A DNA stretch of 64,000 bases from Candidatus Woesearchaeota archaeon (lineage in GTDB: Archaea; Nanobdellota; Nanobdellia; Woesearchaeales; UBA10216): assembly GCA_016192905.1 (NCBI GenBank), contig JACPTG010000003.1, positions 124,001 to 188,000 on the forward strand. The letters are read 5' to 3'. Positions 1-64,000 of this stretch are shown here, in pieces (within the stretch, counting starts at the first letter, position 1; each line of letters starts with the position of its first letter). The translations under genes were made by a program, and so were the position numbers. A model generated the notes under the pieces. That model saw only the letters and a list, made by a program, of their open reading frames with translations. It was not told the DNA's origin and ran no database searches.

Positions 1-791
1 ATGTATATGTAGTCCAGTCCACCTGCCCGCCTGTGAACGACAATATCATGGAACTCCTCCTTATCATTGATGCATTGAGGAGGTCCTCTGCAAGCACAAT
101 CACCGCTGTAGTCCCTTACTTCGGCTATTCCAAGCAGGACAAGAAAAAGACAGGCAGGGAGCCAATTTCAGCCAAGGTTGTTGCTGACCTGCTTGCGGTT
201 GTGGGGGTGCAGAGGCTTGTCACAATGGACCTGCACGTACCCCAGATAGAGGGCTTTTTCAACATCCCTGTTGACAACCTTTCCCCCCTGAACCTCATTG
301 CAGATTATATCAGGAAAAAGGGAATGAACGACCTTGTCATAGTAGCCCCTGATGCCGGCGGAGTGAAGAGGGCGCGCAACCTGGCCAACCTCCTGGACGC
401 CAGGCTCGCCATCATTGACAAGTACAGGAAGCATTTCAAGGAAGCTGATGCGATGAACGTCGTAGGCAAGGTAAAGGATTTGAACGCGGTCATCATTGAT
501 GACTTCATTGACACCGGCTCAAGCATTGTCGAGGCTGTGAAGGCTCTGCGAAACCACGAGGTGAAAAGCATAATTGTTGCCTGCACGCATCCAATCCACA
601 CTGAGCCTGCCACGCAAAGGCTGAAGGAGTCTGACTGCGATGAAATCATAGTGACCGACACAATCCAGCTTGGCGCCGGGAAGATGTTTGACAGGATTAA
701 GGTGCTTTCAGTGGATGACATGCTGGCAAGGACAATTGCCCATATCCACAACAGGGAGCCGGTGGCGTACCTTTTCCACCAGCACAAATGA
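1..791 (+). CDS. prs: ribose-phosphate pyrophosphokinase (PRPP synthetase), 5'-truncated by window edge
   Basis: Makes PRPP from ribose 5-phosphate and ATP, the entry point for nucleotide and histidine synthesis in the cytosol. The reading frame is open from base 3 and the codons before the GTG at 33 already read as family sequence (VYVVQSTCPPVNDN), so the gene begins outside the window. Visible hallmarks are the ATP-binding PYFGYSKQDKK stretch, the VVAPDAGGVKRA segment, and the PRPP loop VIIDDFIDTGSSI. The C-terminus looks complete. Its stop overlaps the ATG of the prefoldin gene by four bases (ATGA), so the two are probably translated together. Confidence 0.95.
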   Translation, partial: VYVVQSTCPPVNDNIMELLLIIDALRRSSASTITAVVPYFGYSKQDKKKTGREPISAKVVADLLAVVGVQRLVTMDLHVPQIEGFFNIPVDNLSPLNLIADYIRKKGMNDLVIVAPDAGGVKRARNLANLLDARLAIIDKYRKHFKEADAMNVVGKVKDLNAVIIDDFIDTGSSIVEAVKALRNHEVKSIIVACTHPIHTEPATQRLKESDCDEIIVTDTIQLGAGKMFDRIKVLSVDDMLARTIAHIHNREPVAYLFHQHK

Positions 792-1204
792 AGCCTGACG
801 TAAATGAGGAGGATGTGCAGAAGAAGTACCTTGAGCTGCAGCTCCTTGGAAAAAGGATACAGGCCGGGCAGCAGCAGTTGGAAGCTTTGGATGAGCAGCT
901 GCAGGCCCTGGTCAGGACAATCAGGGAGCTTGAAAGCTTCAAGGAGCTCAGGCAGGGCTCTGAGATGCTCAGCAGCATAGCCGAAGGACTTTTCGTAAAA
1001 AGCTCGCTGCAGGACAACAACGAGCTAATCGTAAACGTCGGCAGCGGAGTTGCAGTTGTAAAGCCGGTTGACAAGGCACAGCAGATGATAAGAGGCAGGA
1101 TGGAGGCAGGCCAGCGCCACAGGGCAGCGCTCATAGAGGAGCTTGAAAGGATGATGCTCGAAGCCCAGGAGTTCCAAAAGGAGCTGGGCTCAATGCTTGA
1201 GTAA
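788..1204 (+). CDS. pfdA: prefoldin subunit alpha
   Basis: A 138-residue protein with long N- and C-terminal amphipathic helices rich in Gln, Leu and Glu flanking a short beta region (LIVNVGSGVAVVKPVDKA). This is the coiled-coil/beta-hairpin plan of the prefoldin alpha subunit, which with beta subunits forms a jellyfish-shaped holdase handing nascent chains to the thermosome (encoded at 49376-51016). Length is normal for the family. It lies in the pfdA-ftsY arrangement common in archaea, and its stop directly abuts the ftsY start, so it is most likely one operon with prs and ftsY. Confidence 0.88.
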   Translation: MKPDVNEEDVQKKYLELQLLGKRIQAGQQQLEALDEQLQALVRTIRELESFKELRQGSEMLSSIAEGLFVKSSLQDNNELIVNVGSGVAVVKPVDKAQQMIRGRMEAGQRHRAALIEELERMMLEAQEFQKELGSMLE

Positions 1205-2323
1205 ATGTTTGGCTTTCTCAAAGACAAGCTAAAGGGAGTGATTTCAGGCTTGTCCAAGCAGGCAAAGGAGGAAAAGCAGGAGATACCCCCAGCGCAAAAA
1301 CAGGCTGCAGTTAAGCCTGCATCAAAGCGAAAGGCCAAGCCTCCTCTTGAGGCCAAACCCGCTGAAACCGCAGCAGAGCAGGCAGAGGAACCAGTCGCGG
1401 ATGCTGCAAAGGATTTTCAGGTACAGGAGCAGAGGCCAGCCGAGGCAAGGCCAAAAGGACTGTTCAGCGCAATCAGGGAGCGGATAACAACCACAAGAAT
1501 CTCTGCCGAAAAATTTGATGAGATAATGTGGGACATGGAGATTGGCCTGATAGAAAGCAACGTGGCTGTTGAGGTTGTTGAGAAAATCAAGTCAGACCTG
1601 AAAAACGCAGTGGTTGAAAAGCCCCTGCCAAGGCTTAAGGTTGAGGAAGAGATAAGGAAGGCGCTGCGGAAATCCGTGGAGAGCCTGTTCGAGGGCCGGC
1701 TTGACCTTTTTGACCTAATCAGCTCCAAAAAGCCCTTTGTCATCCTCTTTCTGGGCATCAACGGCTCTGGAAAGACCACAACCATCGCGAAGCTCGCCAG
1801 GATGCTCATGGACAGGAGGCTCTCAGTGGCCATGGCAGCCTCTGACACCTTCAGGGCTGCCTCAATAGAGCAGCTCCAGCAGCACGCAGACAGGCTTAAG
1901 GTGAAGCTTATCAAGCATGACTACGGCGCAGACCCCGCTGCGGTTGCGTTTGACGCAGTCAGGTATGCTGAGGCAAAGCATATTGACGTTGTGCTTGTTG
2001 ACACTGCCGGAAGGCTCCACAGCAACGCAAACCTCATGGACGAGATGAAAAAGATAATAAGGGTAGCGAATCCTGGGCTGAAGATTTTCGTTGGCGAAAG
2101 CATAACAGGCAATGACTGCGTAGAGCAGGCCCGCACATTCAACGAGCAGGTCGGCCTTGACGCGATAATCCTTTCCAAGGCTGATGTTGACGATAAGGGA
2201 GGCGCAGCTGTCTCTGTATCCTACATTACGAAGAAGCCGATAATCTTCATCGGCACAGGCCAGGAGTACTCTGATTTGAAGGAGTTTGAGCCCAAGATTA
2301 TTGTGGAGAGCCTTGGGCTTTAG
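1205..2323 (+). CDS. ftsY: signal recognition particle receptor FtsY
   Basis: SRP-family GTPase that docks SRP-ribosome complexes at the membrane. Residues 1-90 are a charged, Ala/Lys/Glu-rich linker. The N domain follows, then the G domain with P-loop GINGSGKTTT starting near residue 184, DTFRAAS, the G3 motif DTAGRLHSN, and SKADVDDKGG in the place of the TKxD specificity motif. Length (372 aa) is normal for an FtsY with an acidic extension. Translation starts one base after the pfdA stop. The 3' end overlaps a convergent gene by four bases. Confidence 0.95.
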   Translation: MFGFLKDKLKGVISGLSKQAKEEKQEIPPAQKQAAVKPASKRKAKPPLEAKPAETAAEQAEEPVADAAKDFQVQEQRPAEARPKGLFSAIRERITTTRISAEKFDEIMWDMEIGLIESNVAVEVVEKIKSDLKNAVVEKPLPRLKVEEEIRKALRKSVESLFEGRLDLFDLISSKKPFVILFLGINGSGKTTTIAKLARMLMDRRLSVAMAASDTFRAASIEQLQQHADRLKVKLIKHDYGADPAAVAFDAVRYAEAKHIDVVLVDTAGRLHSNANLMDEMKKIIRVANPGLKIFVGESITGNDCVEQARTFNEQVGLDAIILSKADVDDKGGAAVSVSYITKKPIIFIGTGQEYSDLKEFEPKIIVESLGL

Positions 2324-3003
2324 CGGTATCCTAACAAGGCTTGATTCAGTGCCTCTTTCATGCTTCCCTTTTTTCTGGTAATCTCTGCCCTGAAGAAGGG
2401 GTCCTCATTCACTTTCTGGTGAATGACTGCAACTTCCCCTTGACCCAGGCTCTGCTTTAATTTCGTGGCCAGTTCCAGTGGGCTTTCTGCGGTGGCGACC
2501 GTTTTAAAAGCCCTCTGGTCCAGAGGATAAGCTGTTTTTCCAACCATCAAAGCGTATTGAGTTCCGCCCACGCCTGCACTGTTGTGAGCATAATAAACTC
2601 TTTTGCCTCCGTCAACAATGGTTTCAAGCTCTTCATTTTGAATCATTCTTACTACTCCACTTTGAGCATCCTTGATATATGCTGCGCTGAATTCAAGGGG
2701 AATTGCCTGCCTAGGTTCAGTTGCAGCAGCTGTGGCAGCGGCTTTTTCCTCAAGCTTCCACTCTCTCATTTGCCTGAATTTTTCAGCAAGCCAGTCATAT
2801 CCCCTTCGCTCAAGGAGCCCGGCAGATTCCTCTAAGCATCCTGTTCCTGAACCTTGATATAAGTCCCTTAGATACACTGCGGAAACACCCCGGTATCCCC
2901 TCACTAAGGCGCTTCGCTCATACCGACTGAGCCTACCTTCCAAGCCTTTGATCAGGTCAAGGCATTGCCTGGGCGTTAATTGGTAATCAAGGTTTAGTTT
3001 CAT
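2320..3003 (-). CDS. hypothetical protein, 227 aa
   Basis: I do not recognise this protein. It is soluble, has no signal peptide or membrane segment, and divides into a charged helical N-terminal half (residues 1-90) and a beta-rich C-terminal half beginning near IPLEFSAAYIKDAQSG. It stands alone, convergent with ftsY (stops overlap by four bases). The nearest upstream TATA-like element (GCTTTAAATATTACC, about 3191-3205 on this strand) lies nearly 190 bases before the ATG, which would give an unusually long leader for this genome. Confidence 0.6.
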   Translation of the reverse strand: MKLNLDYQLTPRQCLDLIKGLEGRLSRYERSALVRGYRGVSAVYLRDLYQGSGTGCLEESAGLLERRGYDWLAEKFRQMREWKLEEKAAATAAATEPRQAIPLEFSAAYIKDAQSGVVRMIQNEELETIVDGGKRVYYAHNSAGVGGTQYALMVGKTAYPLDQRAFKTVATAESPLELATKLKQSLGQGEVAVIHQKVNEDPFFRAEITRKKGSMKEALNQALLGYR

Positions 3004-3249
3004 TTTCTGCCAGCAGCAAGTGTCTCATTTTTTGTATAGCCCCCTCTCCCCAGGCAAATTTGCATCGCTTAAGGGAAGAAGTTAGGAGCCTATGCGAGTA
3101 GGCTCAAAATAATGATGGAGCCCAAAATGATGAAGCTAAAAGAGTTGCCAATGTTCGAATGGCCCATCATAGCTTGTTATTTTTCAGCGGTAATATTTAA
3201 AGCTTTTGCAAAAAAAAACTGAAAGAGTATTGTTCATCAAAACCCTGGC
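3004..3249. other. intergenic stretch with hairpin; possible leader or remnant
   Basis: This region separates the truncated helicase from the 227-aa gene. It holds a perfect 7-bp hairpin at 3086-3105 (GAGCCTA / TAGGCTC) and a longer imperfect pairing between about 3108-3124 and 3161-3172 (ATGATGG / CCATCAT with flanking GGC/GCC). On the plus strand a short open frame at 3112-3222 (36 codons, hydrophobic WPIIACYFSAVIF) is possible, but it has no ribosome binding site. I see no remnant of the missing helicase domains in any minus-strand frame. Confidence 0.35.
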
Positions 3250-3912
3250 CTAATAGAATTCAATTTCACCGGCAAGATATACTCCTTTCTTCAGCGGCAC
3301 CGGCCTCCATGAGTCCTGCACCAGCACAGCGCCCAGCCACTCAGCGAGCTCATCAGGGTTTCCGATGGTCGCTGAAAGCGCGACTATCTGAACGTCTTTC
3401 AGAAGCTGACGGAGGATGGTAATAAGGATTTCAAGAGTAGGGCCACGGTCTGAGTCGTTCAGCAGGTGAATCTCGTCTATGACAACAACCCTCACCATGC
3501 TTATCCAAGGCGAATAATGCCTTATCAGGCTGTCCAGCTTCTCGGATACAGTGATTATAATGTCATAGTCTATCAGGTAGCTGTCAGAGGCGTCAAGGTC
3601 TCCGATGGACAAGGCAACTTTGAGGAAGCCTCCATACCTCTTCCTGAAATCATTGTACTTTTCATTCGCCAAGGCCTTGAGCGGGACTATGTAGATTGCC
3701 TTGGCCTTGCTTCGGAGTATTTCCGTGACCATTGCAAGCTCTGCTATCAGCGTCTTGCCTGAGCTGGTGGGAGTGCAGACGAGAATGTTATTTCCCTCAA
3801 GCAGCCCTGCCTTTATTGCCTTCTCCTGGGCCGGGCGCAATTCTGATATTTCAGAAGACAGGACTTTAAGGAGGTCTGGAGGGATTCTGGCTGAAAGGTC
3901 TTTAAGACGCAT
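3250..3912 (-). pseudogene. truncated Hel308/Ski2-type helicase (RecA1 domain only)
   Basis: A superfamily 2 helicase N-terminus: Q-motif region (ELRPAQEKAI), motif I TPTSSGKT, Ia (VPLKALANEK), motif II DEIH, motif III LSATIGN, and the AEWLGA stretch typical of Hel308/Ski2 proteins. The frame ends at residue 220, just where the second RecA domain should start. Hel308 proteins are about 700 aa, so motifs IV-VI, the winged helix and the ratchet domain are absent. Reading through the TAG, or in other frames, gives nothing similar. This is best treated as a 3'-deleted gene. A stand-alone single-RecA protein cannot be excluded because the retained part is undamaged. Confidence 0.75.
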
Positions 3913-3951
3913 GCGCCCTTGTCCAGCAGGTCAATATAAAATGGTTATGCG

Positions 3952-5079
3952 TCAAGTCATTCTCTTAACCAGGCATCGCCTTCCGTCAGAAATAACCCGG
4001 ACATTAATGAAGTCCGGCGGCTCGCCTGGCCAGACCGCCTCAGAGTCAGACCCGTGGAGCAGATTGAAATCGCTTTCCAAAATAATGGAAATGGGCGGGT
4101 TGAGAAGCGCAGATTTGTTCGCGTGCGTTGGGGTGTTACTGGTTCTTTGGTCAAAATGCACGCTTACATTTCTGGAGTATACTTCCTTTAGCATTTCGCT
4201 GGGCCAATACAGGTACATAAGCCCATCCAGAACCTCAATGGCTTTCGGTGCCTCATAAAGAAGCTTTGTGCCTACAACCCGGCCTTCTGGGGGAGTACAT
4301 CCCCTGACAAAGTAAGCCTCAAATTCGCCTTCCTCAATTCCTCTTGTTAAGCTAAAGGAAGCTGCGCTGAAATCCCGTCCCCTGTGATACTGAAGAAAGT
4401 AATTTCCCCCCTCAAAAGTTTGCATTTCAACCAGAGGGCAGTTAGCGGGGTCAAACAAGGCCCTGACCTGCTCATAAAACCGGATGTCTTTCAGCAGGCC
4501 GTGCATAATCTCATCGTTGGGGGGGTCATCCCTTGCAAATGTTTGGCCATTGTCATAGGTTATAAATGAACCCTTGACAAGCTTCCTTTCTCCGAAGCGG
4601 GTCATTTCTGCCTCATTCCAGGTTACAAAAAAATGATACCTGCCCTCAATCGCGCTGTCAGCGACGATGCTTTTGTTGCAGCCGCCAAGGTGCTCCCAAA
4701 AGCTAAATGATAATCCATCAATCAATTGTCTGGGGTTTTCACCGCTGTACCGGCTGTACAAGTTGATTTTGTCCCTGCCAGGAAGCCACTCTGAATCCAG
4801 CCACTCAGCACTGCTGCTGTTTACCCCCCTGAGCATGCCAACAACGAATATATCCGGATTGTTTGGGTCTACAACAAACGAGGAAAATAACCCGGAAGGG
4901 CCTGCATATTCCAATGGGTGCTCGCTTCTTGCGATGAATCCATGTCCAGAACCCATTGCATCTTCCAATGACGCATACCTTCTTGGCACAGCGATGCCAT
5001 GGCGTTCAACATAGCCTGCCACTGTCAGCTTGGGGGTTCCAAGCAGCAATTCAGGGTTTTGGATAAATGGGTCGCTCAT
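3952..5079 (-). CDS. hypothetical protein, 375 aa
   Basis: I do not recognise this soluble protein with confidence. The segment GFIARSEHPLEYAGPSGLFSS vaguely resembles the substrate-binding arginine/serine region of PEP-utilising (PPDK_N, ATP-grasp-like) enzymes, and alternating beta-rich and charged segments follow, but no complete catalytic set is visible. There is no signal peptide. A TATA-like element (AACTTTATAGC, about 5117-5127) precedes the ATG. It stands alone between the broken helicase and hppA, all read leftward. Confidence 0.55.
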   Translation of the reverse strand: MSDPFIQNPELLLGTPKLTVAGYVERHGIAVPRRYASLEDAMGSGHGFIARSEHPLEYAGPSGLFSSFVVDPNNPDIFVVGMLRGVNSSSAEWLDSEWLPGRDKINLYSRYSGENPRQLIDGLSFSFWEHLGGCNKSIVADSAIEGRYHFFVTWNEAEMTRFGERKLVKGSFITYDNGQTFARDDPPNDEIMHGLLKDIRFYEQVRALFDPANCPLVEMQTFEGGNYFLQYHRGRDFSAASFSLTRGIEEGEFEAYFVRGCTPPEGRVVGTKLLYEAPKAIEVLDGLMYLYWPSEMLKEVYSRNVSVHFDQRTSNTPTHANKSALLNPPISIILESDFNLLHGSDSEAVWPGEPPDFINVRVISDGRRCLVKRMT

Positions 5080-5323
5080 CTGGAAAAACCTATATGCTGC
5101 CGGGGGAAAAGGTTAATGCTATAAAGTTTTTGTTTATCGCGCCATTGCGCAGTGGTAACTTGACCCAAACACGGTCTTAAACTGTTTTGCTGAAATTTCA
5201 GATTACTGCTCAAGAAAGGGTGTGGGGCATAAGATAGGTGAATATGCGGCGGCCATCAGGAAGGGCTCACAGGTTTTAGGGCTGAACCAGGCCATCTGCC
5301 TGCGAGCTGGAAAGCTAACTACT

Positions 5324-7306
5324 CTATCCAAACAGCGTGAGATGATTCGCCACTATCAGCCCTGCAGCCAAAAGTGCGACTGTGTTAAGCACCTTTATCA
5401 GCGGGTTTAGGGCAGGGCCTGACGTGTCCTTGAACGGGTCGCCGACTGTATCGCCGACGACTGCCGCCTTGTGGGCTTCGCTTCCCTTACCGCCAAGCTT
5501 TCCAGTCTCAATGTATTTCTTAGCGTTGTCCCAGGCCGCTCCCCCAGTTGTCATCGTAATCGCAAGGAGAAGCCCTGTTATTATTGAGCCTGCAAGCAGG
5601 CCGCCCAGCGCCTCAGGGCCGAGAGCGAAGCCTACAGCCAGCGGCGCGAACACTGCGAGGGCCCCAGGCGCTATCAATTCCTTCATTGCCGCCCTTGTGC
5701 TAATATCCACGCATCTGGCATAGTCTGCCTTGGCCTTGCCCTGCATAAGCCCCTTTATCTCCCTGAACTGCCTCCTGACCTCCTCAACTATGAGCTCTGC
5801 GGCCCTTCCCACAGCCCTCATGGTCAGGGATGAGAATACAAAGGGCAGCACGCCTCCTATGAAAAGGCCAACCACAACCCTGTGGTCGTAGAGGTTAATC
5901 GCCTTCAGGCCAGTGGCCTCGCCGTACGCTGCGAATAGCGAAAGAGCGGCAAGCGCTGCCGAGCCTATTGCGAAGCCTTTTGTAACAGCCTTGGTTGTGT
6001 TGCCGACTGCATCCAGCGGGTCTGTCACTTCCCGGACAGATGAAGGCATCTTTGACATCTCCGCTATTCCACCAGCATTGTCTGTAATCGGGCCGAATGC
6101 GTCCACGCTGACTATGATTGCAGTCATGGACAGCATCGCCACTGCCGCCACGGCTATACCGTATATTCCTGCGAACGTGTACGCGGCGAATATTCCTGCT
6201 GAAATTGCGATTACAGGAAGCAGCGTGCTTTCCATTCCCCTGGCAAGGCCCATTATTATGACTGTTGCAGGGCCGGTCTTTGCAGCCTCAGCTATGCTCC
6301 TGGTTGGCCTCTGTGAATGGGATGTATAATACTCTGTCACGAAGCCGATTACCACGGTTACGGCAAGGCCTACAAGGGCTGAGTAAAAGAGCTTCATCTC
6401 AAGGCCCATCATTCTTGTAATAAGGTAAAATCCTGCTGCTGACAGTAAAGCGCTCAGGAGTATGCCATTGTTCAAAGCCTGCCATATTTTTTCCCTGTCG
6501 CCTGTCCTAACAACCAGGCTTCCGAAGATGGATGCGATTGTGGCCACGGCTCCGAGTGCAAGCGGGTATAAGACGCCATTTGTGCTATAAGCAGCCACGC
6601 CGAGCAGCATTGCCGCAATTATGGTTATTGCGTAGCTTTCGAACAAGTCAGCAGCCATTCCTGCGCAGTCGCCTACATTATCGCCCACGTTATCAGCAAT
6701 AACTGCAGGGTTTCTCGGGTCATCCTCAGGGATTCCTGCCTCCACCTTCCCAACAAGGTCTGCGCCCACATCAGCCCCTTTTGTATAGATTCCGCCGCCA
6801 ACCCTTGCAAATAAGCTAATGAGGCTGGCACCAAAACCAAAGCCAATGAGCATTGCCGGATTCCTGAATATGTAATAGAATGCTGCAACCCCAAGCAGCG
6901 CAAGGCATGCAACCACAAAACCAGTCACTGCGCCTCCCTGGAATGCGACTGTAAATGCGGGCTTCAGCCCTGACCTTGCAGCGTTTGCAGTCCTCACATT
7001 GGCCCTCACTGAAATCATCATCCCAACATACCCTGCCACTGCAGACAGCACTGCGCCTGACATGAATGTAACCGCAGTCGCCCAGCCAAGCGCGAGCCAG
7101 AGAATGGCCGCAGCCACTGCAACGACAACCGCCACTGTCTTATACTGCCTGTTCAGGTAAGCAACAGCACCCTCCTGGATGGCCTTTGCGATATTCACCA
7201 TCTCCTTTGAGCCAGGCTCCCTGCTGAGAACACTCCACATTAGATAGCCTGCAAACAGGAGCCCTATGACGCCTGAAATAAATGCAAGGAATAGTACATC
7301 AATCAT
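5324..7306 (-). CDS. hppA: membrane-bound proton-translocating pyrophosphatase, K+-independent type
   Basis: Integral membrane enzyme that couples pyrophosphate hydrolysis to ion pumping. The 660-aa protein has about 16 hydrophobic segments and the substrate-binding loop [20 protein letters not shown] followed by [19 protein letters not shown] second acidic loop ([17 protein letters not shown]) lies near the C-terminus. In the segment [10 protein letters not shown] the lysine and threonine occupy the positions that distinguish K+-independent H+-PPases from K+-dependent ones (which read GNTTAAIGKG), so a proton pump without potassium requirement is inferred. It stands alone with its own promoter. 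It would salvage energy from the pyrophosphate released by the tRNA synthetases and the nucleotidyltransferase nearby. Confidence 0.96.
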
Positions 7307-7342
7307 CCAGACACCCCCAATGGACTCTTCTCTCGCAGCGGA

Positions 7343-7353
7343 TTATATTTAAA
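7343..7353 (-). promoter_or_regulatory. TATA element of hppA
   Basis: Minus-strand CTTTAAATATAA lies about 37 bases before the hppA ATG. A Shine-Dalgarno-like GGGGGTG occurs in the intervening leader. It matches the TTTAAATA pattern repeated before many genes in this window. Confidence 0.6.
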
Positions 7354-7401
7354 GTTTTCTACGATGTGACTCAAAGGCCATGTTAACGCAAACAAGCCAA
7401 A

Positions 7402-8118
7402 CTAAGGCCCTGCCGGCGGGCCAGCAGCTGCTGCGGCCGGTGCTCCGGGAACTGCTCCAAGGAGCGCTGCAGGGTCTGCGGCTGCGCCTGGATGCAACTC
7501 ATAGGTGAAGGTGCGTATCAGGAGTTTCACTTCCGGATGCTGGTCCAGGGTCTGGTAAAGCCCCCACAATGCAAGAGGATTTCCGTTTACAGAGCCATAG
7601 AATCTATGGCGGCGCCCAAGAATAATCGGCCCCAGTTGGAAGACGTGGGCTGGCTCGTAGTTGTTATCGTCAGCAGGGCTGAACTCAACAGATTCTGGGG
7701 CAAGCCCGCTTCTGGCGACATAATTCCTCACTTCTGTCTTAAGCAGGCCAAGCGCAGCAGGGGTTCCCTGGGCCTGGAAATAAAGGTTTACACTGTTGAC
7801 CTGCCTGATCTGAGTGGCCTCTGCATGAGCCCGGTACGAGTTGTCAAGGAGTCCCAGGTCCCTAAGATATGCAATTATTCCGGTGTATTTCTGGTCCTGT
7901 GGTGCAGGCGTCATTACTAAGAGGTCCAGCGTTGGCCTTTTTAAAAGAACTTCCCCGAAGAGCCAAGTTCCGTTTCTGGCTGAACCAACTGCATTTGCCT
8001 CAAGGCTGTAATCTGGATGGGCAGCCGGATGCGTGTCATCCCGCCTGGTCAAATCGTCCAGGTGCTTGCTGGCCTGTAAAGTCCACCGGAATGGAACCTG
8101 GGCAAAGTATAGTGCCAT
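7402..8118 (-). CDS. hypothetical protein, 238 aa, Ala/Pro-rich tail
   Basis: Not recognised. A soluble protein whose first about 205 residues look folded (mixed alpha/beta, for example NGTWLFGEVLLKRPTLDLLV), followed by a roughly 30-residue low-complexity tail of Ala, Gly and Pro that may be a flexible linker or an unstructured end. There is no signal peptide or membrane segment. It is divergent from the HtrA-like protease gene, with about 130 bases between the two starts carrying promoters for both. Confidence 0.55.
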   Translation of the reverse strand: MALYFAQVPFRWTLQASKHLDDLTRRDDTHPAAHPDYSLEANAVGSARNGTWLFGEVLLKRPTLDLLVMTPAPQDQKYTGIIAYLRDLGLLDNSYRAHAEATQIRQVNSVNLYFQAQGTPAALGLLKTEVRNYVARSGLAPESVEFSPADDNNYEPAHVFQLGPIILGRRHRFYGSVNGNPLALWGLYQTLDQHPEVKLLIRTFTYELHPGAAADPAALLGAVPGAPAAAAAGPPAGP

Positions 8119-8215
8119 TTTACCTCAGAAAGGCATCAACCTTTATAATCTTTTTGTTTCTTCCAAGTGGTGAACCAAAGATGAGCTTTTCTACGACTTT
8201 ATAGTAGTTAAGAGC

Positions 8216-8230
8216 AAAAAATATTTATAC
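8216..8230 (+). promoter_or_regulatory. TATA element of the secreted protease gene
   Basis: AAAAATATTTATAC sits about 25 bases before the ATG at 8252, the spacing expected for a nearly leaderless archaeal transcript. Confidence 0.6.
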
Positions 8231-8251
8231 AGTGCGGAAAGGGGAGCACTC

Positions 8252-9289
8252 ATGAAGCTTGCATTGGCGCTTGCTGCGGCTGCTGTACTGGTTCTTGCAG
8301 GGGTGCTTGCTGTGAGCTACATTCAGGCGCCTGCCGCTTCTGCTGCGGCTGTGTCCAGCAATAATGCAGCTTATTCAACTCCTGCCTTCCAGCAGCAGGC
8401 ACCTGACATTAACGAGCTAAGGCTCAGGCAGCTTGAAGCACAGCTTCAGGACCAGGAGCTTCTGATGATTAGCAGGACGTCGAGACAGAAGAAGAGCATT
8501 GACGAAGCCAGAAAGTCGGCCAAGGAACTCCGCAGGGAACTGTCAGATGTCAGGGGGATGGCTTCTGATTTGTCGTCCAGTGTTGACAGTTCCATGGCAG
8601 GGGTTGTGAGGATTGACATTGAGATTCCAATACAATACACAGACCCATGGTGGACATTTTTTGATACCGCGAAGGTAAAGGATGCCTTGGCGAAGAAGGG
8701 CTACAAGCTGAGCCATGCCTCGGCGGATTTTGATGTTATTCCTGTTACAGGCTCGGGCGCATTCGTTGGAAGCGGGAAAGTCCTTACCAACAGGCACGTT
8801 GCCAACGCGCAGGAAGAGATATGCAATGACGAGTTCCTGAAGTGGCTTATCGGATTCAACTGCACCGGCGAGCCTGCAACCATCAGGGTAACCGGTTCTG
8901 ACGGAAGGTCTGCCAGCGGCTCTGTGTCAAGGCTCAGCAGCAGGTATGACCTTGCGCTCATGGATACGCCGCTTGCAGGGCATAAGCTAAGGCTTGGGGA
9001 CTCCAATTCGCTGAAGGCCGGGCAGCAGGTTGTCGCGCTTGGAAGCCCTGAAGGGCTTGACTTCTCGGCCACGCAGGGAATTGTATCCGCAACCCGCCGC
9101 GACCTGAATGACGGCCTTGGGAGATTCTGGATTCAGACTGATGCGCCGATTAACTTCGGCAACTCAGGCGGCCCGCTTGTGGACAGGAACGGCGAAATAG
9201 TCGGGATAGTCACGCAGAAGCTCGGCGATGAGGGTCTGGGATTTGCTGTCCCCTCAAATGCCGCCAAAAGCGAGTTTGGGATTGAATAG
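8252..9289 (+). CDS. secreted trypsin-like serine protease (HtrA/DegP protease domain)
   Basis: Likely degrades or senses misfolded protein outside the membrane. Residues 1-30 form a signal peptide or signal anchor (KLALALAAAAVLVLAGVLAV). Residues 50-110 are a charged coiled coil. The trypsin-fold domain begins near residue 155, and the complete triad is visible: His182 (TNRHVAN), Asp233 (YDLALMD) and Ser305 (GNSGGPLV). The protein ends right after the protease domain, so the PDZ domains of classical DegP are missing and the coiled coil probably supplies oligomerisation or regulation. Expressed alone from the promoter just upstream. Confidence 0.9.
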   Translation: MKLALALAAAAVLVLAGVLAVSYIQAPAASAAAVSSNNAAYSTPAFQQQAPDINELRLRQLEAQLQDQELLMISRTSRQKKSIDEARKSAKELRRELSDVRGMASDLSSSVDSSMAGVVRIDIEIPIQYTDPWWTFFDTAKVKDALAKKGYKLSHASADFDVIPVTGSGAFVGSGKVLTNRHVANAQEEICNDEFLKWLIGFNCTGEPATIRVTGSDGRSASGSVSRLSSRYDLALMDTPLAGHKLRLGDSNSLKAGQQVVALGSPEGLDFSATQGIVSATRRDLNDGLGRFWIQTDAPINFGNSGGPLVDRNGEIVGIVTQKLGDEGLGFAVPSNAAKSEFGIE

Positions 9290-9344
9290 CTGAAAATGGG
9301 GTGCAGGGTCGACCCCGGCTTTGCGTTATGAATTTTTTAACACG

Positions 9345-9377
9345 TTAGAAAAATTTAAATACGTATGAGCTTTCTAA
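9345..9377. promoter_or_regulatory. operator-like inverted repeat around the TATA box of a toxin-antitoxin pair
   Basis: TTAGAAA (9345-9351) and TTTCTAA (9371-9377) form a perfect inverted repeat enclosing the TATA-like AAATTTAAATAC. It lies just before the first gene of the pair, where an AbrB-type antitoxin would be expected to bind and autorepress. Confidence 0.5.
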
Positions 9378-9383
9378 GCCTAT

Positions 9384-9590
9384 ATGACAATTGAGCTGAA
9401 AATCAGCAGGCACGCTGCTGACAAAATGCTCTGGCTCGGAATAACAAAGGAACAAGTGAAGGAGGCCATTGTTAAGGGCGCTAAATTCAGGCAAACAGAG
9501 GGGCATCTCTCAAAGTTCAGGTACCTTAATGTCGCTTATAAAAAAACCGGATTGAATGTTTATAAGGTAAAAACAGTTTATGTTGAATAG
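9384..9590 (+). CDS. DUF4258-like small protein, putative toxin (pair 1)
   Basis: A 68-residue protein with the DUF4258 layout: an early His in SRHAADKM, a central helix (ITKEQVKEAI), then beta strands ending KVKTVYVE. DUF4258 proteins are frequently encoded just before YgiT/MqsA-type zinc-finger antitoxins and are thought to be MqsR/RelE-fold mRNA interferases. The next gene, ten bases on, is exactly such a zinc-ribbon protein. A distant paralogue with the same partner order lies at 43717-43956. The toxin role is inferred from context. Length is at the short end, so the C-terminus may be trimmed. Confidence 0.7.
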   Translation: MTIELKISRHAADKMLWLGITKEQVKEAIVKGAKFRQTEGHLSKFRYLNVAYKKTGLNVYKVKTVYVE

Positions 9591-9600
9591 GTGATGCGAA

Positions 9601-9936
9601 ATGGAAAATAAGGCATGTGAGGAATGTGGCGGGAAGGTAATCAGGAAAAAGCTGGAATACATTTATTTGGGGGAAAACCTTGGGAAATTTGATGCAGATG
9701 TCTGCACTAAATGCAACGAGCAGGTTTTTGACGAAGAGACTTTTCAAAGGATTGAAGCTTTGGCCAAAAACAAAGGCTTATGGGGGCTTGCTGCCAAATC
9801 AAAAGTCAGCCAGATAGGGAATAGCGTGGCGGTTACAATAAACAAGAAGATTGCAGGGTTCGTAAACCTGAAAAAAGGGGAAGAAGTAAGAGTATATCCT
9901 GAAAGCAAAAACAGGATAATAATCGAAACTTCTTAA
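9601..9936 (+). CDS. zinc-ribbon + AbrB-domain protein, putative antitoxin (pair 1)
   Basis: Two domains. Residues 1-45 are a YgiT/MqsA-type zinc ribbon with CxxC pairs (CEEC and CTKC). Residues 60-111 are a SpoVT/AbrB swapped-hairpin DNA-binding domain (VSQIGNSVAVTINKKIAGFV, then KKGEEVRVYPE). In MqsA the zinc domain binds the toxin, and AbrB domains bind operator DNA, so this reads as an antitoxin-repressor. It is co-transcribed with the DUF4258 gene, and the inverted repeat at 9345-9377 is a plausible target. MqsA normally carries an HTH, so the AbrB fusion is a different architecture. Confidence 0.75.
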   Translation: MENKACEECGGKVIRKKLEYIYLGENLGKFDADVCTKCNEQVFDEETFQRIEALAKNKGLWGLAAKSKVSQIGNSVAVTINKKIAGFVNLKKGEEVRVYPESKNRIIIETS

Positions 9937-9968
9937 TGCAAAAATAGCCGGCAACTGGACTGGCTGCC

Positions 9969-11645
9969 TTACTCATGCCCGAACCAGAATGTTCCCTTGC
10001 CTTCCACGCTGCAAAACCCCACCCTGGTGAACTGGATTACCTCTCCTTCCTTCAGCTTTGCTGCGGCGGTTTCCACAAGCACAGGCTTTAGTTTAGCATC
10101 AGGCATCATTAATTTTGCCTTAACCGCCTCATCATAAGGCAGCCAGTGGATGACCTTCTTTCCTTTTGACCTGAACTTTTCGTACTCAAGGCTGTCAAAC
10201 AGGAACTTTCCCTTCACTTTCCTGAAGTTCAGGCAGTCCATCAGCCTTACAAGCTCGCCTTCCTGCAGCTGCTCAAGGTCTTTCTTGTCTATGTAGAAGC
10301 GCTCATGCACCTTGTACTTTCTTGTCCCAAGCTTTTCATTGGAGGGGTGGTTCTTTATCTCGGCCACCTGCTGGGGGGCGGCTTCAATTGTTATTGAGAC
10401 CGGCTCAGCCACCATGAAAAATCTCCTGGTTGCAGGGTCCAGCACTTTCCTGTTGTAGGCAGCTATGACTGAGAAGTCTATGTTTGTCTGTGTTTTTGAC
10501 AGGCCGACCTCAAGCGCAAGCTCCCGGTACGTCTGCGGCTGGATGCACCTTTTCCTCAGCGCAGAGAGAGTAACCAGCCTTGGGTCGTCCCAGCCTATGT
10601 AATGCCTTGATTTGATGAGCTCCCTCAATTCCCTTCCCTTTGTTGTTGTTCCTGTGACGTTGAACCTGCCGTATTGGACGACTGTCTGCTTTGGAAGGCC
10701 AAGCAAATCCTTGATGTAGTCCTGAAGCTCCACCCTCATCTGGCCGAATTCTATGCTTCGCAGGATGTGGGTGACTCCTCCTGTCCCGTCCTCAATGGCA
10801 TTCTCAAAGTCATACATCGGCCAGACGCAATACTTATTCTTGTAAATGTAGTGCTCGTCCTTGCTTATCCTAAAAATTACAGGCTCCCTCATTACCATGT
10901 TCGGGCTTTGGATGTCGCCAACAAGCCTCAGCACCATTGAGCCTTCCTTGTGCTTGCCTGACAGCATCTCCCTCCATTCGTGAAGGTTAGCGGCCTTCGC
11001 CTTTGTCCGACAGGTGCACAAGTCCCCCTTCTGCCTGAGCTCGCCTATCCTCTCCTTGCTGCACGCGCATACGTATGCCTTTCCCATCTGGATGAGTTTT
11101 TCAGCATGGGTGTAGAATTCAGGCATGTGGCTGCTTACTGCAAATACATGGCTTGGCTTTGCCTGGAGGTAATCCGTTATGTCCTGCCTGATTGATTCCA
11201 CGAATTCCTTTTTTGCTGTTGCAGGGTTTGTGTCCTCAAACCTCAGTATGCATTTCCCGTTGTATTTCTCTGCATACATGTAGTTAATCAGGAAGCTTAG
11301 CGCGTGGCCGATGTGAAGGTGCTTTGACGGCTCAGGGGGAAATCTTGTTACAACTTTCCCCATCTCCGCGTTCTCCAGCTCAGGCAGCTCCCTCTTTGCG
11401 GGCTTCGGCCTTTCAAGAAGCTCAGGGGCCTGCTCCTCCAGCATTTTTTTCTGCAGGTCTGGCCTGAGCCTGTTCACCTCAGCCACAACCTTTGCCACCT
11501 GCGGCATCAGAAGCGCGATTTCATCCTTAAGCCCAGGGCTCTCCTTCAGCAGCTTGCCTATTACTGCGCTTGTGTTTGCCCTGCCACCAAAAGCTACAGC
11601 ATTCTGCAGGGCGTACTTTTCAATGTCCTCCTTTCTCGCAGCCAT
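9969..11645 (-). CDS. gltX: glutamyl-tRNA synthetase, archaeal type
   Basis: Class I synthetase charging tRNA-Glu (a tRNA-Glu gene lies at 44614). Residues 1-95 are the archaeal/eukaryotic N-terminal extension. The catalytic Rossmann fold begins at RFPPEPSKHLHIGHA, with HIGH at 111-114, followed by RFEDTNPAT and a CP1 insertion containing clustered cysteines (CACS, CTCR). The KMSKS-equivalent region reads VTGTTTKGRE, as in the GluRS/GlnRS class Ib archaeal branch. The C-terminal beta-barrel domains recognise the anticodon. Length (558 aa) is normal. It may be non-discriminating, depending on whether GatDE and GlnRS exist elsewhere. Confidence 0.95.
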   Translation of the reverse strand: MAARKEDIEKYALQNAVAFGGRANTSAVIGKLLKESPGLKDEIALLMPQVAKVVAEVNRLRPDLQKKMLEEQAPELLERPKPAKRELPELENAEMGKVVTRFPPEPSKHLHIGHALSFLINYMYAEKYNGKCILRFEDTNPATAKKEFVESIRQDITDYLQAKPSHVFAVSSHMPEFYTHAEKLIQMGKAYVCACSKERIGELRQKGDLCTCRTKAKAANLHEWREMLSGKHKEGSMVLRLVGDIQSPNMVMREPVIFRISKDEHYIYKNKYCVWPMYDFENAIEDGTGGVTHILRSIEFGQMRVELQDYIKDLLGLPKQTVVQYGRFNVTGTTTKGRELRELIKSRHYIGWDDPRLVTLSALRKRCIQPQTYRELALEVGLSKTQTNIDFSVIAAYNRKVLDPATRRFFMVAEPVSITIEAAPQQVAEIKNHPSNEKLGTRKYKVHERFYIDKKDLEQLQEGELVRLMDCLNFRKVKGKFLFDSLEYEKFRSKGKKVIHWLPYDEAVKAKLMMPDAKLKPVLVETAAAKLKEGEVIQFTRVGFCSVEGKGTFWFGHE

Positions 11646-11681
11646 CGGGGTTTGAGGCGGCTGGGCGGTTTATATATGTTT

Positions 11682-11999
11682 TTACTTCTCGCCAATCTCG
11701 TGCTCAAGCTTCTTCAGCACGCGGTCAACCGCAAAGAACAGGTTAATGTCTGAAGCGTGAGAGCTGAAATGCTTCCCGTTGTCCTGAAGGAAGCCGTGCA
11801 CCTCGTACTTTTCTGACCTATCACTCTCGTGGATTGGCTTCATCTGAAGCTTAAGCATCTCAAACTTCCGGCAAATCTCAGAAAATCTTCTGGCATGGTT
11901 GCCTATCATTTTCCTGAGAACAGTCATTGAACCCGGGTCAAGCTCCCGGAAGCCTGTCAGCTGGATGTTCGCCCCAAGGTTCACAGGCTCTTCAGTCAT
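11682..11999 (-). CDS. HPF/RaiA (S30AE)-like ribosome-associated protein
   Basis: The first 21 codons of the longer frame (from 12062) are unlikely. I chose ATG 11999 (MTEEPVNLGANIQLTGF), giving 105 aa. The protein has the beta-alpha-beta-beta-beta-alpha order of S30AE domains: NIQLTGFREL, a helix with HARRFSEICRKF, strands KYEVHGFLQDNGKHFSS, then the closing helix INLFFAVDRVLKKLEHEI, which parallels the terminal DMYAAIDxxxDKLERQ motif of bacterial hibernation factors. It would bind the small ribosomal subunit in resting cells. Similarity is recognisable but weak. Confidence 0.6.
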   Translation of the reverse strand: MTEEPVNLGANIQLTGFRELDPGSMTVLRKMIGNHARRFSEICRKFEMLKLQMKPIHESDRSEKYEVHGFLQDNGKHFSSHASDINLFFAVDRVLKKLEHEIGEK

Positions 12000-12103
12000 T
12001 GCAGAACCGGCCGGCAGGAGCGTATAAAAATTTTTTGGTGGCGGTTCTAAGATGAAACGCAAATGAAAGGCTTTTTATAATAATTCACCACTCTATTGTA
12101 GCT

Positions 12104-13453
12104 ATGGATTGGTTTAGGCGGGTTTATGGGAAGATTCGCACGGTTTGGCGAGGCAACGGTGAACCGGCAGCGGAAAGCCCCTTGGAAGCGGCAGTGGAGC
12201 AGGCAGAAGAGGTTGCTGAAACTTCAGCAGAGCATGTGGACAGGCTGCGTCTGGAGGCTGCCCAATTTGTGGCCCTGGGCTTAAGGTCCATCCTCAGCGG
12301 AGGCCACAGACACGGCCTGGAAACCTTTATCAGAATGTCAGGCAGAGGTAAAACGCCCTTTATTGACTTTTCAGGAGAGGCTGTAGGTCGATATTCAGAC
12401 CGGATTGTCGGCCTATACCCGGTGGAGGGCATTTCAGCCGCCGCACTTGAAGTCAGGGCTTTAGTTCAGGCAAATGCAAATCTGAAGGAATTACTGAGAT
12501 GGATAGTGCAGGGGCCTGAAGGCAGCCTGGACCGTAGGCTTGCACAGGGACCTTATGAGCTTGAGTTGATACTGGGCAGCAGAAAAAATGAGGTAGCCTT
12601 GGGCAATTACTGTGCAAGGCTGGCTGTCTTTTTAAACGATTTTGGAGCATCAGCTTTTGTCAGGGATTTTGCCCAGGCGGAAAAGTTATTCAGGGAATAT
12701 GAGCAGGTGTCCATGGCTTTTGGCGGGGAAAGGGCGGCCGCCGCATACCAGGCAATGCAGGAGTTGAAGAAAGCTTTCCCAATCGAAACAGCTGAGCAGC
12801 TGCTTGTAAGGGACGTGTACGGCGGGATGCCTTTTGTTAGGTCTGATTTTGCAACCGCTGACAGGATGCTGCTTGGCTATTATGCGTCAAGGCAGCAGGC
12901 AGCAACAGACTTAGCAACAGACTCCCTGGATTACAAGCCCGGGTTCATTGAAGATGTGCAGGCAAGGGCCCTGACTATCCAGAGGGTCTGGAGAAAGCCG
13001 CGGCTAAACCAGTCAATACGCGACTCATTGTCTGTGCTTGAGAAGGATGAACGCGAGGTTATGGCCCTGCGTTATTTTGAGGGCAGGAAGCTCTCGGAAA
13101 ACTACATAGTAAAGCACGCCTTGCAGAGGCTTCGCTATTACGCGGCGCCAATGGAGAATGAATTTGCCCGGGAAGCAATGAAGCTTGCTGCAAGGATGCC
13201 AGACTACATGAAACCAGTTTTTGAGGGCGCTGGCAGGTTCGCAGGAGGCTACGACATAAAGGCACTGCTTACAGGTGAGCCAGGTGAGCCAGGCCTTGAT
13301 TTCAGGGCATGCAAGGCTCTTGAGCGCGCAGGGTTTGAGGACTGGCGCGAGCTGCCCAGGGATGTGGAAAAGCTGAAAGAAATAAGAGAAATTGGTGCGG
13401 GGTACGCCGGGCAAATCCTCGGGGCTGTCAGAAACCTTGAATCCCGCACTTAG
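12104..13453 (+). CDS. hypothetical helical protein with C-terminal helix-hairpin-helix
   Basis: A 449-aa, mostly helical protein I cannot name. The last about 50 residues (ACKALERAGFEDWRELPR ... LKEIREIGAGYAGQI) form a helix-hairpin-helix of the DNA-binding or topological type. Around residues 310-345, SLSVLEKDEREVMALRYFEG recalls the opening of a sigma-70 region 4 or LuxR-type HTH, but the second helix does not fit well. The N-terminal third is acidic and Ala-rich. A DNA- or RNA-binding role is inferred. Its stop overlaps the mevalonate kinase stop by four bases. Confidence 0.6.
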   Translation: MDWFRRVYGKIRTVWRGNGEPAAESPLEAAVEQAEEVAETSAEHVDRLRLEAAQFVALGLRSILSGGHRHGLETFIRMSGRGKTPFIDFSGEAVGRYSDRIVGLYPVEGISAAALEVRALVQANANLKELLRWIVQGPEGSLDRRLAQGPYELELILGSRKNEVALGNYCARLAVFLNDFGASAFVRDFAQAEKLFREYEQVSMAFGGERAAAAYQAMQELKKAFPIETAEQLLVRDVYGGMPFVRSDFATADRMLLGYYASRQQAATDLATDSLDYKPGFIEDVQARALTIQRVWRKPRLNQSIRDSLSVLEKDEREVMALRYFEGRKLSENYIVKHALQRLRYYAAPMENEFAREAMKLAARMPDYMKPVFEGAGRFAGGYDIKALLTGEPGEPGLDFRACKALERAGFEDWRELPRDVEKLKEIREIGAGYAGQILGAVRNLESRT

Positions 13454-14310
13454 CTGATGCGGACAGCAAAAGCCCCTTTTATTTTCCTGGCCGCAGACTG
13501 CGCCTCTGCCTTTGTTGCATACACCGCAACTATGCATCCTCCCCTGCCTGCGCCGCTGAGCTTTGCGCCCAATGCCCCTGAATCAAGCGCTGACCTGATT
13601 AAGCCCTCAAGCTTCGGCGAGGAAACTCCAAGCCACCTTAGATAAGTCTGGTTGAGGTTCATCAGGCGGCCAAGTTTTTTTATATCGCCTTTCGCAAGGG
13701 CAGCCCTGGCTGTTGCAGCTATTGCGCCCATGTTCCTGATGGCCTGCCATAAGGCCGGGTTTTTCTGAAGCTTCATCCTTACCTGCTGCACAACGGTTCT
13801 TGTCGGAGTCCTGCCGCCGCTGTTCGCCACGAGAATCCACATCGGCCTTATCCTGATGAATATTGGCTTCTTTCCCCGGATGAAGAATACCGGCTTTTCA
13901 TAAGCTGATACTGCTACGTCTATCCCGCTGGGCGTGCCGTGGAAGACCCTTTCCAGCTCCAAGGCTGCCGCAGCAACAGTTGAAGGGTCTTTGCTTTTTG
14001 AAAGCGCGCTTGTAACAGCAACGCTGAGCGCTGCCGAGCTTCCCATCCCGCATTTCAGCGGTATCCCTGAGTCGATTCTCAGCCTTAAATGATAAGGCAT
14101 ATTATGCTGCTGCCTTGCAATGAGCAGGGCGGAAAGAACCCTCTTACTGTCAGATGCATTTACCCCTTTAAGGCTTACTTTGTCCTGGCTGGATTTCTTC
14201 AGCTCAACCTTAAGCCTTATGCTGCGCAAGGGCACGGCTATCGCAGGCTGGCCGTACACCACAGAATGCTCGCCGAACAAAATCAGCTTTGCACATGCGC
14301 TTGCCTTCAT
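13450..14310 (-). CDS. mvk: mevalonate kinase (GHMP family)
   Basis: Phosphorylates mevalonate with ATP, the fifth step of the pathway. The longer open frame reaches 14472 inside hmgA. I chose ATG 14310 (MKASACAKLILFGEHSVVYG), five bases after the hmgA stop, because it gives the family N-terminus at once. GHMP motifs are the N-terminal GEHSVVYG, the phosphate-binding PLKCGMGSSAALS, the catalytic-Asp region HGTPSGIDVAVS, and the C-terminal KLSGAGRGGCIVA. Length of 286 aa is typical for archaeal forms. It is the last gene of the five-gene operon 18003-13450. Confidence 0.93.
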   Translation of the reverse strand: MKASACAKLILFGEHSVVYGQPAIAVPLRSIRLKVELKKSSQDKVSLKGVNASDSKRVLSALLIARQQHNMPYHLRLRIDSGIPLKCGMGSSAALSVAVTSALSKSKDPSTVAAAALELERVFHGTPSGIDVAVSAYEKPVFFIRGKKPIFIRIRPMWILVANSGGRTPTRTVVQQVRMKLQKNPALWQAIRNMGAIAATARAALAKGDIKKLGRLMNLNQTYLRWLGVSSPKLEGLIRSALDSGALGAKLSGAGRGGCIVAVYATKAEAQSAARKIKGAFAVRIS

Positions 14311-14315
14311 ATGCG

Positions 14316-15440
14316 TTACCTGTTCAGCCTCATGTGGGCCTTCACAAGGTCCTTTGTAGCGTGGGCTGCCATCAGCGACAATTCGCCTGCGAGGACGGCT
14401 GCCGCGACAATATTTGCCAGCTTTCTGGACGCGTTCTGTTCCCTCTCTTTTATCCCCATCAGCCTTATGCATTCCCTTTGAGCCGGGAGCTTTGTGCCTC
14501 CGCCTATAGTCCCAACCTGCACTGCGGGAAGGGTTACCGAGGCGTGCAAGCTGTTCCCTTTTGCCTTCATAATTGTTACGCCGTGGCTTCCCTCGACTAC
14601 GTGCGCCATGTCCTGGCCTGTTGCAAGGTATATTGCTGCTGTCACGTTTGCAAAGTGGGCGTTCATCCCATAGCTGCCGGTGAGCTGGGATGCTATTATG
14701 TTCTTGTATGTGTTAAGCTTTTCCATTGCCTGCGGAGTCGTCTTGAGGACTTGCCTGACTACGCTGCCCTTTATTGTAGCTTCTGCATAGACTGATTTCC
14801 CCCTTCCTTCCTCCAGCGTCATCCTGCTTGGCTTTTTGTCAACGCACATGTTCCCTGAGACTGCAAGGTACTTTACCCCCTGGACCTTTCCCTCAAGGTG
14901 AAGGCAGATTTTTTCTGCAGCCCTGCTAATCATGTTCATGCCCATTGCATTGTCTGTGTCTGCTGTTATCTTCAGCCAGATGAGGCCGTCGTACAAATGC
15001 GCATCTATTTTCTGGAGCCTAAGGTGTGAGCTGTCGCTTTCTGCTATTTTCCGGATGGCCTTGTAATGGCCGTGAAGGTAACTTAACAGCCTGCATGCTG
15101 CCTCGTGGCTTTCGGCCTCCATTAATGGCGCCCTTGTCTGGCCTGACTTGAAAATGCGGACTTTCGCCCCGCCTGAGAGCGTTATTGCCTTGCAGCCCCT
15201 GTTGACTGACGCGACAAGCGCGCCTTCTGTTGTGGCAAGCGGTATTGTTGCATTGCCCTTGTAATAATCGCCTTCCACCTTCAGCGGGCCTGCCACGCCA
15301 ACAGGGACCTGAACTGCGCCTATCATGTTCTCTATGTTGCCCTTCACGTCGGCAGCAGTAAGATGGTGATTCCTAACTGCGCTGAGGCGTGCCATGGAAG
15401 CAAGAATCAGCTTTTCACGCGAGGACAAATTTGTAGCCAT
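14316..15440 (-). CDS. hmgA: HMG-CoA reductase, class I
   Basis: Reduces HMG-CoA to mevalonate with NADPH. Signature segments in order: ENMIGAVQVPVGVAGPL (substrate entry), the catalytic Glu in ATTEGALVASVNRG, the catalytic Lys in GLIWLKITADT followed by NAMGMNMIS (NADPH-binding loop), the catalytic Asp in GQDMAHVVE, GTIGGGTKLPAQ, and the catalytic His in DLVKAHMRLNR. At 374 aa it is a compact soluble archaeal class I enzyme with no membrane anchor. It overlaps the upstream DUF35 gene by 26 bases and is followed five bases later by mevalonate kinase. Confidence 0.96.
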   Translation of the reverse strand: MATNLSSREKLILASMARLSAVRNHHLTAADVKGNIENMIGAVQVPVGVAGPLKVEGDYYKGNATIPLATTEGALVASVNRGCKAITLSGGAKVRIFKSGQTRAPLMEAESHEAACRLLSYLHGHYKAIRKIAESDSSHLRLQKIDAHLYDGLIWLKITADTDNAMGMNMISRAAEKICLHLEGKVQGVKYLAVSGNMCVDKKPSRMTLEEGRGKSVYAEATIKGSVVRQVLKTTPQAMEKLNTYKNIIASQLTGSYGMNAHFANVTAAIYLATGQDMAHVVEGSHGVTIMKAKGNSLHASVTLPAVQVGTIGGGTKLPAQRECIRLMGIKEREQNASRKLANIVAAAVLAGELSLMAAHATKDLVKAHMRLNR

Positions 15441-15819
15441 ACCGTATCAGCCCATCATCCCCGCCTTCTGATATTTTTCTCAGCACAGCCTTTACAGGTT
15501 TGCCGATGGCTATCTCCCCGGCCTCGCAGTCCGCAAGCTGGGCTGTAATCATCGGCCCCTCATCCAGCCTGACAATCGCTATCGCGTACGGGCTGCTGCA
15601 GACCAGCTGCTCTGCCATCCCCTCCTCGTTGAACGGCTGCCTGATGATTGTGTACGTTTCAATTTTCCCAGTGCCGCTAAAGCTGTGCTCTGACAAATCC
15701 TGGGAGCCGCATTTCCTGCAGGCCGCTGCCTTAGGGAATTCCAGGTGTGAGCAGCCATTGCACCTGCTTCCTGTCAGGTTATAGAAGGAAGGCATGTTCC
15801 GCCAGGTTCTCGCAGGCAC
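15415..15819 (-). CDS. DUF35 zinc-ribbon/OB-fold protein partnering thiolase and HMG-CoA synthase
   Basis: Zinc ribbon CNGCSHLEFPKAAACRKCG followed by an OB-fold (SGTGKIETYTII ... ITAQLADC). In archaea the DUF35 protein bridges acetoacetyl-CoA thiolase and HMG-CoA synthase and channels acetoacetyl-CoA. The gene sits exactly between those genes and hmgA. Start choice: GTG 15819 (VPARTWRNMPSFYNL) lies five bases past the thiolase stop behind GGAAGGTGAG, and gives the usual DUF35 beginning. An ATG at 15873 would overlap the thiolase gene by 50 bases and is less likely. Confidence 0.88.
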   Translation of the reverse strand: MPARTWRNMPSFYNLTGSRCNGCSHLEFPKAAACRKCGSQDLSEHSFSGTGKIETYTIIRQPFNEEGMAEQLVCSSPYAIAIVRLDEGPMITAQLADCEAGEIAIGKPVKAVLRKISEGGDDGLIRYGYKFVLA

Positions 15820-15823
15820 CTTC

Positions 15824-16972
15824 TCACCTTCCGAAAATGTGGACGACCGCTGTTGCTCCTGAGCCGCCAACATTATGCGTAAGAACCTTTGACGGGCTTG
15901 TGTTGTTCGCGGCAGTGCCCCTCAGCTGCCACGTCGCCTCAATTGCCTGGGCAATTCCTGAAGCGCCTATCGGATGGCCCTTGGCCTTCAGCCCCCCTGA
16001 CGGGTTGGCCGGTATTTTCCCTCCAACATGCGTCAGGCCTTCCTCAACCATCTTTCCGCCACTTCCCTTTTCAGCAAACCCCAGGTCCTCAAGCGCAAGA
16101 ATTTCCGCAATTGTAAAGCAGTCATGAAGCTCAAGACAGTCTATTTCATTCAGCCCTGTCCTTGCCTGCCTGAAGGCCTCCCTCGCCGCACAGGCAGATG
16201 CCTTAAAAGTTGTAAGGTCCTCCCTGTGGTGAAGCGATATGCTGTCAGAGGACTGGGCAGACGCCTCTATCCAGACCGGAGTGTCTGCCTTTCCTGCAAT
16301 CTTTTCTGAAGCGACAATCACTGCCGCAGCGCCATCTGAAACTGGCGCGCAGTCCAGCAGCTTCAGCGGGTCAGCAATCCTCTGGGACTGCATCACATCA
16401 TCCACTGAAATTTTTTTCCTTAAATGGGCATACGGGTTTGCCAGCGCATTGTCATGGTTCTTGACAGCCACCATGGCCAACTGCTCTTCCTTTGTATTGT
16501 ACCTGTCCATGTGCTTCCTTGCCAGCATAGCATACAGCCCGGGAAATGTAGCGCCAATGCTGGCCTCATAGTCCTGGCTGGAGGCAGCAGACAATATGCG
16601 GGTTGACATTGTTGAAGATACATCTGTCATCTTCTCAACGCCAAGCGCAAGCACGCAGCCATGCAAGCCGCTCTTTACAGCAAGGAACGCCTGCCTAAGC
16701 GCCACTGCACCTGACGCGCACGCTGCCTCAACCCTTGTGCTCGGAACCATCCGCAGCCCTGCTGCATCTGCAATCATGCTCGAAATGTGCTCCTGGCCTG
16801 TGAACATTCCTGATGACATGTTCCCACAATACACCGCGTCTACAATCCTGCTTTCTGTCCCTGCATCCTGCATCGCCCTGAGGCTGGCTGCAACTGCAAG
16901 GTCAACCAGCCCCTTATCCCACTGCTGGCCGAAACTCGTCATTCCACAGCCAATAATCGCAACCCTGCTCAT
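15824..16972 (-). CDS. acetyl-CoA C-acetyltransferase (archaeal thiolase)
   Basis: Condenses two acetyl-CoA to acetoacetyl-CoA, the first step of the mevalonate route. The nucleophilic Cys lies in VEAACASGAVALRQ, the catalytic His pair in ELHDCFTIAE and GGLKAKGHPIGASGIAQ, and the C-terminal glycine loop is HNVGGSGATAVV. The fold and length (382 aa) match the SCP2-thiolase-like archaeal enzymes that work with DUF35. Its start overlaps the HMG-CoA synthase stop by four bases (ATGA), supporting coupled translation of the thiolase-synthase complex. Confidence 0.93.
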   Translation of the reverse strand: MSRVAIIGCGMTSFGQQWDKGLVDLAVAASLRAMQDAGTESRIVDAVYCGNMSSGMFTGQEHISSMIADAAGLRMVPSTRVEAACASGAVALRQAFLAVKSGLHGCVLALGVEKMTDVSSTMSTRILSAASSQDYEASIGATFPGLYAMLARKHMDRYNTKEEQLAMVAVKNHDNALANPYAHLRKKISVDDVMQSQRIADPLKLLDCAPVSDGAAAVIVASEKIAGKADTPVWIEASAQSSDSISLHHREDLTTFKASACAAREAFRQARTGLNEIDCLELHDCFTIAEILALEDLGFAEKGSGGKMVEEGLTHVGGKIPANPSGGLKAKGHPIGASGIAQAIEATWQLRGTAANNTSPSKVLTHNVGGSGATAVVHIFGR

Positions 16973-18003
16973 CTTCGAGTGTTCATGATGTATTTTTCAT
17001 ACTTGAGGTATTGCAGGTTATCAGACATCATCTGACTTACACTTGGAACAGGCCTTTTCCCTGCAAGCAGGCTTGTTGTCCTGAACGCGAAACCGTCAGC
17101 CCCTGCACCTGAGCCGTACGACACCATCAGAATCCTCTCCCCAGGGCCTGCCTGGTCAAGCACCGAGCACAGGCCAATCAGCGAAGATGCAGAATAGCAG
17201 TTGCCAATCTGCCTGACCAGCAGTCCTTTTTCAAGCTGCTTTTCAGTGAAGCCGAGCATCTTTGCCGCCTCAACCGGAAACTTGCCATTAGGCTGGTGGA
17301 ATATCACATGGTCAAAGTCCTGCGGACCTGAATCCGTAAGCTGAAGCATGCGCTGAGTGCATTCTGAAACGTGCCTGTAGTATGCAGGCTTTCCAGTGAA
17401 CTGGCCTCCATGCTTCGGATAAGGCTGCTCCTGCCTCCTCCAGAAGTCAGGCGTGTCTGTAGCAAAAGAACAGGTGGCGTCAAGCTCAGCCAGCAGGTTT
17501 TCAGAGCCCAAAACCAGGGCAGCGCTGCCTGCCGACGCAGTGCATTCCAAAGCATCATTAGGATTTGCCTGAGCAACATCAGAGCCAATCGCAACTCCTG
17601 CCTTAATCATCCCTGACCTTACCATGCTGTAAACTATCTGCATGGCTGAAGTCCCTGCCTTGCACGCAAACTCAAGGTCAGCCGAGAACAAGCCGCGGCT
17701 GAGCCTGAGGCTTTCAGCAACCACTGTCGCGGTGGGCTTAACAGCATACGGATGCGACTCTGAGCCGATGAACAGCGCGCCGATACTCTCCCCAGGCATT
17801 CCTGCTGCAGCCAATGCTTTCCGGCCTGCCTCAACAGCCATAGTGGCAGTATCCTCGTCTATGCCAGGCACAGCCTTCTCATTCACGCAGAGGCTTTTCT
17901 TAAGCGCCTCAGCATCCCTGCCCCACGCCCGCGCAATCTCCTCTACCTTAATCCTGAAGCGCGGTATATAAGCGCCATAACCTGCAATGCCCGCTTTTTC
18001 CAT
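16969..18003 (-). CDS. hydroxymethylglutaryl-CoA synthase
   Basis: Adds acetyl-CoA to acetoacetyl-CoA to give HMG-CoA. N-terminal GIAGYGAYIPRFRIKVEEIA is characteristic of archaeal HMGS. The acetyl-accepting Cys lies in LEFACKAGTSAMQ, the catalytic Glu in the early AVPGIDEDTATMAVEA region, and a His in HVIFHQPNGKFP. The C-terminal ILMVSYGSGAGADGF closes the active site. At 344 aa it is normal for archaea. It is the first gene of the five-gene mevalonate operon, and the promoter with TATA at about 18029-18039 lies 25 bases upstream. Confidence 0.95.
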   Translation of the reverse strand: MEKAGIAGYGAYIPRFRIKVEEIARAWGRDAEALKKSLCVNEKAVPGIDEDTATMAVEAGRKALAAAGMPGESIGALFIGSESHPYAVKPTATVVAESLRLSRGLFSADLEFACKAGTSAMQIVYSMVRSGMIKAGVAIGSDVAQANPNDALECTASAGSAALVLGSENLLAELDATCSFATDTPDFWRRQEQPYPKHGGQFTGKPAYYRHVSECTQRMLQLTDSGPQDFDHVIFHQPNGKFPVEAAKMLGFTEKQLEKGLLVRQIGNCYSASSLIGLCSVLDQAGPGERILMVSYGSGAGADGFAFRTTSLLAGKRPVPSVSQMMSDNLQYLKYEKYIMNTRR

Positions 18004-18028
18004 AAGCCCCTTGTAAGTTTTAAGCTGC

Positions 18029-18060
18029 CTTTTAAATTCTTTTCCGATAAAAATTTAAAG
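18029..18060. promoter_or_regulatory. divergent promoters of the mevalonate operon and an orphan gene
   Basis: Minus-strand GAATTTAAAAG (18039-18029) is about 25 bases before the HMG-CoA synthase ATG. Plus-strand AAAAATTTAAAG (18049-18060) is about 25 bases before the ATG at 18085. The back-to-back arrangement leaves almost no 5' leader on either transcript. Confidence 0.6.
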
Positions 18061-18084
18061 CCAGTCCCACTTCCAAATGGCGAC

Positions 18085-19167
18085 ATGATTGCCGGTTACC
18101 TTGGCGTTATTGATGGGAAACCCTTTTTGGGGCCCTCGGATTTTTACCAAACTTTCTTTTCCCAGGACCGGATTCCGCCCTCTGCAGGAAACGGCCTGCC
18201 TGCTTTGGCTGATTTTGCAGTTAAGAAGACTATTGGCCTCTATTCAGTTTTGGGGCTGCGCCAGCCGCATGCCCAGGCCGGGGAAGGGAAGCCGGTAAAC
18301 CCTTACGAATTTGCATCAGGCAGCCTGCAGATTCTGGACAGTCGGGTGAGGGCTGAAGTAAACAGTTATTGTCCAGCAATGAATAATTATGTTAGCTCTC
18401 TGCCTGATGGGGCGCTTTTTCCGAATTCAACCTTCCCAGTGCAGGTTGCAATCCTTGCAGACCTTGCCACTCAGGGGCTTGTTGATCCAGGGATTACCAG
18501 AAGGCTTTTGCATGTAAATGGGTGGGAAGTTACAGCCAAACCCCCCCACGTGCAGTTTTCAATGGTGGGGTCAAGCGCTTTTTTCCAGCCCTTGGAATTT
18601 TGGAAAATCGCGCAGGATTACAAGCCTGGGGAGGCTTCGCTGATAGCGCTGCATGCTGTCCAAAAGCAGCAGGCGATTCCAAATTATGCAAAGTTTGAGC
18701 TTCTTGGACTGGGTGAGGGCAGGATAACGGCTTCTTTTGAGGATTACGCCCTGTCAATTGGACGACCAAGTTGGTATCCGACTATTAAAGTGAAAACAGG
18801 TGAAATGACAGCAGGATACTCATTCAGCCTTAATCAAGACCTCAGTGTTTCGAGAATGGGGCTTTTTTGCAGGCAACCATATAAGGCTGGCGATATTTCT
18901 TTAAGTTTGTACTTTGATCGGCAGTGTCCAGCTTCAGCCCATCTCATTGCAAGCCGTGGAGACAGGTCCGCCTCGTTTGAAATTTCATCAGGAGGCCTTG
19001 TTACCAAGCTTACTGGAGGATTTGAAGACAGTAAATTGGCCGACGAGCAGGAGGAGGACATTAGGCGCATGGTGAAGGGTGGAATAGGGTTTGGAACTGC
19101 TGAGCGTTTAGCCGCTGTAATCGCTGCGGGAGAAAATGTTTCAATCGAACAGATTTTGGCCCCTTAA
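18085..19167 (+). CDS. hypothetical protein, 360 aa
   Basis: Not recognised. A soluble protein with mixed alpha/beta composition, no signal peptide and no clear catalytic motif. The middle part (residues 150-290) is rich in beta-forming segments such as ITASFEDYALSIGRPSWYPT, and the C-terminal 40 residues are helical (LADEQEEDIRRMVKGGIGFG). It lies alone between the two mevalonate clusters and reads opposite to both. The ATG at 18085 is 25 bases from its TATA element, supporting a leaderless start. Confidence 0.6.
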   Translation: MIAGYLGVIDGKPFLGPSDFYQTFFSQDRIPPSAGNGLPALADFAVKKTIGLYSVLGLRQPHAQAGEGKPVNPYEFASGSLQILDSRVRAEVNSYCPAMNNYVSSLPDGALFPNSTFPVQVAILADLATQGLVDPGITRRLLHVNGWEVTAKPPHVQFSMVGSSAFFQPLEFWKIAQDYKPGEASLIALHAVQKQQAIPNYAKFELLGLGEGRITASFEDYALSIGRPSWYPTIKVKTGEMTAGYSFSLNQDLSVSRMGLFCRQPYKAGDISLSLYFDRQCPASAHLIASRGDRSASFEISSGGLVTKLTGGFEDSKLADEQEEDIRRMVKGGIGFGTAERLAAVIAAGENVSIEQILAP

Positions 19168-19171
19168 CACA

Positions 19172-20155
19172 CTATAGAATTCTCGAACCCTCACCTGGCC
19201 TGCTGACGTGGAGTGACTTAACCCCTTCGCCCTTTATTGCCTTTTCAACCTCATGCAGGTATTTCTGCTCTGTCAGGATATGCGCATTCGGCCCTGCATC
19301 AAAAGTGTAGCCTGCAATTATTTCTCCGGAGGCGTCATTAAGCTCGTGGACGGCTGCGATAATCCTTTTTGATGTGTCATTAAGGTAAATAATCGGAGGC
19401 CAGCTGTCCAGCATCACCGCGTGAAGGCTGTTGCTTTCTGCCATTACCGCAGGAAGAAGTGAGTGCATGTTTTTCCCAAGGATGGCCTGCCTTATCCCCT
19501 CCACCTTTGCGGGAATCGTGCTGAGCCTTTGCCTGAACAGCGCACTCGTCTCAACAGTCCTCTTCATCCCCTCTGTTGAGCCGATGATTTTAGGCTCTGC
19601 GCTTGTAATTGCCGTAACAATCCTCAGCTCAGGCCAATGGTTCTCATCAGCAATCTGGACTGCAAAGCTGTCTGAGCCGTCATCCATGCTCCCTGCCTTC
19701 CAATGGGCAAATCCTCCGATGATTGAGCGCGATGCGGAGCCAGAGCCGAGCCTTGCGGCGATGGACAGCTGCCTTGCATCAGGCTTCAGCCCAAGGGCAG
19801 CTGAGGCTGCTGCGGCAAGGGCAGCATACCCTGACGATGAGGACGCTATTCCTACGCCTTTTGGGAAGGTGTTCTGTGAAACTACAGATGCCCTGAAGTC
19901 CACTGCTGCCAGCTTCCGCAGATAATCAAGGACCAAAAAGGAATTCTGCATCTCCTTTTCAGATGCCTCTACGCCGTCAAGAAGCAACGAATCCTGCGCA
20001 TAATCTTCTGAGAATTCAACAGTTGTCCTGCTCTGAAAATCTCCTGCCAAGGTCACTGAAATGCTGTCATTAAGCGGAAGCTTAAGCTGGCTGTCCCTCT
20101 TCCCCCAGTATTTCACAAGGGCAATGTTAGGAGAAGCTGTTGCCCTTGCCTTCAT
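19172..20155 (-). CDS. mvaD: diphosphomevalonate decarboxylase
   Basis: Converts mevalonate diphosphate to isopentenyl diphosphate. The signature N-terminus ATASPNIALVKYWGKRD contains the catalytic lysine region. LPLNDSISVTL, the P-loop GIASSSSGYAAL, the serine-rich GSGSASRSI and the catalytic aspartate in AGYTFDAGPNAH are all present. These residues separate true decarboxylases from mevalonate 3-kinases. I chose ATG 20155, which overlaps the phosphomevalonate kinase stop as ATGA. An in-frame ATG at 20164 adds three residues. Confidence 0.93.
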   Translation of the reverse strand: MKARATASPNIALVKYWGKRDSQLKLPLNDSISVTLAGDFQSRTTVEFSEDYAQDSLLLDGVEASEKEMQNSFLVLDYLRKLAAVDFRASVVSQNTFPKGVGIASSSSGYAALAAAASAALGLKPDARQLSIAARLGSGSASRSIIGGFAHWKAGSMDDGSDSFAVQIADENHWPELRIVTAITSAEPKIIGSTEGMKRTVETSALFRQRLSTIPAKVEGIRQAILGKNMHSLLPAVMAESNSLHAVMLDSWPPIIYLNDTSKRIIAAVHELNDASGEIIAGYTFDAGPNAHILTEQKYLHEVEKAIKGEGVKSLHVSRPGEGSRIL

Positions 20156-21117
20156 ACCGCGCATGCCCCTGCCGCATTCGGCCTCGCATTGATTATCTGG
20201 CCGCCAGCAGCCTGCAAGGATTTCTTAACATTCGCCTCCAAAGCCTCAGGGCACAGGGCTATTATGCAGTCGCCAACCCCTGCGCCTGAAAGCTTCGCGC
20301 CATACGCGCCAGCATCCAGAGCTGCAGACACAAGCCGCTCAATCCTCTCCGAGCTTACGCCAAACTCAGTTGACGGGGACTTCATCTTCCTCAGCAGCTC
20401 CTGATTATGGTTCATCAAAACACCTAATTGCCTCCAGTCCTGCCTGCCAATCGCAGTCCTGGCCATCAAAACCAACTTTTCAATCTCATCAAAAAGCGAA
20501 TTGTAGAATTTTTGGTCATTCTTCACATGCTCAGCGACATGCCTTACTATTTCCGGAGTGCTGGCAGGCTGGCCTGTGTACGCCACAACAAGCTGTTCTG
20601 CCAATGGGCTGATAGGCTCTGGGCTGCCTATCTTATACATTATTGTCCCGCCATAGGAGGCAGCGGCTGCGTCAAAACCTGAGCCGACCTTCTGAACCTC
20701 AAGCACAGTCTTGAATGCAAGGGTATAGAGCTTTGCCTCGTCCAGCGGCACCTTGAAATGCGACGCAAGGGCTGCAATAGTCGCAGCCGTCACCGACGCT
20801 GAAGAGCCCAGCCCGACCTTTTTCTCAGGCGTATCAGGGCTGCGCGTTGTAATCCTGAATGGCCTCGCAACTGAAAATGCCTGCATAAAGTTTTTCGCGG
20901 CCTGGGCAGCGAACGCAACCTGCTTCGGGAATGACTCCTGGCTGAGGTCAACCTGGCCTGAGAAACCCATGTCAGGGGCATCTATAAAACAGGATTCAGA
21001 ATCAGTCACAGACGCCTGGACTCCTGCGTCAACCGCGGTAACTATGCATTTCCTGCCATACACCACGGCGTGCTCGCCAAGAATCATCAGCTTCCCAGGC
21101 GCCCTTGCAGTGGCCAT
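20152..21117 (-). CDS. phosphomevalonate kinase (GHMP family)
   Basis: A second GHMP kinase, distinct from the mevalonate kinase at 13450: N-terminal ATARAPGKLMILGEHAVVYG, P-loop KKVGLGSSASVTAAT, and QKVGSGFDAAAASYGGTIMY, the last pattern being typical of phosphomevalonate kinases, plus C-terminal KLSGAGVGDCIIA. Its place directly before the decarboxylase with a four-base overlap makes phosphorylation of mevalonate 5-phosphate the best reading. A duplicated mevalonate kinase is the alternative. A TATA element (GATATAAATAG) lies about 25 bases upstream, so the transcript is nearly leaderless. Confidence 0.78.
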   Translation of the reverse strand: MATARAPGKLMILGEHAVVYGRKCIVTAVDAGVQASVTDSESCFIDAPDMGFSGQVDLSQESFPKQVAFAAQAAKNFMQAFSVARPFRITTRSPDTPEKKVGLGSSASVTAATIAALASHFKVPLDEAKLYTLAFKTVLEVQKVGSGFDAAAASYGGTIMYKIGSPEPISPLAEQLVVAYTGQPASTPEIVRHVAEHVKNDQKFYNSLFDEIEKLVLMARTAIGRQDWRQLGVLMNHNQELLRKMKSPSTEFGVSSERIERLVSAALDAGAYGAKLSGAGVGDCIIALCPEALEANVKKSLQAAGGQIINARPNAAGACAV

Positions 21118-21174
21118 AATGCAGGGAACATACTGCGCTATTTATATCTTGCCCATAACAAGAGGATATTTATT

Positions 21175-21220
21175 GCCGGCAGCCTGTGGCTACCTTGTCC
21201 ATTCGGAGGCGGCTGCCGGC
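21175..21220. repeat. perfect 10-bp inverted repeat, possible degenerate member of the intergenic element
   Basis: GCCGGCAGCC (21175-21184) and GGCTGCCGGC (21211-21220) enclose 26 bases. The left part reads GCAGCCTGTGGCTACC, matching the left end of the repeat family at 31698 and 59815. It lies between the 36-codon gene and phosphomevalonate kinase, and may serve as a terminator. Confidence 0.5.
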
Positions 21221-21225
21221 TTTCT

Positions 21226-21336
21226 TTAACATGCGCTGTTGTATCCGTGTATGAAGCCCTCCTCCTCAGGCGTTATCTCATCATCCTCGAGGGCGTCTTC
21301 ATAGTAGTCATAAAAATCGTCTGAATCAACCTCCAT
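21226..21336 (-). CDS. tiny acidic protein, 36 aa
   Basis: A complete short frame, ATG at 21336 and TAA at 21226, preceded by a strong Shine-Dalgarno (GGGAGGTGTTGGGG). The product begins MEVDSDDFYDYYEDALEDD and ends in ITPEEEGFIHGYNSAC. It has about 15 acidic residues and no basic residue except His. An AT-rich promoter-like stretch (TATTTATATAATAG) lies about 65 bases upstream on the same strand. Function unknown. Composition and the EEEGFxxGY-type tail suggest a small conserved archaeal protein rather than chance. Confidence 0.6.
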   Translation of the reverse strand: MEVDSDDFYDYYEDALEDDEITPEEEGFIHGYNSAC

Positions 21337-21474
21337 CCCCAACACCTCCCGCTTTTCCCATTTATCATACATACTCATACGATATATGACGCTATTATAT
21401 AAATATTTCGCTTATATTACTTCATCACACTTTTAGAAAGATTTTTATACCGCACGCCCAACCGCTGCCTGACC

Positions 21475-22311
21475 ATGAAGGAACGCGTCACCCTTACACT
21501 TGACTCCGACCTGCTGAAAGACGTGGACCGGAGGGTTGATGGCTACAAGATAAAAAACAGGTCCCACGCAGTGGAGCTATTCCTGATGCAGGCCCTCGGC
21601 AACAGCGTCCCAAAGACAGCGGTAATCCTGGCAGGGGGACGGGGAGTAAGGCTTGCGCCAATCACCCATGAGCTGCCAAAGCCGCTCATTCCATTGCATG
21701 ACAAGCCGCTGATACAACACCTCCTTGAGCTCCTGAAGAAGTACAATGTCCGCAACGTGATTATCTCCGTGGGCTACAAGGCTGACAAGATAAAGGAAGC
21801 GCTTGGGAACGGAAGAAGGTTTGGGCTGAACATAACCTACGTGGAGGAGCAGGCTCCGCTTGGCACAGCCGGCCCGCTCAAGCTGGCAAGGCAGTTTCTC
21901 ACTGAAACGTTCATCTGCTGCAACGCAGACGAACTGAAGGACATAGACCTCATGGAAATGTACATGCTGCACAAGGAGAACCGGGCTGCGGTTACCATTG
22001 CACTGACCACAGTTGATGACCCGAGCGCTTACGGGGTTGCCAGGCTGCAGGGAAGCAGGATACTTGAGTTTGTGGAAAAGCCAAAAAAGGACAAGGCGCC
22101 CTCAAACCTAATCAACGCCGGGCTTTACATAATGGAGCCTGAAATACTTGATTTCATACCTGATGGCTTCGCGATGGTTGAAAAGGACCTTTTCCCGCGG
22201 CTTGCCAGCGAGGGCAGGCTGTTCGGCTATCCGTTCAGCGGCCAATGGTTTGACACAGGAACCCTTGAAAGGTACGAGAGGGCGATAAAGGAATGGAAGG
22301 ATCTGGCGTGA
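21475..22311 (+). CDS. sugar nucleotidyltransferase with N-terminal ribbon-helix-helix domain
   Basis: Residues 1-45 (KERVTLTLDSDLLKDVDRRV ... NRSHAVELFL) are a ribbon-helix-helix DNA-binding domain. Residues 48-278 are a nucleotidyltransferase with the activating loop LAGGRGVRLAPITHELPKPL, CNADE in place of the usual metal-binding GD, EKPKKD, and NAGLYIMEPE. It would make an NDP-sugar from a sugar 1-phosphate (glucose- or mannose-1-phosphate uridylyl/guanylyl/thymidylyltransferase class; base and sugar not decidable). The next gene, a phosphohexomutase, would supply its substrate, and the two overlap by four bases. The DNA-binding domain suggests autoregulation. Confidence 0.88.
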   Translation: MKERVTLTLDSDLLKDVDRRVDGYKIKNRSHAVELFLMQALGNSVPKTAVILAGGRGVRLAPITHELPKPLIPLHDKPLIQHLLELLKKYNVRNVIISVGYKADKIKEALGNGRRFGLNITYVEEQAPLGTAGPLKLARQFLTETFICCNADELKDIDLMEMYMLHKENRAAVTIALTTVDDPSAYGVARLQGSRILEFVEKPKKDKAPSNLINAGLYIMEPEILDFIPDGFAMVEKDLFPRLASEGRLFGYPFSGQWFDTGTLERYERAIKEWKDLA

Positions 22312-23651
22312 GCTTTTTCAAGGAGTACGACATCAGGGGCCTGATAGATGAAGAACTGAATGATGAAACTGCCGGGAGGGTTGGCAGGGCGCTTGGGACT
22401 TTTCTCAAAGGCAAGCCTGTCCTTGTAGGCAGGGATATACGGCATTCATCGGCAAAGATACAGCCTGCCTTTGTTCAAGGGCTGCTATCAACAGGCTCTG
22501 ATGTTACCTTTGTGGGTGAATACGGCAGCCCTGTGCTTTTCTTCAACTGCTGGCAGCAAAAAAAGGAAGGGGCGATGATTACCGCCTCTCACAACCCGGC
22601 GGTCTACACTGGCTTCAAGTTTGTGGAGGCAAACGGATGCAGCTTTGTCGCCCAGTATGCTGAGCTCAGGAGCATTTACGAGGCAGGAGAGTTTACTGAA
22701 GGCAAAGGGAAATATGACGAGATTGACGGGTACAAGCCATACAGGGATTTTCTCAAGGCGCACCTGAGGATAAAGCCCGGAATAAAAGTTGCGGCAGAGT
22801 GCCTATTCGCGTCGGCAGCAACTGTCATACCGCACCTTTACGAGGAGCTTGGAATTGAAGCAATCCCTTCCCATTGCGAGGCAAAGCCTGACTTCAACAA
22901 CGAGCGGCCAGAGCCAAAGGGCGAGAACCTTCGGGAAATGGCGGACAAGGTTGTGCAGGACAGGGCTGCTTTTGGCGTGGGCTTTGACGGCGACTGCGAC
23001 CGCTCGGTCTTTATAGACGACAAGGGGCGGGAGGTTAACGGCAGCGTCGCAGCAGCAATATTCATCAGGCACATACTTTCAAAGAAAGGAGGGAAGCCGC
23101 ATAAGGTAGTCATGACAGTTGACTGCAACAGCGAGCTACAGACCCTTGCGGCATCCTACGGCTCAGAGTTGATCTGGAGCGAAGTCGGCCACGGGTTCAT
23201 AGGAAAGAATGTGCACCAGCACAAGGCAGTATTCGGCGGCGAGATGAGCTCGCATTTCTGGTTTGAACACTTTCCATTTTCAGACGGGTTCCTGGCAGGC
23301 CTGAAGATGGCTGAGCTGCTCTGCGAAACGCCGAAGAGGCTTTCGCAGCTTGTTGACGAAGTCAGGTTCGCGCCGATGCTGAAGGAATACATTGACTGCG
23401 GCACGCATGAAAAAAAAGAAAAAGTCAGAGAGGAGCTTACAAAAAAATACAGGCAGCAGTACCCTGACGCAACACTCACAAGGGACGGGATAAAGTTCTT
23501 CCTCAACGAGCTTGAGTGGGTATTGCTGAGGAAATCCAACAATCTTCCTGAGTTCTGCCTTGTCATTGAGGCGAGGAATGAGAAGCGGCTGAAAGAGCTG
23601 CGGGAGGAGTACAGGAAGGTTGTCCTGGATGCTATTGCTGCTTCCTCTTGA
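22308..23651 (+). CDS. phosphomannomutase/phosphoglucomutase
   Basis: Interconverts hexose 6-phosphates and 1-phosphates for NDP-sugar synthesis. Active-site phosphoserine loop ITASHNPAVYTGFK, metal-binding GFDGDCDRS, sugar-binding GGEMSSHFWF, and the C-terminal phosphate-binding domain. The frame can begin at ATG 22293, but GTG 22308 (VSFFKEYDIRG) fits the family N-terminus (xxFKEYDIRG), has GGAAGGAT six bases before it, and overlaps the nucleotidyltransferase stop as GTGA. Length is 447 aa. It overlaps the convergent thioredoxin remnant by 20 bases. Confidence 0.92.
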   Translation: MSFFKEYDIRGLIDEELNDETAGRVGRALGTFLKGKPVLVGRDIRHSSAKIQPAFVQGLLSTGSDVTFVGEYGSPVLFFNCWQQKKEGAMITASHNPAVYTGFKFVEANGCSFVAQYAELRSIYEAGEFTEGKGKYDEIDGYKPYRDFLKAHLRIKPGIKVAAECLFASAATVIPHLYEELGIEAIPSHCEAKPDFNNERPEPKGENLREMADKVVQDRAAFGVGFDGDCDRSVFIDDKGREVNGSVAAAIFIRHILSKKGGKPHKVVMTVDCNSELQTLAASYGSELIWSEVGHGFIGKNVHQHKAVFGGEMSSHFWFEHFPFSDGFLAGLKMAELLCETPKRLSQLVDEVRFAPMLKEYIDCGTHEKKEKVREELTKKYRQQYPDATLTRDGIKFFLNELEWVLLRKSNNLPEFCLVIEARNEKRLKELREEYRKVVLDAIAASS

Positions 23652-23838
23652 ACTGGCCAAGATGCCCGGCGTCGAACTGCGCATTCCCGAACCTTACCCC
23701 TGCATCTGCCTCGGCTGCCCTTTCCACCCTGGGCTTGTAGAATGCGCATGCCCCGCAGGATTCCTTTGTTGCAATGATAACTGCAAGGCCTGCCTGCATG
23801 AATTCCTGATAGTTTGCGTCTGTTAGTACATCAATCAT
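23632..23838 (-). pseudogene. truncated thioredoxin-like protein, 68 aa
   Basis: The first half of a thioredoxin fold: the early strand LAVIIATKESCGACAFYKP with a CGAC redox motif, then ERAAEADAGVRFGNAQFDAG as in proteins that continue with a cis-Pro strand. The frame stops after QFKRKQQ, where a thioredoxin should have 40-50 more residues including the cis-proline (xxPT) and the last two strands. The missing part coincides with the 3' end of the convergent phosphohexomutase gene, suggesting deletion or rearrangement there. The redox motif itself is intact. Confidence 0.65.
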
Positions 23839-23904
23839 TTTGCCTGGGGTTGGCCTGAGGTATAAAAGGTTTTGTCAAGCTGTTTCCCAAAACACTGTTA
23901 AGTT

Positions 23905-23992
23905 ATATCAAAGGAAACTAATATTCGGATATTCTTTTTTCCTTTGATATCTGTAACGGACTACTATTATTCCGAAAATTATTGTCCGTTAC
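23905..23992. repeat. two tandem hairpins upstream of an AbrB gene
   Basis: Hairpin 1 pairs 23905-23917 (ATATCAAAGGAAA) with 23938-23950 (TTTCCTTTGATAT). Its loop contains a further AATAT-TCGG-ATATT stem at 23920-23933. Two bases later, hairpin 2 pairs 23953-23961 (GTAACGGAC) with 23984-23992 (GTCCGTTAC). The AT-rich area carries no gene. It could be a terminator, an operator array for the AbrB protein, or the end of a lost mobile element. Confidence 0.6.
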
Positions 23993-24136
23993 TTTAAGTA
24001 GCGGGCCGTGGCTACCCAGGATTTTTGGAGGGAAGGATTCAGCCAGCTTTCCACACCCGCCCCGGGCTATTCTTACTTTCTTACAAATCAAAAACCTTAT
24101 ATATCCGGCAGGCATTTTAGTGTTTGGGTGATAATC

Positions 24137-24400
24137 ATGAGTGAAGTTGAATTTGCAAAAGCCTCATCCAAGGGCCAGGTGGTAATTCCCCAGTCAATAC
24201 GGGAAAAGCTGGGAATTGAAGAAGGGACTCCATTTGCAGTTTGGTCTAGTGGGAACCGGATTCTTTTCAAGAAAATGGATCTCCCGCAAAAAAGCTGGGA
24301 AGAAGTAGCTGCGCCTTTCCGAAGGCTTGCGAAAGAGCGTAAACTAACATTTGACGATGTTGAAATGGCAATTAGAAAAGTCAGGTCAACCAAAAAATGA
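24137..24400 (+). CDS. AbrB/SpoVT-family protein, possible orphan VapB-type antitoxin
   Basis: The swapped-hairpin DNA-binding domain occupies residues 1-48 (FAKASSKGQVVIPQSIREKL, then EEGTPFAVW), followed by a basic helical tail. I chose ATG 24137 over the upstream frame from 24008, because the TATA element (CTTATATATCC, about 24088) lies between them. The stop overlaps the ATG of a 44-codon frame starting MISVTLEIFMKRPD, which resembles only the first few residues of a PIN toxin and then diverges, so the toxin may have been lost. Regulatory role inferred. Confidence 0.75.
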   Translation: MSEVEFAKASSKGQVVIPQSIREKLGIEEGTPFAVWSSGNRILFKKMDLPQKSWEEVAAPFRRLAKERKLTFDDVEMAIRKVRSTKK

Positions 24401-24558
24401 TTTCAGTAACGCTTGAAATTTTTATGAAGAGGCCAGACAAAATTGAGCCTGTTGCTTTTCTTCAGGCTTTGGCGGCGGCAGTGCCTCATTGCTCCTCTGC
24501 CTGCCCCGGCGACTTTCAAAAAACTTTTTAAACACCCTCCTGATTGTATTTGAATAAT

Positions 24559-24668
24559 GGGCCCATAGCTTAGCCTGGTAGAGCGGTTGACATTTAGGCC
24601 GATGCTCTTATCCCCAGGTTTTGGAGGCAGTGACCAACAGGTCCAGGGTTCGAATCCCTGTGGGCCCA
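24559..24668 (+). tRNA. tRNA-Lys (anticodon CUU) with two introns
   Basis: Acceptor GGGCCCA/TGGGCCC, D arm GCTT...GAGC, T arm CAGGG-TTCGAAT-CCCTG, A73, no encoded CCA. The 53 bases between positions 27 and 43 must lose 36. Removing 24590-24603 (14 nt, between positions 30 and 31) and 24611-24632 (22 nt, between 37 and 38) gives stem GTTGG/CCAAC and loop CTCTTAA with U33 and anticodon CUU, and a mature length of 74. Intron 1 fits a canonical bulge-helix-bulge: CGGU (24584-24587) pairs with GCCG (24598-24601). Intron 2 fits with one C-C mismatch. Confidence 0.85.
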
Positions 24669-25337
24669 TCAATTCTTCTGTTTATATCTTTCGACATGAT
24701 ACTTGTTATTGGGTTTAATTGTTTCAAAGAACAAAGCAATACTCGTTTGGTCTGTTATCCTGAACAAGTGAGCGCCATTACTTGTGCTTATTTTAGTTGT
24801 AGTGATTTTAAGTCTGTTTAGAACATCCTTGACCTGTTTAATCAATTTTGGCTGCTTCATCTTGATCTGCACGACTTTGTATTTATAGTGCTTTGAATGA
24901 TTGGCGTATTTTTTTGAGTATCGATTGTAGACTGTTCCATCAGTATCAAAAATTCCACGCACACAATCAATTGCCGCCTCATTTTTATCAAATATCCACT
25001 TAGGAATGAAGAGTCTTGTTTTTTTCCCGACAGGCAACCCAGCTTCTTGCATGGATTGGAAGAGTTCTTTTCTCATAGTTACTAGAACTATGCAATTCAC
25101 TTTAGCTCTTGGTCTAATTCGAGCAGAAAAGCCATATAATTTTTTGATGATTGGTTGAATTGAATTTTCGTAGTAATCTCGATCATGCGTATGTCCTGTT
25201 AAAAGGCTGCAGTAACGGGGGTTTTTTCGATCTTTCGGAGAGTATTTTGAAATGCACCCATCACCCAAAAAAGCGCCAAACAATTCTGCGAACTGATGCT
25301 CTGATGAAGAGTTGTTAAATGGCGGATATAGATGCAT
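24669..25337 (-). CDS. LAGLIDADG homing endonuclease
   Basis: A 222-aa free-standing double-motif endonuclease: first motif ELFGAFLGDG (about residues 18-27), second CVRGIFDTDG (about 125-134), each with the metal-binding acidic residue at its end. Such enzymes make site-specific double-strand breaks and spread their own gene. Its stop codon begins on the base after A73 of tRNA-Lys, and beyond its start lies a second tRNA 3' end (25468-25492), so it is bracketed by tRNA sequence. The gene is clearly more AT-rich than its neighbours, consistent with acquisition by transfer. Confidence 0.93.
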   Translation of the reverse strand: MHLYPPFNNSSSEHQFAELFGAFLGDGCISKYSPKDRKNPRYCSLLTGHTHDRDYYENSIQPIIKKLYGFSARIRPRAKVNCIVLVTMRKELFQSMQEAGLPVGKKTRLFIPKWIFDKNEAAIDCVRGIFDTDGTVYNRYSKKYANHSKHYKYKVVQIKMKQPKLIKQVKDVLNRLKITTTKISTSNGAHLFRITDQTSIALFFETIKPNNKYHVERYKQKN

Positions 25338-25432
25338 CTTGTTGCTCCTGGAATCACCAAGCTCGCTTTTACTTAAATACTATGCCCACCGACTTGTCCA
25401 GTGTCCAGTGCCAAATTTTCGCAAATTTTCCG

Positions 25433-25492
25433 ATATAAATTTGTAAAATTGCGAAATTTAAGCCGGCGAGGGTTCGAATCCCTCCGGGCCCA
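25433..25492 (+). other. orphan tRNA 3' half (T arm and acceptor strand) behind its own TATA-like element
   Basis: 25468-25484 is a perfectly paired T arm (GAGGG-TTCGAAT-CCCTC), followed by CGGGCCC and A73 at 25492 and then a T run. No D arm or GGGCCCG strand is found upstream. TATAAATTT at 25433-25441 is about 25 bases before where such a transcript would begin. It resembles the tRNA-Lys 3' end, but the differences are compensatory pairs, not random decay. It could be a split-tRNA half, or an attachment-site relic of the endonuclease element. Confidence 0.5.
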
Positions 25493-25605
25493 TTTTTCTC
25501 GTTACTGGCTTCGTCCCCGGAAGGTTTCATGCCCTGCGACTGAAAAGATGCAAGATTTTTTAAGCCGGGCTGACCAATCCGAAGAAAAAGTGAAGGATGA
25601 TGCAA

Positions 25606-25941
25606 ATGGTCAACATAAGCAACAGGGAAATTATTTACACTGGCATGGCATACTTGCTTGGGTTCCCTACGCTTGCCGCAGGGATTGTATACAATATCTC
25701 CCGGCTTGCAGGGGTGGGTTGCATCGCCGTTGGACTCGCAACGACACAGGTTACACAGTGGTACATAAGCCGCAGGGAGTCCTTCAGCTGGCCTGGGGGA
25801 AACCTGGAGAACAGGATTGGGTACCAGATGGCAGAAAGCCCAGGGACTATGCCAATTCCGACTCCATGGGCCGACCTGGAGTCAGGCTTGCCCATGGTCA
25901 CATTGCCTCTTCCGCCCCTTCCGGATGAGGGCTCGCTCTAA
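25606..25941 (+). CDS. small membrane protein, hypothetical
   Basis: A protein of about 111 aa with two hydrophobic segments near residues 8-28 (IIYTGMAYLLGFPTLAAGIV) and 33-50, followed by a soluble proline-rich C-terminal tail (PIPTPWADLESGLP...LPLPPLPDEG). Not recognised. ATG 25606 has GAAGG nine bases upstream. In-frame ATGs at 25597 and 25600 are alternatives. It stands alone between the tRNA fragment and the LysRS region. Confidence 0.5.
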   Translation: MVNISNREIIYTGMAYLLGFPTLAAGIVYNISRLAGVGCIAVGLATTQVTQWYISRRESFSWPGGNLENRIGYQMAESPGTMPIPTPWADLESGLPMVTLPLPPLPDEGSL

Positions 25942-25997
25942 GCAGCAAAAAGTTTTTTGCCGGAAATTTTTTAACCTCAACCTTTTCTTAAAAACTC

Positions 25998-26105
25998 ATG
26001 CAGTCCTTCAAATTCACAATCGGCCCAGAGCTCCAAAAGCTTGGCATGAAAGCCAGATTTGAAATATTCAGGAACTGCAACGCGGAATTAGCCTTGAGCA
26101 ATTAA
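25998..26105 (+). CDS. possible short ORF or gene remnant, 35 aa
   Basis: The frame starts MQSFKFTIGPELQKLGMKAR and ends with a TAA at 26103-26105. The opening resembles the first strand and helix of B3/4 (PheRS-beta editing-like) domain proteins, which are about 220 aa, so it may be the stub of a deleted gene. It has a T-rich upstream region but no clear ribosome binding site. The LysRS TATA element overlaps its end. Weakly supported. Confidence 0.25.
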   Translation: MQSFKFTIGPELQKLGMKARFEIFRNCNAELALSN

Positions 26106-26115
26106 CTTTAAATAA
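26105..26115 (+). promoter_or_regulatory. TATA element of lysS
   Basis: CTTTAAATAAC lies 25-30 bases before ATG 26139, favouring that start and a leaderless transcript. Confidence 0.55.
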
Positions 26116-26138
26116 CAATCATCGAAACATTGCATAGG

Positions 26139-27782
26139 ATGAAAAAAGAACAAGTTAACAAGCCTTCTGGCAGGGACCAGGAGGAAGACTTCAACCTGTT
26201 CTGGGCAGACCAGCTTGCCGACCGGATAATCCACAGGGAGAAATCCAGGTATTCTGGCAAGGAGATTAGGAAACCTTCTGAGTTTGTAATAAAGACCTCG
26301 GCCTCGATTTCAGGCGTGCTGCACATCGGAAGGCTTTCTGACACTATCAGGGGGGCGACTGTTTTCAGGGCGCTGACGGATGCAGGAGCCAAGGCAAGGC
26401 TCATCTGGGTTGCTGAGGACATGGACCCGTTCAGGAAGGTTCCAGAAGGCGTGCCTGAAGAATACAAAAAATACATAGGGTTTGCGGTTACAGACATTCC
26501 TGACCCAGAAGGCTGCCACAAGAGCTATGCTGAGCATCATAAGGAAAGGTATTTTGAGGTTCTGCATGAATTTGTCCCTGTTGAGATGAAGGCCTACTCA
26601 ACCAGGGAGGAATACAGGCAAGGCAGCTTCAACCCGTTCATAAAAAAGCTTGTTGAGAAATCCGAGGATGTGAGGGCAATCCAGAACAGGCACAGGACCA
26701 ACCCGCTGAAGCCAGGCTGGTGCCCGTGGACGCCTGTATGCGAGCGGTGTGGAAGGATTGTGACCGCAAGGGTAACCACGGTTTCTGAAGGAATGGTGAG
26801 CTATGCATGCAAGGACTACATGTTCGAGACCACAACCGCAGAGGGATGCGGGTTCAAGGGAACAAGCGACCCGATGAAGGGAAATGGAAAACTGCTCTGG
26901 AAGAGCGAGTGGGCTGCTGAATGGGCATTCTGGAAGGTGTCATGCGAGGGTGCAGGGAAAGAGTATATAGTGCCGAACAGCGCCTTCTGGATAAATGCAG
27001 AGATTGCCGAGAAAGTTCTTGACTACCCGGCGCCTGAGCCGATGTTCTACGAGCATTTGATGGTTGACGGAGTGAAGATGTCTGCCTCGCTTGGGAACGT
27101 CATCTATCCCCACGACTGGCTTGAGGTTGCACGGCCAAACCTGCTGGCCTTTTTCTACAACAAGAGGCTGATGATGACCCGAAGCTTCTCCTGGAAGGAG
27201 CTTCCTGCGCTTTATGACGAGTTTGACGACGCCGCGAGGGTTTACGTCGGGCAGAAGAAGCTGGACAACCAGAAGGAGGCTGCGCACATAATGCGCCATT
27301 ACGAGGTTTCCTGCAGCGGCCACGTTGAGAAGCCTGTTGGCATCAGCTTCAGCCACGCTGCGATGCTCGCCCAGGTCTTTGATTCAAAGGAGGGCTACAT
27401 TTCAAGCCTGAGGAAAACCGGCCACTACAGCGGTGACTCTGAAGAGGCAATTCTTCGGCGGATTGCAATGGCCAAAGTTTGGGTCTCAAAATACGCCCCT
27501 GACTCGGACAGGTATGTCCTCCAGGACAGGGTTGCCGCGGAGCTGTCACAGCTGCAGAAAAAGGCAGTCAGGGAAGTTGTCAGGGCGCTGAAATCAAGGG
27601 AATGGGATGAAAAGACTCTTTTCCTGGAATTCTATGAGATTTCCAAAAAGGTGGGGATTGACCCAAAGGATTTCTTCAAGGCAGGCTATCTTGTGCTGCT
27701 GAACAAGGAGCGCGGGCCAAAGCTTGCGCCGTTTGTCCTCGCCCTCGGGGACAGGGCGCTGAGGCTGCTTGAGCAGGTGTAG
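26139..27782 (+). CDS. lysS: lysyl-tRNA synthetase, class I
   Basis: Charges tRNA-Lys with the class I fold found in most archaea. HIGH variant SGVLHIGRLSD near residue 60, KMSKS variant VDGVKMSASLGN, zinc-binding cysteines (CPWTPVCERCG), and a helical anticodon-binding C-terminus. Length of 547 aa is normal. I chose ATG 26139 because it is about 25 bases from the TATA element. The frame is open from 26130. Its substrate tRNA-Lys(CUU) is encoded 1.5 kb upstream. Confidence 0.95.
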   Translation: MKKEQVNKPSGRDQEEDFNLFWADQLADRIIHREKSRYSGKEIRKPSEFVIKTSASISGVLHIGRLSDTIRGATVFRALTDAGAKARLIWVAEDMDPFRKVPEGVPEEYKKYIGFAVTDIPDPEGCHKSYAEHHKERYFEVLHEFVPVEMKAYSTREEYRQGSFNPFIKKLVEKSEDVRAIQNRHRTNPLKPGWCPWTPVCERCGRIVTARVTTVSEGMVSYACKDYMFETTTAEGCGFKGTSDPMKGNGKLLWKSEWAAEWAFWKVSCEGAGKEYIVPNSAFWINAEIAEKVLDYPAPEPMFYEHLMVDGVKMSASLGNVIYPHDWLEVARPNLLAFFYNKRLMMTRSFSWKELPALYDEFDDAARVYVGQKKLDNQKEAAHIMRHYEVSCSGHVEKPVGISFSHAAMLAQVFDSKEGYISSLRKTGHYSGDSEEAILRRIAMAKVWVSKYAPDSDRYVLQDRVAAELSQLQKKAVREVVRALKSREWDEKTLFLEFYEISKKVGIDPKDFFKAGYLVLLNKERGPKLAPFVLALGDRALRLLEQV

Positions 27783-27815
27783 AAATTTTCATTGGGCAGA
27801 TTTTTCCATTTCAGG

Positions 27816-28277
27816 TTAGGCTCTAAACAAAGTCTCTAACTGAATCTCAGACCGGGTATAGAGGCCCTGCCTCGTTTCATGGTCTACCCTTTGCGCCACT
27901 TCTGCACCTGCTATTGTCATCCCTTCAGGCGGCTGGTCGCGAATCAAATAAGGTTGCTCTTTGATTGTTCCATCGGTGCTCCTGAAACCGAATGGTCCTG
28001 GAATGACAAGCGTATCAAGGCTATGTGGAAGCTCATAGTCCACAAACGCACCTTCTCCACCCGGGGGGAACAGGACTGAATCCACACTTGCCTCCTCAAG
28101 GACACCTGAACCGGCAAACACTTTTGCATTATCCCTATAATCAAGATGTTGGCCAATTGCCCTGAACATCACAATATGTTCACCTCCAGGAGTTTTTCCA
28201 ACAAAGGCAGTGTAATATCCTTCCGGGACAGATGATAATTTTACTTTGCCATCCTCAACAATCAGGTTAATGCTCAT
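27816..28277 (-). CDS. hypothetical protein, 153 aa
   Basis: Not recognised. A soluble beta-rich protein starting SINLIVEDGKVKLSSVPEGY with no signal peptide, membrane segment or cysteine cluster. The composition (many Gly, Pro and Asp turns) suggests a compact beta barrel. ATG 28277 was preferred to the GTG just before it. It stands alone, convergent with lysS and divergent from the Dph6-like gene. Confidence 0.5.
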   Translation of the reverse strand: MSINLIVEDGKVKLSSVPEGYYTAFVGKTPGGEHIVMFRAIGQHLDYRDNAKVFAGSGVLEEASVDSVLFPPGGEGAFVDYELPHSLDTLVIPGPFGFRSTDGTIKEQPYLIRDQPPEGMTIAGAEVAQRVDHETRQGLYTRSEIQLETLFRA

Positions 28278-28356
28278 CACATTTTAGGGTTTTGTTTTGC
28301 TATAAAAAGATTTTGGCAGCCTTTTCCCGCCTGGCCCTTCGAAATAGAAAATCCAA

Positions 28357-28369
28357 AACTTTAAATAGG
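28357..28369 (+). promoter_or_regulatory. TATA element of the Dph6-like gene
   Basis: AACTTTAAATAGG precedes ATG 28385 by about 20 bases. This excludes the long upstream frame from 28292 as the real start. Confidence 0.55.
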
Positions 28370-28384
28370 ATTAAGTTTACTTGT

Positions 28385-29086
28385 ATGAAAATGAAAGTTG
28401 CTGTCATGTTTTCAGGCGGAAAGGACAGCACTTATGCTGTTGACTACGCCAGGCAGATGGGCTGGGAAATCAGCTACCTGCTTTCTGTCAAGCCAACAAG
28501 AACTGACTGCTACCTCTTCCACTTTGCCACTGTCGAGCACACTCCCCAGCAGGCTGAGGCCCTTGGAATCAGGCACCACCTTCTTGCCTGTGACGTTGCA
28601 AGCCCAAAGCAGGAAGCCCAGATAATCAGGCAATTTATAGAGCAGAATCCTGTTGAGGCGCTTGTGCTTGGCGGGGTTGGATTGCAGCAAACGCAGCTCA
28701 GGAGCCTTCAGAAGGCGCTCATGCCCTCAAGGGTAGAGGTTTTTGCAGCCCACGCAGGGTATGACCACGAGGAGATTGTCGAGCAGATGATAAAGAAGGG
28801 CTATGACATCAGGATTACGCAGATTGCAACCGAAGGACTGGGCGAGGACTGGCTGGGCAGGCAGATTACCTCCGAGGCGTTCCAGGAACTTAAAAGACGC
28901 TCGCAGAAATACGGATTCCACATCGGATTTGAAGGAGGCTACGCTGACACCTTCGTATGCGACGGCCCTGTGTTCAAGAAGCGCATAATCATTGAAGAGG
29001 CTGACCGCGTCATGGAGGACAAGTACAGCGGTTATTTAGTGATAAAGAAGCTAAGGCTGGTTGACAAGGTGCAGATTCTTAGATAA
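28385..29086 (+). CDS. diphthine--ammonia ligase family protein (Dph6/DUF71 ATP-PPase)
   Basis: N-type ATP pyrophosphatase: P-loop MFSGGKDSTYAVDYA at the N-terminus, central LGGVGLQQTQL, and the family C-terminal signature GFEGGYADTFVCDGPVFKKR. Dph6 amidates diphthine on elongation factor 2, the last step of diphthamide synthesis. DUF71 archaeal paralogues may have other roles, so the specific reaction is inferred. ATG 28385 (or 28391) follows the TATA element at leaderless distance. Length is 233 aa. It ends two bases before a convergent gene's stop. Confidence 0.82.
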   Translation: MKMKVAVMFSGGKDSTYAVDYARQMGWEISYLLSVKPTRTDCYLFHFATVEHTPQQAEALGIRHHLLACDVASPKQEAQIIRQFIEQNPVEALVLGGVGLQQTQLRSLQKALMPSRVEVFAAHAGYDHEEIVEQMIKKGYDIRITQIATEGLGEDWLGRQITSEAFQELKRRSQKYGFHIGFEGGYADTFVCDGPVFKKRIIIEEADRVMEDKYSGYLVIKKLRLVDKVQILR

Positions 29087-29087
29087 G

Positions 29088-29477
29088 TTACAGCCTAGTA
29101 TAACAGCCATCCGAAGTATACATAAAAGCAGTGTTAGGTTTGGCTTCTGATGCATCAGCCCTTGGCGAGGGTTCTCCGGCAAAATACGCGCCAACCGTTC
29201 CTGCCACTATTCCTGTTGCGAGTCCTGCAAGGAAGGGCCATTGCTCAGAATGCCTTGCCATGTAATCTTTGACCGGCCCTGAGGTTGCAACGCCAACAAC
29301 AACTGGAGCTGCGAGCGCGCCTATTGCAATTGCAGTCTCAGGCTTTCCTTTTCGGGGGTTTAGCGCTGCTGCTATTGCAGCCGAAGCAAATGTGCCGACA
29401 ACCTGCCCTGCTACAAATTCTGATGCTATTTTTCCAATGTGGGACCTGTTTCCATTAAGCAGCTGTGTTAAATCCAT
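29088..29477 (-). CDS. small membrane protein, hypothetical
   Basis: Glycine/alanine-rich protein of 129 aa with three hydrophobic segments (about ASEFVAGQVVGTFASAAIAA, AIAIGALAAPVVVGVAT, FLAGLATGIVAGTVGAYFAG) and a polar C-terminal tail. Not recognised. ATG 29477 has GGAGG six bases upstream. Two earlier in-frame ATGs are less well placed. It is separated by 243 bases from the divergent gyrB gene. Confidence 0.5.
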   Translation of the reverse strand: MDLTQLLNGNRSHIGKIASEFVAGQVVGTFASAAIAAALNPRKGKPETAIAIGALAAPVVVGVATSGPVKDYMARHSEQWPFLAGLATGIVAGTVGAYFAGEPSPRADASEAKPNTAFMYTSDGCYTRL

Positions 29478-29717
29478 TTTTTCCTCCATTTTTTGGCATG
29501 TAGTCAAGGCTGCAGATAAAAATGTTATGCGGCCTTGCCGGACTTCCTACCCGCAATTTCCATTTTTTGCCCTAATTCGGCCCCTAAAGCTGTGGGTCTG
29601 CTTTCTGAAACCCCAAAATCAGGCCATTTCAGGCGCTGAAACCCTCTTTTTCAAAAGGCAAAATATTTAAACCAGTGCTCTTTTTGTTTGATGCGGAATT
29701 CTCCGACGGCAGGATAA

Positions 29718-31592
<1,875 letters not shown>

Positions 31593-31697
31593 GAGGCGAA
31601 ATGAAAACTCTTTTTCATGCAGGGGTTACACAGGAGGCTGAAATGGTTGGAGGAGGCCTGGAGCGGGCCCTGTGCGCGGCATATAAAACTAATACAT

Positions 31698-31860
31698 AGC
31701 AGCCTGTGGCTCCCTGGATTCAGCAGCCCCTTTCGGGAGTACGCAATGTGTACGGCTTGGATTCGTGCACTGACTGGTAATGTTCACTGTGCTTTCCTTG
31801 TGAATATGTATTGCCCTGTGCACAGGTCACTTTGTACAGTACACGAAGAGTCAGCCTGCT
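31698..31860 (+). repeat. intergenic repeat element, copy A (complete)
   Basis: About 163 bp from AGCAGCCTGTGGCTCCCTGG to GAAGAGTCAGCCTGCT, the ends forming an imperfect AGCAG(C/G)CTG inverted repeat. Internal features shared with copy B: GATTCAGCA(G/T)CCCC, GTGTACGG, AATGTTCAC, and the 3' segment ACACGAAGAGTCAGCC. The interior holds the palindrome CCTGTGCACAGG and no coding frame. It fills most of the 364-bp gyrB-eS1 gap together with the adjoining TTGGTGGT tract. Confidence 0.7.
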
Positions 31861-31872
31861 ATTAGTTAAGTA

Positions 31873-31926
31873 AAACCACAAACCACCAACGACTAACCAC
31901 CAACTGCAAAATGCCCACCACCAACT
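31873..31926 (-). repeat. degenerate TTGGTGGT-type tract, copy 1
   Basis: On the minus strand the sequence is made of GTTGGTGG / GTGGTTAGT / TTTGTGGTTT-type units. Similar tracts occur at 38677-38709 and 61821-61877, each beside a member of the intergenic element family. It sits just before the eS1 promoter. Confidence 0.6.
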
Positions 31927-31956
31927 TTATAAACCAGCCGGGTTTCCACTCCTCCC

Positions 31957-32595
31957 ATGGCAGAGCAGAGGCAGGCGCTTAAGGTAATAAAGAAGAAGTG
32001 GTTTCCAATCTGCGCCTCCAAGGAGTTTGACGAGAAGATTATCGGGGAAAGCCTTGTAGCAAGCCCTTCAGACCTCGTCGGACGGATTATTTCTGTGAAT
32101 CTTATGACCCTGACTGACGACATCAAGCAGCAGTCTGTTTACCTCAAGTTCAGGATTATTTCAGCAGATTCTGAGAAGGCCACTGCTGACCTGATTGCCG
32201 TTGAGCTCATACCCGCAGCCGTAAGGAGGCTGGTCAGGAGGGGCTGCAACAGGATTGACGTTTCATATGTCTGCGAGACTGCTGATGGCCGCAAGGTCAG
32301 GCTGAAGCCTTTCCTTGTAAGCAAGGCACTGGGCAGGGGCGCTGTCGTGGCAAAGCTCAGGAAGGAGCTGATGAGGTATGTCGCCTCTGAAGTGAAGAAG
32401 GTCAGCTTTGAAGAGCTTGTGAGGATGATTATCTCCAACCGGCTTCAGACAAGCGCCAAGGCTGACCTTAAGAAGATTTACCCAATCAGGTCCTGCGAAA
32501 TCAAGTGGGCAGGCATAGTCTCCAGGGGAAAAGTGGCTCAGCAGCAGGCAGCCAAGGAACCCGGGCCGGCTGAGGAAAAGGAAGAAAGCGAGTAA
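31957..32595 (+). CDS. rps3ae: small ribosomal subunit protein eS1 (S3Ae)
   Basis: Archaeal/eukaryotic 30S protein near the mRNA exit. Family features: KKKWFPICASKEFDEKIIGE at the N-terminus, the strand DDIKQQSVYLKFRI, RRGCNRIDVSYVC, and the C-terminal KKIYPIRSCEIKW. Length of 212 aa including a short acidic tail (EEKEESE) is normal. It is a single gene with its TATA-like TTTATAAACC about 25 bases upstream. Confidence 0.95.
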   Translation: MAEQRQALKVIKKKWFPICASKEFDEKIIGESLVASPSDLVGRIISVNLMTLTDDIKQQSVYLKFRIISADSEKATADLIAVELIPAAVRRLVRRGCNRIDVSYVCETADGRKVRLKPFLVSKALGRGAVVAKLRKELMRYVASEVKKVSFEELVRMIISNRLQTSAKADLKKIYPIRSCEIKWAGIVSRGKVAQQQAAKEPGPAEEKEESE

Positions 32596-32669
32596 CTGTA
32601 ATTCTAAAGTAGTGATAAAGATTTTTAAGTCCAGGACAGGCTTTTGCAGGTATTAGTTGCATCTATAAA

Positions 32670-35315
32670 ATGGCAGACAAACCCACAAAGATTACAACCG
32701 AGGCAGACCTTCTGATGAACCTCCTGAAGGAGGTCAATGAGATTTCGCTTGATGAGGCTGCCAAGGTGCTGGGCATACCTTCAGCCACGCTCGAGAACTG
32801 GGCCAATTTCCTTGAGGAGGAGCACCTCCTTTCGGTAAAGTACAAGTTCACAACCCCCTACCTTGTCTACAGCGAGCCTGGCAGCAGCCAGAAGCATGTC
32901 CAGGAGAAGTTTGAGAGGCCAATGCCAAAGGAGGAGGAGGAGGAAGATTACAACAAGTCTGTCCTGAAGAGGACAGAGGAGCTTGTGCAGAAGGTTGACA
33001 CCGAGCTCAGGCGTGGCGATTTCAGCAATGTAAAGGCCTCCCTTCCTGAGCTTCTTGCCAAGACAAAGTCATACCAGGGCACAGTTCAGCTGCCGGCCGG
33101 CCAGAAGGAGGCCACGGCAAAGCAGCTGGGTGAGCTTGACAGCCTCCTGCAGAAGGCAAACTACGCTGCCGAGACAGGCAGGTATGACGAGGCCAGCAGG
33201 CTCTACAGCCGCATCCACAGGGACCTGAAGGAGCTTATCTTCAGCCTGAAGCAGGTGTACAGCGACGTTGAGCGCCAGAAGCAGAGAAAGGAGGAGGCCT
33301 CTGCGGATATCAAAGTCCTGCTTGACAGGGCGTACGCATCCATCGGACAGGGCAATGTCAAGGATGCATCGCGGCTCTATGCGCAGCTGAGGGAACTGCA
33401 CCAGAGGATGCCGTCTGATTTTGCCAGGAGGAAGCTGGAGGTTGAAAGGGACTTGCTTAAGCTAAACAAGGACCTGTCAAATGTAATTGACCGCAAGTCA
33501 CTGGAGGAAATGCGCGAAGGCACAAAAAAGATAGTTGCCCTCATCAGGGTTTGCGAAGACGCCAACAAAAAAGGGCAGATTGCCCGGGCTGAAGAGGCTT
33601 ATTACGAGATGAAAAAACTTTTTGAGCAGCTCCCATCCGGGTTTTACCGCGAGAGGAAGGCGCTTGAGCAGAAGATACTCATCCTGTTTGGGAACCTTTC
33701 AAGGATAAGGAAGGAGCTTCTTTCAAGGGAATACCTCGCCAAGTCATCCAAGGTGCACTCCCTCCTGGCCGCAATCCAGGAGGATGTCAAGGCCGGAAGA
33801 GTCAAGGAGGCAATAGACAAGTACCATGAGGCAAAGGCAACCTATGACTCCATTCCAAAGGCCTTTGTGAGGGAAAAGCTCATTATTTTTGACAGGCTCA
33901 TGCCAGCGCACCATTCCTTATCGCAGGCCTACGCCGAGGCTGCAGGCCGGGAGTTGAAGGAAAAGTCAGCGCAGATAGTACAGCTTATCCGCAGGATGCA
34001 GGATGAGTCTGCACAGGGCAAAATTGAGGATGCAGGCTCAACCTATGAGGGCCTCAAGCGGCTCCATGCATCGCTCCCTGAAGGCTTCATTGCTGAAAAA
34101 ATTGACCTGCAGAACGCCATCATAAGAAGCTACGAGGCAGTCCTGTCAAAGGCAGGGAGCTACATGGCAGCAGACATCCACTCCAAGCTTGTGGCCCTTG
34201 ACAGGAAGGTGGCTGAAGCAGGCCGCTACCTCAGGGCAGGCAGGCTTGAACTCGCTGAAGAAATGTATTCCGAGGCTGCATCAGACTACGCAAGGCTGCC
34301 CCAGGGCTTTGACTACCAAAAGAGCATTGCCAGGAAAAAGGTACTTGAACTTTACAGGGAGCTGATGCTAAGGACAGACCATAAAATACTGGCCTCAACC
34401 ACTTCTGAAGTGAACGGCATGTATCACGAGATACTCAAACTGCTGATTGAGGCAAAGCACCACATGGAGGCCAGGCAGTTTGGCCTGCTTGAGCCTGACT
34501 ATCACAAGGTAAGGAAGGTATTCAATGAGCTGCCGCTGGGATTTGTCCAGGAAAAGCTCAGGCTCTGGGAAAGCGTGGCAGAGCTGGCGCGCGAGGTTGA
34601 CTTCTACAGGAAGGTGAGCATTTGGGAGAAGGCCGCAGCAGAAAAGGCACCCGGGCTGGCTGAAATGCACAGGGATATTGCGTCCCTGGGAGAAAAACTA
34701 TCCATGTCCGAGGCAAGGCAGCTCATGGAACATTGGGAGCAGCGCAATGCACGGGCGCAGGCAAGCGCCCAGCCCAGGCAGTCAGTTGCCACATCAGTGC
34801 AGCCCAAGCCAGCCATTGCAGCCAAACCAGCCATTGTCAAGCCAACGCCAATCATTGCAGCAACTGCAAGCCAGCTTCCCAAAGCTCCAGCAGCCGCAGG
34901 AATGGCAAGGCCTCCTGTCAGCCCAGTTACAGCGTTCAGACAAACTCCGGCCGCGACACCCAGGCCAATCCAGCCCATAACAATCCGTGCTGTGAGTCCG
35001 GCTGCGAATGCTGCAGCTCAGGCAATCCGGCCTATGACAATCCGTGCTGTGAGTCCGGCTGCGAATGCTGCAGCTCAGGCAATCCGGCCTATGACAAGGC
35101 CTGCGGCGGGCATGCCAAAACCTGCTCCAGCCAACACAGCCAGGCCAATAACAGCCACAGTTCAGGGCATCCCAAGGCCTGGAATATTTCATGCTCAAAA
35201 CATTCAGGGAAAAAATGCAGTCTTAAACTCAGGGGAACAGGGCATGAGGGAGCTTGAAATCAAGATAAGGCAGCTCAGGCGGTCTGCGGCTCCCAGGATT
35301 AGAATGCCTGTGTAA
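32670..35315 (+). CDS. large helical-repeat protein with N-terminal winged helix, pilus operon
   Basis: An 881-aa protein. Residues 5-65 form a winged helix-turn-helix (LLKEVNEISLDEAAKVLGIP ... ATLENWANFLEEEHLL). Residues 90-680 contain about eight imperfect helical repeats of roughly 70-75 aa, each with a pattern like AxxxYxxxKxxYxxLPxGFxxEK, a TPR-like scaffold. The last 180 residues are a disordered Ala/Pro/Gln region with a perfect 19-residue duplication. No signal peptide. It starts the operon with the type IV pilus ATPase and two membrane platform genes, so I infer a cytoplasmic regulator or scaffold of the pilus. Not a family I can name. Confidence 0.8.
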   Translation: MADKPTKITTEADLLMNLLKEVNEISLDEAAKVLGIPSATLENWANFLEEEHLLSVKYKFTTPYLVYSEPGSSQKHVQEKFERPMPKEEEEEDYNKSVLKRTEELVQKVDTELRRGDFSNVKASLPELLAKTKSYQGTVQLPAGQKEATAKQLGELDSLLQKANYAAETGRYDEASRLYSRIHRDLKELIFSLKQVYSDVERQKQRKEEASADIKVLLDRAYASIGQGNVKDASRLYAQLRELHQRMPSDFARRKLEVERDLLKLNKDLSNVIDRKSLEEMREGTKKIVALIRVCEDANKKGQIARAEEAYYEMKKLFEQLPSGFYRERKALEQKILILFGNLSRIRKELLSREYLAKSSKVHSLLAAIQEDVKAGRVKEAIDKYHEAKATYDSIPKAFVREKLIIFDRLMPAHHSLSQAYAEAAGRELKEKSAQIVQLIRRMQDESAQGKIEDAGSTYEGLKRLHASLPEGFIAEKIDLQNAIIRSYEAVLSKAGSYMAADIHSKLVALDRKVAEAGRYLRAGRLELAEEMYSEAASDYARLPQGFDYQKSIARKKVLELYRELMLRTDHKILASTTSEVNGMYHEILKLLIEAKHHMEARQFGLLEPDYHKVRKVFNELPLGFVQEKLRLWESVAELAREVDFYRKVSIWEKAAAEKAPGLAEMHRDIASLGEKLSMSEARQLMEHWEQRNARAQASAQPRQSVATSVQPKPAIAAKPAIVKPTPIIAATASQLPKAPAAAGMARPPVSPVTAFRQTPAATPRPIQPITIRAVSPAANAAAQAIRPMTIRAVSPAANAAAQAIRPMTRPAAGMPKPAPANTARPITATVQGIPRPGIFHAQNIQGKNAVLNSGEQGMRELEIKIRQLRRSAAPRIRMPV
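34980..35093 (+). repeat. perfect 57-bp tandem duplication inside the helical-repeat gene
   Basis: 34980-35036 and 35037-35093 are identical copies starting ACAATCCGTGCTGTGAGTCC. Each encodes TIRAVSPAANAAAQAIRPM in the Ala/Pro-rich tail. Absolute identity, including silent positions, points to a very recent duplication or an assembly/strain polymorphism. Confidence 0.9.
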
Positions 35316-35333
35316 AAAAAAAGGGGGGATTTG

Positions 35334-36782
35334 GTGGAAGAGGAAGTTAAGCTTATTGATTCCTACAAGCTGACTGTGGGAGGGGTTATTGTGGACGTCC
35401 ACATTTACTTTGAGCCTCAGGAAGTCGTCCCCACGTACAACATCTCAATACTGAACATCAGCCCGACAACCAACATAATCCTCGCCAAGCTCAGGGAGGA
35501 GTTCGTCTCAAAAATTAACATTGAAACCAGGGAATACAGCGAGGACACCATTGACACCATAAAGGAAAGGTTCAGAGAGGAGATTATGCTCCTAATCAGG
35601 AAATACTTCCCAAACATCGACACAAAGACCGCTGACCTGCTGATGAACCACGTAATCCAGCAGAACATCGGGCTGGGCAACATTGAGATACTCCTGAAGG
35701 ACAAGGACCTTGAGGAGATTGTGGTCAACAATTCCGTTGAGCCTGTGTGGGTCTATCACAAGAAACACGGCTGGCTCAAGACAAACGTTGTAATCTCAAA
35801 GGAGGCGAGGATAAGGCATTATGCCACAATGATTGGAAGGGACATAGGCAAGGAGATAACCCTCCTCAAGCCACTGATGGATGCGTCCCTAAAGACAGGT
35901 GACAGGGTAAACGCGACCCTCTCCCCCATTTCAACAAAAGGGCACACAATCACCATAAGGAAATTCTCTGAAAAGCCGTGGTCCATCACTGACCTCATAA
36001 CAGGGAATACCATCTCATACGAGGGCGCCAGCCTCGTGTGGCTGGGTATCCAGAACGAGCTTTCAATGCTGATAGCAGGGGGCACAGGCTCAGGAAAGAC
36101 CTCGGCGATGAACGCCATAGCAAACTTCTTCCCCCCAAACCAGAGAATAATTTCTATAGAGGACACCAGGGAGCTTACCCTTCCCAACACGCTGCACTGG
36201 GTTCCAATGGAGACCCGGCTGCCGAACCCGGAAGGAAAGGGCGAGGTGACAATGCTCGACCTTGTAGTCAATTCCCTCAGGATGAGGCCTGACAGGATAC
36301 TTGTCGGAGAGATAAGGAGGCAGAGGGAGGCTGAAGTACTGTTTGAGGCAATGCACACCGGGCACAGCGTTTATGCGACCATCCACGCCAACAATGCAGC
36401 CGAGACAATAGTCAGGCTAACAAGCCCGCCCATCAACATAGCCAAGTTCACCCTCAGCGCCCTGTCCATGATACTGGCCCAGAACAGGAACAGAAGGACA
36501 GGGATGAGGCGGACGCTGCAGATTGCCGAAATGAAGGAAAACGGCGACGCGGAAGTCCTGATGCAGCTCGACATCCAGAAGGATGCGCTTGTAAAGCTCC
36601 GCGAGCCAAAAAGGCTCTACGAGATACTGAACCTCTACACAGGCCTCAGCCCTGCTGACATTGAAAAGGACCTCGCCGAGAAGGCAAAAATCCTGAAATG
36701 GTTCGTGAAGCAGAACATCACTGACGTTCATCAAATTGGGCTCATCATGGCAAAATATTACAGGGGAAGCTTCAAGCTGTAG
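35334..36782 (+). CDS. type IV pilus/archaellum-type secretion ATPase (VirB11/FlaI/TadA family)
   Basis: Hexameric motor ATPase for assembly of a pilus-like filament. N-terminal domain, then Walker A LIAGGTGSGKTSAMN, an Asp-box region (IISIEDTREL), Walker B region DRILVGEIRRQREAEVLFEA, and the His box (MHTGHSVYATIHAN). Length of 482 aa matches archaeal forms. Start: GTG 35334 has GGGGGG five bases upstream. A TTG three bases earlier is the alternative. It is directly followed by two type II/IV secretion F-domain membrane proteins. Confidence 0.94.
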   Translation: MEEEVKLIDSYKLTVGGVIVDVHIYFEPQEVVPTYNISILNISPTTNIILAKLREEFVSKINIETREYSEDTIDTIKERFREEIMLLIRKYFPNIDTKTADLLMNHVIQQNIGLGNIEILLKDKDLEEIVVNNSVEPVWVYHKKHGWLKTNVVISKEARIRHYATMIGRDIGKEITLLKPLMDASLKTGDRVNATLSPISTKGHTITIRKFSEKPWSITDLITGNTISYEGASLVWLGIQNELSMLIAGGTGSGKTSAMNAIANFFPPNQRIISIEDTRELTLPNTLHWVPMETRLPNPEGKGEVTMLDLVVNSLRMRPDRILVGEIRRQREAEVLFEAMHTGHSVYATIHANNAAETIVRLTSPPINIAKFTLSALSMILAQNRNRRTGMRRTLQIAEMKENGDAEVLMQLDIQKDALVKLREPKRLYEILNLYTGLSPADIEKDLAEKAKILKWFVKQNITDVHQIGLIMAKYYRGSFKL

Positions 36783-36849
36783 GTGATTTGAAATCGAATT
36801 TTCCAGGCTGGCGACAAGGATTAACCCCCATCTGAAGCGCGAGCTCAAG

Positions 36850-37614
36850 ATGGCGCACCTGCTGCAGACCCTTGAGCAATTCTCAAAGAAGGCCTTTGTC
36901 TTCTCCCTGTACGCGGGAATCGGGGGGGCGGCACTCGCATTTTTCTTCTTTTCCAGGTCACTTAAGGTTAAGGCAGCGGTCCTGCCGGTAATGCTGGCGG
37001 GCTTTTCCCTTTTTTTCCTTCTCTCCCTCGCATTCATGCTCCAGATGCCCAAGGGCTCCATCAGGAGGAGAGAAAGGGAGATAAACAAGGAAGTCCTGTT
37101 CGCAGGCCGCTACCTGCTGGTAAAGATAGAGTCAGGATACCCGCTGTTCAACTCGCTTATAGACGCAGCAAGGATGAAAAACAGGATAGCCAAGTACTTC
37201 AAGGAGATAGTTGATGAGATAAACACAGGCACGCCAATTGAAGCCGCCCTGGAGAGCGCCAGGGAGTACAACGCCTCAAAGAAATTCAAGAAAATCCTCT
37301 GGCAGATCCTTTCAAGCCTAAAGACCGGCACAGAGGTAGCCGGCTCCCTCAGAAGCATACTGAAGAACATCGCCAACGAGGAACTGGTTGAGATAAAGGG
37401 CTATGGGAAGAAGCTCAACTCATACATGCTCTTCTACATGGTCCTCGCATGCATAGTCCCCTCGCTTGGCATCTCACTGTTCATCATCATAGCCAGCTTC
37501 CTCGGCCTGGCGGTAGTCACCGCGCACTTCATCATCGTGATAATAGGCATCTTCTTCGTCCAGCTGTTCTTCATAATAATGATAAAGGCCTCAAGGCCGG
37601 ATGTTGACCTCTGA
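36850..37614 (+). CDS. pilus assembly membrane platform protein 1 (T2SSF/FlaJ-TadC-like)
   Basis: Membrane platform subunit. Two hydrophobic segments at residues 17-60, a cytoplasmic T2SSF four-helix domain (KIESGYPLFNSLIDAARM ... SLKTGTEVAGSLRSIL), then two C-terminal membrane helices (YMVLACIVPSLGISLFII and the following). The first ATG is 36850, but 19 in-frame codons before it (FSRLATRINPHLKRELK) look like genuine family sequence and are preceded by AGGTGA. The real start may be a non-ATG codon near 36793. Its last base is shared with the next gene's ATG. Confidence 0.85.
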   Translation: MAHLLQTLEQFSKKAFVFSLYAGIGGAALAFFFFSRSLKVKAAVLPVMLAGFSLFFLLSLAFMLQMPKGSIRRREREINKEVLFAGRYLLVKIESGYPLFNSLIDAARMKNRIAKYFKEIVDEINTGTPIEAALESAREYNASKKFKKILWQILSSLKTGTEVAGSLRSILKNIANEELVEIKGYGKKLNSYMLFYMVLACIVPSLGISLFIIIASFLGLAVVTAHFIIVIIGIFFVQLFFIIMIKASRPDVDL

Positions 37615-38675
37615 TGGCAGGCAACGCACTATTCAATCTGCTTAACTCTGTGATTTTCCTCGAGGAGTTTGGCAAGGCATTCGTACCGAAGCGGATAAGG
37701 CCTTTTATTAGGCTGCACTTCCTGAAGGCAGGCATAACAGAAGTCCCCTACAAGCTGTTTGGAGGCATCTTCTACATCAGCCTTATAGGAACTATGCTTG
37801 CATACTTCAGGTACGTCTACCCCCTGTTTGACATTGACTTCTCCCTGGCAAAAGTCTTCCTGTACACGGCAGCAACCTTTATAGCACTGCCCCTCGGCTT
37901 TGTGGCGCTGCTGGCCTTCGCCTATTACTTCTACCTTGACATGCGCATCTTCAACAGGACCAAGCGCATGGAAGACGTGCTTCCTGACTTCCTGCGGCTT
38001 GTGGCTGAAAACCTAAAGGGCGGCATGAGCTTTGAAAACGCACTCTGGTCATCCATAAAGCCCGAGTTTGGCGTGCTGGCATCAGAAGTAAGGCTCGCGG
38101 CCAAGAAGGTGATGACCGGGCAGGATGTGGAGGAGGCCCTGGATGAGCTTACTTCAAAATACCGCTCCCCAATCCTCACAAGGGCTTTTGACCTGATACT
38201 CGCGGGCATGAAAGGCGGCGGAAGGATAGCTGACATCATAGACAGGATAATCGAGGACATTGACGAGGCAAACAACCTCAAGGCCGAGATGAAGGCGACA
38301 AACCTCAGCTACATAATATTCGTAACATTTATCGTAATTGTCGTAACGCCCGCGCTCTTCACCCTATCATTCCAATTTCTAATAGTGCTGAAGAGCATGG
38401 CCGCCAAGATTGCAGTCTCCTCATCAGGCAGCGCAAACGTCGGACTGCCCATAAGCTTCGGAAAGGTGAACATAGACACAGAAGGCTTCAAGATGTTCTC
38501 AATGTACGCTGTCGGCATGATTTCCTTCTTCGCCTCAATGATAGTCTCAATAATAAGCAGCGGCACAATAAAGGGAGGAATCAAGCTCGTCCCAATCTAC
38601 ATACTGGTCTCAATACTGATGTACAAGGTAATGATGCTGGTAGCCGGCACGCTCTTCAAGGGGCTGGTGTTCTAA
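37614..38675 (+). CDS. pilus assembly membrane platform protein 2 (T2SSF/FlaJ-TadC-like)
   Basis: A 353-aa polytopic protein: membrane segments around residues 50-105, the T2SSF domain (LPDFLRLVAENLKGGMSFEN ... SPILTRAFDLILAGMKGGG), then hydrophobic segments at about 225-250, 290-320 and 330-345. It pairs with the preceding protein to form the inner-membrane platform turned by the ATPase, a two-subunit arrangement like TadB/TadC. ATG overlaps the upstream TGA by one base. No pilin or prepilin peptidase gene is present in the window. Confidence 0.9.
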   Translation: MAGNALFNLLNSVIFLEEFGKAFVPKRIRPFIRLHFLKAGITEVPYKLFGGIFYISLIGTMLAYFRYVYPLFDIDFSLAKVFLYTAATFIALPLGFVALLAFAYYFYLDMRIFNRTKRMEDVLPDFLRLVAENLKGGMSFENALWSSIKPEFGVLASEVRLAAKKVMTGQDVEEALDELTSKYRSPILTRAFDLILAGMKGGGRIADIIDRIIEDIDEANNLKAEMKATNLSYIIFVTFIVIVVTPALFTLSFQFLIVLKSMAAKIAVSSSGSANVGLPISFGKVNIDTEGFKMFSMYAVGMISFFASMIVSIISSGTIKGGIKLVPIYILVSILMYKVMMLVAGTLFKGLVF

Positions 38676-38676
38676 T

Positions 38677-38709
38677 AGTTGGTGGTGTGTGGTTGGTAGT
38701 TGGTAGTTA
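38677..38709 (+). repeat. degenerate TTGGTGGT-type tract, copy 2
   Basis: Starts right after the pilus gene stop: GTTGGTGGTGTGTGGTTGGT followed by AGTTGGTAGT units. Same composition and orientation relative to a nearby intergenic element as at 61821-61877. Confidence 0.6.
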
Positions 38710-38721
38710 TACTTGATATAG

Positions 38722-38808
38722 AGAATTGCGCTGATTAGTTGATACATATGCGCAATTCTAATCTCGTAAATTGCATGCGAACTTTGCACTAATTACCGCA
38801 ATTTACGA
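38722..38808. repeat. two tandem perfect hairpins
   Basis: Hairpin 1: AGAATTGCGC (38722-38731) with GCGCAATTCT (38750-38759), loop 18. Hairpin 2, four bases on: TCGTAAATTGC (38764-38774) with GCAATTTACGA (38798-38808), loop 23. Both stems share an AATTGC core. The layout repeats that at 23905-23992 with unrelated stem sequences. It lies between convergent genes, so a bidirectional terminator is possible. Confidence 0.7.
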
Positions 38809-38812
38809 TAGT

Positions 38813-38882
38813 AGCAGGCTGACTCTTCGTGTACGGTAACCAGGTGAACTGTACAGGGAAAGAAAAAGAATGAACAATGCAA
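38813..38882 (-). repeat. intergenic repeat element, copy D (right end only)
   Basis: Plus-strand AGCAGGCTGACTCTTCGTGT is the reverse complement of the right end of copies A and B. The similarity continues through GTACGGTAACCAGGTGAACTG and fades after about 70 bases. The left half is not recognisable before the next gene's stop at 38928. Confidence 0.6.
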
Positions 38883-38927
38883 AGGCAGTGTATGTGCCGC
38901 ACAGCCTGAAGGATTAATGCGGCAGGT

Positions 38928-39341
38928 TCAGCCGCGAATGTCAGCCCGGCTAGCATGGTAAGTTTCAGCCGGGACAGCAGTGTATTGCAACACAGGCATC
39001 GTGGCAGCGTCGCGGTGGATTGAAAAGGAAACCAAGAGCTCGGCCCCTGCCCTGTCAGGGCCTGCCACAATTATTTCCAGCACGCCTCTCTCCCGCTGAT
39101 TGTAGCATCCGTAAAATTCCGCCTCAGCGGTAGGGCTGAACTGGTATTTTAGCGTCCCCTCCGGAGAACCTTGCAGGTTCCCAGGCCCCACGACATAAGC
39201 CGGCCCATCCGGATGAGTGTCATCAAGCACCTTTGCCACGAGAACAGCCTCTGGCGCCCCCTTAAACGGCCTGCCCCTATCGCTCAGGACATAGATGTTT
39301 GACCTGGCCAGCACATCAAGGCCTTCAGGAAGTTCATTCAT
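38928..39341 (-). CDS. hypothetical protein, 137 aa
   Basis: Not recognised. A soluble, beta-rich protein (LPEGLDVLARSNIYVLSDRG ... VLVAKVLDDTHPDGPAYVVG) without signal or membrane segments. ATG 39341 (MNELPEG) was chosen over 39356. It lies alone between the repeat remnant and tRNA-Met. In size and style it resembles the other single-gene orphans of the window (27816, 7402, 44743) but has no clear sequence similarity to them. Confidence 0.5.
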   Translation of the reverse strand: MNELPEGLDVLARSNIYVLSDRGRPFKGAPEAVLVAKVLDDTHPDGPAYVVGPGNLQGSPEGTLKYQFSPTAEAEFYGCYNQRERGVLEIIVAGPDRAGAELLVSFSIHRDAATMPVLQYTAVPAETYHASRADIRG

Positions 39342-39363
39342 TTTCCCACCCCGCAAGTTTAAG

Positions 39364-39520
39364 TGCCGCCGACCGGCTTTGAACCGGCGACCTCACCGTA
39401 CAGTTAGGCTTGTCCTAAGCTGCTCCACGTGACCCAGTCAGCGTTAGTCATCGACCTTACCAGTCTCAGCGCTCATTGATTTATGAGCGTGGCGCTCTGA
39501 CCAGGCTGAGCTACGGCGGC
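39364..39520 (-). tRNA. elongator tRNA-Met (anticodon CAU) with two introns
   Basis: Acceptor GCCGCCG/CGGCGGC, A73 at 39364, D arm GCTC...GAGC, T arm GCCGG-TTCAAAG-CCGGT. The 157-nt gene must lose 82 nt. Intron 1 is 39431-39481 (51 nt, position 37/38): exon CUCA pairs with intron UGGG in a full 4-bp central helix with 3-nt bulges. Intron 2 is 39394-39424 (31 nt, position 43/44, variable region) with helix ACGU/ACGG (one A-G mismatch) and an inner GCAG/CTGT plus TTAGG/CCTAA hairpin. Splicing gives stem CCACG/CGTGG, loop CTCATAA and variable AGGTC, 75 nt in total. No CCA is encoded. Confidence 0.85.
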
Positions 39521-39560
39521 ACAAACCCAGAAGATTGGGGGCGTTTTATAAAAGTTGCGG

Positions 39561-39929
39561 CTATCCAATAAGGAATATGGATAGTGGCTTTTGCTCAAAA
39601 GCGCCCCTTAAATCTTCGTCAAACTGGCTGTCGCCGAGCCTGAAGAAATTCAACTCCACAAGCTGTTTAATCTGGCTCAGGCCATCTTCTATTTGGCGAA
39701 TATCCTCATTCAGCCTGCCAAAGCTGTTTATTGTCTTAATTTTAAGCTCCCCGACTTCCCTTTTCAGCCTATACATCATTCCTCCCAGAAGGGTAAAAAG
39801 TGTAATGGCTATTGTCAAATCTGTAGCTGAGTGCCCGAAAATCCTGGTAAGTATGAAATATACCGCCATCAGGAAAAGGATTATTATCATTGCATCTATT
39901 AGGCTTATTTTGCTTTTTTTCCAGTCCAT
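39561..39929 (-). CDS. membrane protein with cytoplasmic coiled coil, hypothetical
   Basis: A 122-aa protein. Two hydrophobic helices at residues 9-27 (LIDAMIIILFLMAVYFILT) and 35-52, then a heptad-like helix (LKREVGELKIKTINSFGRLN ... QIEDGLSQIKQLVE). Not recognised. It is the second gene of a two-gene unit with the 33-aa membrane peptide at 39931-40032. Only one base separates that peptide's stop from this ATG. Confidence 0.6.
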   Translation of the reverse strand: MDWKKSKISLIDAMIIILFLMAVYFILTRIFGHSATDLTIAITLFTLLGGMMYRLKREVGELKIKTINSFGRLNEDIRQIEDGLSQIKQLVELNFFRLGDSQFDEDLRGAFEQKPLSIFLIG

Positions 39930-39930
39930 T

Positions 39931-40032
39931 TCATACCCCTTTTATAAGCACAAGCGCAAGCAGAACCAAAAAAACCGCAAAGACTATTGCCAAAAAATAC
40001 CCGAACCAGTCTCCTGTTTCTGCCCTAACCAT
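39931..40032 (-). CDS. single-pass membrane peptide, 33 aa
   Basis: A complete small frame, ATG 40032 to TGA 39931, encoding MVRAETGDWFGYFLAIVFAV followed by a continued hydrophobic stretch and a basic end (LIKGV). One membrane helix with a short polar N-terminus. A TATA-like GGTTTAATAAC lies about 25 bases upstream, and the next gene starts one base after its stop, so the two are co-transcribed. Small size and tight linkage suggest the two membrane proteins form a complex. Confidence 0.6.
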   Translation of the reverse strand: MVRAETGDWFGYFLAIVFAVFLVLLALVLIKGV

Positions 40033-40068
40033 GCCTGAATTTCTGCTGTTCAATGTTATTAAACCTTT

Positions 40069-40401
40069 CTAGAACAACCTTGAGCCTAAGGGGACTTCGG
40101 TATCAGGCGATACCAATACGACTTTTCCGTTTTCATCAGGAAACCCCAGAGTCAGGACTTCGGAGCTGAAGCCCGCTATTTTTTTGGGCGGAAAGTTAAC
40201 CACAGCAGCAATGAGTTTTCCTGGCAGGTCCATGACCTTGTAATGCTCTGTTATCTGCACACTTGACTGCTTTAAGCCAATTACCCGCCCAAAGTCTATT
40301 TTTAGCCTGTAAGCTGGCTTCCTTGCCTCAGGAAAAACCTCAGCAGAGATTACCCTGCCGGCCCTTATGTCTACTTTCAGGAAGTCGTCATAAGTTATCA
40401 T
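40069..40401 (-). CDS. CsaA-like tRNA-binding domain protein
   Basis: A stand-alone EMAP/Arc1p-type OB-fold of 110 aa: DFLKVDIRAGRVISAEVFPE at the N-terminus, ARKPAYRLKIDFG, the tRNA-binding loop region VNFPPKKIAGFSSEVLTLG, and DTEVPLGSRL at the end. The same domain is appended to many MetRS; free forms (CsaA) bind tRNA and may act as chaperones. ATG overlaps the HIT gene stop by four bases, so the two form an operon. Confidence 0.92.
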   Translation of the reverse strand: MITYDDFLKVDIRAGRVISAEVFPEARKPAYRLKIDFGRVIGLKQSSVQITEHYKVMDLPGKLIAAVVNFPPKKIAGFSSEVLTLGFPDENGKVVLVSPDTEVPLGSRLF

Positions 40402-40805
40402 AATTGTGCCTTTATTTTCTCAGCATACCCCTTCATTTCCCCCTCTGCATACTTTCCCTGCGGCCAGTGCCTCAGGCCGTCGCCAGCGTGCCTTGGTATC
40501 ACATGGAAGTGGGCATGGGGGACTGTCTGGCCCGCGATTTCGTGATTGGATAATGCAAGGTTTACGCCGCCCGCCCCTGTTGCCTCCATTACTGCCTTCG
40601 CCACTTTCTTGACAACAACAATAATCTCCTGCAGGAGCTCATCCGGAACGTCCATGGCTGTTGCAAAGTGCTGCCTTGGAATTACGAGGGCATGGCCCTT
40701 GCTCACCGGGCTGATGTCAAGGAATGCAAGCACTTTATCTGTTTCATACACTTTTGCAGAGGGAATCTCTCCCCCAACTATTTTGCAGAAGATGCAGGAT
40801 TGCAT
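40398..40805 (-). CDS. HIT family nucleotide hydrolase
   Basis: Histidine-triad protein of 135 aa. N-terminal zinc-type CIFCKIVGGEIPSAKVYETD, LDISPVSKGHALVIPRQH in the middle, and the catalytic HAHFHVIPR triad near residue 110. HIT proteins of the Hint branch hydrolyse adenosine phosphoramidates and aminoacyl-AMP, fitting its coupling to a tRNA-binding protein. ATG 40805 (MQSCIFC) is about 25 bases from TATA CTTTTTATAC. The longer frame from 40850 is not needed. Confidence 0.93.
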   Translation of the reverse strand: MQSCIFCKIVGGEIPSAKVYETDKVLAFLDISPVSKGHALVIPRQHFATAMDVPDELLQEIIVVVKKVAKAVMEATGAGGVNLALSNHEIAGQTVPHAHFHVIPRHAGDGLRHWPQGKYAEGEMKGYAEKIKAQL

Positions 40806-40879
40806 GAAGGGCTGGCTGCGGTGTTTGTATAAAAAGTTTTTCAAAGGCATAATCAGAATTGCAGATTTCGTAGTGGAAC

Positions 40880-40933
40880 GCGTTGCCTTTGTACAGGCCT
40901 TGAGCCGTGCACGAAGAGTTAGCCTGCTGCAGT
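40880..40933 (+). repeat. intergenic repeat element, copy E (right end only)
   Basis: TTTGTACAGGCCTTGAGCCG then TGCACGAAGAGTTAGCCTGCT matches the last about 45 bases of copies A and B with few changes. It lies between the HIT and EamA genes. Confidence 0.55.
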
Positions 40934-40962
40934 CGGTTAAGGAACGAATAACAACAATAAAC

Positions 40963-41802
40963 CTATTTCACCTGCGACAGCACCACGCCGCCGACTATCA
41001 TTGCTCCGCCAACAAGCTGGATGGCTGTGGGGATGGTCCCGAACACCAGCAAGACATACATCACAACAACAAAAGGCTCAAGAGTCCTTACAATGACCCC
41101 TTTTGACATTTCCATTCCCTGAAGGGCCTTATACCAGAAAATGAAGCCTGCGACTGCGCTGGCAGTTGAACCGATGATTATTACCGGAAGCATCTCCGCC
41201 GGCACAGGCCCTAACGAGCCCATTGAGGCCAGCAGTGGCAGCAGCAGAAGGAAAGTCACTGAGGTCCTCAGGGCGTTCAGAGAGTATGGCTCCACATTTC
41301 TCACTGCGATTTTTTCGTAAAACTGCTGGACTGCCAGTGTAAGGGCTGCGGCGACGGCAAGCAGTATCCCCAGGTGCGCTGACTGTTCCTGCCAGCTGAT
41401 TGCCGCCGCGCCAGCAACGGCAAGAACCGCGCCAGCCACCTCCCATTTATTGAGCTTCTCCCTGAGCAAGGCTATCCCCAGGATTATCGCGAATATTGTC
41501 GAGAACCTCATGAAAAAAGCAGTAAGGGATGCCCCTGCTGACTTTATTGCAAATGCCCAGAAAGCAAGCGTCAGAGTGTTTATTACCCCGAGAATCAAAG
41601 CCTGCCGCCAATGCCTGGCTGCGAGCTGCCTCAGGCTGGTTTTCCGAAAGACCAGGATTGCCAGAGACGCTCCTGCCGCAGAAAGGAACCAGAGCAGCAT
41701 GGCCATCCCAGTGGACACGTATTGCAATATGTACTGGAAGCCCACAAATGAGGTTGACACCAGAAGGACGGATATTACTGCATACGCGAGAGCTTTGCTC
41801 AT
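40963..41802 (-). CDS. EamA/DMT-family transporter
   Basis: A 279-aa membrane protein with ten hydrophobic helices in two five-helix repeats, the EamA duplication. The repeat signatures are AFFMRFSTIFAIILGIALLR with EKLNKWEVAGAVLAVAGAA in the first half and RTLEPFVVVMYVLLVFGTIP in the second. It probably exports or imports small metabolites such as amino acids or nucleotide precursors. The substrate cannot be told. ATG overlaps the upstream MazG-like gene's stop by four bases. Confidence 0.92.
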   Translation of the reverse strand: MSKALAYAVISVLLVSTSFVGFQYILQYVSTGMAMLLWFLSAAGASLAILVFRKTSLRQLAARHWRQALILGVINTLTLAFWAFAIKSAGASLTAFFMRFSTIFAIILGIALLREKLNKWEVAGAVLAVAGAAAISWQEQSAHLGILLAVAAALTLAVQQFYEKIAVRNVEPYSLNALRTSVTFLLLLPLLASMGSLGPVPAEMLPVIIIGSTASAVAGFIFWYKALQGMEMSKGVIVRTLEPFVVVMYVLLVFGTIPTAIQLVGGAMIVGGVVLSQVK

Positions 41803-42164
41803 TTTCCAGCCTTTTCGCCTTTCTTGGCCGCATTCCAGATTTCCATGGCCTTGTCCAGGCTGACCTTCTCGCCTGTCACTATGTATGGCTTCCTTCTCCT
41901 CATTTTTGCGTTCACTTCCCGGATTACACTTTCCGCAGATAGGCCCTCATGGTCTGCGATGTGCACGAGCATGATTGTCACCCATAGAAGGTCTCCCAAC
42001 TCACCGCTGATGGCATCGCGGTCTTTTGACTTAATGGCCTCCCCCAGCTCCTTTACCTCGCTAATCACATGCTCAAGAAATCCTTCAGTTGTCTGCGTGC
42101 TGCACCAGGGACAATGTGTCCTGCACCGCTTTACAAGCTCCACAAGCTCCTTGAGGTTTTCCAT
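41799..42164 (-). CDS. MazG-like nucleotide pyrophosphohydrolase
   Basis: All-alpha NTP pyrophosphatase of 121 aa that hydrolyses (d)NTPs to monophosphates, often for housecleaning. The motif set CPWCSTQTTEGFLEHVISEV, then KELGEAI and ISGELGDLLWVTIML, shows the four acidic metal ligands (ExxE...ExxD). Basic C-terminal tail. ATG 42164 lies seven bases after the encoded CCA of tRNA-Ala, so the tRNA and this gene may share a transcript. The longer frame reaching 42215 only reads through the tRNA. Confidence 0.88.
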   Translation of the reverse strand: MENLKELVELVKRCRTHCPWCSTQTTEGFLEHVISEVKELGEAIKSKDRDAISGELGDLLWVTIMLVHIADHEGLSAESVIREVNAKMRRRKPYIVTGEKVSLDKAMEIWNAAKKGEKAGK

Positions 42165-42173
42165 GAAAAATGG

Positions 42174-42247
42174 TGGACCGGCCGGGATTTGAACCCGGAG
42201 CCTCACCCTAGCCAAGGGCGCATTATACCAGATTTAACTACCGGCCC
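42174..42247 (-). tRNA. tRNA-Ala (anticodon GGC), no intron, CCA encoded
   Basis: Acceptor GGGCCGG/CCGGTCC with the G3-U70 alanine identity pair, D arm GTTA...TAAT, anticodon arm CGCCC-TTGGCTA-GGGTG giving anticodon GGC, T arm CCGGG-TTCAAAT-CCCGG, A73 at 42174. The next three bases (42173-42171) read CCA, the only tRNA here with an encoded CCA. Position 37 is U, which is unusual. Confidence 0.88.
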
Positions 42248-42355
42248 GCAACTCTGGTGCTATTTTGCCGGGTTTTATAAAGTTATCTTTGGGATAATAC
42301 AAGGGGAAATTCAAGCATAACTTTTTTAAACAAACCCGGGCAACTGCGAATCCGT

Positions 42356-42481
42356 GGGCCCGTAGCTCAGCCTGGTTAGACAGCACAAAATGCTGGACCA
42401 AAGCGCCGGTCTTATATGACCACGCTTTAAGCAAACATCTAGGAGAGCCGGATGTCGCCGGTTCAAATCCGGTCGGGCCCA
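42356..42481 (+). tRNA. tRNA-Ile (anticodon UAU) with two introns
   Basis: Body matches archaeal tRNA-Ile: GGGCCCG/CGGGCCC, TAGCTCAGCCTGGTTAG, T arm GCCGG-TTCAAAT-CCGGT, A73. The 126-nt gene must lose 51. Intron 1 is 42380-42401 (22 nt, D stem, position 22/23): GGUU (42374-42377) pairs with GACC (42396-42399), bulges AG^A and AA^A, inner stem CAGCA/TGCTG. Intron 2 is 42417-42445 (29 nt, position 37/38): CUUA pairs with UAGG. Both are canonical bulge-helix-bulge sites. Mature: GAGC D stem, CCGGT/GCCGG anticodon stem, loop CTTATAA, 75 nt. Confidence 0.87.
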
Positions 42482-42562
42482 TTTCTTATGACACTTGACC
42501 GCTCGTCTTTTCCAAGCACAGGGAGATGAGGTTTCCCACGACTGAGGAGATTGCAAAAGCCA

Positions 42563-42820
42563 TCAGTACCTGAAGATTACCTTGCCTATTACCTCGCCTG
42601 ATGGGACAAAGCGAGAATCACTGTGCGCCTCGTTCCCGCCAGTAACACGGAATCCTGCCTGAACCCCTTTTTGAACCCTCTTAACCAGAAGCCTGTCCGC
42701 AGCGTGAAACACTGCAATGTCATTCTGCCGGAGTTTGCGCGTCTTCCACACCAGGATACGGTCACCTTCGCTTAGGGAAGGCTCCATGCTGTGGCCTGAA
42801 ACCTCAAAGGCAGAAATCAT
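42563..42820 (-). CDS. sodX: Ni-SOD maturation protease SodX (S26 family)
   Basis: A compact signal-peptidase-I-like Ser/Lys protease: nucleophile Ser11 in VSGHSMEPSLSEGDRILV and general-base Lys47 in DRLLVKRVQKG, 85 aa with no membrane anchor. The gene follows sodN with a four-base overlap, the usual sodN-sodX pairing, in which SodX trims the SOD propeptide to expose the nickel-binding His1. The role is inferred from this coupling. Confidence 0.88.
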   Translation of the reverse strand: MISAFEVSGHSMEPSLSEGDRILVWKTRKLRQNDIAVFHAADRLLVKRVQKGVQAGFRVTGGNEAHSDSRFVPSGEVIGKVIFRY

Positions 42821-43263
42821 TTTTTTGAGCCTGCAAAAACCCCGGCAATCTCGGCAACCATCTCCTTCAGCTTCTGCGCAGCCTCAAGGTTAACCTCCCT
42901 CTTAACGGCCGAGCACTGCTTGGCAGCCTTCCAGACAAGCTCATGCAGGTTCGGGTATTTTGAAAGGTGCTCGGGCTTGAAATAGTCAGTCCACAGGATA
43001 AGAAGCTCCTGCTTGCATATCTGGGCAAACCTTTCCTTGACCTCGGTCATCCTTGTTACGCCGTGAATGTACTCCAGCCTCGCCTTCGCATCACCCTGCC
43101 ACGGAGGGTTGAGCTTCGCAAGCTTTTCAGTAAGCACATACACAGTCTGGGCAGCGTGGGCTGCGCTGTCAGCCTCATAAATGCCGCATGGAATGTCGCA
43201 GTGGGCATGCACCTTCCCCTGGCTTTTCAACGCAAACCTAAGCACTTTGCCAAGCACATTCAT
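42817..43263 (-). CDS. sodN: nickel superoxide dismutase (SodN), precursor
   Basis: The Ni-hook appears as HCDIPCGIY at residues 21-29, giving His1, Cys2, Asp3, Pro5, Cys6 and Tyr9 after removal of a 20-residue propeptide (MNVLGKVLRFALKSQGKVHA). The remaining about 128 residues are a four-helix bundle as in Streptomyces NiSOD. The mature enzyme is a hexamer that disproportionates superoxide in the cytosol. ATG 43263 was preferred to TTG 43266. NiSOD is mainly a bacterial family and is rare in archaea, so transfer is likely. Confidence 0.93.
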   Translation of the reverse strand: MNVLGKVLRFALKSQGKVHAHCDIPCGIYEADSAAHAAQTVYVLTEKLAKLNPPWQGDAKARLEYIHGVTRMTEVKERFAQICKQELLILWTDYFKPEHLSKYPNLHELVWKAAKQCSAVKREVNLEAAQKLKEMVAEIAGVFAGSKK

Positions 43264-43417
43264 CAAGCATCACCCGTTCATTTGACATAAAGCCCATCAT
43301 TTGAAGCTTTAAATAATTTTTGGCGGGCTCCTTGATTTCATCAAGTACGCTGTTGATAAGTGCGAGTACATGGTTAGGAAAAGGAAATATGCTTAATTTA
43401 CTCAGAGGCCCGCAATT

Positions 43418-43720
43418 TCATGCGGGGATTATCTTTATACCTTCTTTCTCAGGAATCATAGTTACTTCCTCTTCATCTTTGAGCCTATACCTTTTAACTA
43501 ATTCCTTAGGTATCCTTAACCCCAGACTCATGCCCCATTTGGAAATCTTAGCATGAAATCTTTTCATCTCTCTATATTTTTCAGCAACATTATGCAACTG
43601 GCTCATATTTAACATCTCTTCACCACATTTATTGCACTTAAAATATTTATACTCAACGCCCTCAGGAGTTCTAGCTGACAACTCCTTCATTTCGCCCCTG
43701 CATTCAGAACATTTTTTCAT
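43418..43720 (-). CDS. zinc-ribbon + AbrB-domain protein, putative antitoxin (pair 2)
   Basis: Same architecture as the protein at 9601-9936: N-terminal zinc ribbon with CSEC and CNKC pairs, a helical linker (LHNVAEKYREMKRFHAK), then an AbrB domain (ISKWGMSLGLRIPKELVKRY, DEEEVTMIPEKEG). 100 aa. ATG overlaps the stop of the DUF4258 gene by four bases. Compared with pair 1 the linker and AbrB residues differ widely, so the pairs are old paralogues or independent acquisitions. The region is markedly AT-rich. Confidence 0.75.
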   Translation of the reverse strand: MKKCSECRGEMKELSARTPEGVEYKYFKCNKCGEEMLNMSQLHNVAEKYREMKRFHAKISKWGMSLGLRIPKELVKRYRLKDEEEVTMIPEKEGIKIIPA

Positions 43721-43956
43721 TTTTCACCACCTTTGGTTTCAATAGTAAATATTTCTACGTTGGTTCCGATCATTTCGCCAACACAGATGACCGAGAATCT
43801 TTTATAATCCTTGATGAACCTTACCTTATTTTTTCCGAATTTCTCTATTTTCCCTCCCTTTAAGGTTGCTTCAATCATGTCTGGATTTACATTCCTTTGC
43901 ATTGCCCTAATGAAAGCGTGCCTTTTTATCTCAAAGCAGTATTGAGTAATGTCCAT
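43717..43956 (-). CDS. DUF4258-like protein, putative toxin (pair 2)
   Basis: 79 aa with the DUF4258 pattern KRHAFIRAMQRNVNPDMIEA, then GKIEKFGKNKVRFIKDYKRF and strands ending VEIFTIETKGGEK. It is first in a two-gene unit with a zinc-ribbon-AbrB partner, as at 9384-9936. The His and Arg of the first helix (RHAFIRAMQR) are the residues one would test as RNase-active. Upstream on this strand, AGGTTTAAATATATC provides a TATA element, and a TGATATCA palindrome lies between it and the start, a possible operator. Confidence 0.72.
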   Translation of the reverse strand: MDITQYCFEIKRHAFIRAMQRNVNPDMIEATLKGGKIEKFGKNKVRFIKDYKRFSVICVGEMIGTNVEIFTIETKGGEK

Positions 43957-44087
43957 AATAGCACTTAATATGTATTGATATCATTAGATATATTTAAACC
44001 TATTGTTTAATTTTCCATTTGCCAGACGTTTGCTTTACAGCTTAATTTTTGGGCAGTTATTTAAACCCCCCTTGATGACCCTTAACA

Positions 44088-44567
44088 ATGGGAATTATTC
44101 CGCAGGGGTTAGGGCAATTGTACCTTACTGCACTGCCTGCCGCACTGGTTGGGTGGCCTGCAATCATCGCCCTGGCCACGATTCCTGTACACCTGCCTGC
44201 TGCGGCCAGCTATGTTCCATCAGAACCAAGGATTGTTGACAGGGTAAATGCCTCCGGACAAATGAATGGCCAGGTTTTTGTCCGTGATTACAATGGCCGC
44301 AGCGACCTTGCTGTCTGGATTTCCTACACCGCACGTGACGCTGAAGTAACCGTAAGGGATGTCGACAGGCCTGATGTACTCACCTGCCGCTTCGTGGACG
44401 GCCAGCCACAGGAGGGCAAACTCCAAACCCAGAACGCGGAATTCCTGCCGACTATAGAGCTGTCCTTTAACCAAGGCTATGGCAGCGGGCAACTCCGAAA
44501 TTACTGCGCCAGGCTTATGCCCTATTCAGAATGGCTGATAAGGCAGGCCAGGGATAATGCACGCTGA
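44088..44567 (+). CDS. hypothetical protein with hydrophobic N-terminus
   Basis: 159 aa. Residues 8-42 are hydrophobic (LGQLYLTALPAALVGWPAII ... ATIPVHLPAAAS), likely a signal peptide or membrane anchor. A beta-rich extracytoplasmic domain with two cysteines (LTCRF, RNYCARL) that could form a disulfide follows. Not recognised. TATA-like AGTTATTTAAACC lies about 25 bases before the ATG. Confidence 0.5.
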   Translation: MGIIPQGLGQLYLTALPAALVGWPAIIALATIPVHLPAAASYVPSEPRIVDRVNASGQMNGQVFVRDYNGRSDLAVWISYTARDAEVTVRDVDRPDVLTCRFVDGQPQEGKLQTQNAEFLPTIELSFNQGYGSGQLRNYCARLMPYSEWLIRQARDNAR

Positions 44568-44613
44568 CTCCCGCAAACTATTTATAGGCAGGAGCGGACA
44601 TCCCCAATTTTCT

Positions 44614-44688
44614 GCCTCGCTGGTGTAGTCCGGCCAATCATGCGGCCCTTTCGAGGCCGCGACCTGGGTTCAAATCCCAGGCGAGGCA
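44614..44688 (+). tRNA. tRNA-Glu (anticodon UUC), no intron
   Basis: Acceptor GCCTCGC/GCGAGGC, anticodon arm CGGCC-CTTTCGA-GGCCG with anticodon UUC, T arm CTGGG-TTCAAAT-CCCAG, A73, no encoded CCA. The D stem is short (GTG/CAT). A TATA-like CTATTTATAGG lies about 35 bases upstream. Confidence 0.93.
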
Positions 44689-44742
44689 TTTTATTTTCGT
44701 GCCTACATCAATTTTTTAAATGGATGCTTTTCTTATGCTTCA

Positions 44743-45255
44743 ATGGTAAGCATTTCCATTCCAGGATACTTTTCAGCCAGGCCGCAGGTTAAAGAAGAAG
44801 CCCAGGCAGTTTGCATAGTTCCAGACATCCCGAGGTTCGAAGGCCAGGCACTTGTTGACAGGCATCTGGCTTTTGCGCGGAATGAATCCGTTATTTATTC
44901 CACAGGTTGGTACAGCCCCAAATCGATTGATGGGCATCTTGCATCAGTCTCGAAGGATATCACCTGCGCTTTGAAAGCTGCAGGAAAAATAACAGGGCTC
45001 AGGGACAAACTTCTTGGAAAAGGACCTTTAAACATGGCCAGGCAGCAGGCGTATGAGATTCTCAGTGCATTTCCGCTTGAACAGGTTGTTCAGTATGCGT
45101 TGGGTGCTGAGACAAAGGCAAGAGGATTCGGAGCAAGGCATGAAGCCGGAGATGCCAGCAGGTCCTGGCTCATCAGGCATAACCTGCAGGTTGTCTGGCG
45201 GTACATTTCGGATGAATATGAAAGGGCGCGCGAACCTTCCACTAACTTTAAATAA
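44743..45255 (+). CDS. hypothetical protein, 170 aa
   Basis: Not recognised. The N-terminal part is beta-prone (MVSISIPGYFSARPQVKEEA ... AVCIVPDIPRF) and the rest mostly helical (SKDITCALKAAGKITGLRDK). No signal or membrane segment. Its last codons overlap the TATA element (AACTTTAAATAAC, 45244-45256) of the following eL41 gene, a tight but independent arrangement. Confidence 0.5.
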   Translation: MVSISIPGYFSARPQVKEEAQAVCIVPDIPRFEGQALVDRHLAFARNESVIYSTGWYSPKSIDGHLASVSKDITCALKAAGKITGLRDKLLGKGPLNMARQQAYEILSAFPLEQVVQYALGAETKARGFGARHEAGDASRSWLIRHNLQVVWRYISDEYERAREPSTNFK

Positions 45256-45256
45256 C
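45244..45256 (+). promoter_or_regulatory. TATA element of the eL41 gene
   Basis: AACTTTAAATAAC overlaps the end of the upstream gene and is about 25 bases before ATG 45279. Confidence 0.55.
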
Positions 45257-45278
45257 ACCTGCCTTTTGCAAGCTCTGG

Positions 45279-45395
45279 ATGAAGCGAAGCTCGCGCAGGT
45301 GGAAGAAAAAAAGGCAGATGCGCTGGAAGTGGCAGCGCAAGCGAATCAAGAGGCTGAAGCGCCAGAGGAAGCGAAAGGCCCTGAGGTCTGCATAG
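45279..45395 (+). CDS. rpl41e: large ribosomal subunit protein eL41
   Basis: A 38-codon gene almost entirely of Arg, Lys and Trp. From the internal ATG at 45318 the product reads MRWKWQRKRIKRLKRQRKRK then ALRSA, 25 residues, matching eL41 (consensus MRxKWxKKRxRRLxRKRRKMRxRSK), which bridges the two ribosomal subunits. The upstream ATG 45279 adds 13 basic residues (MKRSSRRWKKKRQ) and is at leaderless distance from the TATA element, so a slightly extended eL41 is likely. It lies just before the secreted lysozyme-like gene. Confidence 0.8.
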   Translation: MKRSSRRWKKKRQMRWKWQRKRIKRLKRQRKRKALRSA

Positions 45396-45436
45396 TTCTG
45401 CAAAAGTTTAAATAAGCGCCAGGCGGAAAACGAGCC

Positions 45437-47974
45437 ATGGCTGGAAAAAAGGGGCAGCTGGCGCTGGTCATGCTTCTGATGCTGGTTGCGATAATTCTGC
45501 TTGGCCTGGCAAAGCTGTATGCGGACTCAAGCGCAGCCAGGCAGCCGCAGGATGCAAGCATACTTAACCAGCAGGCTCTTGCCACAAAGGCCCTGGTAAA
45601 CTCCTGCCTTGAACAAAGCCTGCTTGAGGCCAGAAGGCAGTATGGAGACGACAAGCAGCTCATTGAAGCCCATGTGAACAACTATTTGCCCCTGTGCGTC
45701 GGAAGGCCAGATGCGTCCGGAGTTTATTTTGAGGCCGGAATTCCGGCATCAACGGTAATAGTTACAGATGACAGTGCGGCGGCAAGCCTGGATTATCCAA
45801 TAACCTTGGGCCTGGGAGCGTCAAGGCACGAGCTGAGGCAGTTCAGCTACTTCCTGAATGCAAAGCGCGATGCAACCCTTCCAGTTTCTGGCGGCGGGCT
45901 TACGCTTCTCTCCCCTGACAGCCAGGCAGAGTTCAGGTTTTCCGGTGATGTTGCTGCAACACTGGCAGGCCAGCCTGTCAGCCAGGTTGCAGTGAAGCTC
46001 ACGTCAAGGACAGCCAATGGAATGGTGAACACGCCGGTGCTTGGCAATTTTGTCTATGACGCCCTGCCTGATGGAGCCGGGTTCAGCAGGCCGGTCACTA
46101 TAACAATCAGGTATGAGCCTGACATGCTTCCGCCAGGATATGATGAGGACACCCTGGCCATAGCATACTATGACCGGAACCTTGATGCATGGCGAAGCCT
46201 TGAAAGCGTTGTTGACAAGGCTGCAAGAAAAGTGACAGCGCAGGCACCCCATTTCACCACTTTTGCTATAGTCAAGTCATGCTCAGGCGGCAATGACCAG
46301 TCCATAAACCTTGGCTGGATATACAAGGAGCCTTGCTACGAAATAATCGAGGGCGAACTCAGCGGGACGCTATTCTACAACTGCCCAAGGTGGTTTGTGA
46401 AAACCGGGCAGGGTGTAATCGAGCCTGAAAATGCAGGCAGCGTAGGGCACGGCGCAGAAGACGGGCCAATCTACGCACCCCAGGGCAGGGAGGTAAAAAG
46501 GGCTGGCGAGGGAAACGCGCTTCCGCAGCACGGCGAGCCGAACAGGATTTGCGAGAAGAAAGACTGGGACAGCAACCCATCAACCCCTGACACCTACGGG
46601 TATGAAAAGGTCAAGGACATTGGCGGAAAGGGCAGCTTTGAATTCACAATCAGGCAAGTAAGGGGAACTGCATGCTTCCCTGACAGTTCGAATGTAAAGC
46701 TTGATGTTGTATGCGATGACTCATGCGTCATCAGGACAGCCGCCGGAAAGACTTTCGAGCCGCAGCAGACAAATACAATCACCCAGGAGAACACCTTCCT
46801 TATCCCATTCAGCGAAATGAAAAGAGCAGGAAGCCCTAACAGGTTTGAGCTTACAGTAAAAAACGAGCACCAGCCATGCAGCAGCGCGGAAGGAACTTTA
46901 AGCCTGCCAGGCACAGGAGGCATGGCCAGGGAATGCCCTGAAAGCACCGCTGCAGACGAGTACCTTGTTCAAAGCTGCAAATGCGGCGGCAAGGCGGTGA
47001 CTGTAATCTATGATGAGGAAAAGGCAAGAGCCATCCAGGACTTTGCAGAGCTTTCTGTGAAGGAGCAGCCCAGCACAGCTGAAAGGGCTACACTTCGGGC
47101 CGCAGTGGCAAAGGGGAAGGAGCAATACTGCTTCAGGCGCCAGCTAAGCGTGGCCGGAAGGCCTGAGTTTGAAATACTGCTGTCGCACAACTACAAGGAG
47201 GATTTTGACCGGCTTGTTTCAGAGCGATTCGTAAAGGAATGCTGCACTGCGGCTGACATCTACCCTGACAAGTCCAACAAGATGGGAAGAGAAAACTGCG
47301 AAGCCCTTGTGTGCAGCAAGAGTGGCAACTATTACTGGACATATACAGGCATAGAGATAACAGACAGCGGAAAGAAGGAAAACAGGGAAAAGTGCGCTGG
47401 AGACAGCGAAAAGGCAGTGTTCCTCGCCAAAGGCTGCGGCGTGGTTACAGCGGCAGCGTCAGGAGGAGGGGGCGGCGGCCTGACTGGGCCAACTGTGACC
47501 GCAGGTCAGAGTGAAGTCCAGCTCGTAAAAACATTCGCTGCCAAGTATGGGGTTGACCTGAGGACAGCCTTGCAGGTTGCGATGCAGGAAAGCGGAATAA
47601 GGCAGCATAATGCCGACGGCAGCCTTGTCATGGGCGATGGCGGATGCTCATATGGCGTAATGCAGATTTATACCTGCCAGAAAGGCCACCCTGAATGCAT
47701 AGGCGCCATTAGCTACAGGCCAGGAGGGGGCATGTGCACCGGCGCTGAGTCGTGCAACGGCAAGGATGTCCGCGACACTGCCTGCAACATAGAGGCAGGG
47801 ATAAGGCTGCTGAAAAGCTGCTATGACGGTGGCCAGTCAAATCCGAAGCCTGAATGCACATGCGGCAGGTATTATGGGTGGGACTATGCACTGCGCTGCT
47901 ACAACGGATGCGTATGCGGCAACGGCTATGTTGAGATGGTCAGAAGGCAGAACCCCTCAGCGTATATGACATAA
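45437..47974 (+). CDS. large secreted protein with C-terminal lysozyme-like (SLT) domain
   Basis: 845 aa. Residues 5-26 form a membrane-spanning signal anchor (GQLALVMLLMLVAIILLGLA), so the rest is extracellular. The body is beta-rich and cysteine-rich (many paired Cys, disulfides likely), with a Gly-rich linker before the last about 155 residues. That final domain has the transglycosylase pattern: catalytic Glu in VAMQESGIRQHN, SYGVMQIYTC, and NIEAGIRLLKSCYDGG. Such domains cut peptidoglycan glycan strands, which archaea lack, so the target may be another organism's wall. TATA GTTTAAATAAGC lies about 25 bases upstream. Confidence 0.82.
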   Translation: MAGKKGQLALVMLLMLVAIILLGLAKLYADSSAARQPQDASILNQQALATKALVNSCLEQSLLEARRQYGDDKQLIEAHVNNYLPLCVGRPDASGVYFEAGIPASTVIVTDDSAAASLDYPITLGLGASRHELRQFSYFLNAKRDATLPVSGGGLTLLSPDSQAEFRFSGDVAATLAGQPVSQVAVKLTSRTANGMVNTPVLGNFVYDALPDGAGFSRPVTITIRYEPDMLPPGYDEDTLAIAYYDRNLDAWRSLESVVDKAARKVTAQAPHFTTFAIVKSCSGGNDQSINLGWIYKEPCYEIIEGELSGTLFYNCPRWFVKTGQGVIEPENAGSVGHGAEDGPIYAPQGREVKRAGEGNALPQHGEPNRICEKKDWDSNPSTPDTYGYEKVKDIGGKGSFEFTIRQVRGTACFPDSSNVKLDVVCDDSCVIRTAAGKTFEPQQTNTITQENTFLIPFSEMKRAGSPNRFELTVKNEHQPCSSAEGTLSLPGTGGMARECPESTAADEYLVQSCKCGGKAVTVIYDEEKARAIQDFAELSVKEQPSTAERATLRAAVAKGKEQYCFRRQLSVAGRPEFEILLSHNYKEDFDRLVSERFVKECCTAADIYPDKSNKMGRENCEALVCSKSGNYYWTYTGIEITDSGKKENREKCAGDSEKAVFLAKGCGVVTAAASGGGGGGLTGPTVTAGQSEVQLVKTFAAKYGVDLRTALQVAMQESGIRQHNADGSLVMGDGGCSYGVMQIYTCQKGHPECIGAISYRPGGGMCTGAESCNGKDVRDTACNIEAGIRLLKSCYDGGQSNPKPECTCGRYYGWDYALRCYNGCVCGNGYVEMVRRQNPSAYMT

Positions 47975-47986
47975 AAGGTGGAAAAA

Positions 47987-48181
47987 ATGCCAGGCATAAT
48001 AGTAAAAGCCCAGGTAACAGCGCTGGTCAGGCAGCTTTCCAAAGAAATGAAGCTCCCTGTGAACAACGTAACATCAGACTACATGCCTGCCCTGGACAAA
48101 AAGGTAAGGAAAATCGTTGAGGAGTCTGTGATGAGGGCAAATGAAAACAAGAGAAAGACCCTCATGGGGCGGGACGTGTAG
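47987..48181 (+). CDS. histone-fold (DUF1931/CBFD_NFYB_HMF-like) protein
   Basis: 64 aa with a histone-fold layout: short first helix (VKAQVTALVRQLSKEM), long central helix starting SDYMPALDKKVRKIVEESVM, and the closing RANENKRKTLMGRDV, which parallels the KANGRKTVxxxD end of archaeal histone-fold proteins. It should dimerise and bind DNA. I chose ATG 47987 (MPGIIVK) with AGGTGG five bases upstream. GTG 47978 is possible. It follows the secreted protein by 12 bases and overlaps a convergent gene's stop by 20 bases. Confidence 0.65.
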   Translation: MPGIIVKAQVTALVRQLSKEMKLPVNNVTSDYMPALDKKVRKIVEESVMRANENKRKTLMGRDV

Positions 48182-48425
48182 GCAGAAGCCTGCGCCTGAG
48201 GGCCAGAATCTTCTCCTGGAGCGTGATAAGCCTTAGCTCATCCTTGTGGGTTCCCTTCAGCTTCATAAGCTGACGTTCCATCAGCGCAAGCTGCTTCTTC
48301 AGCTCATCCCTCAAAGCATGCTGCTCAAGGCCAGCAGCACGCCTGTAAACCTCCCAGGCAGGGTTGGAGCGGTTATTCTTGGCTGCAAAGCTCAAATGCC
48401 TGAACAAGTGGGTGAGCCTGCTCAT
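48162..48425 (-). CDS. small coiled-coil protein, hypothetical
   Basis: 87 aa, strongly helical and basic. Residues 35-75 form a heptad-like helix (LRDELKKQLALMERQLMKLK and on), ending in RRRLLPTRPAP. Not recognised. Second gene of a two-gene unit: its ATG overlaps the upstream stop by four bases. Confidence 0.55.
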   Translation of the reverse strand: MSRLTHLFRHLSFAAKNNRSNPAWEVYRRAAGLEQHALRDELKKQLALMERQLMKLKGTHKDELRLITLQEKILALRRRLLPTRPAP

Positions 48426-48940
48426 TTTCCAAAGCCAAGAAACCCTTTCCTTTTAGGCGGTTCAGGCACGGCAGGGGCAGAGGGCAAAGCCGGCAAAGGA
48501 CTCATTAGTTCCTGATAATCAGGCGAAGGGGGCATCATAGGCTCCAAATCATGCTGCACCGCATCCATGGGTGGAGGCATTGCCTGCTCGGGCACAGGCA
48601 AAACAGGAGTCACAACGGGCATTACAACCGTTGCGTGCTCAGGCTGCTTCGCCTTCCTGTGCTCAGCAAGCCTTGGCAGGTACTCCTTCTGCACGTCAAG
48701 AATCATTATAAGCGCCTTGGCAATGTCCCTGTTCTGCCTGACAAGCACATCCATCTTCTTCCCAAGGTCATCCTCAGCCTCGGCATGAATGTCAGCGCTG
48801 GCACTCCTGAAAATATCGGAAAGCCCCTCAACAGCCTTGGTCAGCTTCTCAACAGACTCCCTGAGGCGCTCGCTGTCCCGGCTTTCAGCGAAAAGAGAAG
48901 TTTCCACAATCTGAGAATCAGACTCCTGGTCTTCAAGCAT
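48422..48940 (-). CDS. coiled-coil protein with Pro-rich tail, hypothetical
   Basis: 172 aa. Residues 20-90 are an amphipathic helical region (RLRESVEKLTKAVEGLSDIF ... LVRQNRDIAKALIMILDVQK) that loosely recalls archaellum accessory proteins FlaC/FlaD. Residues 100-165 are a Pro/Met-rich linker, and the protein ends with a short basic-hydrophobic tag (KRKGFLGFGK). The function is not known. The pair may be a cytoplasmic complex. The promoter (CTATATATAAG, 48984-48994) is symmetric and probably shared with the divergent DUF167 gene. Confidence 0.55.
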   Translation of the reverse strand: MLEDQESDSQIVETSLFAESRDSERLRESVEKLTKAVEGLSDIFRSASADIHAEAEDDLGKKMDVLVRQNRDIAKALIMILDVQKEYLPRLAEHRKAKQPEHATVVMPVVTPVLPVPEQAMPPPMDAVQHDLEPMMPPSPDYQELMSPLPALPSAPAVPEPPKRKGFLGFGK

Positions 48941-48983
48941 TGGCCAATTACCTCTTTTCCAAAGCCAGAAAAAGGGAATAACC

Positions 48984-48994
48984 CTATATATAAG
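48984..48994. promoter_or_regulatory. shared divergent TATA element
   Basis: CTATATATAAG lies about 20-45 bases from two divergent starts (48940 on the minus strand, 49015 on the plus strand). Confidence 0.45.
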
Positions 48995-49014
48995 TTTCGC
49001 TTTTCAAAAAGTCT

Positions 49015-49224
49015 GTGAAAATCACTGTAATTGCAAAGCCGGGAAGCGGCAGGTCAGGAATCATCCAAGATGGCAAGGCCTACACGGTATGGCTGAAGGC
49101 GCCTGCCAGGGGCAATAAGGCGAACGTTGAACTGGTGAAGCTGTTAAGCCTCCACTTCGGCAGGAAAGTCAGGATACTTGCCGGGCTGAGTTCCAGAAGG
49201 AAAATACTGGAAGTCCAGGAGTAG
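49015..49224 (+). CDS. DUF167 (YggU-like) family protein
   Basis: 69 aa beginning at GTG 49015 with the family sequence KITVIAKPGSGRSGIIQDGK, AYTVWLKAPARGNKANVELV, and HFGRKVRILAGLSSRRKIL. This small alpha/beta fold is found in all domains of life; the biochemical role is unknown. It is followed by a strong inverted repeat at 49243-49280. Confidence 0.88.
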   Translation: MKITVIAKPGSGRSGIIQDGKAYTVWLKAPARGNKANVELVKLLSLHFGRKVRILAGLSSRRKILEVQE

Positions 49225-49242
49225 AAAATGGTTCCAAGCCTG

Positions 49243-49280
49243 TGCATGGGAGAAAAAGAGGTGTCCAAAACTCCCATGCA
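49243..49280. terminator. inverted repeat downstream of the DUF167 gene
   Basis: TGCATGGGAG (49243-49252) and CTCCCATGCA (49271-49280) form a perfect 10-bp stem with an 18-base loop, 18 bases past the stop codon. It is a candidate terminator or RNA-stability element. A 31-codon frame (49228-49323) overlaps it, but I see no ribosome binding site for it. Confidence 0.4.
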
Positions 49281-49375
49281 GTTAGGCCAGGAATGTTCTC
49301 AGCTGTTCTATGAACACATATAATCACTACCATAATATAAATCTTGCTATATTCTTTATATAAACCATTAAAAAA

Positions 49376-51016
49376 TCACATGTCATAGCCGCCACCGCCC
49401 GGTGGCATCTCAGGCATCCTTCCCTTGTCGCCCTTGCCTGCGCTGGCAATCACGTCATCAATCCTCAGTATCATCACTGCAACCTCGCTGGCAGAGCTGA
49501 TGGCCTGCGTCTTGATTTTCAGGGGCTCTATAACGCCCTCCTTCCAGCCGTCGATAATCTTTCCTGTGAAGACGTTAATTCCCGCCCACTTCTGCCCTCG
49601 GTCGTGGGCTGCCTTAAGCTCGGTCATAACGTCAATGGGGTCAAGGCCGGAATTCTCCGCAAGAGTCCTTGGGATAATCTCCACAGCCTCTGCAAATGCG
49701 TTGACAGCAAGCTGCTCGCGGCCGCTCAGGGACTCTGAATACTTCCTCAGCCCCTTCGCAAGCTCCACTTCTGATGCGCCTGCACCGCCCACAATCTTGC
49801 CGACGCGCAGCGCAGCCGCAACATCACCCAGGGCATCCTCCATGGCGCGCTTGACTTCGTCCACCACATGCTCTGTGCCGCCCCTTATGAGCATAGTCAC
49901 TGACTTTGGATTGCGGCACTCCCTGACGTAAGTCATGTTCTCATTGCCAACCTTAAGCTCCTCAACAAGCCCTGCAAAGCCAAGGTCATCCTTGCCAAGG
50001 TCGTTAAGGCTGGTAACTATCTTCCCGCCTGTAGCGCGGGCAAGCTTCTCCATGTCGCTCTTGCTCACCCTGCGTGCAGCATAAATCCCCTTCTTGGCCA
50101 TGAAATGCTGCGCCATGTCATCAATCCCCTTCTGGCAGAAAACGACATTTGCGCCTGCTGCAGCAACCTTCTCAACCTTGTCACGCAGCATCCTTTCCTC
50201 CATGTCTATGAAGGCCTGCATCTGAGCAGGGTCGCTTACCTGAATCTTTGTTTCAATTTCAGTATTCTTGACCTCGATGGCAGCGTCAAGCAATGCAATC
50301 CTCGCCTGCTTCACAGCCCTTGGCATCCCTGGATGTACCTTTTCCTTGTCCAGCACAATTCCCTGTATAAGCTCGGAATCCTCAACACCGCCGCCAACCT
50401 TCTTCTCAATCTTCACATTCTCAACGTCAATTGAAGGCTTCCCATTCTCACTGTCCATTACAGCCTTGACAGCCTGCACAGCAATCCCTGAAAGCGCATC
50501 CTTGGCCTGCTCAGCACCCTTACCGGTCATGGCAGTAACTGCAATCTTCCTCAGAGTCTCGTCATCACCTGCACTCACAGGCTCTGCAATCCTGTTAAGT
50601 ATCTCATGCGCCTTCTCTGCGGCAAGCCTGTAGCCCCTGGCAACAACAGTGGGATGAATCTCCTTCTCAATAAGGTCCTCAGCCTGCTTCAGAAGCTCGC
50701 CGGCAATGACAACAGCAGTGGTCGTGCCGTCACCAACCTCATCCTCCTGGGTCTTTGCAACCTCCACAATCATCTTGGCAGCAGGATGCTCAATGCTCAT
50801 CTCCTCAAGAATCGTAACGCCGTCATTTGTTATTACAACATCCCCCAGGGAATCAACAAGCATCTTGTCCATGCCCTTTGGGCCGAGGGTTGTCCTCACA
50901 GTCTCAGCGACAGCCTTGGCCGCCATGATGTTTGTCTTCTGGGCAGACCTTCCGGTAGTCCTCTGGCTGCCCTCTGAAAGAATAAAAATTGGCTGAAGCT
51001 GCTGTTGGCTTGTCAT
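49376..51016 (-). CDS. thermosome subunit (group II chaperonin)
   Basis: ATP-driven folding chamber, homologous to CCT. Signature segments: [29 protein letters not shown]-type [40 protein letters not shown], apical-domain [15 protein letters not shown], and the C-terminal GGGGYDM tail. 546 aa is normal. It is the second gene of a two-gene unit with DUF3467 (gap 17 bases). Prefoldin alpha at 788-1204 is its substrate-delivery partner. Confidence 0.97.
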
Positions 51017-51033
51017 TTTTCCATTACCTCCCT

Positions 51034-51375
51034 TTAACCGAAATAGTCCTGCTTTGCCTCTGCGGCTGACTTGCCGGTCTTCCTCATCTGCATCTCCTGC
51101 CTGATGAGCGCCTCCGGCTTCTTAATCGTTCCAAACTTGCTCTCATACTTTCCAATGTTATCCTGCAATACGCTGAGAAACTCCTTGGCAAAGTGAGGGT
51201 CCATAAGGACCACATTATGCCTAATGACCATCCTGGGCGGCTGGGAAGAAATGTCCATCCTCGGCGTTATGGCCTTCAGGTCTATCACAAACCTTATCGA
51301 ACTGTGGGAAACGCTGACCTCCTCAGCCAGGAATTCATCCCCATTGACAGCATCAGCCCTTATCTCCTGCTCCAT
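51034..51375 (-). CDS. DUF3467 family protein
   Basis: 113 aa with the DUF3467 pattern: a beta strand pair ([20 protein letters not shown]), then [20 protein letters not shown] and the helix [18 protein letters not shown]. The family is widespread but uncharacterised. The gene is directly upstream of and co-directional with the thermosome gene, so it may be co-expressed with the chaperonin, perhaps as an accessory factor; this is inference. Confidence 0.85.
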
Positions 51376-51661
51376 TTTCCAACCCCTTTTTCATAATAAT
51401 TGGCAGCCGGTCCCACAAAACGAGCCAAAGGCTCAGGACCATTCAAAAGCTACCTGTATGTGTATCGTTCTCATGCAACTAAGAACTATTCAAAAGGTAT
51501 AGCACTGGTTGTATATAAAGGTTTTGGTTTTTGGGGACAAAACTATTTAAGCAGGTGACATGCCGTACAGCATGCGCCATCAGCCAATAACGGGTCGTAT
51601 TTATATATGCTTAATAGGAAAGTATAAAAATCCAAATGCAATATACAAAAAAGAGGGGAAA
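51376..51661. other. intergenic region between divergent units
   Basis: This 286-bp stretch has no convincing gene. It contains a CATGC/GCATG palindrome at about 51559-51574 and a TATA-like GTATTTATATATGC at 51597-51610, about 50 bases before the start at 51662. GAGGGG just before that start is its ribosome binding site. Confidence 0.4.
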
Positions 51662-51904
51662 ATGGAAACCATATCTCTGAGGAATGTTGCTAAGGAGTCT
51701 AAACTTCTTTTGTTAAATGAGCTTGGTTTTGCTTCTGATGGAATATTCATCTATGATGCCGATGGCAATAAAGTGTACGACAAGTACATCAAAGAAGCTG
51801 TAAAAGTTGATAATATGTTAATTTTACCCGGAAGCGCCCTCATTTTGGATGATAACGCTTTAAGCGTGGCCGCTTATCTTGAGGAATATGGTGATCGCCT
51901 CTGA
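51662..51904 (+). CDS. hypothetical protein, 80 aa (AT-rich island, gene 1)
   Basis: METISLRNVAKESKLLLLNE followed by a beta-prone stretch (GIFIYDADGNKVYDKYIKEA). Small, acidic, soluble. Start set by GAGGGG six bases upstream; the earlier frame from 51560 lacks this. Its 3' end overlaps gene 2. The three genes 51662-52581 are clearly richer in A+T than flanking genes and use AAA, ATA and GAA codons heavily, suggesting a transferred unit. Confidence 0.6.
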   Translation: METISLRNVAKESKLLLLNELGFASDGIFIYDADGNKVYDKYIKEAVKVDNMLILPGSALILDDNALSVAAYLEEYGDRL

Positions 51905-52304
51905 TGAGGACTTGATAGCTGAAGCTGCCGAAGGCATCACTATTGGAGTTCTTAAATGGAGCAAGGACGAAATAATATCTTTTGTTCATAAACTTCAGAA
52001 CAAAGATTTGGCTTTCATTGGAGATAAGGAAACAATAGAAGTTGTCAAGAAAGAAAGAAAAACTGCAGAATGGGACCTTTACAATCGCTATATCAGAGAT
52101 AAAAATTTAAGAATTCTGGCCCAAGCTGGATTAGCTTTGCGAAGATTAGAGCAAAGAAACCAGGTTAAGCAGCTGGAATCCCTCAGAACCAAAATCAGTT
52201 CGGGTTTTCAGACAAAGGGCCTCCATATTGCAGAATTCATTCAAAACGAACTCCTTGACAAATTCATTGGAACGTCTTTGCCAAAAATTAGTGCAACCCC
52301 CTGA
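51888..52304 (+). CDS. hypothetical protein, 138 aa (AT-rich island, gene 2)
   Basis: A mostly helical, charged protein: VIASDEDLIAEAAEGITIGV, WSKDEIISFVHKLQNKDLAF, then a long helical region (RILAQAGLALRRLEQRNQVK). Not recognised. It overlaps gene 1 by 17 bases and gene 3 by 14, a compact operon. Start: ATG 51888, with GAGGA just upstream; TTG 51879 also fits the frame. Confidence 0.6.
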   Translation: MVIASDEDLIAEAAEGITIGVLKWSKDEIISFVHKLQNKDLAFIGDKETIEVVKKERKTAEWDLYNRYIRDKNLRILAQAGLALRRLEQRNQVKQLESLRTKISSGFQTKGLHIAEFIQNELLDKFIGTSLPKISATP

Positions 52305-52581
52305 AGAGCTGTCAAATTATATCGAGGAGATTCTCAACAACATTGAAAAATACGCGGACTTTATCGAAATTGATACAAACCATAGCCAAAAAGCTGAGCA
52401 GATAAAAATCAAGATATATGCGCACCAGCCGCCCACTTTTATAGTTTCTAGCGCCGGTTCGGCCATGCCTGTTGCCAGAAAAGTTAAGACACTTCTGGAA
52501 GGAAACCTCGACGGATACGCTTTTGAGGTATATTCAAACTCTAGAAAATACATCTACTTCATAATAAGAGTAAACAAGTAG
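52291..52581 (+). CDS. hypothetical protein, about 96 aa (AT-rich island, gene 3)
   Basis: VQPPEELSNYIEEILNNIEK then DFIEIDTNHSQKAEQIKIKI, a Gly/Ser loop (FIVSSAGSAMPVARKVKTLL) and beta strands at the end. It looks like a compact alpha/beta domain. I chose GTG 52291 at the end of gene 2. The frame also contains ATG 52228, which would overlap gene 2 by 77 bases. Function unknown. Confidence 0.5.
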   Translation: MQPPEELSNYIEEILNNIEKYADFIEIDTNHSQKAEQIKIKIYAHQPPTFIVSSAGSAMPVARKVKTLLEGNLDGYAFEVYSNSRKYIYFIIRVNK

Positions 52582-52626
52582 TTTTGGTGAGATTGTTTGA
52601 CTTTCTGAAAGCCAAGCTTTTCTAAT

Positions 52627-52980
52627 TCACAAGGCCAGTTGCACCTTGCTTTTCCTCAGCTCCCTCACAACAGGGTCAACTTCCAGCGCCAGGCCCTCCA
52701 GTGAATAAACGCCAAACACATTTGCATCTGCCTGTTCGGCAAAAATAACAATTGTCGTGGCGGTTTCTCCATTCCATTCCACCAACGCCTCTCCAAACTC
52801 CTTTTCTATAATCATGTGGTTCATCAACCTGAACGCCTTAGTTCCCTTCGACTTTATGCCCAGCCTTTCTAGGATGTCTTTTGAAATCCAGGTATAAGTT
52901 GCGCCTGTATCAACCAGAAGCTCAACCTGCTCCTGACCAAGAGGACCTGAAATCTTAACCCTGGCTAAGACATGACCCAT
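52627..52980 (-). CDS. retropepsin-like aspartic protease (clan AA)
   Basis: 117 aa. The active-site motif ELLVDTGATYTWISKDILER is the DTGA signature, followed by the LGIKSKG loop and strands to IVIFAEQADANVFGVYSLEG (the second hydrophobic-hydrophobic-Gly turn). Such single-domain proteases act as dimers. Soluble, no signal peptide. It stands alone, convergent with the AT-rich island. Confidence 0.85.
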   Translation of the reverse strand: MGHVLARVKISGPLGQEQVELLVDTGATYTWISKDILERLGIKSKGTKAFRLMNHMIIEKEFGEALVEWNGETATTIVIFAEQADANVFGVYSLEGLALEVDPVVRELRKSKVQLAL

Positions 52981-53082
52981 GCACCCGCCACTGGTTCCAC
53001 AGCTTAAATACTTTCCGGCCGCCTGTCCAGTGGAAAGATTTGCGGCATTTTCGCAGGGTTTCGGGGATGACCACTGCCGGGC

Positions 53083-53277
53083 TTACCTTTTCCGCTTGGC
53101 CTTCAGCAAATCCCTTATCTCCCGCATGACCGAAAGAAGCTCATTCATCTGGTCCCTGACCTTTGACTGCTTCCAGTTAAGGTAAAGGACGTACATCTGC
53201 AGGGCAAAGGTGATGAGGAGGAATATCCAAGAAGCGATGAGGGAGTTTGAAAGCGTCTGCGGGGTAAGCTCAAACAT
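53083..53277 (-). CDS. small single-pass membrane protein
   Basis: 64 aa: FELTPQTLSNSLIASWIFLL starts one membrane helix (about residues 8-33), then a basic coiled helix (QMNELLSVMREIRDLLKAKR). ATG 53277 shares bases with the stop of the cupredoxin-like gene, so the two are co-translated. Not recognised. Probably a partner of the upstream membrane protein. Confidence 0.6.
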   Translation of the reverse strand: MFELTPQTLSNSLIASWIFLLITFALQMYVLYLNWKQSKVRDQMNELLSVMREIRDLLKAKRKR

Positions 53278-54041
53278 CAGCGCCTCCGCTTCCTTGGCTT
53301 GACCTTGAATGTCGAGTACAGGACGAAGCCAAGAATTCCAAGTATGATTAAGCCAGCAAGTATCACAAGGCCGGATGGCTTCAATGAAGGGACAGGCGGA
53401 TGCGCAGCCAGGGATGCAGGCTCGGGAGCAACCGGCTGGCCATAAGAGCAGCCGGGCTTCCTGGTGCTTGCGCATCCAACAGGCTCTGTCGAGCAGACAT
53501 CAACAGTGCAAATATCGTTGTCATCACAGTCAGAATCCCAGTAGCAAGGGCAGTCGCACCTGCTGCAATCGTCAACGTTCCTGGAGCAACCTGAAGGACA
53601 GGTTGCGCATATTGTTTCCTCAGGCTCTGGCGCCGGGATTGGCGGAGCCTCGGCAGGGGTGGGAGCAGTGGCCTGGACTATAACCGCGCCCTTCCAGCCC
53701 CAGTTGACATCAACATACCTGTAAGTGCCTTCCCTGTCAAAAGTATAGGAGTAAGTGTCGCCAGTGTAAAGAACGCCGCTCCTGAAAGTGGCATTGGGAG
53801 AAGGGGACCAAAGCACTGAAACACGCTGCATGTCATTCCTCCAGACAACAGTCTCGCCAGGCCGTATGAGAATCTCCTTAGGGCTGAACCCAACCTTATC
53901 CAGTATAACGATGTCAGGGCTTGGCGCAGCCGCAGCCATTGACGTAAGCGGCTCAATACCTATGTTCACAAAAGAGGCCAGAAGCAGCGTGATTACAGCA
54001 ATAACACACGCCCACAGGAACCTGCTTTCAGTAAAGGCCAT
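53277..54041 (-). CDS. cupredoxin-like domain protein with Cys-rich linker and C-terminal membrane anchor
   Basis: 254 aa. Signal/anchor at residues 9-26, a cupredoxin-like beta domain (VGFSPKEILIRPGETVVWRN ... TYSYTFDREGTYRYV), a Pro-rich linker, a cysteine-rich segment with about 12 Cys (CATCPSGCSRNVDDCSRCDC), then a C-terminal membrane helix (LVILAGLIILGILGFVLY) and a basic tail. The His, Cys and Met that bind copper in plastocyanins are not at the expected places, so copper binding is doubtful. Cell-surface protein, role unknown. Confidence 0.7.
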   Translation of the reverse strand: MAFTESRFLWACVIAVITLLLASFVNIGIEPLTSMAAAAPSPDIVILDKVGFSPKEILIRPGETVVWRNDMQRVSVLWSPSPNATFRSGVLYTGDTYSYTFDREGTYRYVDVNWGWKGAVIVQATAPTPAEAPPIPAPEPEETICATCPSGCSRNVDDCSRCDCPCYWDSDCDDNDICTVDVCSTEPVGCASTRKPGCSYGQPVAPEPASLAAHPPVPSLKPSGLVILAGLIILGILGFVLYSTFKVKPRKRRR

Positions 54042-54155
54042 CTTTTCCCCAAGCTAACTCGCGTATCTGTTCCTTTTTAAGCTTTTCCCCAGAAAATAAC
54101 TACTGCTAAGTCGTGTTGGACAAATAATTTATACTTCATCAGGCCACCCTCGGTT

Positions 54156-54980
54156 ATGATAGTGCCGGCAGAAGAAATCGGGAAATACCTTGGGAAATCC
54201 GTCAGCGAGCTCGAGGGTAAAGTGGAGAAGAGAACCTTAGGGGCTTTTTCATGGTATGGCGTTTACACGCAAAGGGAGTTCGGAAGGACCGCCATAGACC
54301 ACCTTTTCATCCTGCACCATCTTGAGGGGAGAAGTCTGACACAAATGGCACCTGAGGAGTTGGGTATCTCTGTGACTACCCTTTCCAAAATATTCGCAAA
54401 ATATGGCCTTCCCATCCTTTCACGGGGCGAGCGAAGCCGAAGAGCCTGGGAAGACCGGAATATCAACCAAAGGCACGCAGATAGCATAAGGAAAGCACGG
54501 CTGGACCCAGAAAAAATATCTAAATATCATGTCAGGGCAATCAGCGGTGAAAGGGCTGATATGGGTTATGCCAGCTCAATGTGGGAGGCTAATCTGGCCA
54601 GGGTTTTCGCCTATTGCGGCAGGCAATTTACAAGGGGCAGCGTATTCAGGTTACAAATCCCGGAAGGTTACAGGAGCATATTCAACTCAGATGTTACGGA
54701 TATGGCTGTAGACTTTGTTGTGCAGGATTCCCGCAACAGAACTACTTTGTATGAAATTGCTGCCTCTCCTTTGGAGGGTAAGGTTGGCTATGCGAAGCTT
54801 GAGCTGCTCGCCCAGCAGCAGCCACTCAGGGTGGTGGTGATAACCGGGAAAATGTACCGCAGGCTAAAGAGGAGGTTTGAAAAAGCAATAAACAGCACGC
54901 CATCGTTTGCCGGCTGGGAAACATATAAGGACAATCTGAAAACCAACCCGGATAAGTACGCGCCAAGACGGGGCGAATAG
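54156..54980 (+). CDS. HTH protein with PD-(D/E)XK-like nuclease domain
   Basis: 274 aa. Residues 45-90 hold a helix-turn-helix (LTQMAPEELGISVTTLSKIF), then a basic NUMOD-like stretch (RNINQRHADSIRKARLDPEK). Residues 135-240 match restriction-type nuclease domains: WEANLARVFAYCGRQF, the strand DMAVDFVVQD with acidic Asp, and LYEIAASPLEGKVGYAKLEL, where the usual E-x-K reads E-I-A, so the catalytic lysine is absent or displaced (Lys follows later in EGKVGYAKL). Possibly a decayed or variant endonuclease. It stands alone. Confidence 0.65.
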   Translation: MIVPAEEIGKYLGKSVSELEGKVEKRTLGAFSWYGVYTQREFGRTAIDHLFILHHLEGRSLTQMAPEELGISVTTLSKIFAKYGLPILSRGERSRRAWEDRNINQRHADSIRKARLDPEKISKYHVRAISGERADMGYASSMWEANLARVFAYCGRQFTRGSVFRLQIPEGYRSIFNSDVTDMAVDFVVQDSRNRTTLYEIAASPLEGKVGYAKLELLAQQQPLRVVVITGKMYRRLKRRFEKAINSTPSFAGWETYKDNLKTNPDKYAPRRGE

Positions 54981-55201
54981 CAGGCCCGGTTCAACCACTG
55001 GATAAGTGTTGTTCTGCCCACTGGATTTTTTCGACCATCTTTTTTCTGCCTATCCTGATGAAATCCGAAAAAAGGCGAAAAATCCGGAAAATTTGCAGCT
55101 TTTCCGATGGGCCTGGCCAATTTGCCGAAAATCTTGCGGAGTTTTCGGGCATAGTTTTATTAATGAGGAATGGGTTTTTGAATGGAGGAAAAGGAGGAAC
55201 G

Positions 55202-55333
55202 ATGCTGGCTGACTTAACGCCCAGGCAGATTAAGAGGAAGAAAGTTAAAATGGTGTTCAGGCTGAAGGAAATGACGCTCAATCTGCCTGCACTTGATAAA
55301 TGGTGTGACAAATGCGGGACTGGTCGGAAGTAG
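55202..55333 (+). CDS. small basic protein with CxxC, 43 aa
   Basis: ATG 55202 is preceded by AAGGAGG, an excellent ribosome binding site. The product begins MLADLTPRQIKRKKVKMVFR and ends LDKWCDKCGTGRK, a basic peptide with one CxxC pair. A TATA-like GTTTTATTAATG lies about 45 bases upstream. Not recognised. It could bind nucleic acid or a metal as a dimer. Confidence 0.55.
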   Translation: MLADLTPRQIKRKKVKMVFRLKEMTLNLPALDKWCDKCGTGRK

Positions 55334-55408
55334 GCAGGGTGACGAGGAGTCAACCCTGGTTAACAGTTATAGGCAAAACCTTTTATTTTGCGCATTTTTT
55401 CCGCTTGC

Positions 55409-56698
55409 ATGGCCTTTGCTCCTATTGTTATCCGCGCGTATGACTTTCGCGGCTATGGGGATGTTGGAGCTGCAATCAGGATTGGGCAGCATCTAAAGGA
55501 TGAGGGCTATTCTGTGCTGTTAAGCGCCAACCAAAGCTCTGTAATTCCAAAGGCAAGGTTCCTTGGCTCAAGTTTGCCTATGGTGGATGGCCCTGCCGAA
55601 GGACTCCAGGTTGATGTAATTGGCACCATTCTGACTGCTGACAGCGATTACCTCAGGTCTCCCCCTCACATGTTCATCTCAGAGATGGCTGTAGGGTGGA
55701 ACCCCAAATCGCTAAAAGTGCCTGTTGCAATCATGCCGAAACTCATTGGAGACAGCAGCCAGCCAATGTTCTATCGTCCACAGGAGGAGAACTTGTTGCC
55801 AAGGTACAGGCAGGTGGATGTCAATGAACTGCTGCTTTGGCAAATGGGCAAAGAACATGACGTTGCAGGCTTGGAGAAATTGCTTTCTGATTCGGAGCGG
55901 GTTGGCTTTGGCTATTTTCCATTCACGGAGTATTCAGAAGCTTCAGATTTTTTTAAGCATCCATACGTCAAGGCATTGGAAATGGCTGCCTGCAAATCCC
56001 GTCTGACCTTGTGCCTCTTTTCAAATCCAGATATGGAAAGACGGCTTACGAACCGGGCTATTGGATTTTATGGAGTGGTATCTTCTTCAGGGAAGTTTAC
56101 AAAGGGCAAACCTGGAACGCCTTCGCTGGTTTTCATTGGGGGAGTTCCGCAGCTTATTGCAGGCGCATTATTCATGAAGGCAAACATGCCGAACCTTGTT
56201 ACAGGCGACCTGTCGCTGTCTGACAGCCTGTACTTCCTTCTGGCACACGAAGGCCCGGGATTTTTTTATGATTCTGCTATTCACAAATACGGCAATGAAC
56301 TGGACCTTGTCCAGCTTTTCTCATCGGATGAGGCGGTCAGGACGGCATTTATAGGTGGCTCAGGAATTACTACGCACCACTACCGACAATACTTAACGAC
56401 ATGCCAGACGAATGAGGAGGTTTTGAATGCTGCTGCAGCCGCCTTTACAGATGATGCTTATCCCAGGAGGCTGAGCGCAGCGCTAAAGAGTGAAATCGCC
56501 AGGAGATACAAATTGGCTGATGTGGAAGTTGCATTGGCAGGAGGCTCGCCTGTTTTCATTCAGGATGCAGTGGAAAAGGCAGTCCGTGAGCTGCTTGAAG
56601 ACCCGTTAAAATTGCAGGAAGTTGAATCCATGAGGTCTGAATTTTACTCGTCAAGAGGGTTGCCTTTTACTCATACCTCAGCGCATCAACCGGCCTGA
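55409..56698 (+). CDS. hypothetical protein, 429 aa, weakly glycosyltransferase-like
   Basis: The start MAFAPIVIRAYDFRGYGDVG then AAIRIGQHLKDEGYSVLLSA looks like the first nucleotide-fold strand-helix of a GT-B glycosyltransferase, and LVTGDLSLSDSLYFLLAHEG recalls the donor-site part of the second half. No diagnostic motif is complete, so this is tentative. No membrane segment. TATA CCTTTTATTTTG lies about 25 bases before ATG 55409. The 3' end overlaps the convergent ABC permease gene by 32 bases. Confidence 0.5.
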   Translation: MAFAPIVIRAYDFRGYGDVGAAIRIGQHLKDEGYSVLLSANQSSVIPKARFLGSSLPMVDGPAEGLQVDVIGTILTADSDYLRSPPHMFISEMAVGWNPKSLKVPVAIMPKLIGDSSQPMFYRPQEENLLPRYRQVDVNELLLWQMGKEHDVAGLEKLLSDSERVGFGYFPFTEYSEASDFFKHPYVKALEMAACKSRLTLCLFSNPDMERRLTNRAIGFYGVVSSSGKFTKGKPGTPSLVFIGGVPQLIAGALFMKANMPNLVTGDLSLSDSLYFLLAHEGPGFFYDSAIHKYGNELDLVQLFSSDEAVRTAFIGGSGITTHHYRQYLTTCQTNEEVLNAAAAAFTDDAYPRRLSAALKSEIARRYKLADVEVALAGGSPVFIQDAVEKAVRELLEDPLKLQEVESMRSEFYSSRGLPFTHTSAHQPA

Positions 56699-57887
56699 GC
56701 CTTGATGCCTGAAGGGCAGGCAGGGCTCCTGAGATTACTCCGAGCAGGAATGAGAATGAAAGCGCGCCAAGTATAAGGTACCAGGGGAAGTATGCCTGAA
56801 GCAGGTTTGGGCCCAGGGCGTGGCTTGCTACCAGTTCAACGCCCTTTCCTATCGCGATGCCAATTGCCGCGCCTATTGCGCCTCCGGCAAGGCCGATTAT
56901 CCCTGACTCAAACAGGAAAAGCGTGAGTATGTGGCTGTTCCTCGCGCCGGTTGCCTTCATTATCCCAATCTCCCGCACACGCTCCAGCACCGCCGTATAC
57001 ATGGTGTTCATTATGCCTATGCTCCCGACTATTATGCTAATTGCTGCAATTCCTATCACGACTGCCTGCACTATGCTTATTATCGTGCTGAATGTTTGCA
57101 GGAGCTGCTGCGGGGTTTGTATCTCAAAGTCCTCCTTGCCTTCATCCTGGTTGCGGTCGCGCCTCATTTCAGCCGCAATGTTTTCAGCCACCTTGCTGAG
57201 TTCCTGGCCTTCCTGCGCCTTTGCCACTATGACGCTTACCTTTTTTCCTGTCTCAAAGAGTTCCTGCATTGAGTCCTCATCCATTATTATTGAAGCGTCC
57301 CTTATCGGGTCTCCAAGCTTGCCCAGCACGCCAACCACCTCAAATTTCTTCCCAAGAATTTGCAGCTTGGCGCCAGCGCGCACTGGCTTTGTGAAAATCT
57401 TCCCGTCCCTGTAGTTTATTCCGGCCATTACCTTGTCTGACTCGCCAGGACGCAGCATCCTTCCCTCGGCAATCTTGTAGTTGTTCGCGGCAATGATGAG
57501 CTCTGCCTCCCTTTTCCTGCTCGGAAGGCTGCCAACAGCCCTTGCCTGCTGCTCGTCGCCGTATTCAATTATGGCTGTGTCAATCACCCTGCCTGCGGCG
57601 ATGTCAACGCCCGAAACTTTTGAAACAAGCTCAACGTCGTCGTCTGTAAGCTTTCCTGCGGCAAATGAGCCCGGCGGCCCGAACCCAGGGCCCTTTGCCT
57701 GTATTATCACCTTGTCAACGCCAAACTGGGCGAACTGCTGGCTTATGGCTGCCTGAAGGCCCTGCCCGAGGCTGACAAGGGCCACTACCGCAGCTACGCC
57801 TATGAAAATTCCAATCATGGTAAGCCAGCTTCTCAGCCCGCGGTGCCTCAGGCTGTTAAGGGCCAGCTCAAAATAGTCAAGAATCAT
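56667..57887 (-). CDS. ABC transporter permease, MacB/FtsX type
   Basis: 406 aa. First membrane helix at residues 20-40 (GLRSWLTMIGIFIGVAAVVA), a large extracytoplasmic MacB-type domain (about 45-270), then three membrane helices, with the FtsX core at residues 280-395 (ATGARNSHILTLFLFESGII). MacB-type systems act as mechanotransmitters or exporters for lipoproteins, peptides or antibiotics. Last gene of the operon 59772-56667; its ATG overlaps the upstream stop by four bases. Confidence 0.93.
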   Translation of the reverse strand: MILDYFELALNSLRHRGLRSWLTMIGIFIGVAAVVALVSLGQGLQAAISQQFAQFGVDKVIIQAKGPGFGPPGSFAAGKLTDDDVELVSKVSGVDIAAGRVIDTAIIEYGDEQQARAVGSLPSRKREAELIIAANNYKIAEGRMLRPGESDKVMAGINYRDGKIFTKPVRAGAKLQILGKKFEVVGVLGKLGDPIRDASIIMDEDSMQELFETGKKVSVIVAKAQEGQELSKVAENIAAEMRRDRNQDEGKEDFEIQTPQQLLQTFSTIISIVQAVVIGIAAISIIVGSIGIMNTMYTAVLERVREIGIMKATGARNSHILTLFLFESGIIGLAGGAIGAAIGIAIGKGVELVASHALGPNLLQAYFPWYLILGALSFSFLLGVISGALPALQASRLRPVDALRYE

Positions 57888-59086
57888 CTTCTGCGCATCT
57901 GCCTGTAGGCTACCAGGCCGATTATGATTATCGCCGCGGCAACGGCAAAGCCGAGGAAGCCTCCTGAGCTGAACCCGTATTTCCGTGCCTCAGCATCTGT
58001 ATAGACCTTTGGCTCAAGAATAAAATCCTCTGAATACTGGTTGTTGTTGCCGTCCATGAAGGTGACTGTTGCAGGTATTTTAAGCCTGGCCGCTGATATG
58101 TACAGCTTGAATGTGGCGGTGTCATAGTCGTCAGAGTCAAGCTTGCCGATGTACGCTGTGGCGGGAGAGATTATCTCATAGCCTGCCCCTGGCTTAATCC
58201 CAAGGGATGCCAGCTTTGCATCTATAAGCCCGCTGTTGGTAACCTGCACTGTGATTTTGCCTGTCTTTCCCACGCTGAGCGTGTCCTGCTCGCTTATGTG
58301 TAAGTTTACCACTGGCTTTCCGCCTATCCTCACAGATATTATGTCATCCGCAGTATAGTTTTTCCCTATGGCGTCTGAATAGCTTATCGTGACAGGTATC
58401 TTGTACAGGCCTGCTGCTGCTCCTGGCTCAGCCGCAAGGCCGTAGGCCAGGCTTGCCTTCTCGCCCGGCTGGAGCTGGCGGACGCTTCTGTACTGGGAAT
58501 TTCCTGAAGGCGCAAAAGGTATGGTCTCGGACGACAGGCCCAGCTTCACAAGCACGTTCCTGAGGGCTGCGCCTGCCGAATTCTGAACCTCAATTGTTAT
58601 GTTCCCCTCCTGCCCGGGCATGAACACATCCGGACTGGACTCCACGCCGGTTATTGATACAACAGCCTGCCTTGGCCTTACTGTAACGTTGAACGGCCCA
58701 ATCCTTGCCTGGACCTGCTGCCCACTTTGAACCAGGTAGACCTCCTTAACACCCTCGCTGGCGCGGCTGTCAACAAGAACATTGTAAGAAACAATAACCC
58801 CGGCATTGCCTGTCTGCCTGCCTGCCAAAGTTCCAAGAAACCTCCCGCCGCCCTCATCAGGAGCAAGGCTGAATGGGAATGAAGGCTGCAGTTGAAGGCT
58901 GACATCATTCGCAGGAAACGAGCCTCGGTTCTCAGCCCTGAACCTCAGCACCAGATTCTCTCCAGGCTCAACAGGATAAGGCTCCTGGTTAACCATGGTC
59001 ACCTGGATGTTGGCGGTCTCTGCGATGTCACCTGAAACTGAGGCAGCCGCGAGGAGAAGCAGCAGAGCAATGGGAAATGCCTTCAT
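57884..59086 (-). CDS. secreted COG1361-like S-layer/adhesion domain protein, ABC-exporter partner
   Basis: 400 aa with a signal peptide (residues 1-19), three to four Ig-like beta domains (NLVLRFRAENRGSFPANDVS; NITIEVQNSAGAALRNVLVK; GKITVQVTNSGLIDAKLASL), and a C-terminal membrane helix (FLGFAVAAAIIIIGLVAYRQ) ending RRR. COG1361 proteins coupled to a MacB-like ABC pair are common in archaea. It probably forms the extracellular adaptor of the exporter. Four-base overlaps on both sides. Confidence 0.85.
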   Translation of the reverse strand: MKAFPIALLLLLAAASVSGDIAETANIQVTMVNQEPYPVEPGENLVLRFRAENRGSFPANDVSLQLQPSFPFSLAPDEGGGRFLGTLAGRQTGNAGVIVSYNVLVDSRASEGVKEVYLVQSGQQVQARIGPFNVTVRPRQAVVSITGVESSPDVFMPGQEGNITIEVQNSAGAALRNVLVKLGLSSETIPFAPSGNSQYRSVRQLQPGEKASLAYGLAAEPGAAAGLYKIPVTISYSDAIGKNYTADDIISVRIGGKPVVNLHISEQDTLSVGKTGKITVQVTNSGLIDAKLASLGIKPGAGYEIISPATAYIGKLDSDDYDTATFKLYISAARLKIPATVTFMDGNNNQYSEDFILEPKVYTDAEARKYGFSSGGFLGFAVAAAIIIIGLVAYRQMRRR

Positions 59087-59772
59087 CCAGCCACCCTCCC
59101 GTCCCTGATGAATATGGCCCTTTCTGCTGACCTGGCCAGCTGCGCGTCATGGGTTACAAGCACGACTGTCCTTCCATGGCCATGCAAATCCTTCAGAAGC
59201 TGCATCACAGATTTTCCTGTAGCGCTGTCAAGGTTTCCTGTCGGCTCATCAGCAAGGATTATCTCCGGGTCATTCGCCAGCGCCCGGGCGACAGAAACCC
59301 GCTGCTGCTGGCCGCCGCTCAGCTCCCTTGGAAGGTGGGCGAGCCTTTCACCCAGCCCAACCTGGACAAGAAGCTGCCTGCTGCGCCGAAGCCTCTCCGC
59401 CTTTGGGACGCCCTGGAATACCATGGGAAGGGATACATTCTCCAGCGCAGTAAGATTGGGCATAAGGTTAAACTGCTGGAAGACAAAACCTATCTTCCGG
59501 CCCCTCGCCTGCGCCAACTCACTCTCATCCAGACCTTCAACATCCTTCCCTTCCAATAACACCTTTCCCTTAGTGGGGTAATCAAGGCAGCCTATAATAT
59601 TCATCGCAGTGGACTTGCCGCTTCCGCTTGCACCCTGCACAGCAACGAACTCACCTTTCCTGATGTCCAGCGTAAGCCCTCTCAGGGCATCCACAGAAAC
59701 CGAGCCCATCCTGTAGGTTTTCCATACGTTGTCCAGGCGTATTATGGGCTGCTGCACAACACGCGCTGACAA
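59083..59772 (-). CDS. ABC transporter ATP-binding protein, MacB/LolD type
   Basis: 229 aa. Walker A VQGASGSGKSTAMN, Q-loop VFQQFNLMPN, signature LSGGQQQRVSVARALAND, Walker B IILADEPTGNLDS and the H-loop VLVTHDAQLA. The NLDSATGK extension after Walker B is typical of the LolD/MacB/FtsE group. First gene of the three-gene exporter operon. Its upstream region contains repeat element copy B. Confidence 0.95.
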   Translation of the reverse strand: MSARVVQQPIIRLDNVWKTYRMGSVSVDALRGLTLDIRKGEFVAVQGASGSGKSTAMNIIGCLDYPTKGKVLLEGKDVEGLDESELAQARGRKIGFVFQQFNLMPNLTALENVSLPMVFQGVPKAERLRRSRQLLVQVGLGERLAHLPRELSGGQQQRVSVARALANDPEIILADEPTGNLDSATGKSVMQLLKDLHGHGRTVVLVTHDAQLARSAERAIFIRDGRVAG

Positions 59773-59814
59773 ATGAGCAGGTTTATAGATGTTTCCAAAA
59801 ATAAACTAATAAAC

Positions 59815-60019
59815 AGCAGGCTGTGGCTTCCTCAGATTCAGCATCCCCCTTGCGGGACACAATTTGCCTGCGGGCAAATGTGCAAATACGCCTAAGCGTA
59901 TTTGTATTCGCTACGTGTACGGTCAGGCTTCGTTCACGCATTTACAATGTTCACGACCCTTGTCTTGTGTTCTTTCCGTGTCCAGTCACCCTGTACCGTT
60001 CACGAAGAGTCAGCCGGCT
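59815..60019 (+). repeat. intergenic repeat element, copy B (complete, longest)
   Basis: About 205 bp from AGCAGGCTGTGGCTTCCTCA to CACGAAGAGTCAGCCGGCT. Compared with copy A it carries an extra segment of two perfect hairpins: ATTTGCC-TGC-GGCAAAT (with one G more in the loop) and CAAATACGC-CTAA-GCGTATTTG. It lies between divergent genes for the ABC ATPase and ABCE1, right next to the ABCE1 TATA box. Confidence 0.7.
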
Positions 60020-60030
60020 TTATTGCCAAA

Positions 60031-60042
60031 CCTTTTAATACC
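60031..60042 (+). promoter_or_regulatory. TATA element of the ABCE1 gene
   Basis: CCTTTTAATACC lies about 25 bases before ATG 60063, just outside repeat copy B. Confidence 0.5.
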
Positions 60043-60062
60043 CCCTTTGCCTGACCAGCTTA

Positions 60063-61817
60063 ATGCCAAGAATTGCGGTCATCGAAAAGGACAAGTGCAA
60101 CCCAACTGGATGTGGGGGGTACCTCTGCATCAGGACATGCCCGCTGAACAGGGCAGGGAAAGAGGCAATTGTTGTCGGAGCAGACGGCAAGGCAGAGATT
60201 CATGAGGAAGTTGTCAACGACGCATGCCAGGTGTGCGTGAAAATCTGCCCTTACGGCGCGATACACATGGTCAACCTGCCTTCTGAGGTTGGAAACCCAC
60301 TGCATAAGTACGGCCGCGACGGGTTCAGGCTCTACAGCCTGCCTTACCCGATTTTTGGCAAAGTTGTCGGCATCCTGGGCGTCAACGGAATTGGAAAAAG
60401 CGTTGCCATTAAAATCCTGGCCCAGGTTGAGTCCCCAAACTTTGCAAGGGACAAGCCGGCTGACATGCAAGAAATAATAGACCACTTCAAGGGCACCGAG
60501 GCCCAGCTTTTTTTCCAGAAGGTGCGCGACGGCAATATAAAGGTAGCGTACAAGCCGCAGGCTGTTGACCTTCTTCCAAGGGCTGCCGCAGGCAAGGTCA
60601 GGGACCTGCTTTTGAAGGTTGATGAGCAGGGCCGGTTTGAAAAAGTTGTCTCAGACCTGGAACTGAAGGATTTCCTGGATAACGAGCTGTCGCAGATTTC
60701 AGGAGGCGAGCTGCAGAGGGTTGCCCTCGCCGCAACCGCGCTGAAGGCAGCTAATTTGTTCATTTTTGACGAGCCCTCAACTTACCTGGACATCCGGCAA
60801 AGAATCAAGATGAGCGGATTTGTGCAAAGCCTTTCAACTGCTGACTCCGGCGTAATCGCGGTTGAGCATGACCTAATAATCCTCGACTACATCGCTGACC
60901 TTGTGCATGTAATGTACGGCGAGTCAGGAGCCTATGGCGTCGTAAGCCTTCCCAAGGCGACGAGAAACGCCATAAACAGCTACCTTGCGGGAATGCTCAG
61001 GGAAGAGAATGTCAGGTTCAGGGCTTACCCGATAAAATTCAAGCAGGGCCTTCCACAATCAGCAGGCAAGCCAATCAGGCTGGTGGGCTGGACTGAGGTG
61101 AAGAAGGCATTAGGCTCCTTTAGCCTATCTGCGGAGCCAGGCAGCTTCAACAGGCATGAAGTCGTTGGAATTGTCGGTGAGAATGGAATCGGAAAGACCA
61201 CGTTTATCAGGATGCTCGCAGGCGTGCTGAAGCAGGACTCCGGCGAGCTTGACAGCCAGGTCAAGGTCAGCTACAAGGCTCAGTACATCAGCACAGAATC
61301 TGAGGAGTCTGTCGCATCCATCCTTTCAAACGCGGTTGACAAGCATGAAGCCCGGATTATCAGGCCTCTTGACCTGAAGAACCTTCTCCTGAGGCCCCTC
61401 AGCAAGCTGTCTGGCGGCGAGCTTCAGAGAGTGGCCATCGCCGCCTGCCTCGCAAGGGAAGCTGACCTTTACCTGCTGGATGAGCCATCCGCCTACCTTG
61501 ACGTAGAGCAGCGGCTTCTTGTCGCCAAAGTGATAAGGGAATTCGCAGACACTTTCGGGAAAACCGCAGTTGTGGTGGACCATGACCTGCTCTTCATAGA
61601 CCAGATTTCAGACAGGCTGATGGTATTCACCGGCAGGCCAGCTGTCAGCGGGCACGCAACCGGGCCGCTGCCTGTTGAGGATGGCATGAACAGCTTCCTG
61701 GCAGAGCTTGGAATAACAATGCGCCGCGACCCTGAAAGCAAAAGGCCAAGGATTAACAAGCAGGACTCACAGCTTGACAGGAAGCAAAGGGCTGAAGGGA
61801 AGCTTTACGGCGGGTGA
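60063..61817 (+). CDS. rli1: ribosome recycling ATPase ABCE1/Rli1
   Basis: Splits terminated ribosomes into subunits. An N-terminal ferredoxin-like domain has the cysteines for two 4Fe-4S clusters (CNPTGCGGYLCIRTCP and CQVCVKICPYGAI). Two ABC domains follow: Walker A LGVNGIGKSVAIK and VGENGIGKTTFIR, signatures ISGGELQRVALAA and LSGGELQRVAIAA, with hinge regions typical of ABCE1. 584 aa is normal. Essential in archaea and eukaryotes. Monocistronic. Confidence 0.97.
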   Translation: MPRIAVIEKDKCNPTGCGGYLCIRTCPLNRAGKEAIVVGADGKAEIHEEVVNDACQVCVKICPYGAIHMVNLPSEVGNPLHKYGRDGFRLYSLPYPIFGKVVGILGVNGIGKSVAIKILAQVESPNFARDKPADMQEIIDHFKGTEAQLFFQKVRDGNIKVAYKPQAVDLLPRAAAGKVRDLLLKVDEQGRFEKVVSDLELKDFLDNELSQISGGELQRVALAATALKAANLFIFDEPSTYLDIRQRIKMSGFVQSLSTADSGVIAVEHDLIILDYIADLVHVMYGESGAYGVVSLPKATRNAINSYLAGMLREENVRFRAYPIKFKQGLPQSAGKPIRLVGWTEVKKALGSFSLSAEPGSFNRHEVVGIVGENGIGKTTFIRMLAGVLKQDSGELDSQVKVSYKAQYISTESEESVASILSNAVDKHEARIIRPLDLKNLLLRPLSKLSGGELQRVAIAACLAREADLYLLDEPSAYLDVEQRLLVAKVIREFADTFGKTAVVVDHDLLFIDQISDRLMVFTGRPAVSGHATGPLPVEDGMNSFLAELGITMRRDPESKRPRINKQDSQLDRKQRAEGKLYGG

Positions 61818-61820
61818 CTG

Positions 61821-61877
61821 TTCGTTGGTGGTTTGTGGTTAGTAGTTTTTGGTTCGTAGTTTGTAGTTGGTGGTGGG
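61821..61877 (+). repeat. degenerate TTGGTGGT-type tract, copy 3
   Basis: Begins four bases after the ABCE1 stop: GTTCGTTGGTGGTTTGTGGT, then TAGTAGTTTTTGGTTCGTAG and TTTGTAGTTGGTGGTGGG. It runs straight into element copy C1. Confidence 0.6.
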
Positions 61878-61879
61878 CA

Positions 61880-61959
61880 AGGCAGTGTACGAAGCCAGTC
61901 AGTACACGTGGCGAGCCTCCGGTTAGGGGCTGCTGAATCTGAGGTGGCCACAGGCTGCT
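61880..61959 (-). repeat. intergenic repeat element, copy C1 (left part)
   Basis: Read on the minus strand from 61959: AGCAGCCTGTGGCCACCTCA then GATTCAGCAGCCCC and GTGTACTGACTGGCTTCGTA, matching the left halves of copies A and B. The right terminus is missing and replaced by the TTGGTGGT tract. Confidence 0.65.
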
Positions 61960-62012
61960 AATTGTTAAGAGTTTTTTAAGTGATTTCTGCGGATGAACAG
62001 GCAAAAAACTTA

Positions 62013-62090
62013 CTGGCAGGCTGACTCTTCGTGGACTAACGCAAGGGTGTACCAACCTAAGGCCAACGAAATGAACCGTAGCCAGTGGAA
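62013..62090 (-). repeat. intergenic repeat element, copy C2 (right part)
   Basis: Plus-strand GGCAGGCTGACTCTTCGTGG is the reverse complement of the family's right end. The match continues weakly to about 62085, where the 3' end of the next gene cuts it off. With C1, 53 bases away, it gives two successive minus-oriented copies, each incomplete. Confidence 0.6.
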
Positions 62091-62096
62091 AAAAGG

Positions 62097-62450
62097 TTAA
62101 CCACTCCTATCAATCATATGGCGCCTGACGTTAAGCACGTTATCGAGCACTTCCTCCAGCCTGGCCCAGTACAAAGCAGCTCCCACTCCAACATAATCCG
62201 TGAGAAGGTCATCCAACCTCGCTGTCCCGCCGAGGCTTTCTCCGAAGACGCTCATCTGCGAGGTCAGCCCCGAAGCATCCAAAGTCTCCTTGAAGCAGCC
62301 AGCTGCTATGGCCACAAGCCCAGCCCTGGCTCCAGCCTGCAAAGGCGAGTAACCAAGACTGCCACTGCGCAGCCCCCTGTAAGCAGCGTAGGCAACTACA
62401 GCGCTGGCCGCCACATGGAGCAAGGGCTTGTAAGGGTCTATGAGGCTCAT
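62097..62450 (-). CDS. membrane-associated protein, hypothetical
   Basis: 117 aa. Hydrophobic segments near residues 9-27 (LLHVAASAVVAYAAYRGL) and 38-52 (AGARAGLVAIAAGCFKE), a more polar middle, and a weakly hydrophobic stretch at 85-96. It could be two or three short membrane helices. Not recognised. Followed by the next membrane orphan in the same direction 68 bases upstream. Confidence 0.5.
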   Translation of the reverse strand: MSLIDPYKPLLHVAASAVVAYAAYRGLRSGSLGYSPLQAGARAGLVAIAAGCFKETLDASGLTSQMSVFGESLGGTARLDDLLTDYVGVGAALYWARLEEVLDNVLNVRRHMIDRSG

Positions 62451-62518
62451 TGCAGTGTTCTCGCTGGCAGACTCAAGGCAGCATAAAAAGCTTTGGGGCT
62501 TTCAAAAAAATAAAAAGG

Positions 62519-63037
62519 TTACTGCCTGTTTGCGTTGTAGGCTGCTATTCCCTTGCCAATGCCTTCGCCCAAAGCCCTGAATGGAGGAGCAATAATTTCC
62601 TTGCCAACAAAAATAGCTCCAACCATGGTTGGCATCAGCGTGCGCATTGAGTTCCCAAGTCCAGACTGTCCAGTCACGAGCTGTTGGGCTGAATTGACTG
62701 CATCGCCAAGGCCGTAGCCACTTCCTATATACAGGTTGTGGAAGGCTCCTGAGATTAGCGGCGCTCCGGCGGTCAACTGGCTTGCCCATTGCGTTGCCTG
62801 GTTGGCAACCCAAGGCATCCCATCTCCAACAGCCCACCCCGCCACATACGCTGAGGCAGCACCCAGGCCGTAAAGCATAAGCTTATAGGTTGTAGCGCTG
62901 ACCCCACCCTTTACCACAGAAACCGCGGCTTCCGCAACATTGCCCGGGCTGTCAACTTCCAGCCTGTCTTCAATTGACGTAACCAAATCCTTGCGCCAGG
63001 CGTTCCTTACTCCGCCCATAGCGCCAGCCATCACCAT
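62519..63037 (-). CDS. membrane-associated protein, hypothetical
   Basis: 172 aa, Gly/Ala-rich, with hydrophobic stretches around residues 50-68 (TYKLMLYGLGAASAYVAGWA) and 130-150 (RTLMPTMVGAIFVGKEIIAP), and an N-terminal charged region. Not recognised. The composition resembles the upstream-transcribed neighbour at 62097 and the small membrane protein at 29088. A good ribosome binding site (GGTGGGAG) precedes the ATG at 63037. Confidence 0.5.
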   Translation of the reverse strand: MVMAGAMGGVRNAWRKDLVTSIEDRLEVDSPGNVAEAAVSVVKGGVSATTYKLMLYGLGAASAYVAGWAVGDGMPWVANQATQWASQLTAGAPLISGAFHNLYIGSGYGLGDAVNSAQQLVTGQSGLGNSMRTLMPTMVGAIFVGKEIIAPPFRALGEGIGKGIAAYNANRQ

Positions 63038-63137
63038 ACTCCCACCTCTTTTTTTTCCCTATTTTATGGCATTAGAGCCAACCTTAAACAGGGGCAAGCA
63101 GGGTTTATAGTTCTATGGCTTAAATTATATTTGGCAG

Positions 63138-63167
63138 TTAAATTAAACTTATACTGATTTAATTTAA
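63138..63167. promoter_or_regulatory. AT-rich perfect inverted repeat upstream of the AbrB-PhoU gene
   Basis: TTAAATTAAA (63138-63147) and TTTAATTTAA (63158-63167) flank CTTATACTGA. The motif TTATACTGAT recurs at 63221-63230, closer to the gene. With the TATA at 63236-63247, this looks like a two-site operator region for an autoregulated DNA-binding protein. Confidence 0.45.
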
Positions 63168-63235
63168 TATTGGACTGATGAGTTTATATTTTACAGCTTA
63201 GTTAAATTACGTACGATTTGTTTATACTGATAGAT

Positions 63236-63247
63236 AAATTTATATAC
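63236..63247 (+). promoter_or_regulatory. TATA element of the AbrB-PhoU gene
   Basis: AAATTTATATAC lies about 25 bases before ATG 63269. Confidence 0.55.
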
Positions 63248-63268
63248 ATCCGCAGAATGCGCTGCCTT

Positions 63269-64000
63269 ATGAAAAGAAGGCTCATACAGATTGGGAAATC
63301 CACGCTGCTGCTTTCAGTTCCCAGGGACTGGGTGAAGAGCAACAACCTGGCCAAGGGCGATGAGGTGGATATAAATGCCGTGCAAGAGAAGCTTATAATC
63401 AGTTCTGAATCAAAGCCTGCAAGGGAAAAGATAAGCGTTGATATTTCCGAGTATAAGGACATGCTGCCAAGGCTTGTATACGCCATATACAGGGCAGGCT
63501 ATGACGAGGTTGAGCTGCGGTCAAATAATCCAGAGGAGATGAACCGCATAAAGTCCGTTATCTGGAAGGAGACTGTCGGGTTTGAGATAATGGATCAGGG
63601 AAAGGATTTTTGCAGAATTATAAACTTAACCGGGAAGCTTGATGACCTCCCCCATATTCTCCGCCGCCTCTTCCTGGTTACCCTTACAATAAGTGAAGAG
63701 GCATGCAATTCTGTCAAGCAGAAATCAGGCTATGATAATATCCTCTATCTGGAAAAGGAGAACAACCGGATCTCCACTACACTCATCCGGGCAATGAACA
63801 AGTTTGGCTCGCACGGATACAAGAAGACAGGCCCTCTTTACTATATTGTGCAGGAGCTTGAGAGGATTGGTGACCAGTATAAGTTTTTGGCGCAGCACTT
63901 CATCGAAGCTGACGGCAAGGCAGAGGTTCGGCCCGCCATTGCTGAACTGCTCACTGATGTATCAGTTCTTCTGCGGCAGGCGTATGAGCTATTTTACAAG
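63269..64000 (+). CDS. AbrB-PhoU domain regulator, 3'-truncated by window edge
   Basis: The open frame starts at ATG 63269 and runs past the window end without a stop. Residues 1-45 are a SpoVT/AbrB DNA-binding domain (MKRRLIQIGKSTLLLSVPRD, NNLAKGDEVDINAVQ). The rest has the helical PhoU pattern (YDNILYLEKENNRISTTLIR, then LYYIVQELERIGDQYKFLAQ). This archaeal fusion family is linked to phosphate uptake control, but a phosphate target cannot be confirmed here. At least 244 aa are visible; family members are about 330. Confidence 0.85.
   Translation, partial: MKRRLIQIGKSTLLLSVPRDWVKSNNLAKGDEVDINAVQEKLIISSESKPAREKISVDISEYKDMLPRLVYAIYRAGYDEVELRSNNPEEMNRIKSVIWKETVGFEIMDQGKDFCRIINLTGKLDDLPHILRRLFLVTLTISEEACNSVKQKSGYDNILYLEKENNRISTTLIRAMNKFGSHGYKKTGPLYYIVQELERIGDQYKFLAQHFIEADGKAEVRPAIAELLTDVSVLLRQAYELFYK

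Follow-up and report, generated by a model that had tools for sequence, protein, structure and literature searches.

An elongator tRNA-Met gene of a Woesearchaeota-type archaeon with two predicted introns, one of them with the geometry of a box C/D guide for C34

The interrupted tRNA-Met gene

Within the window, the 64,000-nucleotide stretch of DNA analysed here, the Rfam tRNA model (RF00005) was matched over its full length by positions 39364-39520 of the minus strand, with a score of 41.1 bits against a cut-off of 29 (E 2.9e-5 for the window). The alignment placed the acceptor, D, anticodon (27-31 CCACG with 39-43 CGTGG) and T stems, whereas ARAGORN detected no gene at 39364-39520. The 157 nt were parsed as an exon of 39 nt, an intron of 51 nt, an exon of 6 nt, an intron of 31 nt and an exon of 30 nt, leaving a mature tRNA of 75 nt. 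An earlier note on this DNA had proposed a 157-nt gene for a 75-nt tRNA-Met(CAU) and had suggested a covariance search as a check; the full-length match and the parse bear out its lengths, coordinates and stems. The parts of the gene are the following.

39544..39553, minus strand: TATA-like TTTTATAAAA, about 28 nt upstream of the mature 5' end (sequence reading only)
39482..39520, minus strand: exon 1, elongator tRNA-Met positions 1-37 (RF00005 alignment, homologs, parse)
39483-39485, minus strand: anticodon CAU within exon 1, with C34 at 39485
39431..39481, minus strand: predicted intron 1, 51 nt, position 37/38 (4-bp central helix CUCA/UGGG; homologous introns in relatives)
39425..39430, minus strand: exon 2, positions 38-43, ACGUGG (RF00005 alignment, parse)
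39394..39424, minus strand: predicted intron 2 of 31 nt in the variable region, at 43/44 (the only register with a BHB; shared site in relatives)
39364..39393, minus strand: exon 3, positions 44-73, with the AGGTC variable loop, T arm, acceptor 3' strand and discriminator A; CCA is not encoded (RF00005 alignment, parse)

The identity could be narrowed from tRNA-Met(CAU) to the elongator, as the gene combines a CAU anticodon with G1:C72 and ACG/CGU at 29-31/39-41 and lacks the initiator signature. The initiator tRNA-Met has the same anticodon; however, it carries A1:U72 and GGG/CCC at 29-31/39-41 and lies at a separate locus (L244) of the same genome, where it was located with a model of initiator tRNAs. 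Initiator identity was ruled out for the present gene by G1:C72 and the ACG/CGU stem. No second elongator CAU gene was found in the genome. A role as tRNA-Ile2(CAU), the AUA decoder with agmatidine at position 34, is unlikely, since the window carries a tRNA-Ile(UAU) gene at 42356-42481.

The host genome (G000) comprises 1.43 Mb in 6 contigs and is 95% complete. The nearest named contigs for its secretion-type ATPase are Candidatus Woesearchaeota MAGs from groundwater, with an identity of up to 84%. Only 29 tRNA genes scored above the Rfam cut-off. Inserts caused at least the initiator and parts of other genes to be missed, so that annotation with standard models leaves the tRNA set strongly incomplete. 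The initiator gene (L244 1501-1651, minus strand; G000:C1:602818-602968), missed by the Rfam tRNA model, apparently has three inserts (about 13/14, 29/30 and 37/38) with strong BHB motifs. The tRNA-Phe(GAA) gene (L025, minus strand; G000:C4:276680-276890) has a 31-nt acceptor-stem insert at about 4/5 (GGGG|...|CCT) and a D-loop insert, each with a complete BHB, and its Rfam match begins inside the second insert. The tRNA-Ile(UAU) gene (plus strand) has a D-arm insert and an anticodon-loop insert, with inserts likewise in its family relatives, and tRNA-Val(UAC) (L012 208-300, minus strand) has about 22 extra nt in the D loop.

The intron at 37/38

The 51-nt intron at 37/38 with a complete 4-bp central helix, as described in the earlier note, is supported by its homologs; the helix is CUCA/UGGG, with one G-U pair. 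Its predicted elements, which are listed below, extend beyond the splicing motif (n denotes intron positions).

39470..39476, minus strand: guide-like AUGAGCG, complementary to CGCUCAU (30-36) (Watson-Crick 31-35/n2-n6 in 67/67 genes, compensatory changes at 31 and 32)
39466..39469, minus strand: D-box-like CUGA, with C34 opposite the fifth base upstream (N+5) (xxGA at such spacing in 59/59 aligned genes)
39453..39465, minus strand: short stem GAC/GUC and loop between the boxes (three pairs, each changing on both sides across homologs)
39448..39451, minus strand: C-box-like AUGA, putative kink-turn partner of the D-like box (AUGA in 58/59 aligned genes)
39433..39436, minus strand: UGGG, 3' strand of the BHB 1 central helix, pairing with CUCA 39484-39487 (sequence; GGG or GAG kept in most homologs)

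Homologous 37/38 introns of 44-52 nt occur in 11 elongator tRNA-Met genes across the order, with UGAG, an xxGA box, a short stem and AUGA in common. A model of the intron 1 region (R2) matched 171 of the 353 genomes of the order at E <= 1e-9, in addition to 16 genomes of other orders in the class. The counts given here refer to 67 genes, comprising 59 aligned elongator genes, five Met genes from other orders and three Leu-CAA genes; this set was gathered with a model built on these introns, so that the counts favour the motif, and its related sequences are not independent.

All 59 aligned genes contain UGAG, and in each of them C34 faces the fifth base ahead of xxGA. The D-like box reads xUGA in 53 of them; the second half of the C-like box is unconserved, and the box fits RUGAUGA in its first half only. 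The stem between the boxes occurs as GGC/GCC, GAG/CTC, GCC/GGC, TCC/GGA, GGG/CCC and GAC/GTC. The covariation score is 0.389; shuffling gave 0.116 (0 of 500 shuffles), and sliding the partners gave no more than 0.118.

The pairing of the exon with the intron follows the same pattern of compensation. Exon position 31 and intron n2 form G-C in 45 genes, A-U in 18 and U-A in 4, with zero exceptions in the 67 genes, and position 32 and n3 form C-G in 65 genes and U-A in the other two. The swap at 32/n3 speaks for the exon-intron duplex itself, because position 32 is not paired in any stem of the tRNA; the two U-A genes come from one family and may represent a single event. The ends of the duplex are variable (30-n1 paired in 24/67, 36-n7 in 19/67), and the conserved duplex between exon and guide amounts to 5 bp only, less than is usual for guides acting in trans. 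In the tRNA-Leu(CAA) genes of relatives (L155, L157 and L161), the introns present the same guide geometry, which would likewise target C34.

Taken at the level of sequence, the evidence is strong that intron 1 has the geometry of a box C/D guide for 2'-O-methylation of the wobble C34. Box C/D guides direct modification to the base at N+5 from box D or D', and we read the same spacing here, together with the D-like box, the stem and AUGA, as a putative kink-turned C'/D' unit of a guide aimed at C34. The intron would work like a box C/D guide, although it is not classed as a member because it has one box pair, a half-conserved C-like box and a 5-bp duplex. A member would have two box pairs (C/D and C'/D'), and one conserved pair only was found. 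We also considered a complete two-guide C/D RNA but rejected it, since the second CUGA (in GCTGACTGGG) occurs in close relatives only and a 5'-end C box is not conserved either.

The main alternative is that intron 1 is an ordinary splicing intron, with UGAG, xxGA, the stem and AUGA forming an anticodon-sequestering hairpin or a generic kink-turn for folding or splicing. The pairing with the neighbouring exon can be seen as a simple 5-bp hairpin, which the predicted fold of the pre-tRNA shows; conservation covers only half a C/D RNA, and part of it (GGG) serves the BHB. However, a plain hairpin needs neither a fixed distance of 5 nt from C34 to xxGA, as found throughout the aligned genes, nor AUGA after a covarying stem. 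Furthermore, C/D RNAs of other archaea are known to target C34 in tRNA-Met and in tRNA-Leu(CAA) (PMC7994747); each of these tRNAs carries the guide-like intron type here. An ordinary splicing intron of this kind is rather unlikely in our view.

The guide-like reading of intron 1 has a precedent in the box C/D RNA of the tRNA-Trp intron of euryarchaea (Haloferax; Pyrococcus sR50), a known intron-borne guide (PMC4090602, PMC7994747) described as a unique example of an intron carrying a guide for its own tRNA (PMC4090602). In both cases the guide, predicted here from sequence, lies inside a tRNA intron and is aimed at C34 of the same tRNA. Intron 1 differs in the tRNA concerned (elongator Met, also Leu-CAA), in its shorter duplex and single conserved box pair, and in the order of the boxes, with the D-like box preceding the C-like box; no U39 target was seen. 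Separate guides for tRNA-Met C34 are described in Pyrococcus (PMC7994747) and in Haloferax, as sR-tMet (cited in PMC4033218). These share with intron 1 the target nucleotide and the tRNA but are free-standing RNAs, whereas the guide-like part here sits in the intron of its own target. For an intron-borne guide of elongator tRNA-Met, the literature consulted (reviews, with incomplete coverage) gave separate guide RNAs only, and the novelty is provisional. On Woesearchaeota tRNA introns, nothing on point was found in the same incomplete coverage.

A scan of the other tRNA introns in the genome for guide-like motifs returned tRNA-Tyr only, and loosely. The tRNA-Tyr(GUA) intron (L018 72-197, plus strand) is box C/D-like, with CUGA, a GCC/GGC hairpin and UGAUGAU. 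The fibrillarin and Nop genes adjoin each other on contig 3 of the genome.

The insert at 43/44 and its removal

Removal of the 31-nt insert restores a full cloverleaf, as judged from the RF00005 alignment, the parse and the uninterrupted homolog L030. The predicted elements of its splicing motif are as follows.

39427-39430, minus strand: ACGU in exon 2, 5' strand of the BHB 2 central helix (register test)
39396..39399, minus strand: ACGG, 3' strand of the BHB 2 central helix, 3/4 pairs with 39427-39430 (register test)
39400..39423, minus strand: BHB 2 inner helix GCAG/CUGU and its hairpin UUAGG/CCUAA (register test, parse)

The earlier note had placed this cut at 43/44 on the grounds that only CGTGG pairs with the CCACG stem. 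The position stands, supported by the BHB motif and the homologs, but the reasoning does not: the flanks of intron 2 share GAG, so that cuts at 42/43, 43/44, 44/45 and 45/46 all yield an identical mature RNA, and the pairing of CGTGG alone is insufficient to fix the cut. When the equivalent cuts were compared in a register test, only 43/44 had 39-41 fully paired with the 3' part of the intron together with a directly adjacent inner helix. The BHB motif selects 43/44 as the predicted cut. A cut at 42/43, 44/45 or 45/46 would fit the mature RNA equally well; however, a paired central helix and an inner helix occur together in no shifted register of the five genes with intron 2, except for a weak +1 in G001, and we regard a shifted cut as very unlikely.

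The same BHB at 43/44 is present in G000, G003, G001 and G005, with inner helices of 4, 11, 6 and 8 bp, respectively, and differing hairpin sequences; it recurs with a 5-bp inner helix in G044 (L188), which belongs to another family. The inserts measure 32 nt in G003 (L031/L141), 49 nt in G001 (L090/L142), 27 nt in G005 (L153) and 28 nt in G044. The central helix has three of four pairs in the present gene (38 mismatched) and in G003, G005 and G044, and all four in G001 (ACGU/AUGU). In shuffled inserts, the observed central and inner helices arose together in approximately 0.05-0.14% of the trials (about once per 700-1900), separately for each of four genes.

Intron 1 is kept in the nearest syntenic relatives, two of which have the insert at 43/44, while one (L030, from G007) does not. 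In L030, CGTGG-AGGTC is continuous and a T-loop insert is present instead. We read intron 2 as a real BHB intron that was gained or lost among relatives, because the homologs repeat the motif at the same site and L030 is without the insert. Among the elongator tRNA-Met genes of relatives, T-loop inserts of about 25 to 80 nt near 59/60 were seen in L030/L140, L146-L148, L150 and L151, and inserts at about 30/31 in L153, L154 and L164.

The insert might also be retained unspliced as a long, class II-like variable arm, as it holds a hairpin and sits at the site of the class II variable arm. This is highly improbable, given that the insert varies from 27 to 49 nt with differing hairpins and is absent from a syntenic relative, that its asymmetric tail pairs with 39-41 as a BHB, and that tRNA-Met belongs to class I. 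That the gene as a whole is a degenerate copy, the pseudogene alternative of the earlier note, would suit the low score of the interrupted gene (41 bits) and the ARAGORN miss, but is the least probable option of all with every stem intact, exons conserved and near-identical to those of relatives, constrained intron sequences, a TATA-like box upstream and no other elongator CAU gene found. Similar T/A-rich boxes lie upstream of the gene in L030, L031 and L090.

Intron 2 is a further case of the known variable-region BHB intron type. The earlier view that such introns are mostly reported from Thermoproteales and a few deep lineages needs widening, as they are not confined to Thermoproteales: experiments have confirmed variable-arm introns in two tRNA-Lys of Aeropyrum pernix (PMC4307357), and the listed sites of archaeal tRNA introns include 45/46 (PMC4090602). 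Common to these and to intron 2, whose excision is predicted, are a BHB-flanked insert in the variable region, cuts in 3-nt bulges and the restoration of the mature tRNA. The present case differs in the tRNA (elongator Met), the position (43/44), the organism (a Woesearchaeota-type archaeon with a single alpha-type endonuclease gene) and an outer helix that would draw on bases of another intron.

One splicing endonuclease gene was found in the genome (PF01974, C4:33744-34004), and a search of the genome for a second subunit found none. In a survey of 19 genomes of the family, 17 had an endonuclease gene, 16 as a single match and one as two partial matches. Compared with EndA of M. jannaschii, the protein shows two single-residue gaps only and no lineage-specific loop; it looks like an alpha-type enzyme that lacks the loops associated with relaxed specificity. 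Published work connects non-canonical introns with enzymes that carry additional loops (PMC12397907, PMC4033280). Of the other unusual introns examined, most show a complete 4-bp motif (tRNA-Phe 4/5 and D loop; initiator 13/14 and 29/30), and such a motif might be acceptable to an alpha-type enzyme. An alpha-type enzyme without loops, together with only three of four central pairs in BHB 2, is counted against the excision of intron 2 as proposed here.

The inner helices that flank BHB 2 are 4-11 bp long, and the outer helix is 4 bp, given that intron 1 is present: in all five genes having intron 2, positions 45-48 can pair with the final four bases of intron 1. Intron 2 is probably cut before intron 1, since this outer helix requires intron 1 to be still in place. 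The match lends weak support to this order, because 20 of the 59 elongator genes score the same 4 bp, nearly all of them without intron 2; as a proof of order, the outer-helix pairing is weakened by this control.

Proposed processing and biological meaning

We estimate a probability of roughly 0.8 that the gene encodes a functional elongator tRNA-Met of a Woesearchaeota-type (DPANN) archaeon with two introns, one at 37/38, guide-like and targeting C34, and one at 43/44. In the processing that we propose, the 5' part of intron 1 would pair with the anticodon loop (31-35), and the D-like box, the short stem and the C-like AUGA would form a kink-turn recruiting L7Ae, Nop5 and fibrillarin. Methylation of the 2'-OH of C34 is predicted to precede splicing. 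BHB 2 would be built from exon positions 39-41 paired with the 3' part of its intron, the inner hairpin and, probably, the 4-bp outer helix, and both introns would be cut out of the pre-tRNA by the archaeal tRNA splicing endonuclease.

The guide-like intron 1 is the larger result, and it goes beyond what the earlier note had claimed. More broadly, elongator tRNA-Met and tRNA-Leu(CAA) of Woesearchaeales and adjacent orders may have, in their 37/38 intron, a minimal, one-sided box C/D guide that acts in its own pre-tRNA through a 5-bp duplex to give Cm34. Where a 43/44 intron is present, its splicing motif would use the end of intron 1, so that intron 2 must leave first and methylation would be kept ahead of the final cut. 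We hold this general proposal tentatively, at slightly short of even odds.

Intron 2 adds a groundwater DPANN lineage to the few having variable-region introns, and L030 and its insert-bearing relatives form a natural presence/absence pair in synteny for the study of intron gain and loss. The exact compensatory pattern in intron 1 makes the guide idea directly testable in vitro with three well-known proteins. A guide-like intron would explain why one tRNA intron has been retained in more than 100 small genomes: it would direct the modification of the wobble base in the very tRNA that it interrupts.

What the first reader, a model, noticed from the sequence alone, without database searches (positions are those of the whole stretch)
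42356..42481. tRNA-Ile with anticodon UAU and two canonical introns, one in the D stem
Most archaea read AUA with a CAU-anticodon tRNA whose wobble C is changed to agmatidine by TiaS. From memory, UAU-anticodon tRNA-Ile is known from a few archaea lacking TiaS (Nanoarchaeum, Korarchaeum). Here both bulge-helix-bulge helices pair in all four positions (GGUU/GACC and CUUA/UAGG), which makes the anticodon reading robust. A D-stem intron is itself unusual.
Basis: partly seen in the sequence, partly recalled or inferred. Interest (0 to 1): 0.8.

Follow-up and report, generated by a model that had tools for sequence, protein, structure and literature searches.

The report
Intron-bearing tRNA-Ile(UAU) reading AUA
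This archaeon reads the codon AUA with a tRNA whose anticodon is plainly UAU instead of the usual archaeal chemically altered CAU tRNA; its whole phylum lacks the altering enzyme, and nearly all its members keep an intron in this tRNA that forms a conserved helix around the anticodon.

Summary
42356-42481 (+) is a tRNA gene with two introns, 42380-42401 (22/23, D stem) and 42417-42445 (37/38). Spliced, it is a complete tRNA-Ile with anticodon UAU. The genome (Woesearchaeota, DPANN) has no TiaS and no full-score TilS. The CAU pattern found one elongator tRNA, the eMet in this window; initiator Met has CAU too. AUA is the commonest isoleucine codon in the window's main genes.

This is not a rarity of one genome. 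TiaS is absent from all 279 phylum genomes searched, and a strict pattern finds UAU tRNA-Ile in 152 of them, none in the reversed control. The trait was known from N. equitans, K. cryptofilum and ARMAN-2; here it looks phylum-wide.

Less expected: 129 of 130 UAU genes read keep a 37/38 intron, against 8 of 29 for tRNA-Ile(GAU). Intron bases +2 to +5 complement exon bases 29-32. Pair 30:+4 holds in 120 of 121 genomes outside one family, with G-C to C-G switches in seven families. This suggests an anticodon stem-loop mimic in the precursor, possibly for intron-dependent modification near U34; that function is inferred. TruA/Pus1 is absent from 276 of 279 genomes, so the yeast enzyme is not the agent; Elp3 is present.

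The parts
42356..42379 (+). tRNA-Ile(UAU) exon 1, G1 to G22 (acceptor 5' strand, D arm)
   Evidence: sequence, Rfam RF00005, ARAGORN on the spliced form
42380..42401 (+). intron 1 (22 nt) at 22/23 in the D stem, bulge-helix-bulge GGUU/GACC with inner helix CAGCA/UGCUG
   Evidence: pairing read; same intron position in same-family genome G007 (L288)
42402..42416 (+). exon 2, A23 to A37, including anticodon stem 5' strand 42406-42410
42413..42415 (+). anticodon UAU (34-36)
   Evidence: spliced form read as tRNA-Ile(tat) by ARAGORN
42417..42445 (+). intron 2 (29 nt) at canonical 37/38, bulge-helix-bulge CUUA 42411-42414 / UAGG 42440-42443
   Evidence: intron at the same place in 129 of 130 UAU genes of the phylum
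42408..42421 (+). conserved exon-intron helix GGUC 42408-42411 / GACC 42418-42421 (29-32 with intron +2 to +5) enclosing the loop UUAUAU
   Evidence: covariation over 146 genomes; -4.6 kcal/mol alone
42446..42481 (+). exon 3, A38 to A73
42322..42330 (+). TATA-like TTTTTTAAA about 26-34 bases upstream of the gene
   Evidence: read by eye, not tested
39364..39520 (-). elongator tRNA-Met(CAU) with two introns, the only hit of the CAU elongator/Ile2 pattern in this genome

Best explanation
The gene makes tRNA-Ile3(UAU), which reads AUA directly by U34-A pairing and replaces the usual archaeal pair TiaS + tRNA-Ile2(CAU). The replacement appears to hold across this Woesearchaeota-containing DPANN phylum. 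Shown from sequence: two BHB introns to be removed by the splicing endonuclease, a complete mature tRNA, no TiaS, and one elongator CAU gene by pattern. Shown comparatively: the 37/38 intron is nearly fixed, and its 5' end pairs with exon bases 29-32 to mimic the anticodon stem around UUAUAU. Inferred (about 35% likely): the intron is kept because this precursor hairpin, or the BHB-paired anticodon, is the substrate for a modification at or near U34 (or A37) that keeps the tRNA from misreading AUG, in analogy to yeast pre-tRNA-Ile(UAU) but with a different enzyme.
For: Spliced fold and tRNA-Ile(tat) call. TiaS PF08489: 0 in own genome, 0 of 59 relatives, 0 of 279 in the phylum, 220 of them at least 90% complete, while four archaeal control genomes ring. 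TilS only at 44 bits against a 93.6 cut-off, and the four archaeal controls also ring. UAU pattern in 152 of 279 genomes, 0 reversed-control hits, never more than one per genome. CAU pattern once in own genome, the eMet. AUA is the commonest Ile codon in 21 window genes: 256 of 645. Introns: UAU 129 of 130, GAU 8 of 29, eMet 12 with and 16 without. Pair 30:+4: 120 of 121 genomes outside family f88, shuffle mean 98.5, switched in f3, f5, f38, f45, f60, f69, f71. GAU and eMet introns lack the complementarity (mean 1.4 and 2.3 of 4, against 3.55). TruA/Pus1 missing in 276 of 279; Elp3 present.
Against: The strict pattern misses 127 of 279 genomes, so the UAU tRNA is not shown there; D-arm introns or variant D stems explain some of them. 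Several expected tRNAs of this genome were not recovered, so a multiply interrupted Ile2(CAU) could have been missed. No RNA data exist for expression, splicing or modification. One genome (G216) has an intronless UAU gene, and family f88 breaks the 30:+4 pairing in 8 of 25 genomes, so neither feature is absolutely required.
Confidence: 0.88

Rival explanations
1. The 37/38 intron is kept for splicing reasons only: the +2 to +5 complementarity helps the precursor fold or orders the removal of several introns and has nothing to do with modification.
For: Bases +2 and +3 also pair with -7 and -8 in the BHB inner helix. Many of these genes have further D-arm or T-loop introns.
Against: Base +4 does not pair with -9 in the BHB but covaries with exon base 30. 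The helix excludes the BHB central helix at base 32, so it should hinder splicing. GAU and eMet introns of the same phylum do not show it.
Confidence: 0.35
2. The intron protects the anticodon from a premature or wrong modification (for example by Elp3) until a later step, as reported for ncm5U34 in yeast tRNA-Ile(UAU).
For: Elp3 is present at 614 bits. In yeast the intron blocks ncm5U34 (PMC11408192).
Against: It does not predict a conserved ASL-like hairpin, which should offer the loop rather than hide it.
Confidence: 0.2
3. The gene is a pseudogene or minor tRNA, and AUA is read by an undetected Ile2(CAU) with another modifying enzyme.
For: The tRNA inventory is incomplete and the assembly is 95% complete.
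Against: All stems are intact, the gene type is conserved across about 60 families, and both modifying enzymes are missing.
Confidence: 0.03

Closest known systems
tRNA-Ile3(UAU) of Nanoarchaeum equitans and Korarchaeum cryptofilum
   Same: UAU anticodon and no Ile2(CAU) tRNA (PMC8450103; PMC6000648); an intron in the K. cryptofilum gene
   Different: Here the trait is shown across a phylum sample, with a second intron in the D stem and a covarying exon-intron helix. Those species' introns were not compared.
[quoted passage not shown]
   Same: DPANN archaeon; BHB-type intron cleaved in vitro by its splicing endonuclease (PMC12397907)
   Different: No D-stem intron is mentioned in the passages read; its intron sequence was not compared.
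Eukaryotic pre-tRNA-Ile(UAU) with intron-dependent pseudouridine 34/36 (yeast; three-intron gene of Cyanidioschyzon merolae)
   Same: An intron in a tRNA-Ile(UAU) gene; C. merolae also has a D-arm intron (PMC11408192; PMC9602550)
   Different: The enzyme family PF01416 (TruA/Pus1) is missing in 276 of 279 genomes here
TiaS + tRNA-Ile2(CAU) system of most archaea
   Same: Same task, reading AUA as Ile and not AUG
   Different: TiaS absent in all 279 genomes; anticodon encoded as UAU

Membership tests
tRNA-Ile3(UAU) | complete tRNA fold with anticodon UAU after splicing | tested here: met
tRNA-Ile3(UAU) | TiaS absent from the genome | tested here: met
tRNA-Ile3(UAU) | no tRNA-Ile2(CAU) | tested here: inconclusive
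   one elongator CAU gene by pattern, but the tRNA inventory is incomplete
tRNA-Ile3(UAU) | charged with isoleucine and reads AUA only | not testable with these tools
   needs RNA and aminoacylation data; A73 and AUA usage are consistent
archaeal BHB tRNA introns | 4-bp central helix between two 3-nt bulges | tested here: met
   both introns; over the phylum 74 of 90 introns pair all four positions
intron-dependent pseudouridine 34 by Pus1 | a TruA/Pus1 family enzyme | tested here: not met
   PF01416 absent in own genome and 276 of 279
intron-dependent U34 modification in general | a modified nucleoside that needs the intron | not testable with these tools
   no RNA data

The most novel reading that the evidence does not exclude
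A whole archaeal phylum matures its AUA-reading tRNA through an intron that rebuilds a decoy anticodon stem-loop before splicing, used by an unidentified enzyme (not of the Pus1 family) to modify the wobble uridine. This would be an archaeal counterpart, perhaps convergent, of the intron-dependent maturation of eukaryotic tRNA-Ile(UAU).
Probability: 0.3. Interest if true: 0.85.

Novelty: new variant of a known kind. Interest (0 to 1): 0.62.

Why it matters
How AUA is told apart from AUG is a classic decoding problem with separate solutions in bacteria, archaea and eukaryotes. This phylum appears to have given up the standard archaeal solution entirely. The near-fixed intron and its covarying helix turn the long-standing question of why tRNA introns persist into a direct experiment: change one base pair and measure U34 modification and AUG misreading.

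Tried and rejected
An intronless UAU pattern gave mostly chance matches, reversed control as frequent as the pattern; it contained one real gene (G216). The rpS3Ae scan of named genomes returned only one Woesearchaeota relative, enough for placement but not a name for the species. Pus1-type pseudouridylation was rejected. TilS was rejected because the match is below the cut-off and archaeal controls ring too. The idea that +2 to +5 is conserved only as BHB inner helix was rejected because +4 and -9 do not pair. Literature searches for TiaS with DPANN gave no relevant paper. An apparent A33 in the tRNA at 24559 was resolved as a second intron in a tRNA-Lys(CUU).

Full report
The finding is real. 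Bases 42356-42481 form a tRNA gene whose two interruptions each fit an archaeal bulge-helix-bulge intron. Intron 1 is 42380-42401, between positions 22 and 23 of the D stem; intron 2 is 42417-42445, at the canonical 37/38. The spliced RNA is GGGCCCG UA GCUC AGCCUGGUUA GAGC G CCGGU CUUAUAA GCCGG AUGUC GCCGG UUCAAAU CCGGU CGGGCCC A, read by ARAGORN as tRNA-Ile(tat). Each BHB central helix pairs in all four positions, with one G-U in each.

TiaS (PF08489) is absent from the window's genome, from 59 relatives and from all 279 genomes drawn from the phylum, 220 of them at least 90% complete, while four archaeal control genomes ring. TilS appears only below cut-off, as it does in archaeal controls. 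A pattern for elongator-type tRNAs with CAU gives one hit in this genome, the elongator Met gene at 39364-39520; the initiator gene is elsewhere (L039). AUA is the most used isoleucine codon in 21 window genes, 256 against 210 AUU and 179 AUC, so a dedicated AUA reader is needed.

A named relative of the window's rpS3Ae is a Woesearchaeota genome at 46% identity, so the source is a DPANN archaeon of that group; the species itself is not named.

The trait is widespread. A strict pattern for UAU tRNA-Ile with an ordinary D arm hits 152 of 279 genomes, at most once each, with no hit of the reversed control in any genome. The pattern misses genes with D-arm introns, such as the window's own, so 152 is a lower bound; a second pattern found more such genes, including a same-family genome with the same two-intron gene. 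The literature held here lists UAU tRNA-Ile in N. equitans and K. cryptofilum only, out of 167 archaea (PMC6000648; PMC8450103), and uses an intron-bearing ARMAN-2 example (PMC12397907). No paper on TiaS loss across DPANN was found.

Two further regularities were not expected. First, the pattern stops at A37 and so cannot favour introns, yet 129 of 130 UAU genes read have an intron at 37/38. Ninety-one genes, the one intronless gene among them, were spliced cleanly by script; the other 39 were read by eye, most having a further interruption in the T loop. tRNA-Ile(GAU) genes of the same phylum have one in 8 of 29, and elongator Met genes in 12 of 28 clear cases.

Second, intron bases +2 to +5 are complementary to exon bases 29-32. 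Pairs 31:+3 and 32:+2 hardly vary and carry little covariation information. Pair 30:+4 does: outside family f88 it forms in 120 of 121 genomes (shuffle mean 98.5, maximum 106), being G-C in 106, C-G in 12 and G-U in 2, with C-G in families f3, f5, f38, f45, f60, f69 and f71. Pair 29:+5 also exceeds its shuffles (85 against 75, maximum 81); 28:+6 does not. In the BHB, +2 and +3 pair with -7 and -8, but +4 does not pair with -9, so the BHB does not explain it. In effect the start of the intron copies bases 39-41 and closes a small hairpin around UUAUAU. Family f88 has relaxed this: 8 of 25 genomes break it. Families are not fully independent events, but repeated double changes in separate families are strong evidence for a helix.

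What the helix does is inferred. The closest precedent is yeast, where Pus1 makes pseudouridine 34 and 36 only in the intron-containing precursor (PMC4090602; PMC11408192). The Pus1/TruA family is missing from 276 of 279 genomes here, so the same enzyme cannot be the agent. Elp3, a U34 modifier, is present in the window's genome. A role in splicing order or folding is the main rival. Modification at U34 or A37 is my preferred reading at about 35%, with the decoding role of the tRNA itself well supported.

The D-stem intron is shared with one same-family genome, and D-arm introns at other sites occur in other families. Non-canonical introns, many in the T loop, are common in this genome and phylum, so it adds little surprise.

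Noticed in passing
window 24559-24668 (+): tRNA-Lys(CUU) with an anticodon-stem intron as well as the canonical intron; the spliced form folds well.
   Followed up: partly
window about 25465-25495 (+), and 24669-25337 (-): A tRNA 3'-half-like sequence (CCGGCGAGGGTTCGAATCCCTCCGGGCCCA) lies downstream of a LAGLIDADG_3 protein gene that abuts the tRNA-Lys gene; split tRNA, element remnant or chance is open.
   Followed up: no
L033 (G000:C1:113122-113200, -): A type II tRNA with long variable arm, G73 and a serine-like acceptor stem has anticodon CCU, besides an ordinary tRNA-Arg(CCU) in L034; AGG is by far the main Arg codon (381). If charged with serine it would misread AGG. A Ser(GCU) gene was not found.
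   Followed up: partly
L030-L035, L037, L039, L041 and L138-L234: T-loop introns (often TTCAAA...GAAAGTC) are very common in tRNA genes of this phylum; initiator Met (L039) and a tRNA-Phe with an odd acceptor 5' end (L028) are hardly recognised by the Rfam tRNA model.
   Followed up: partly
L103-L132: Elongator Met introns in several genomes contain GATGA/CTGA-like motifs as in box C/D guide RNAs, possibly guiding methylation of the anticodon loop.
   Followed up: no
G135, G159, G279 (family f87): The only genomes of the sample with a TruA/Pus1 family protein; the UAU pattern has no hit there.
   Followed up: no
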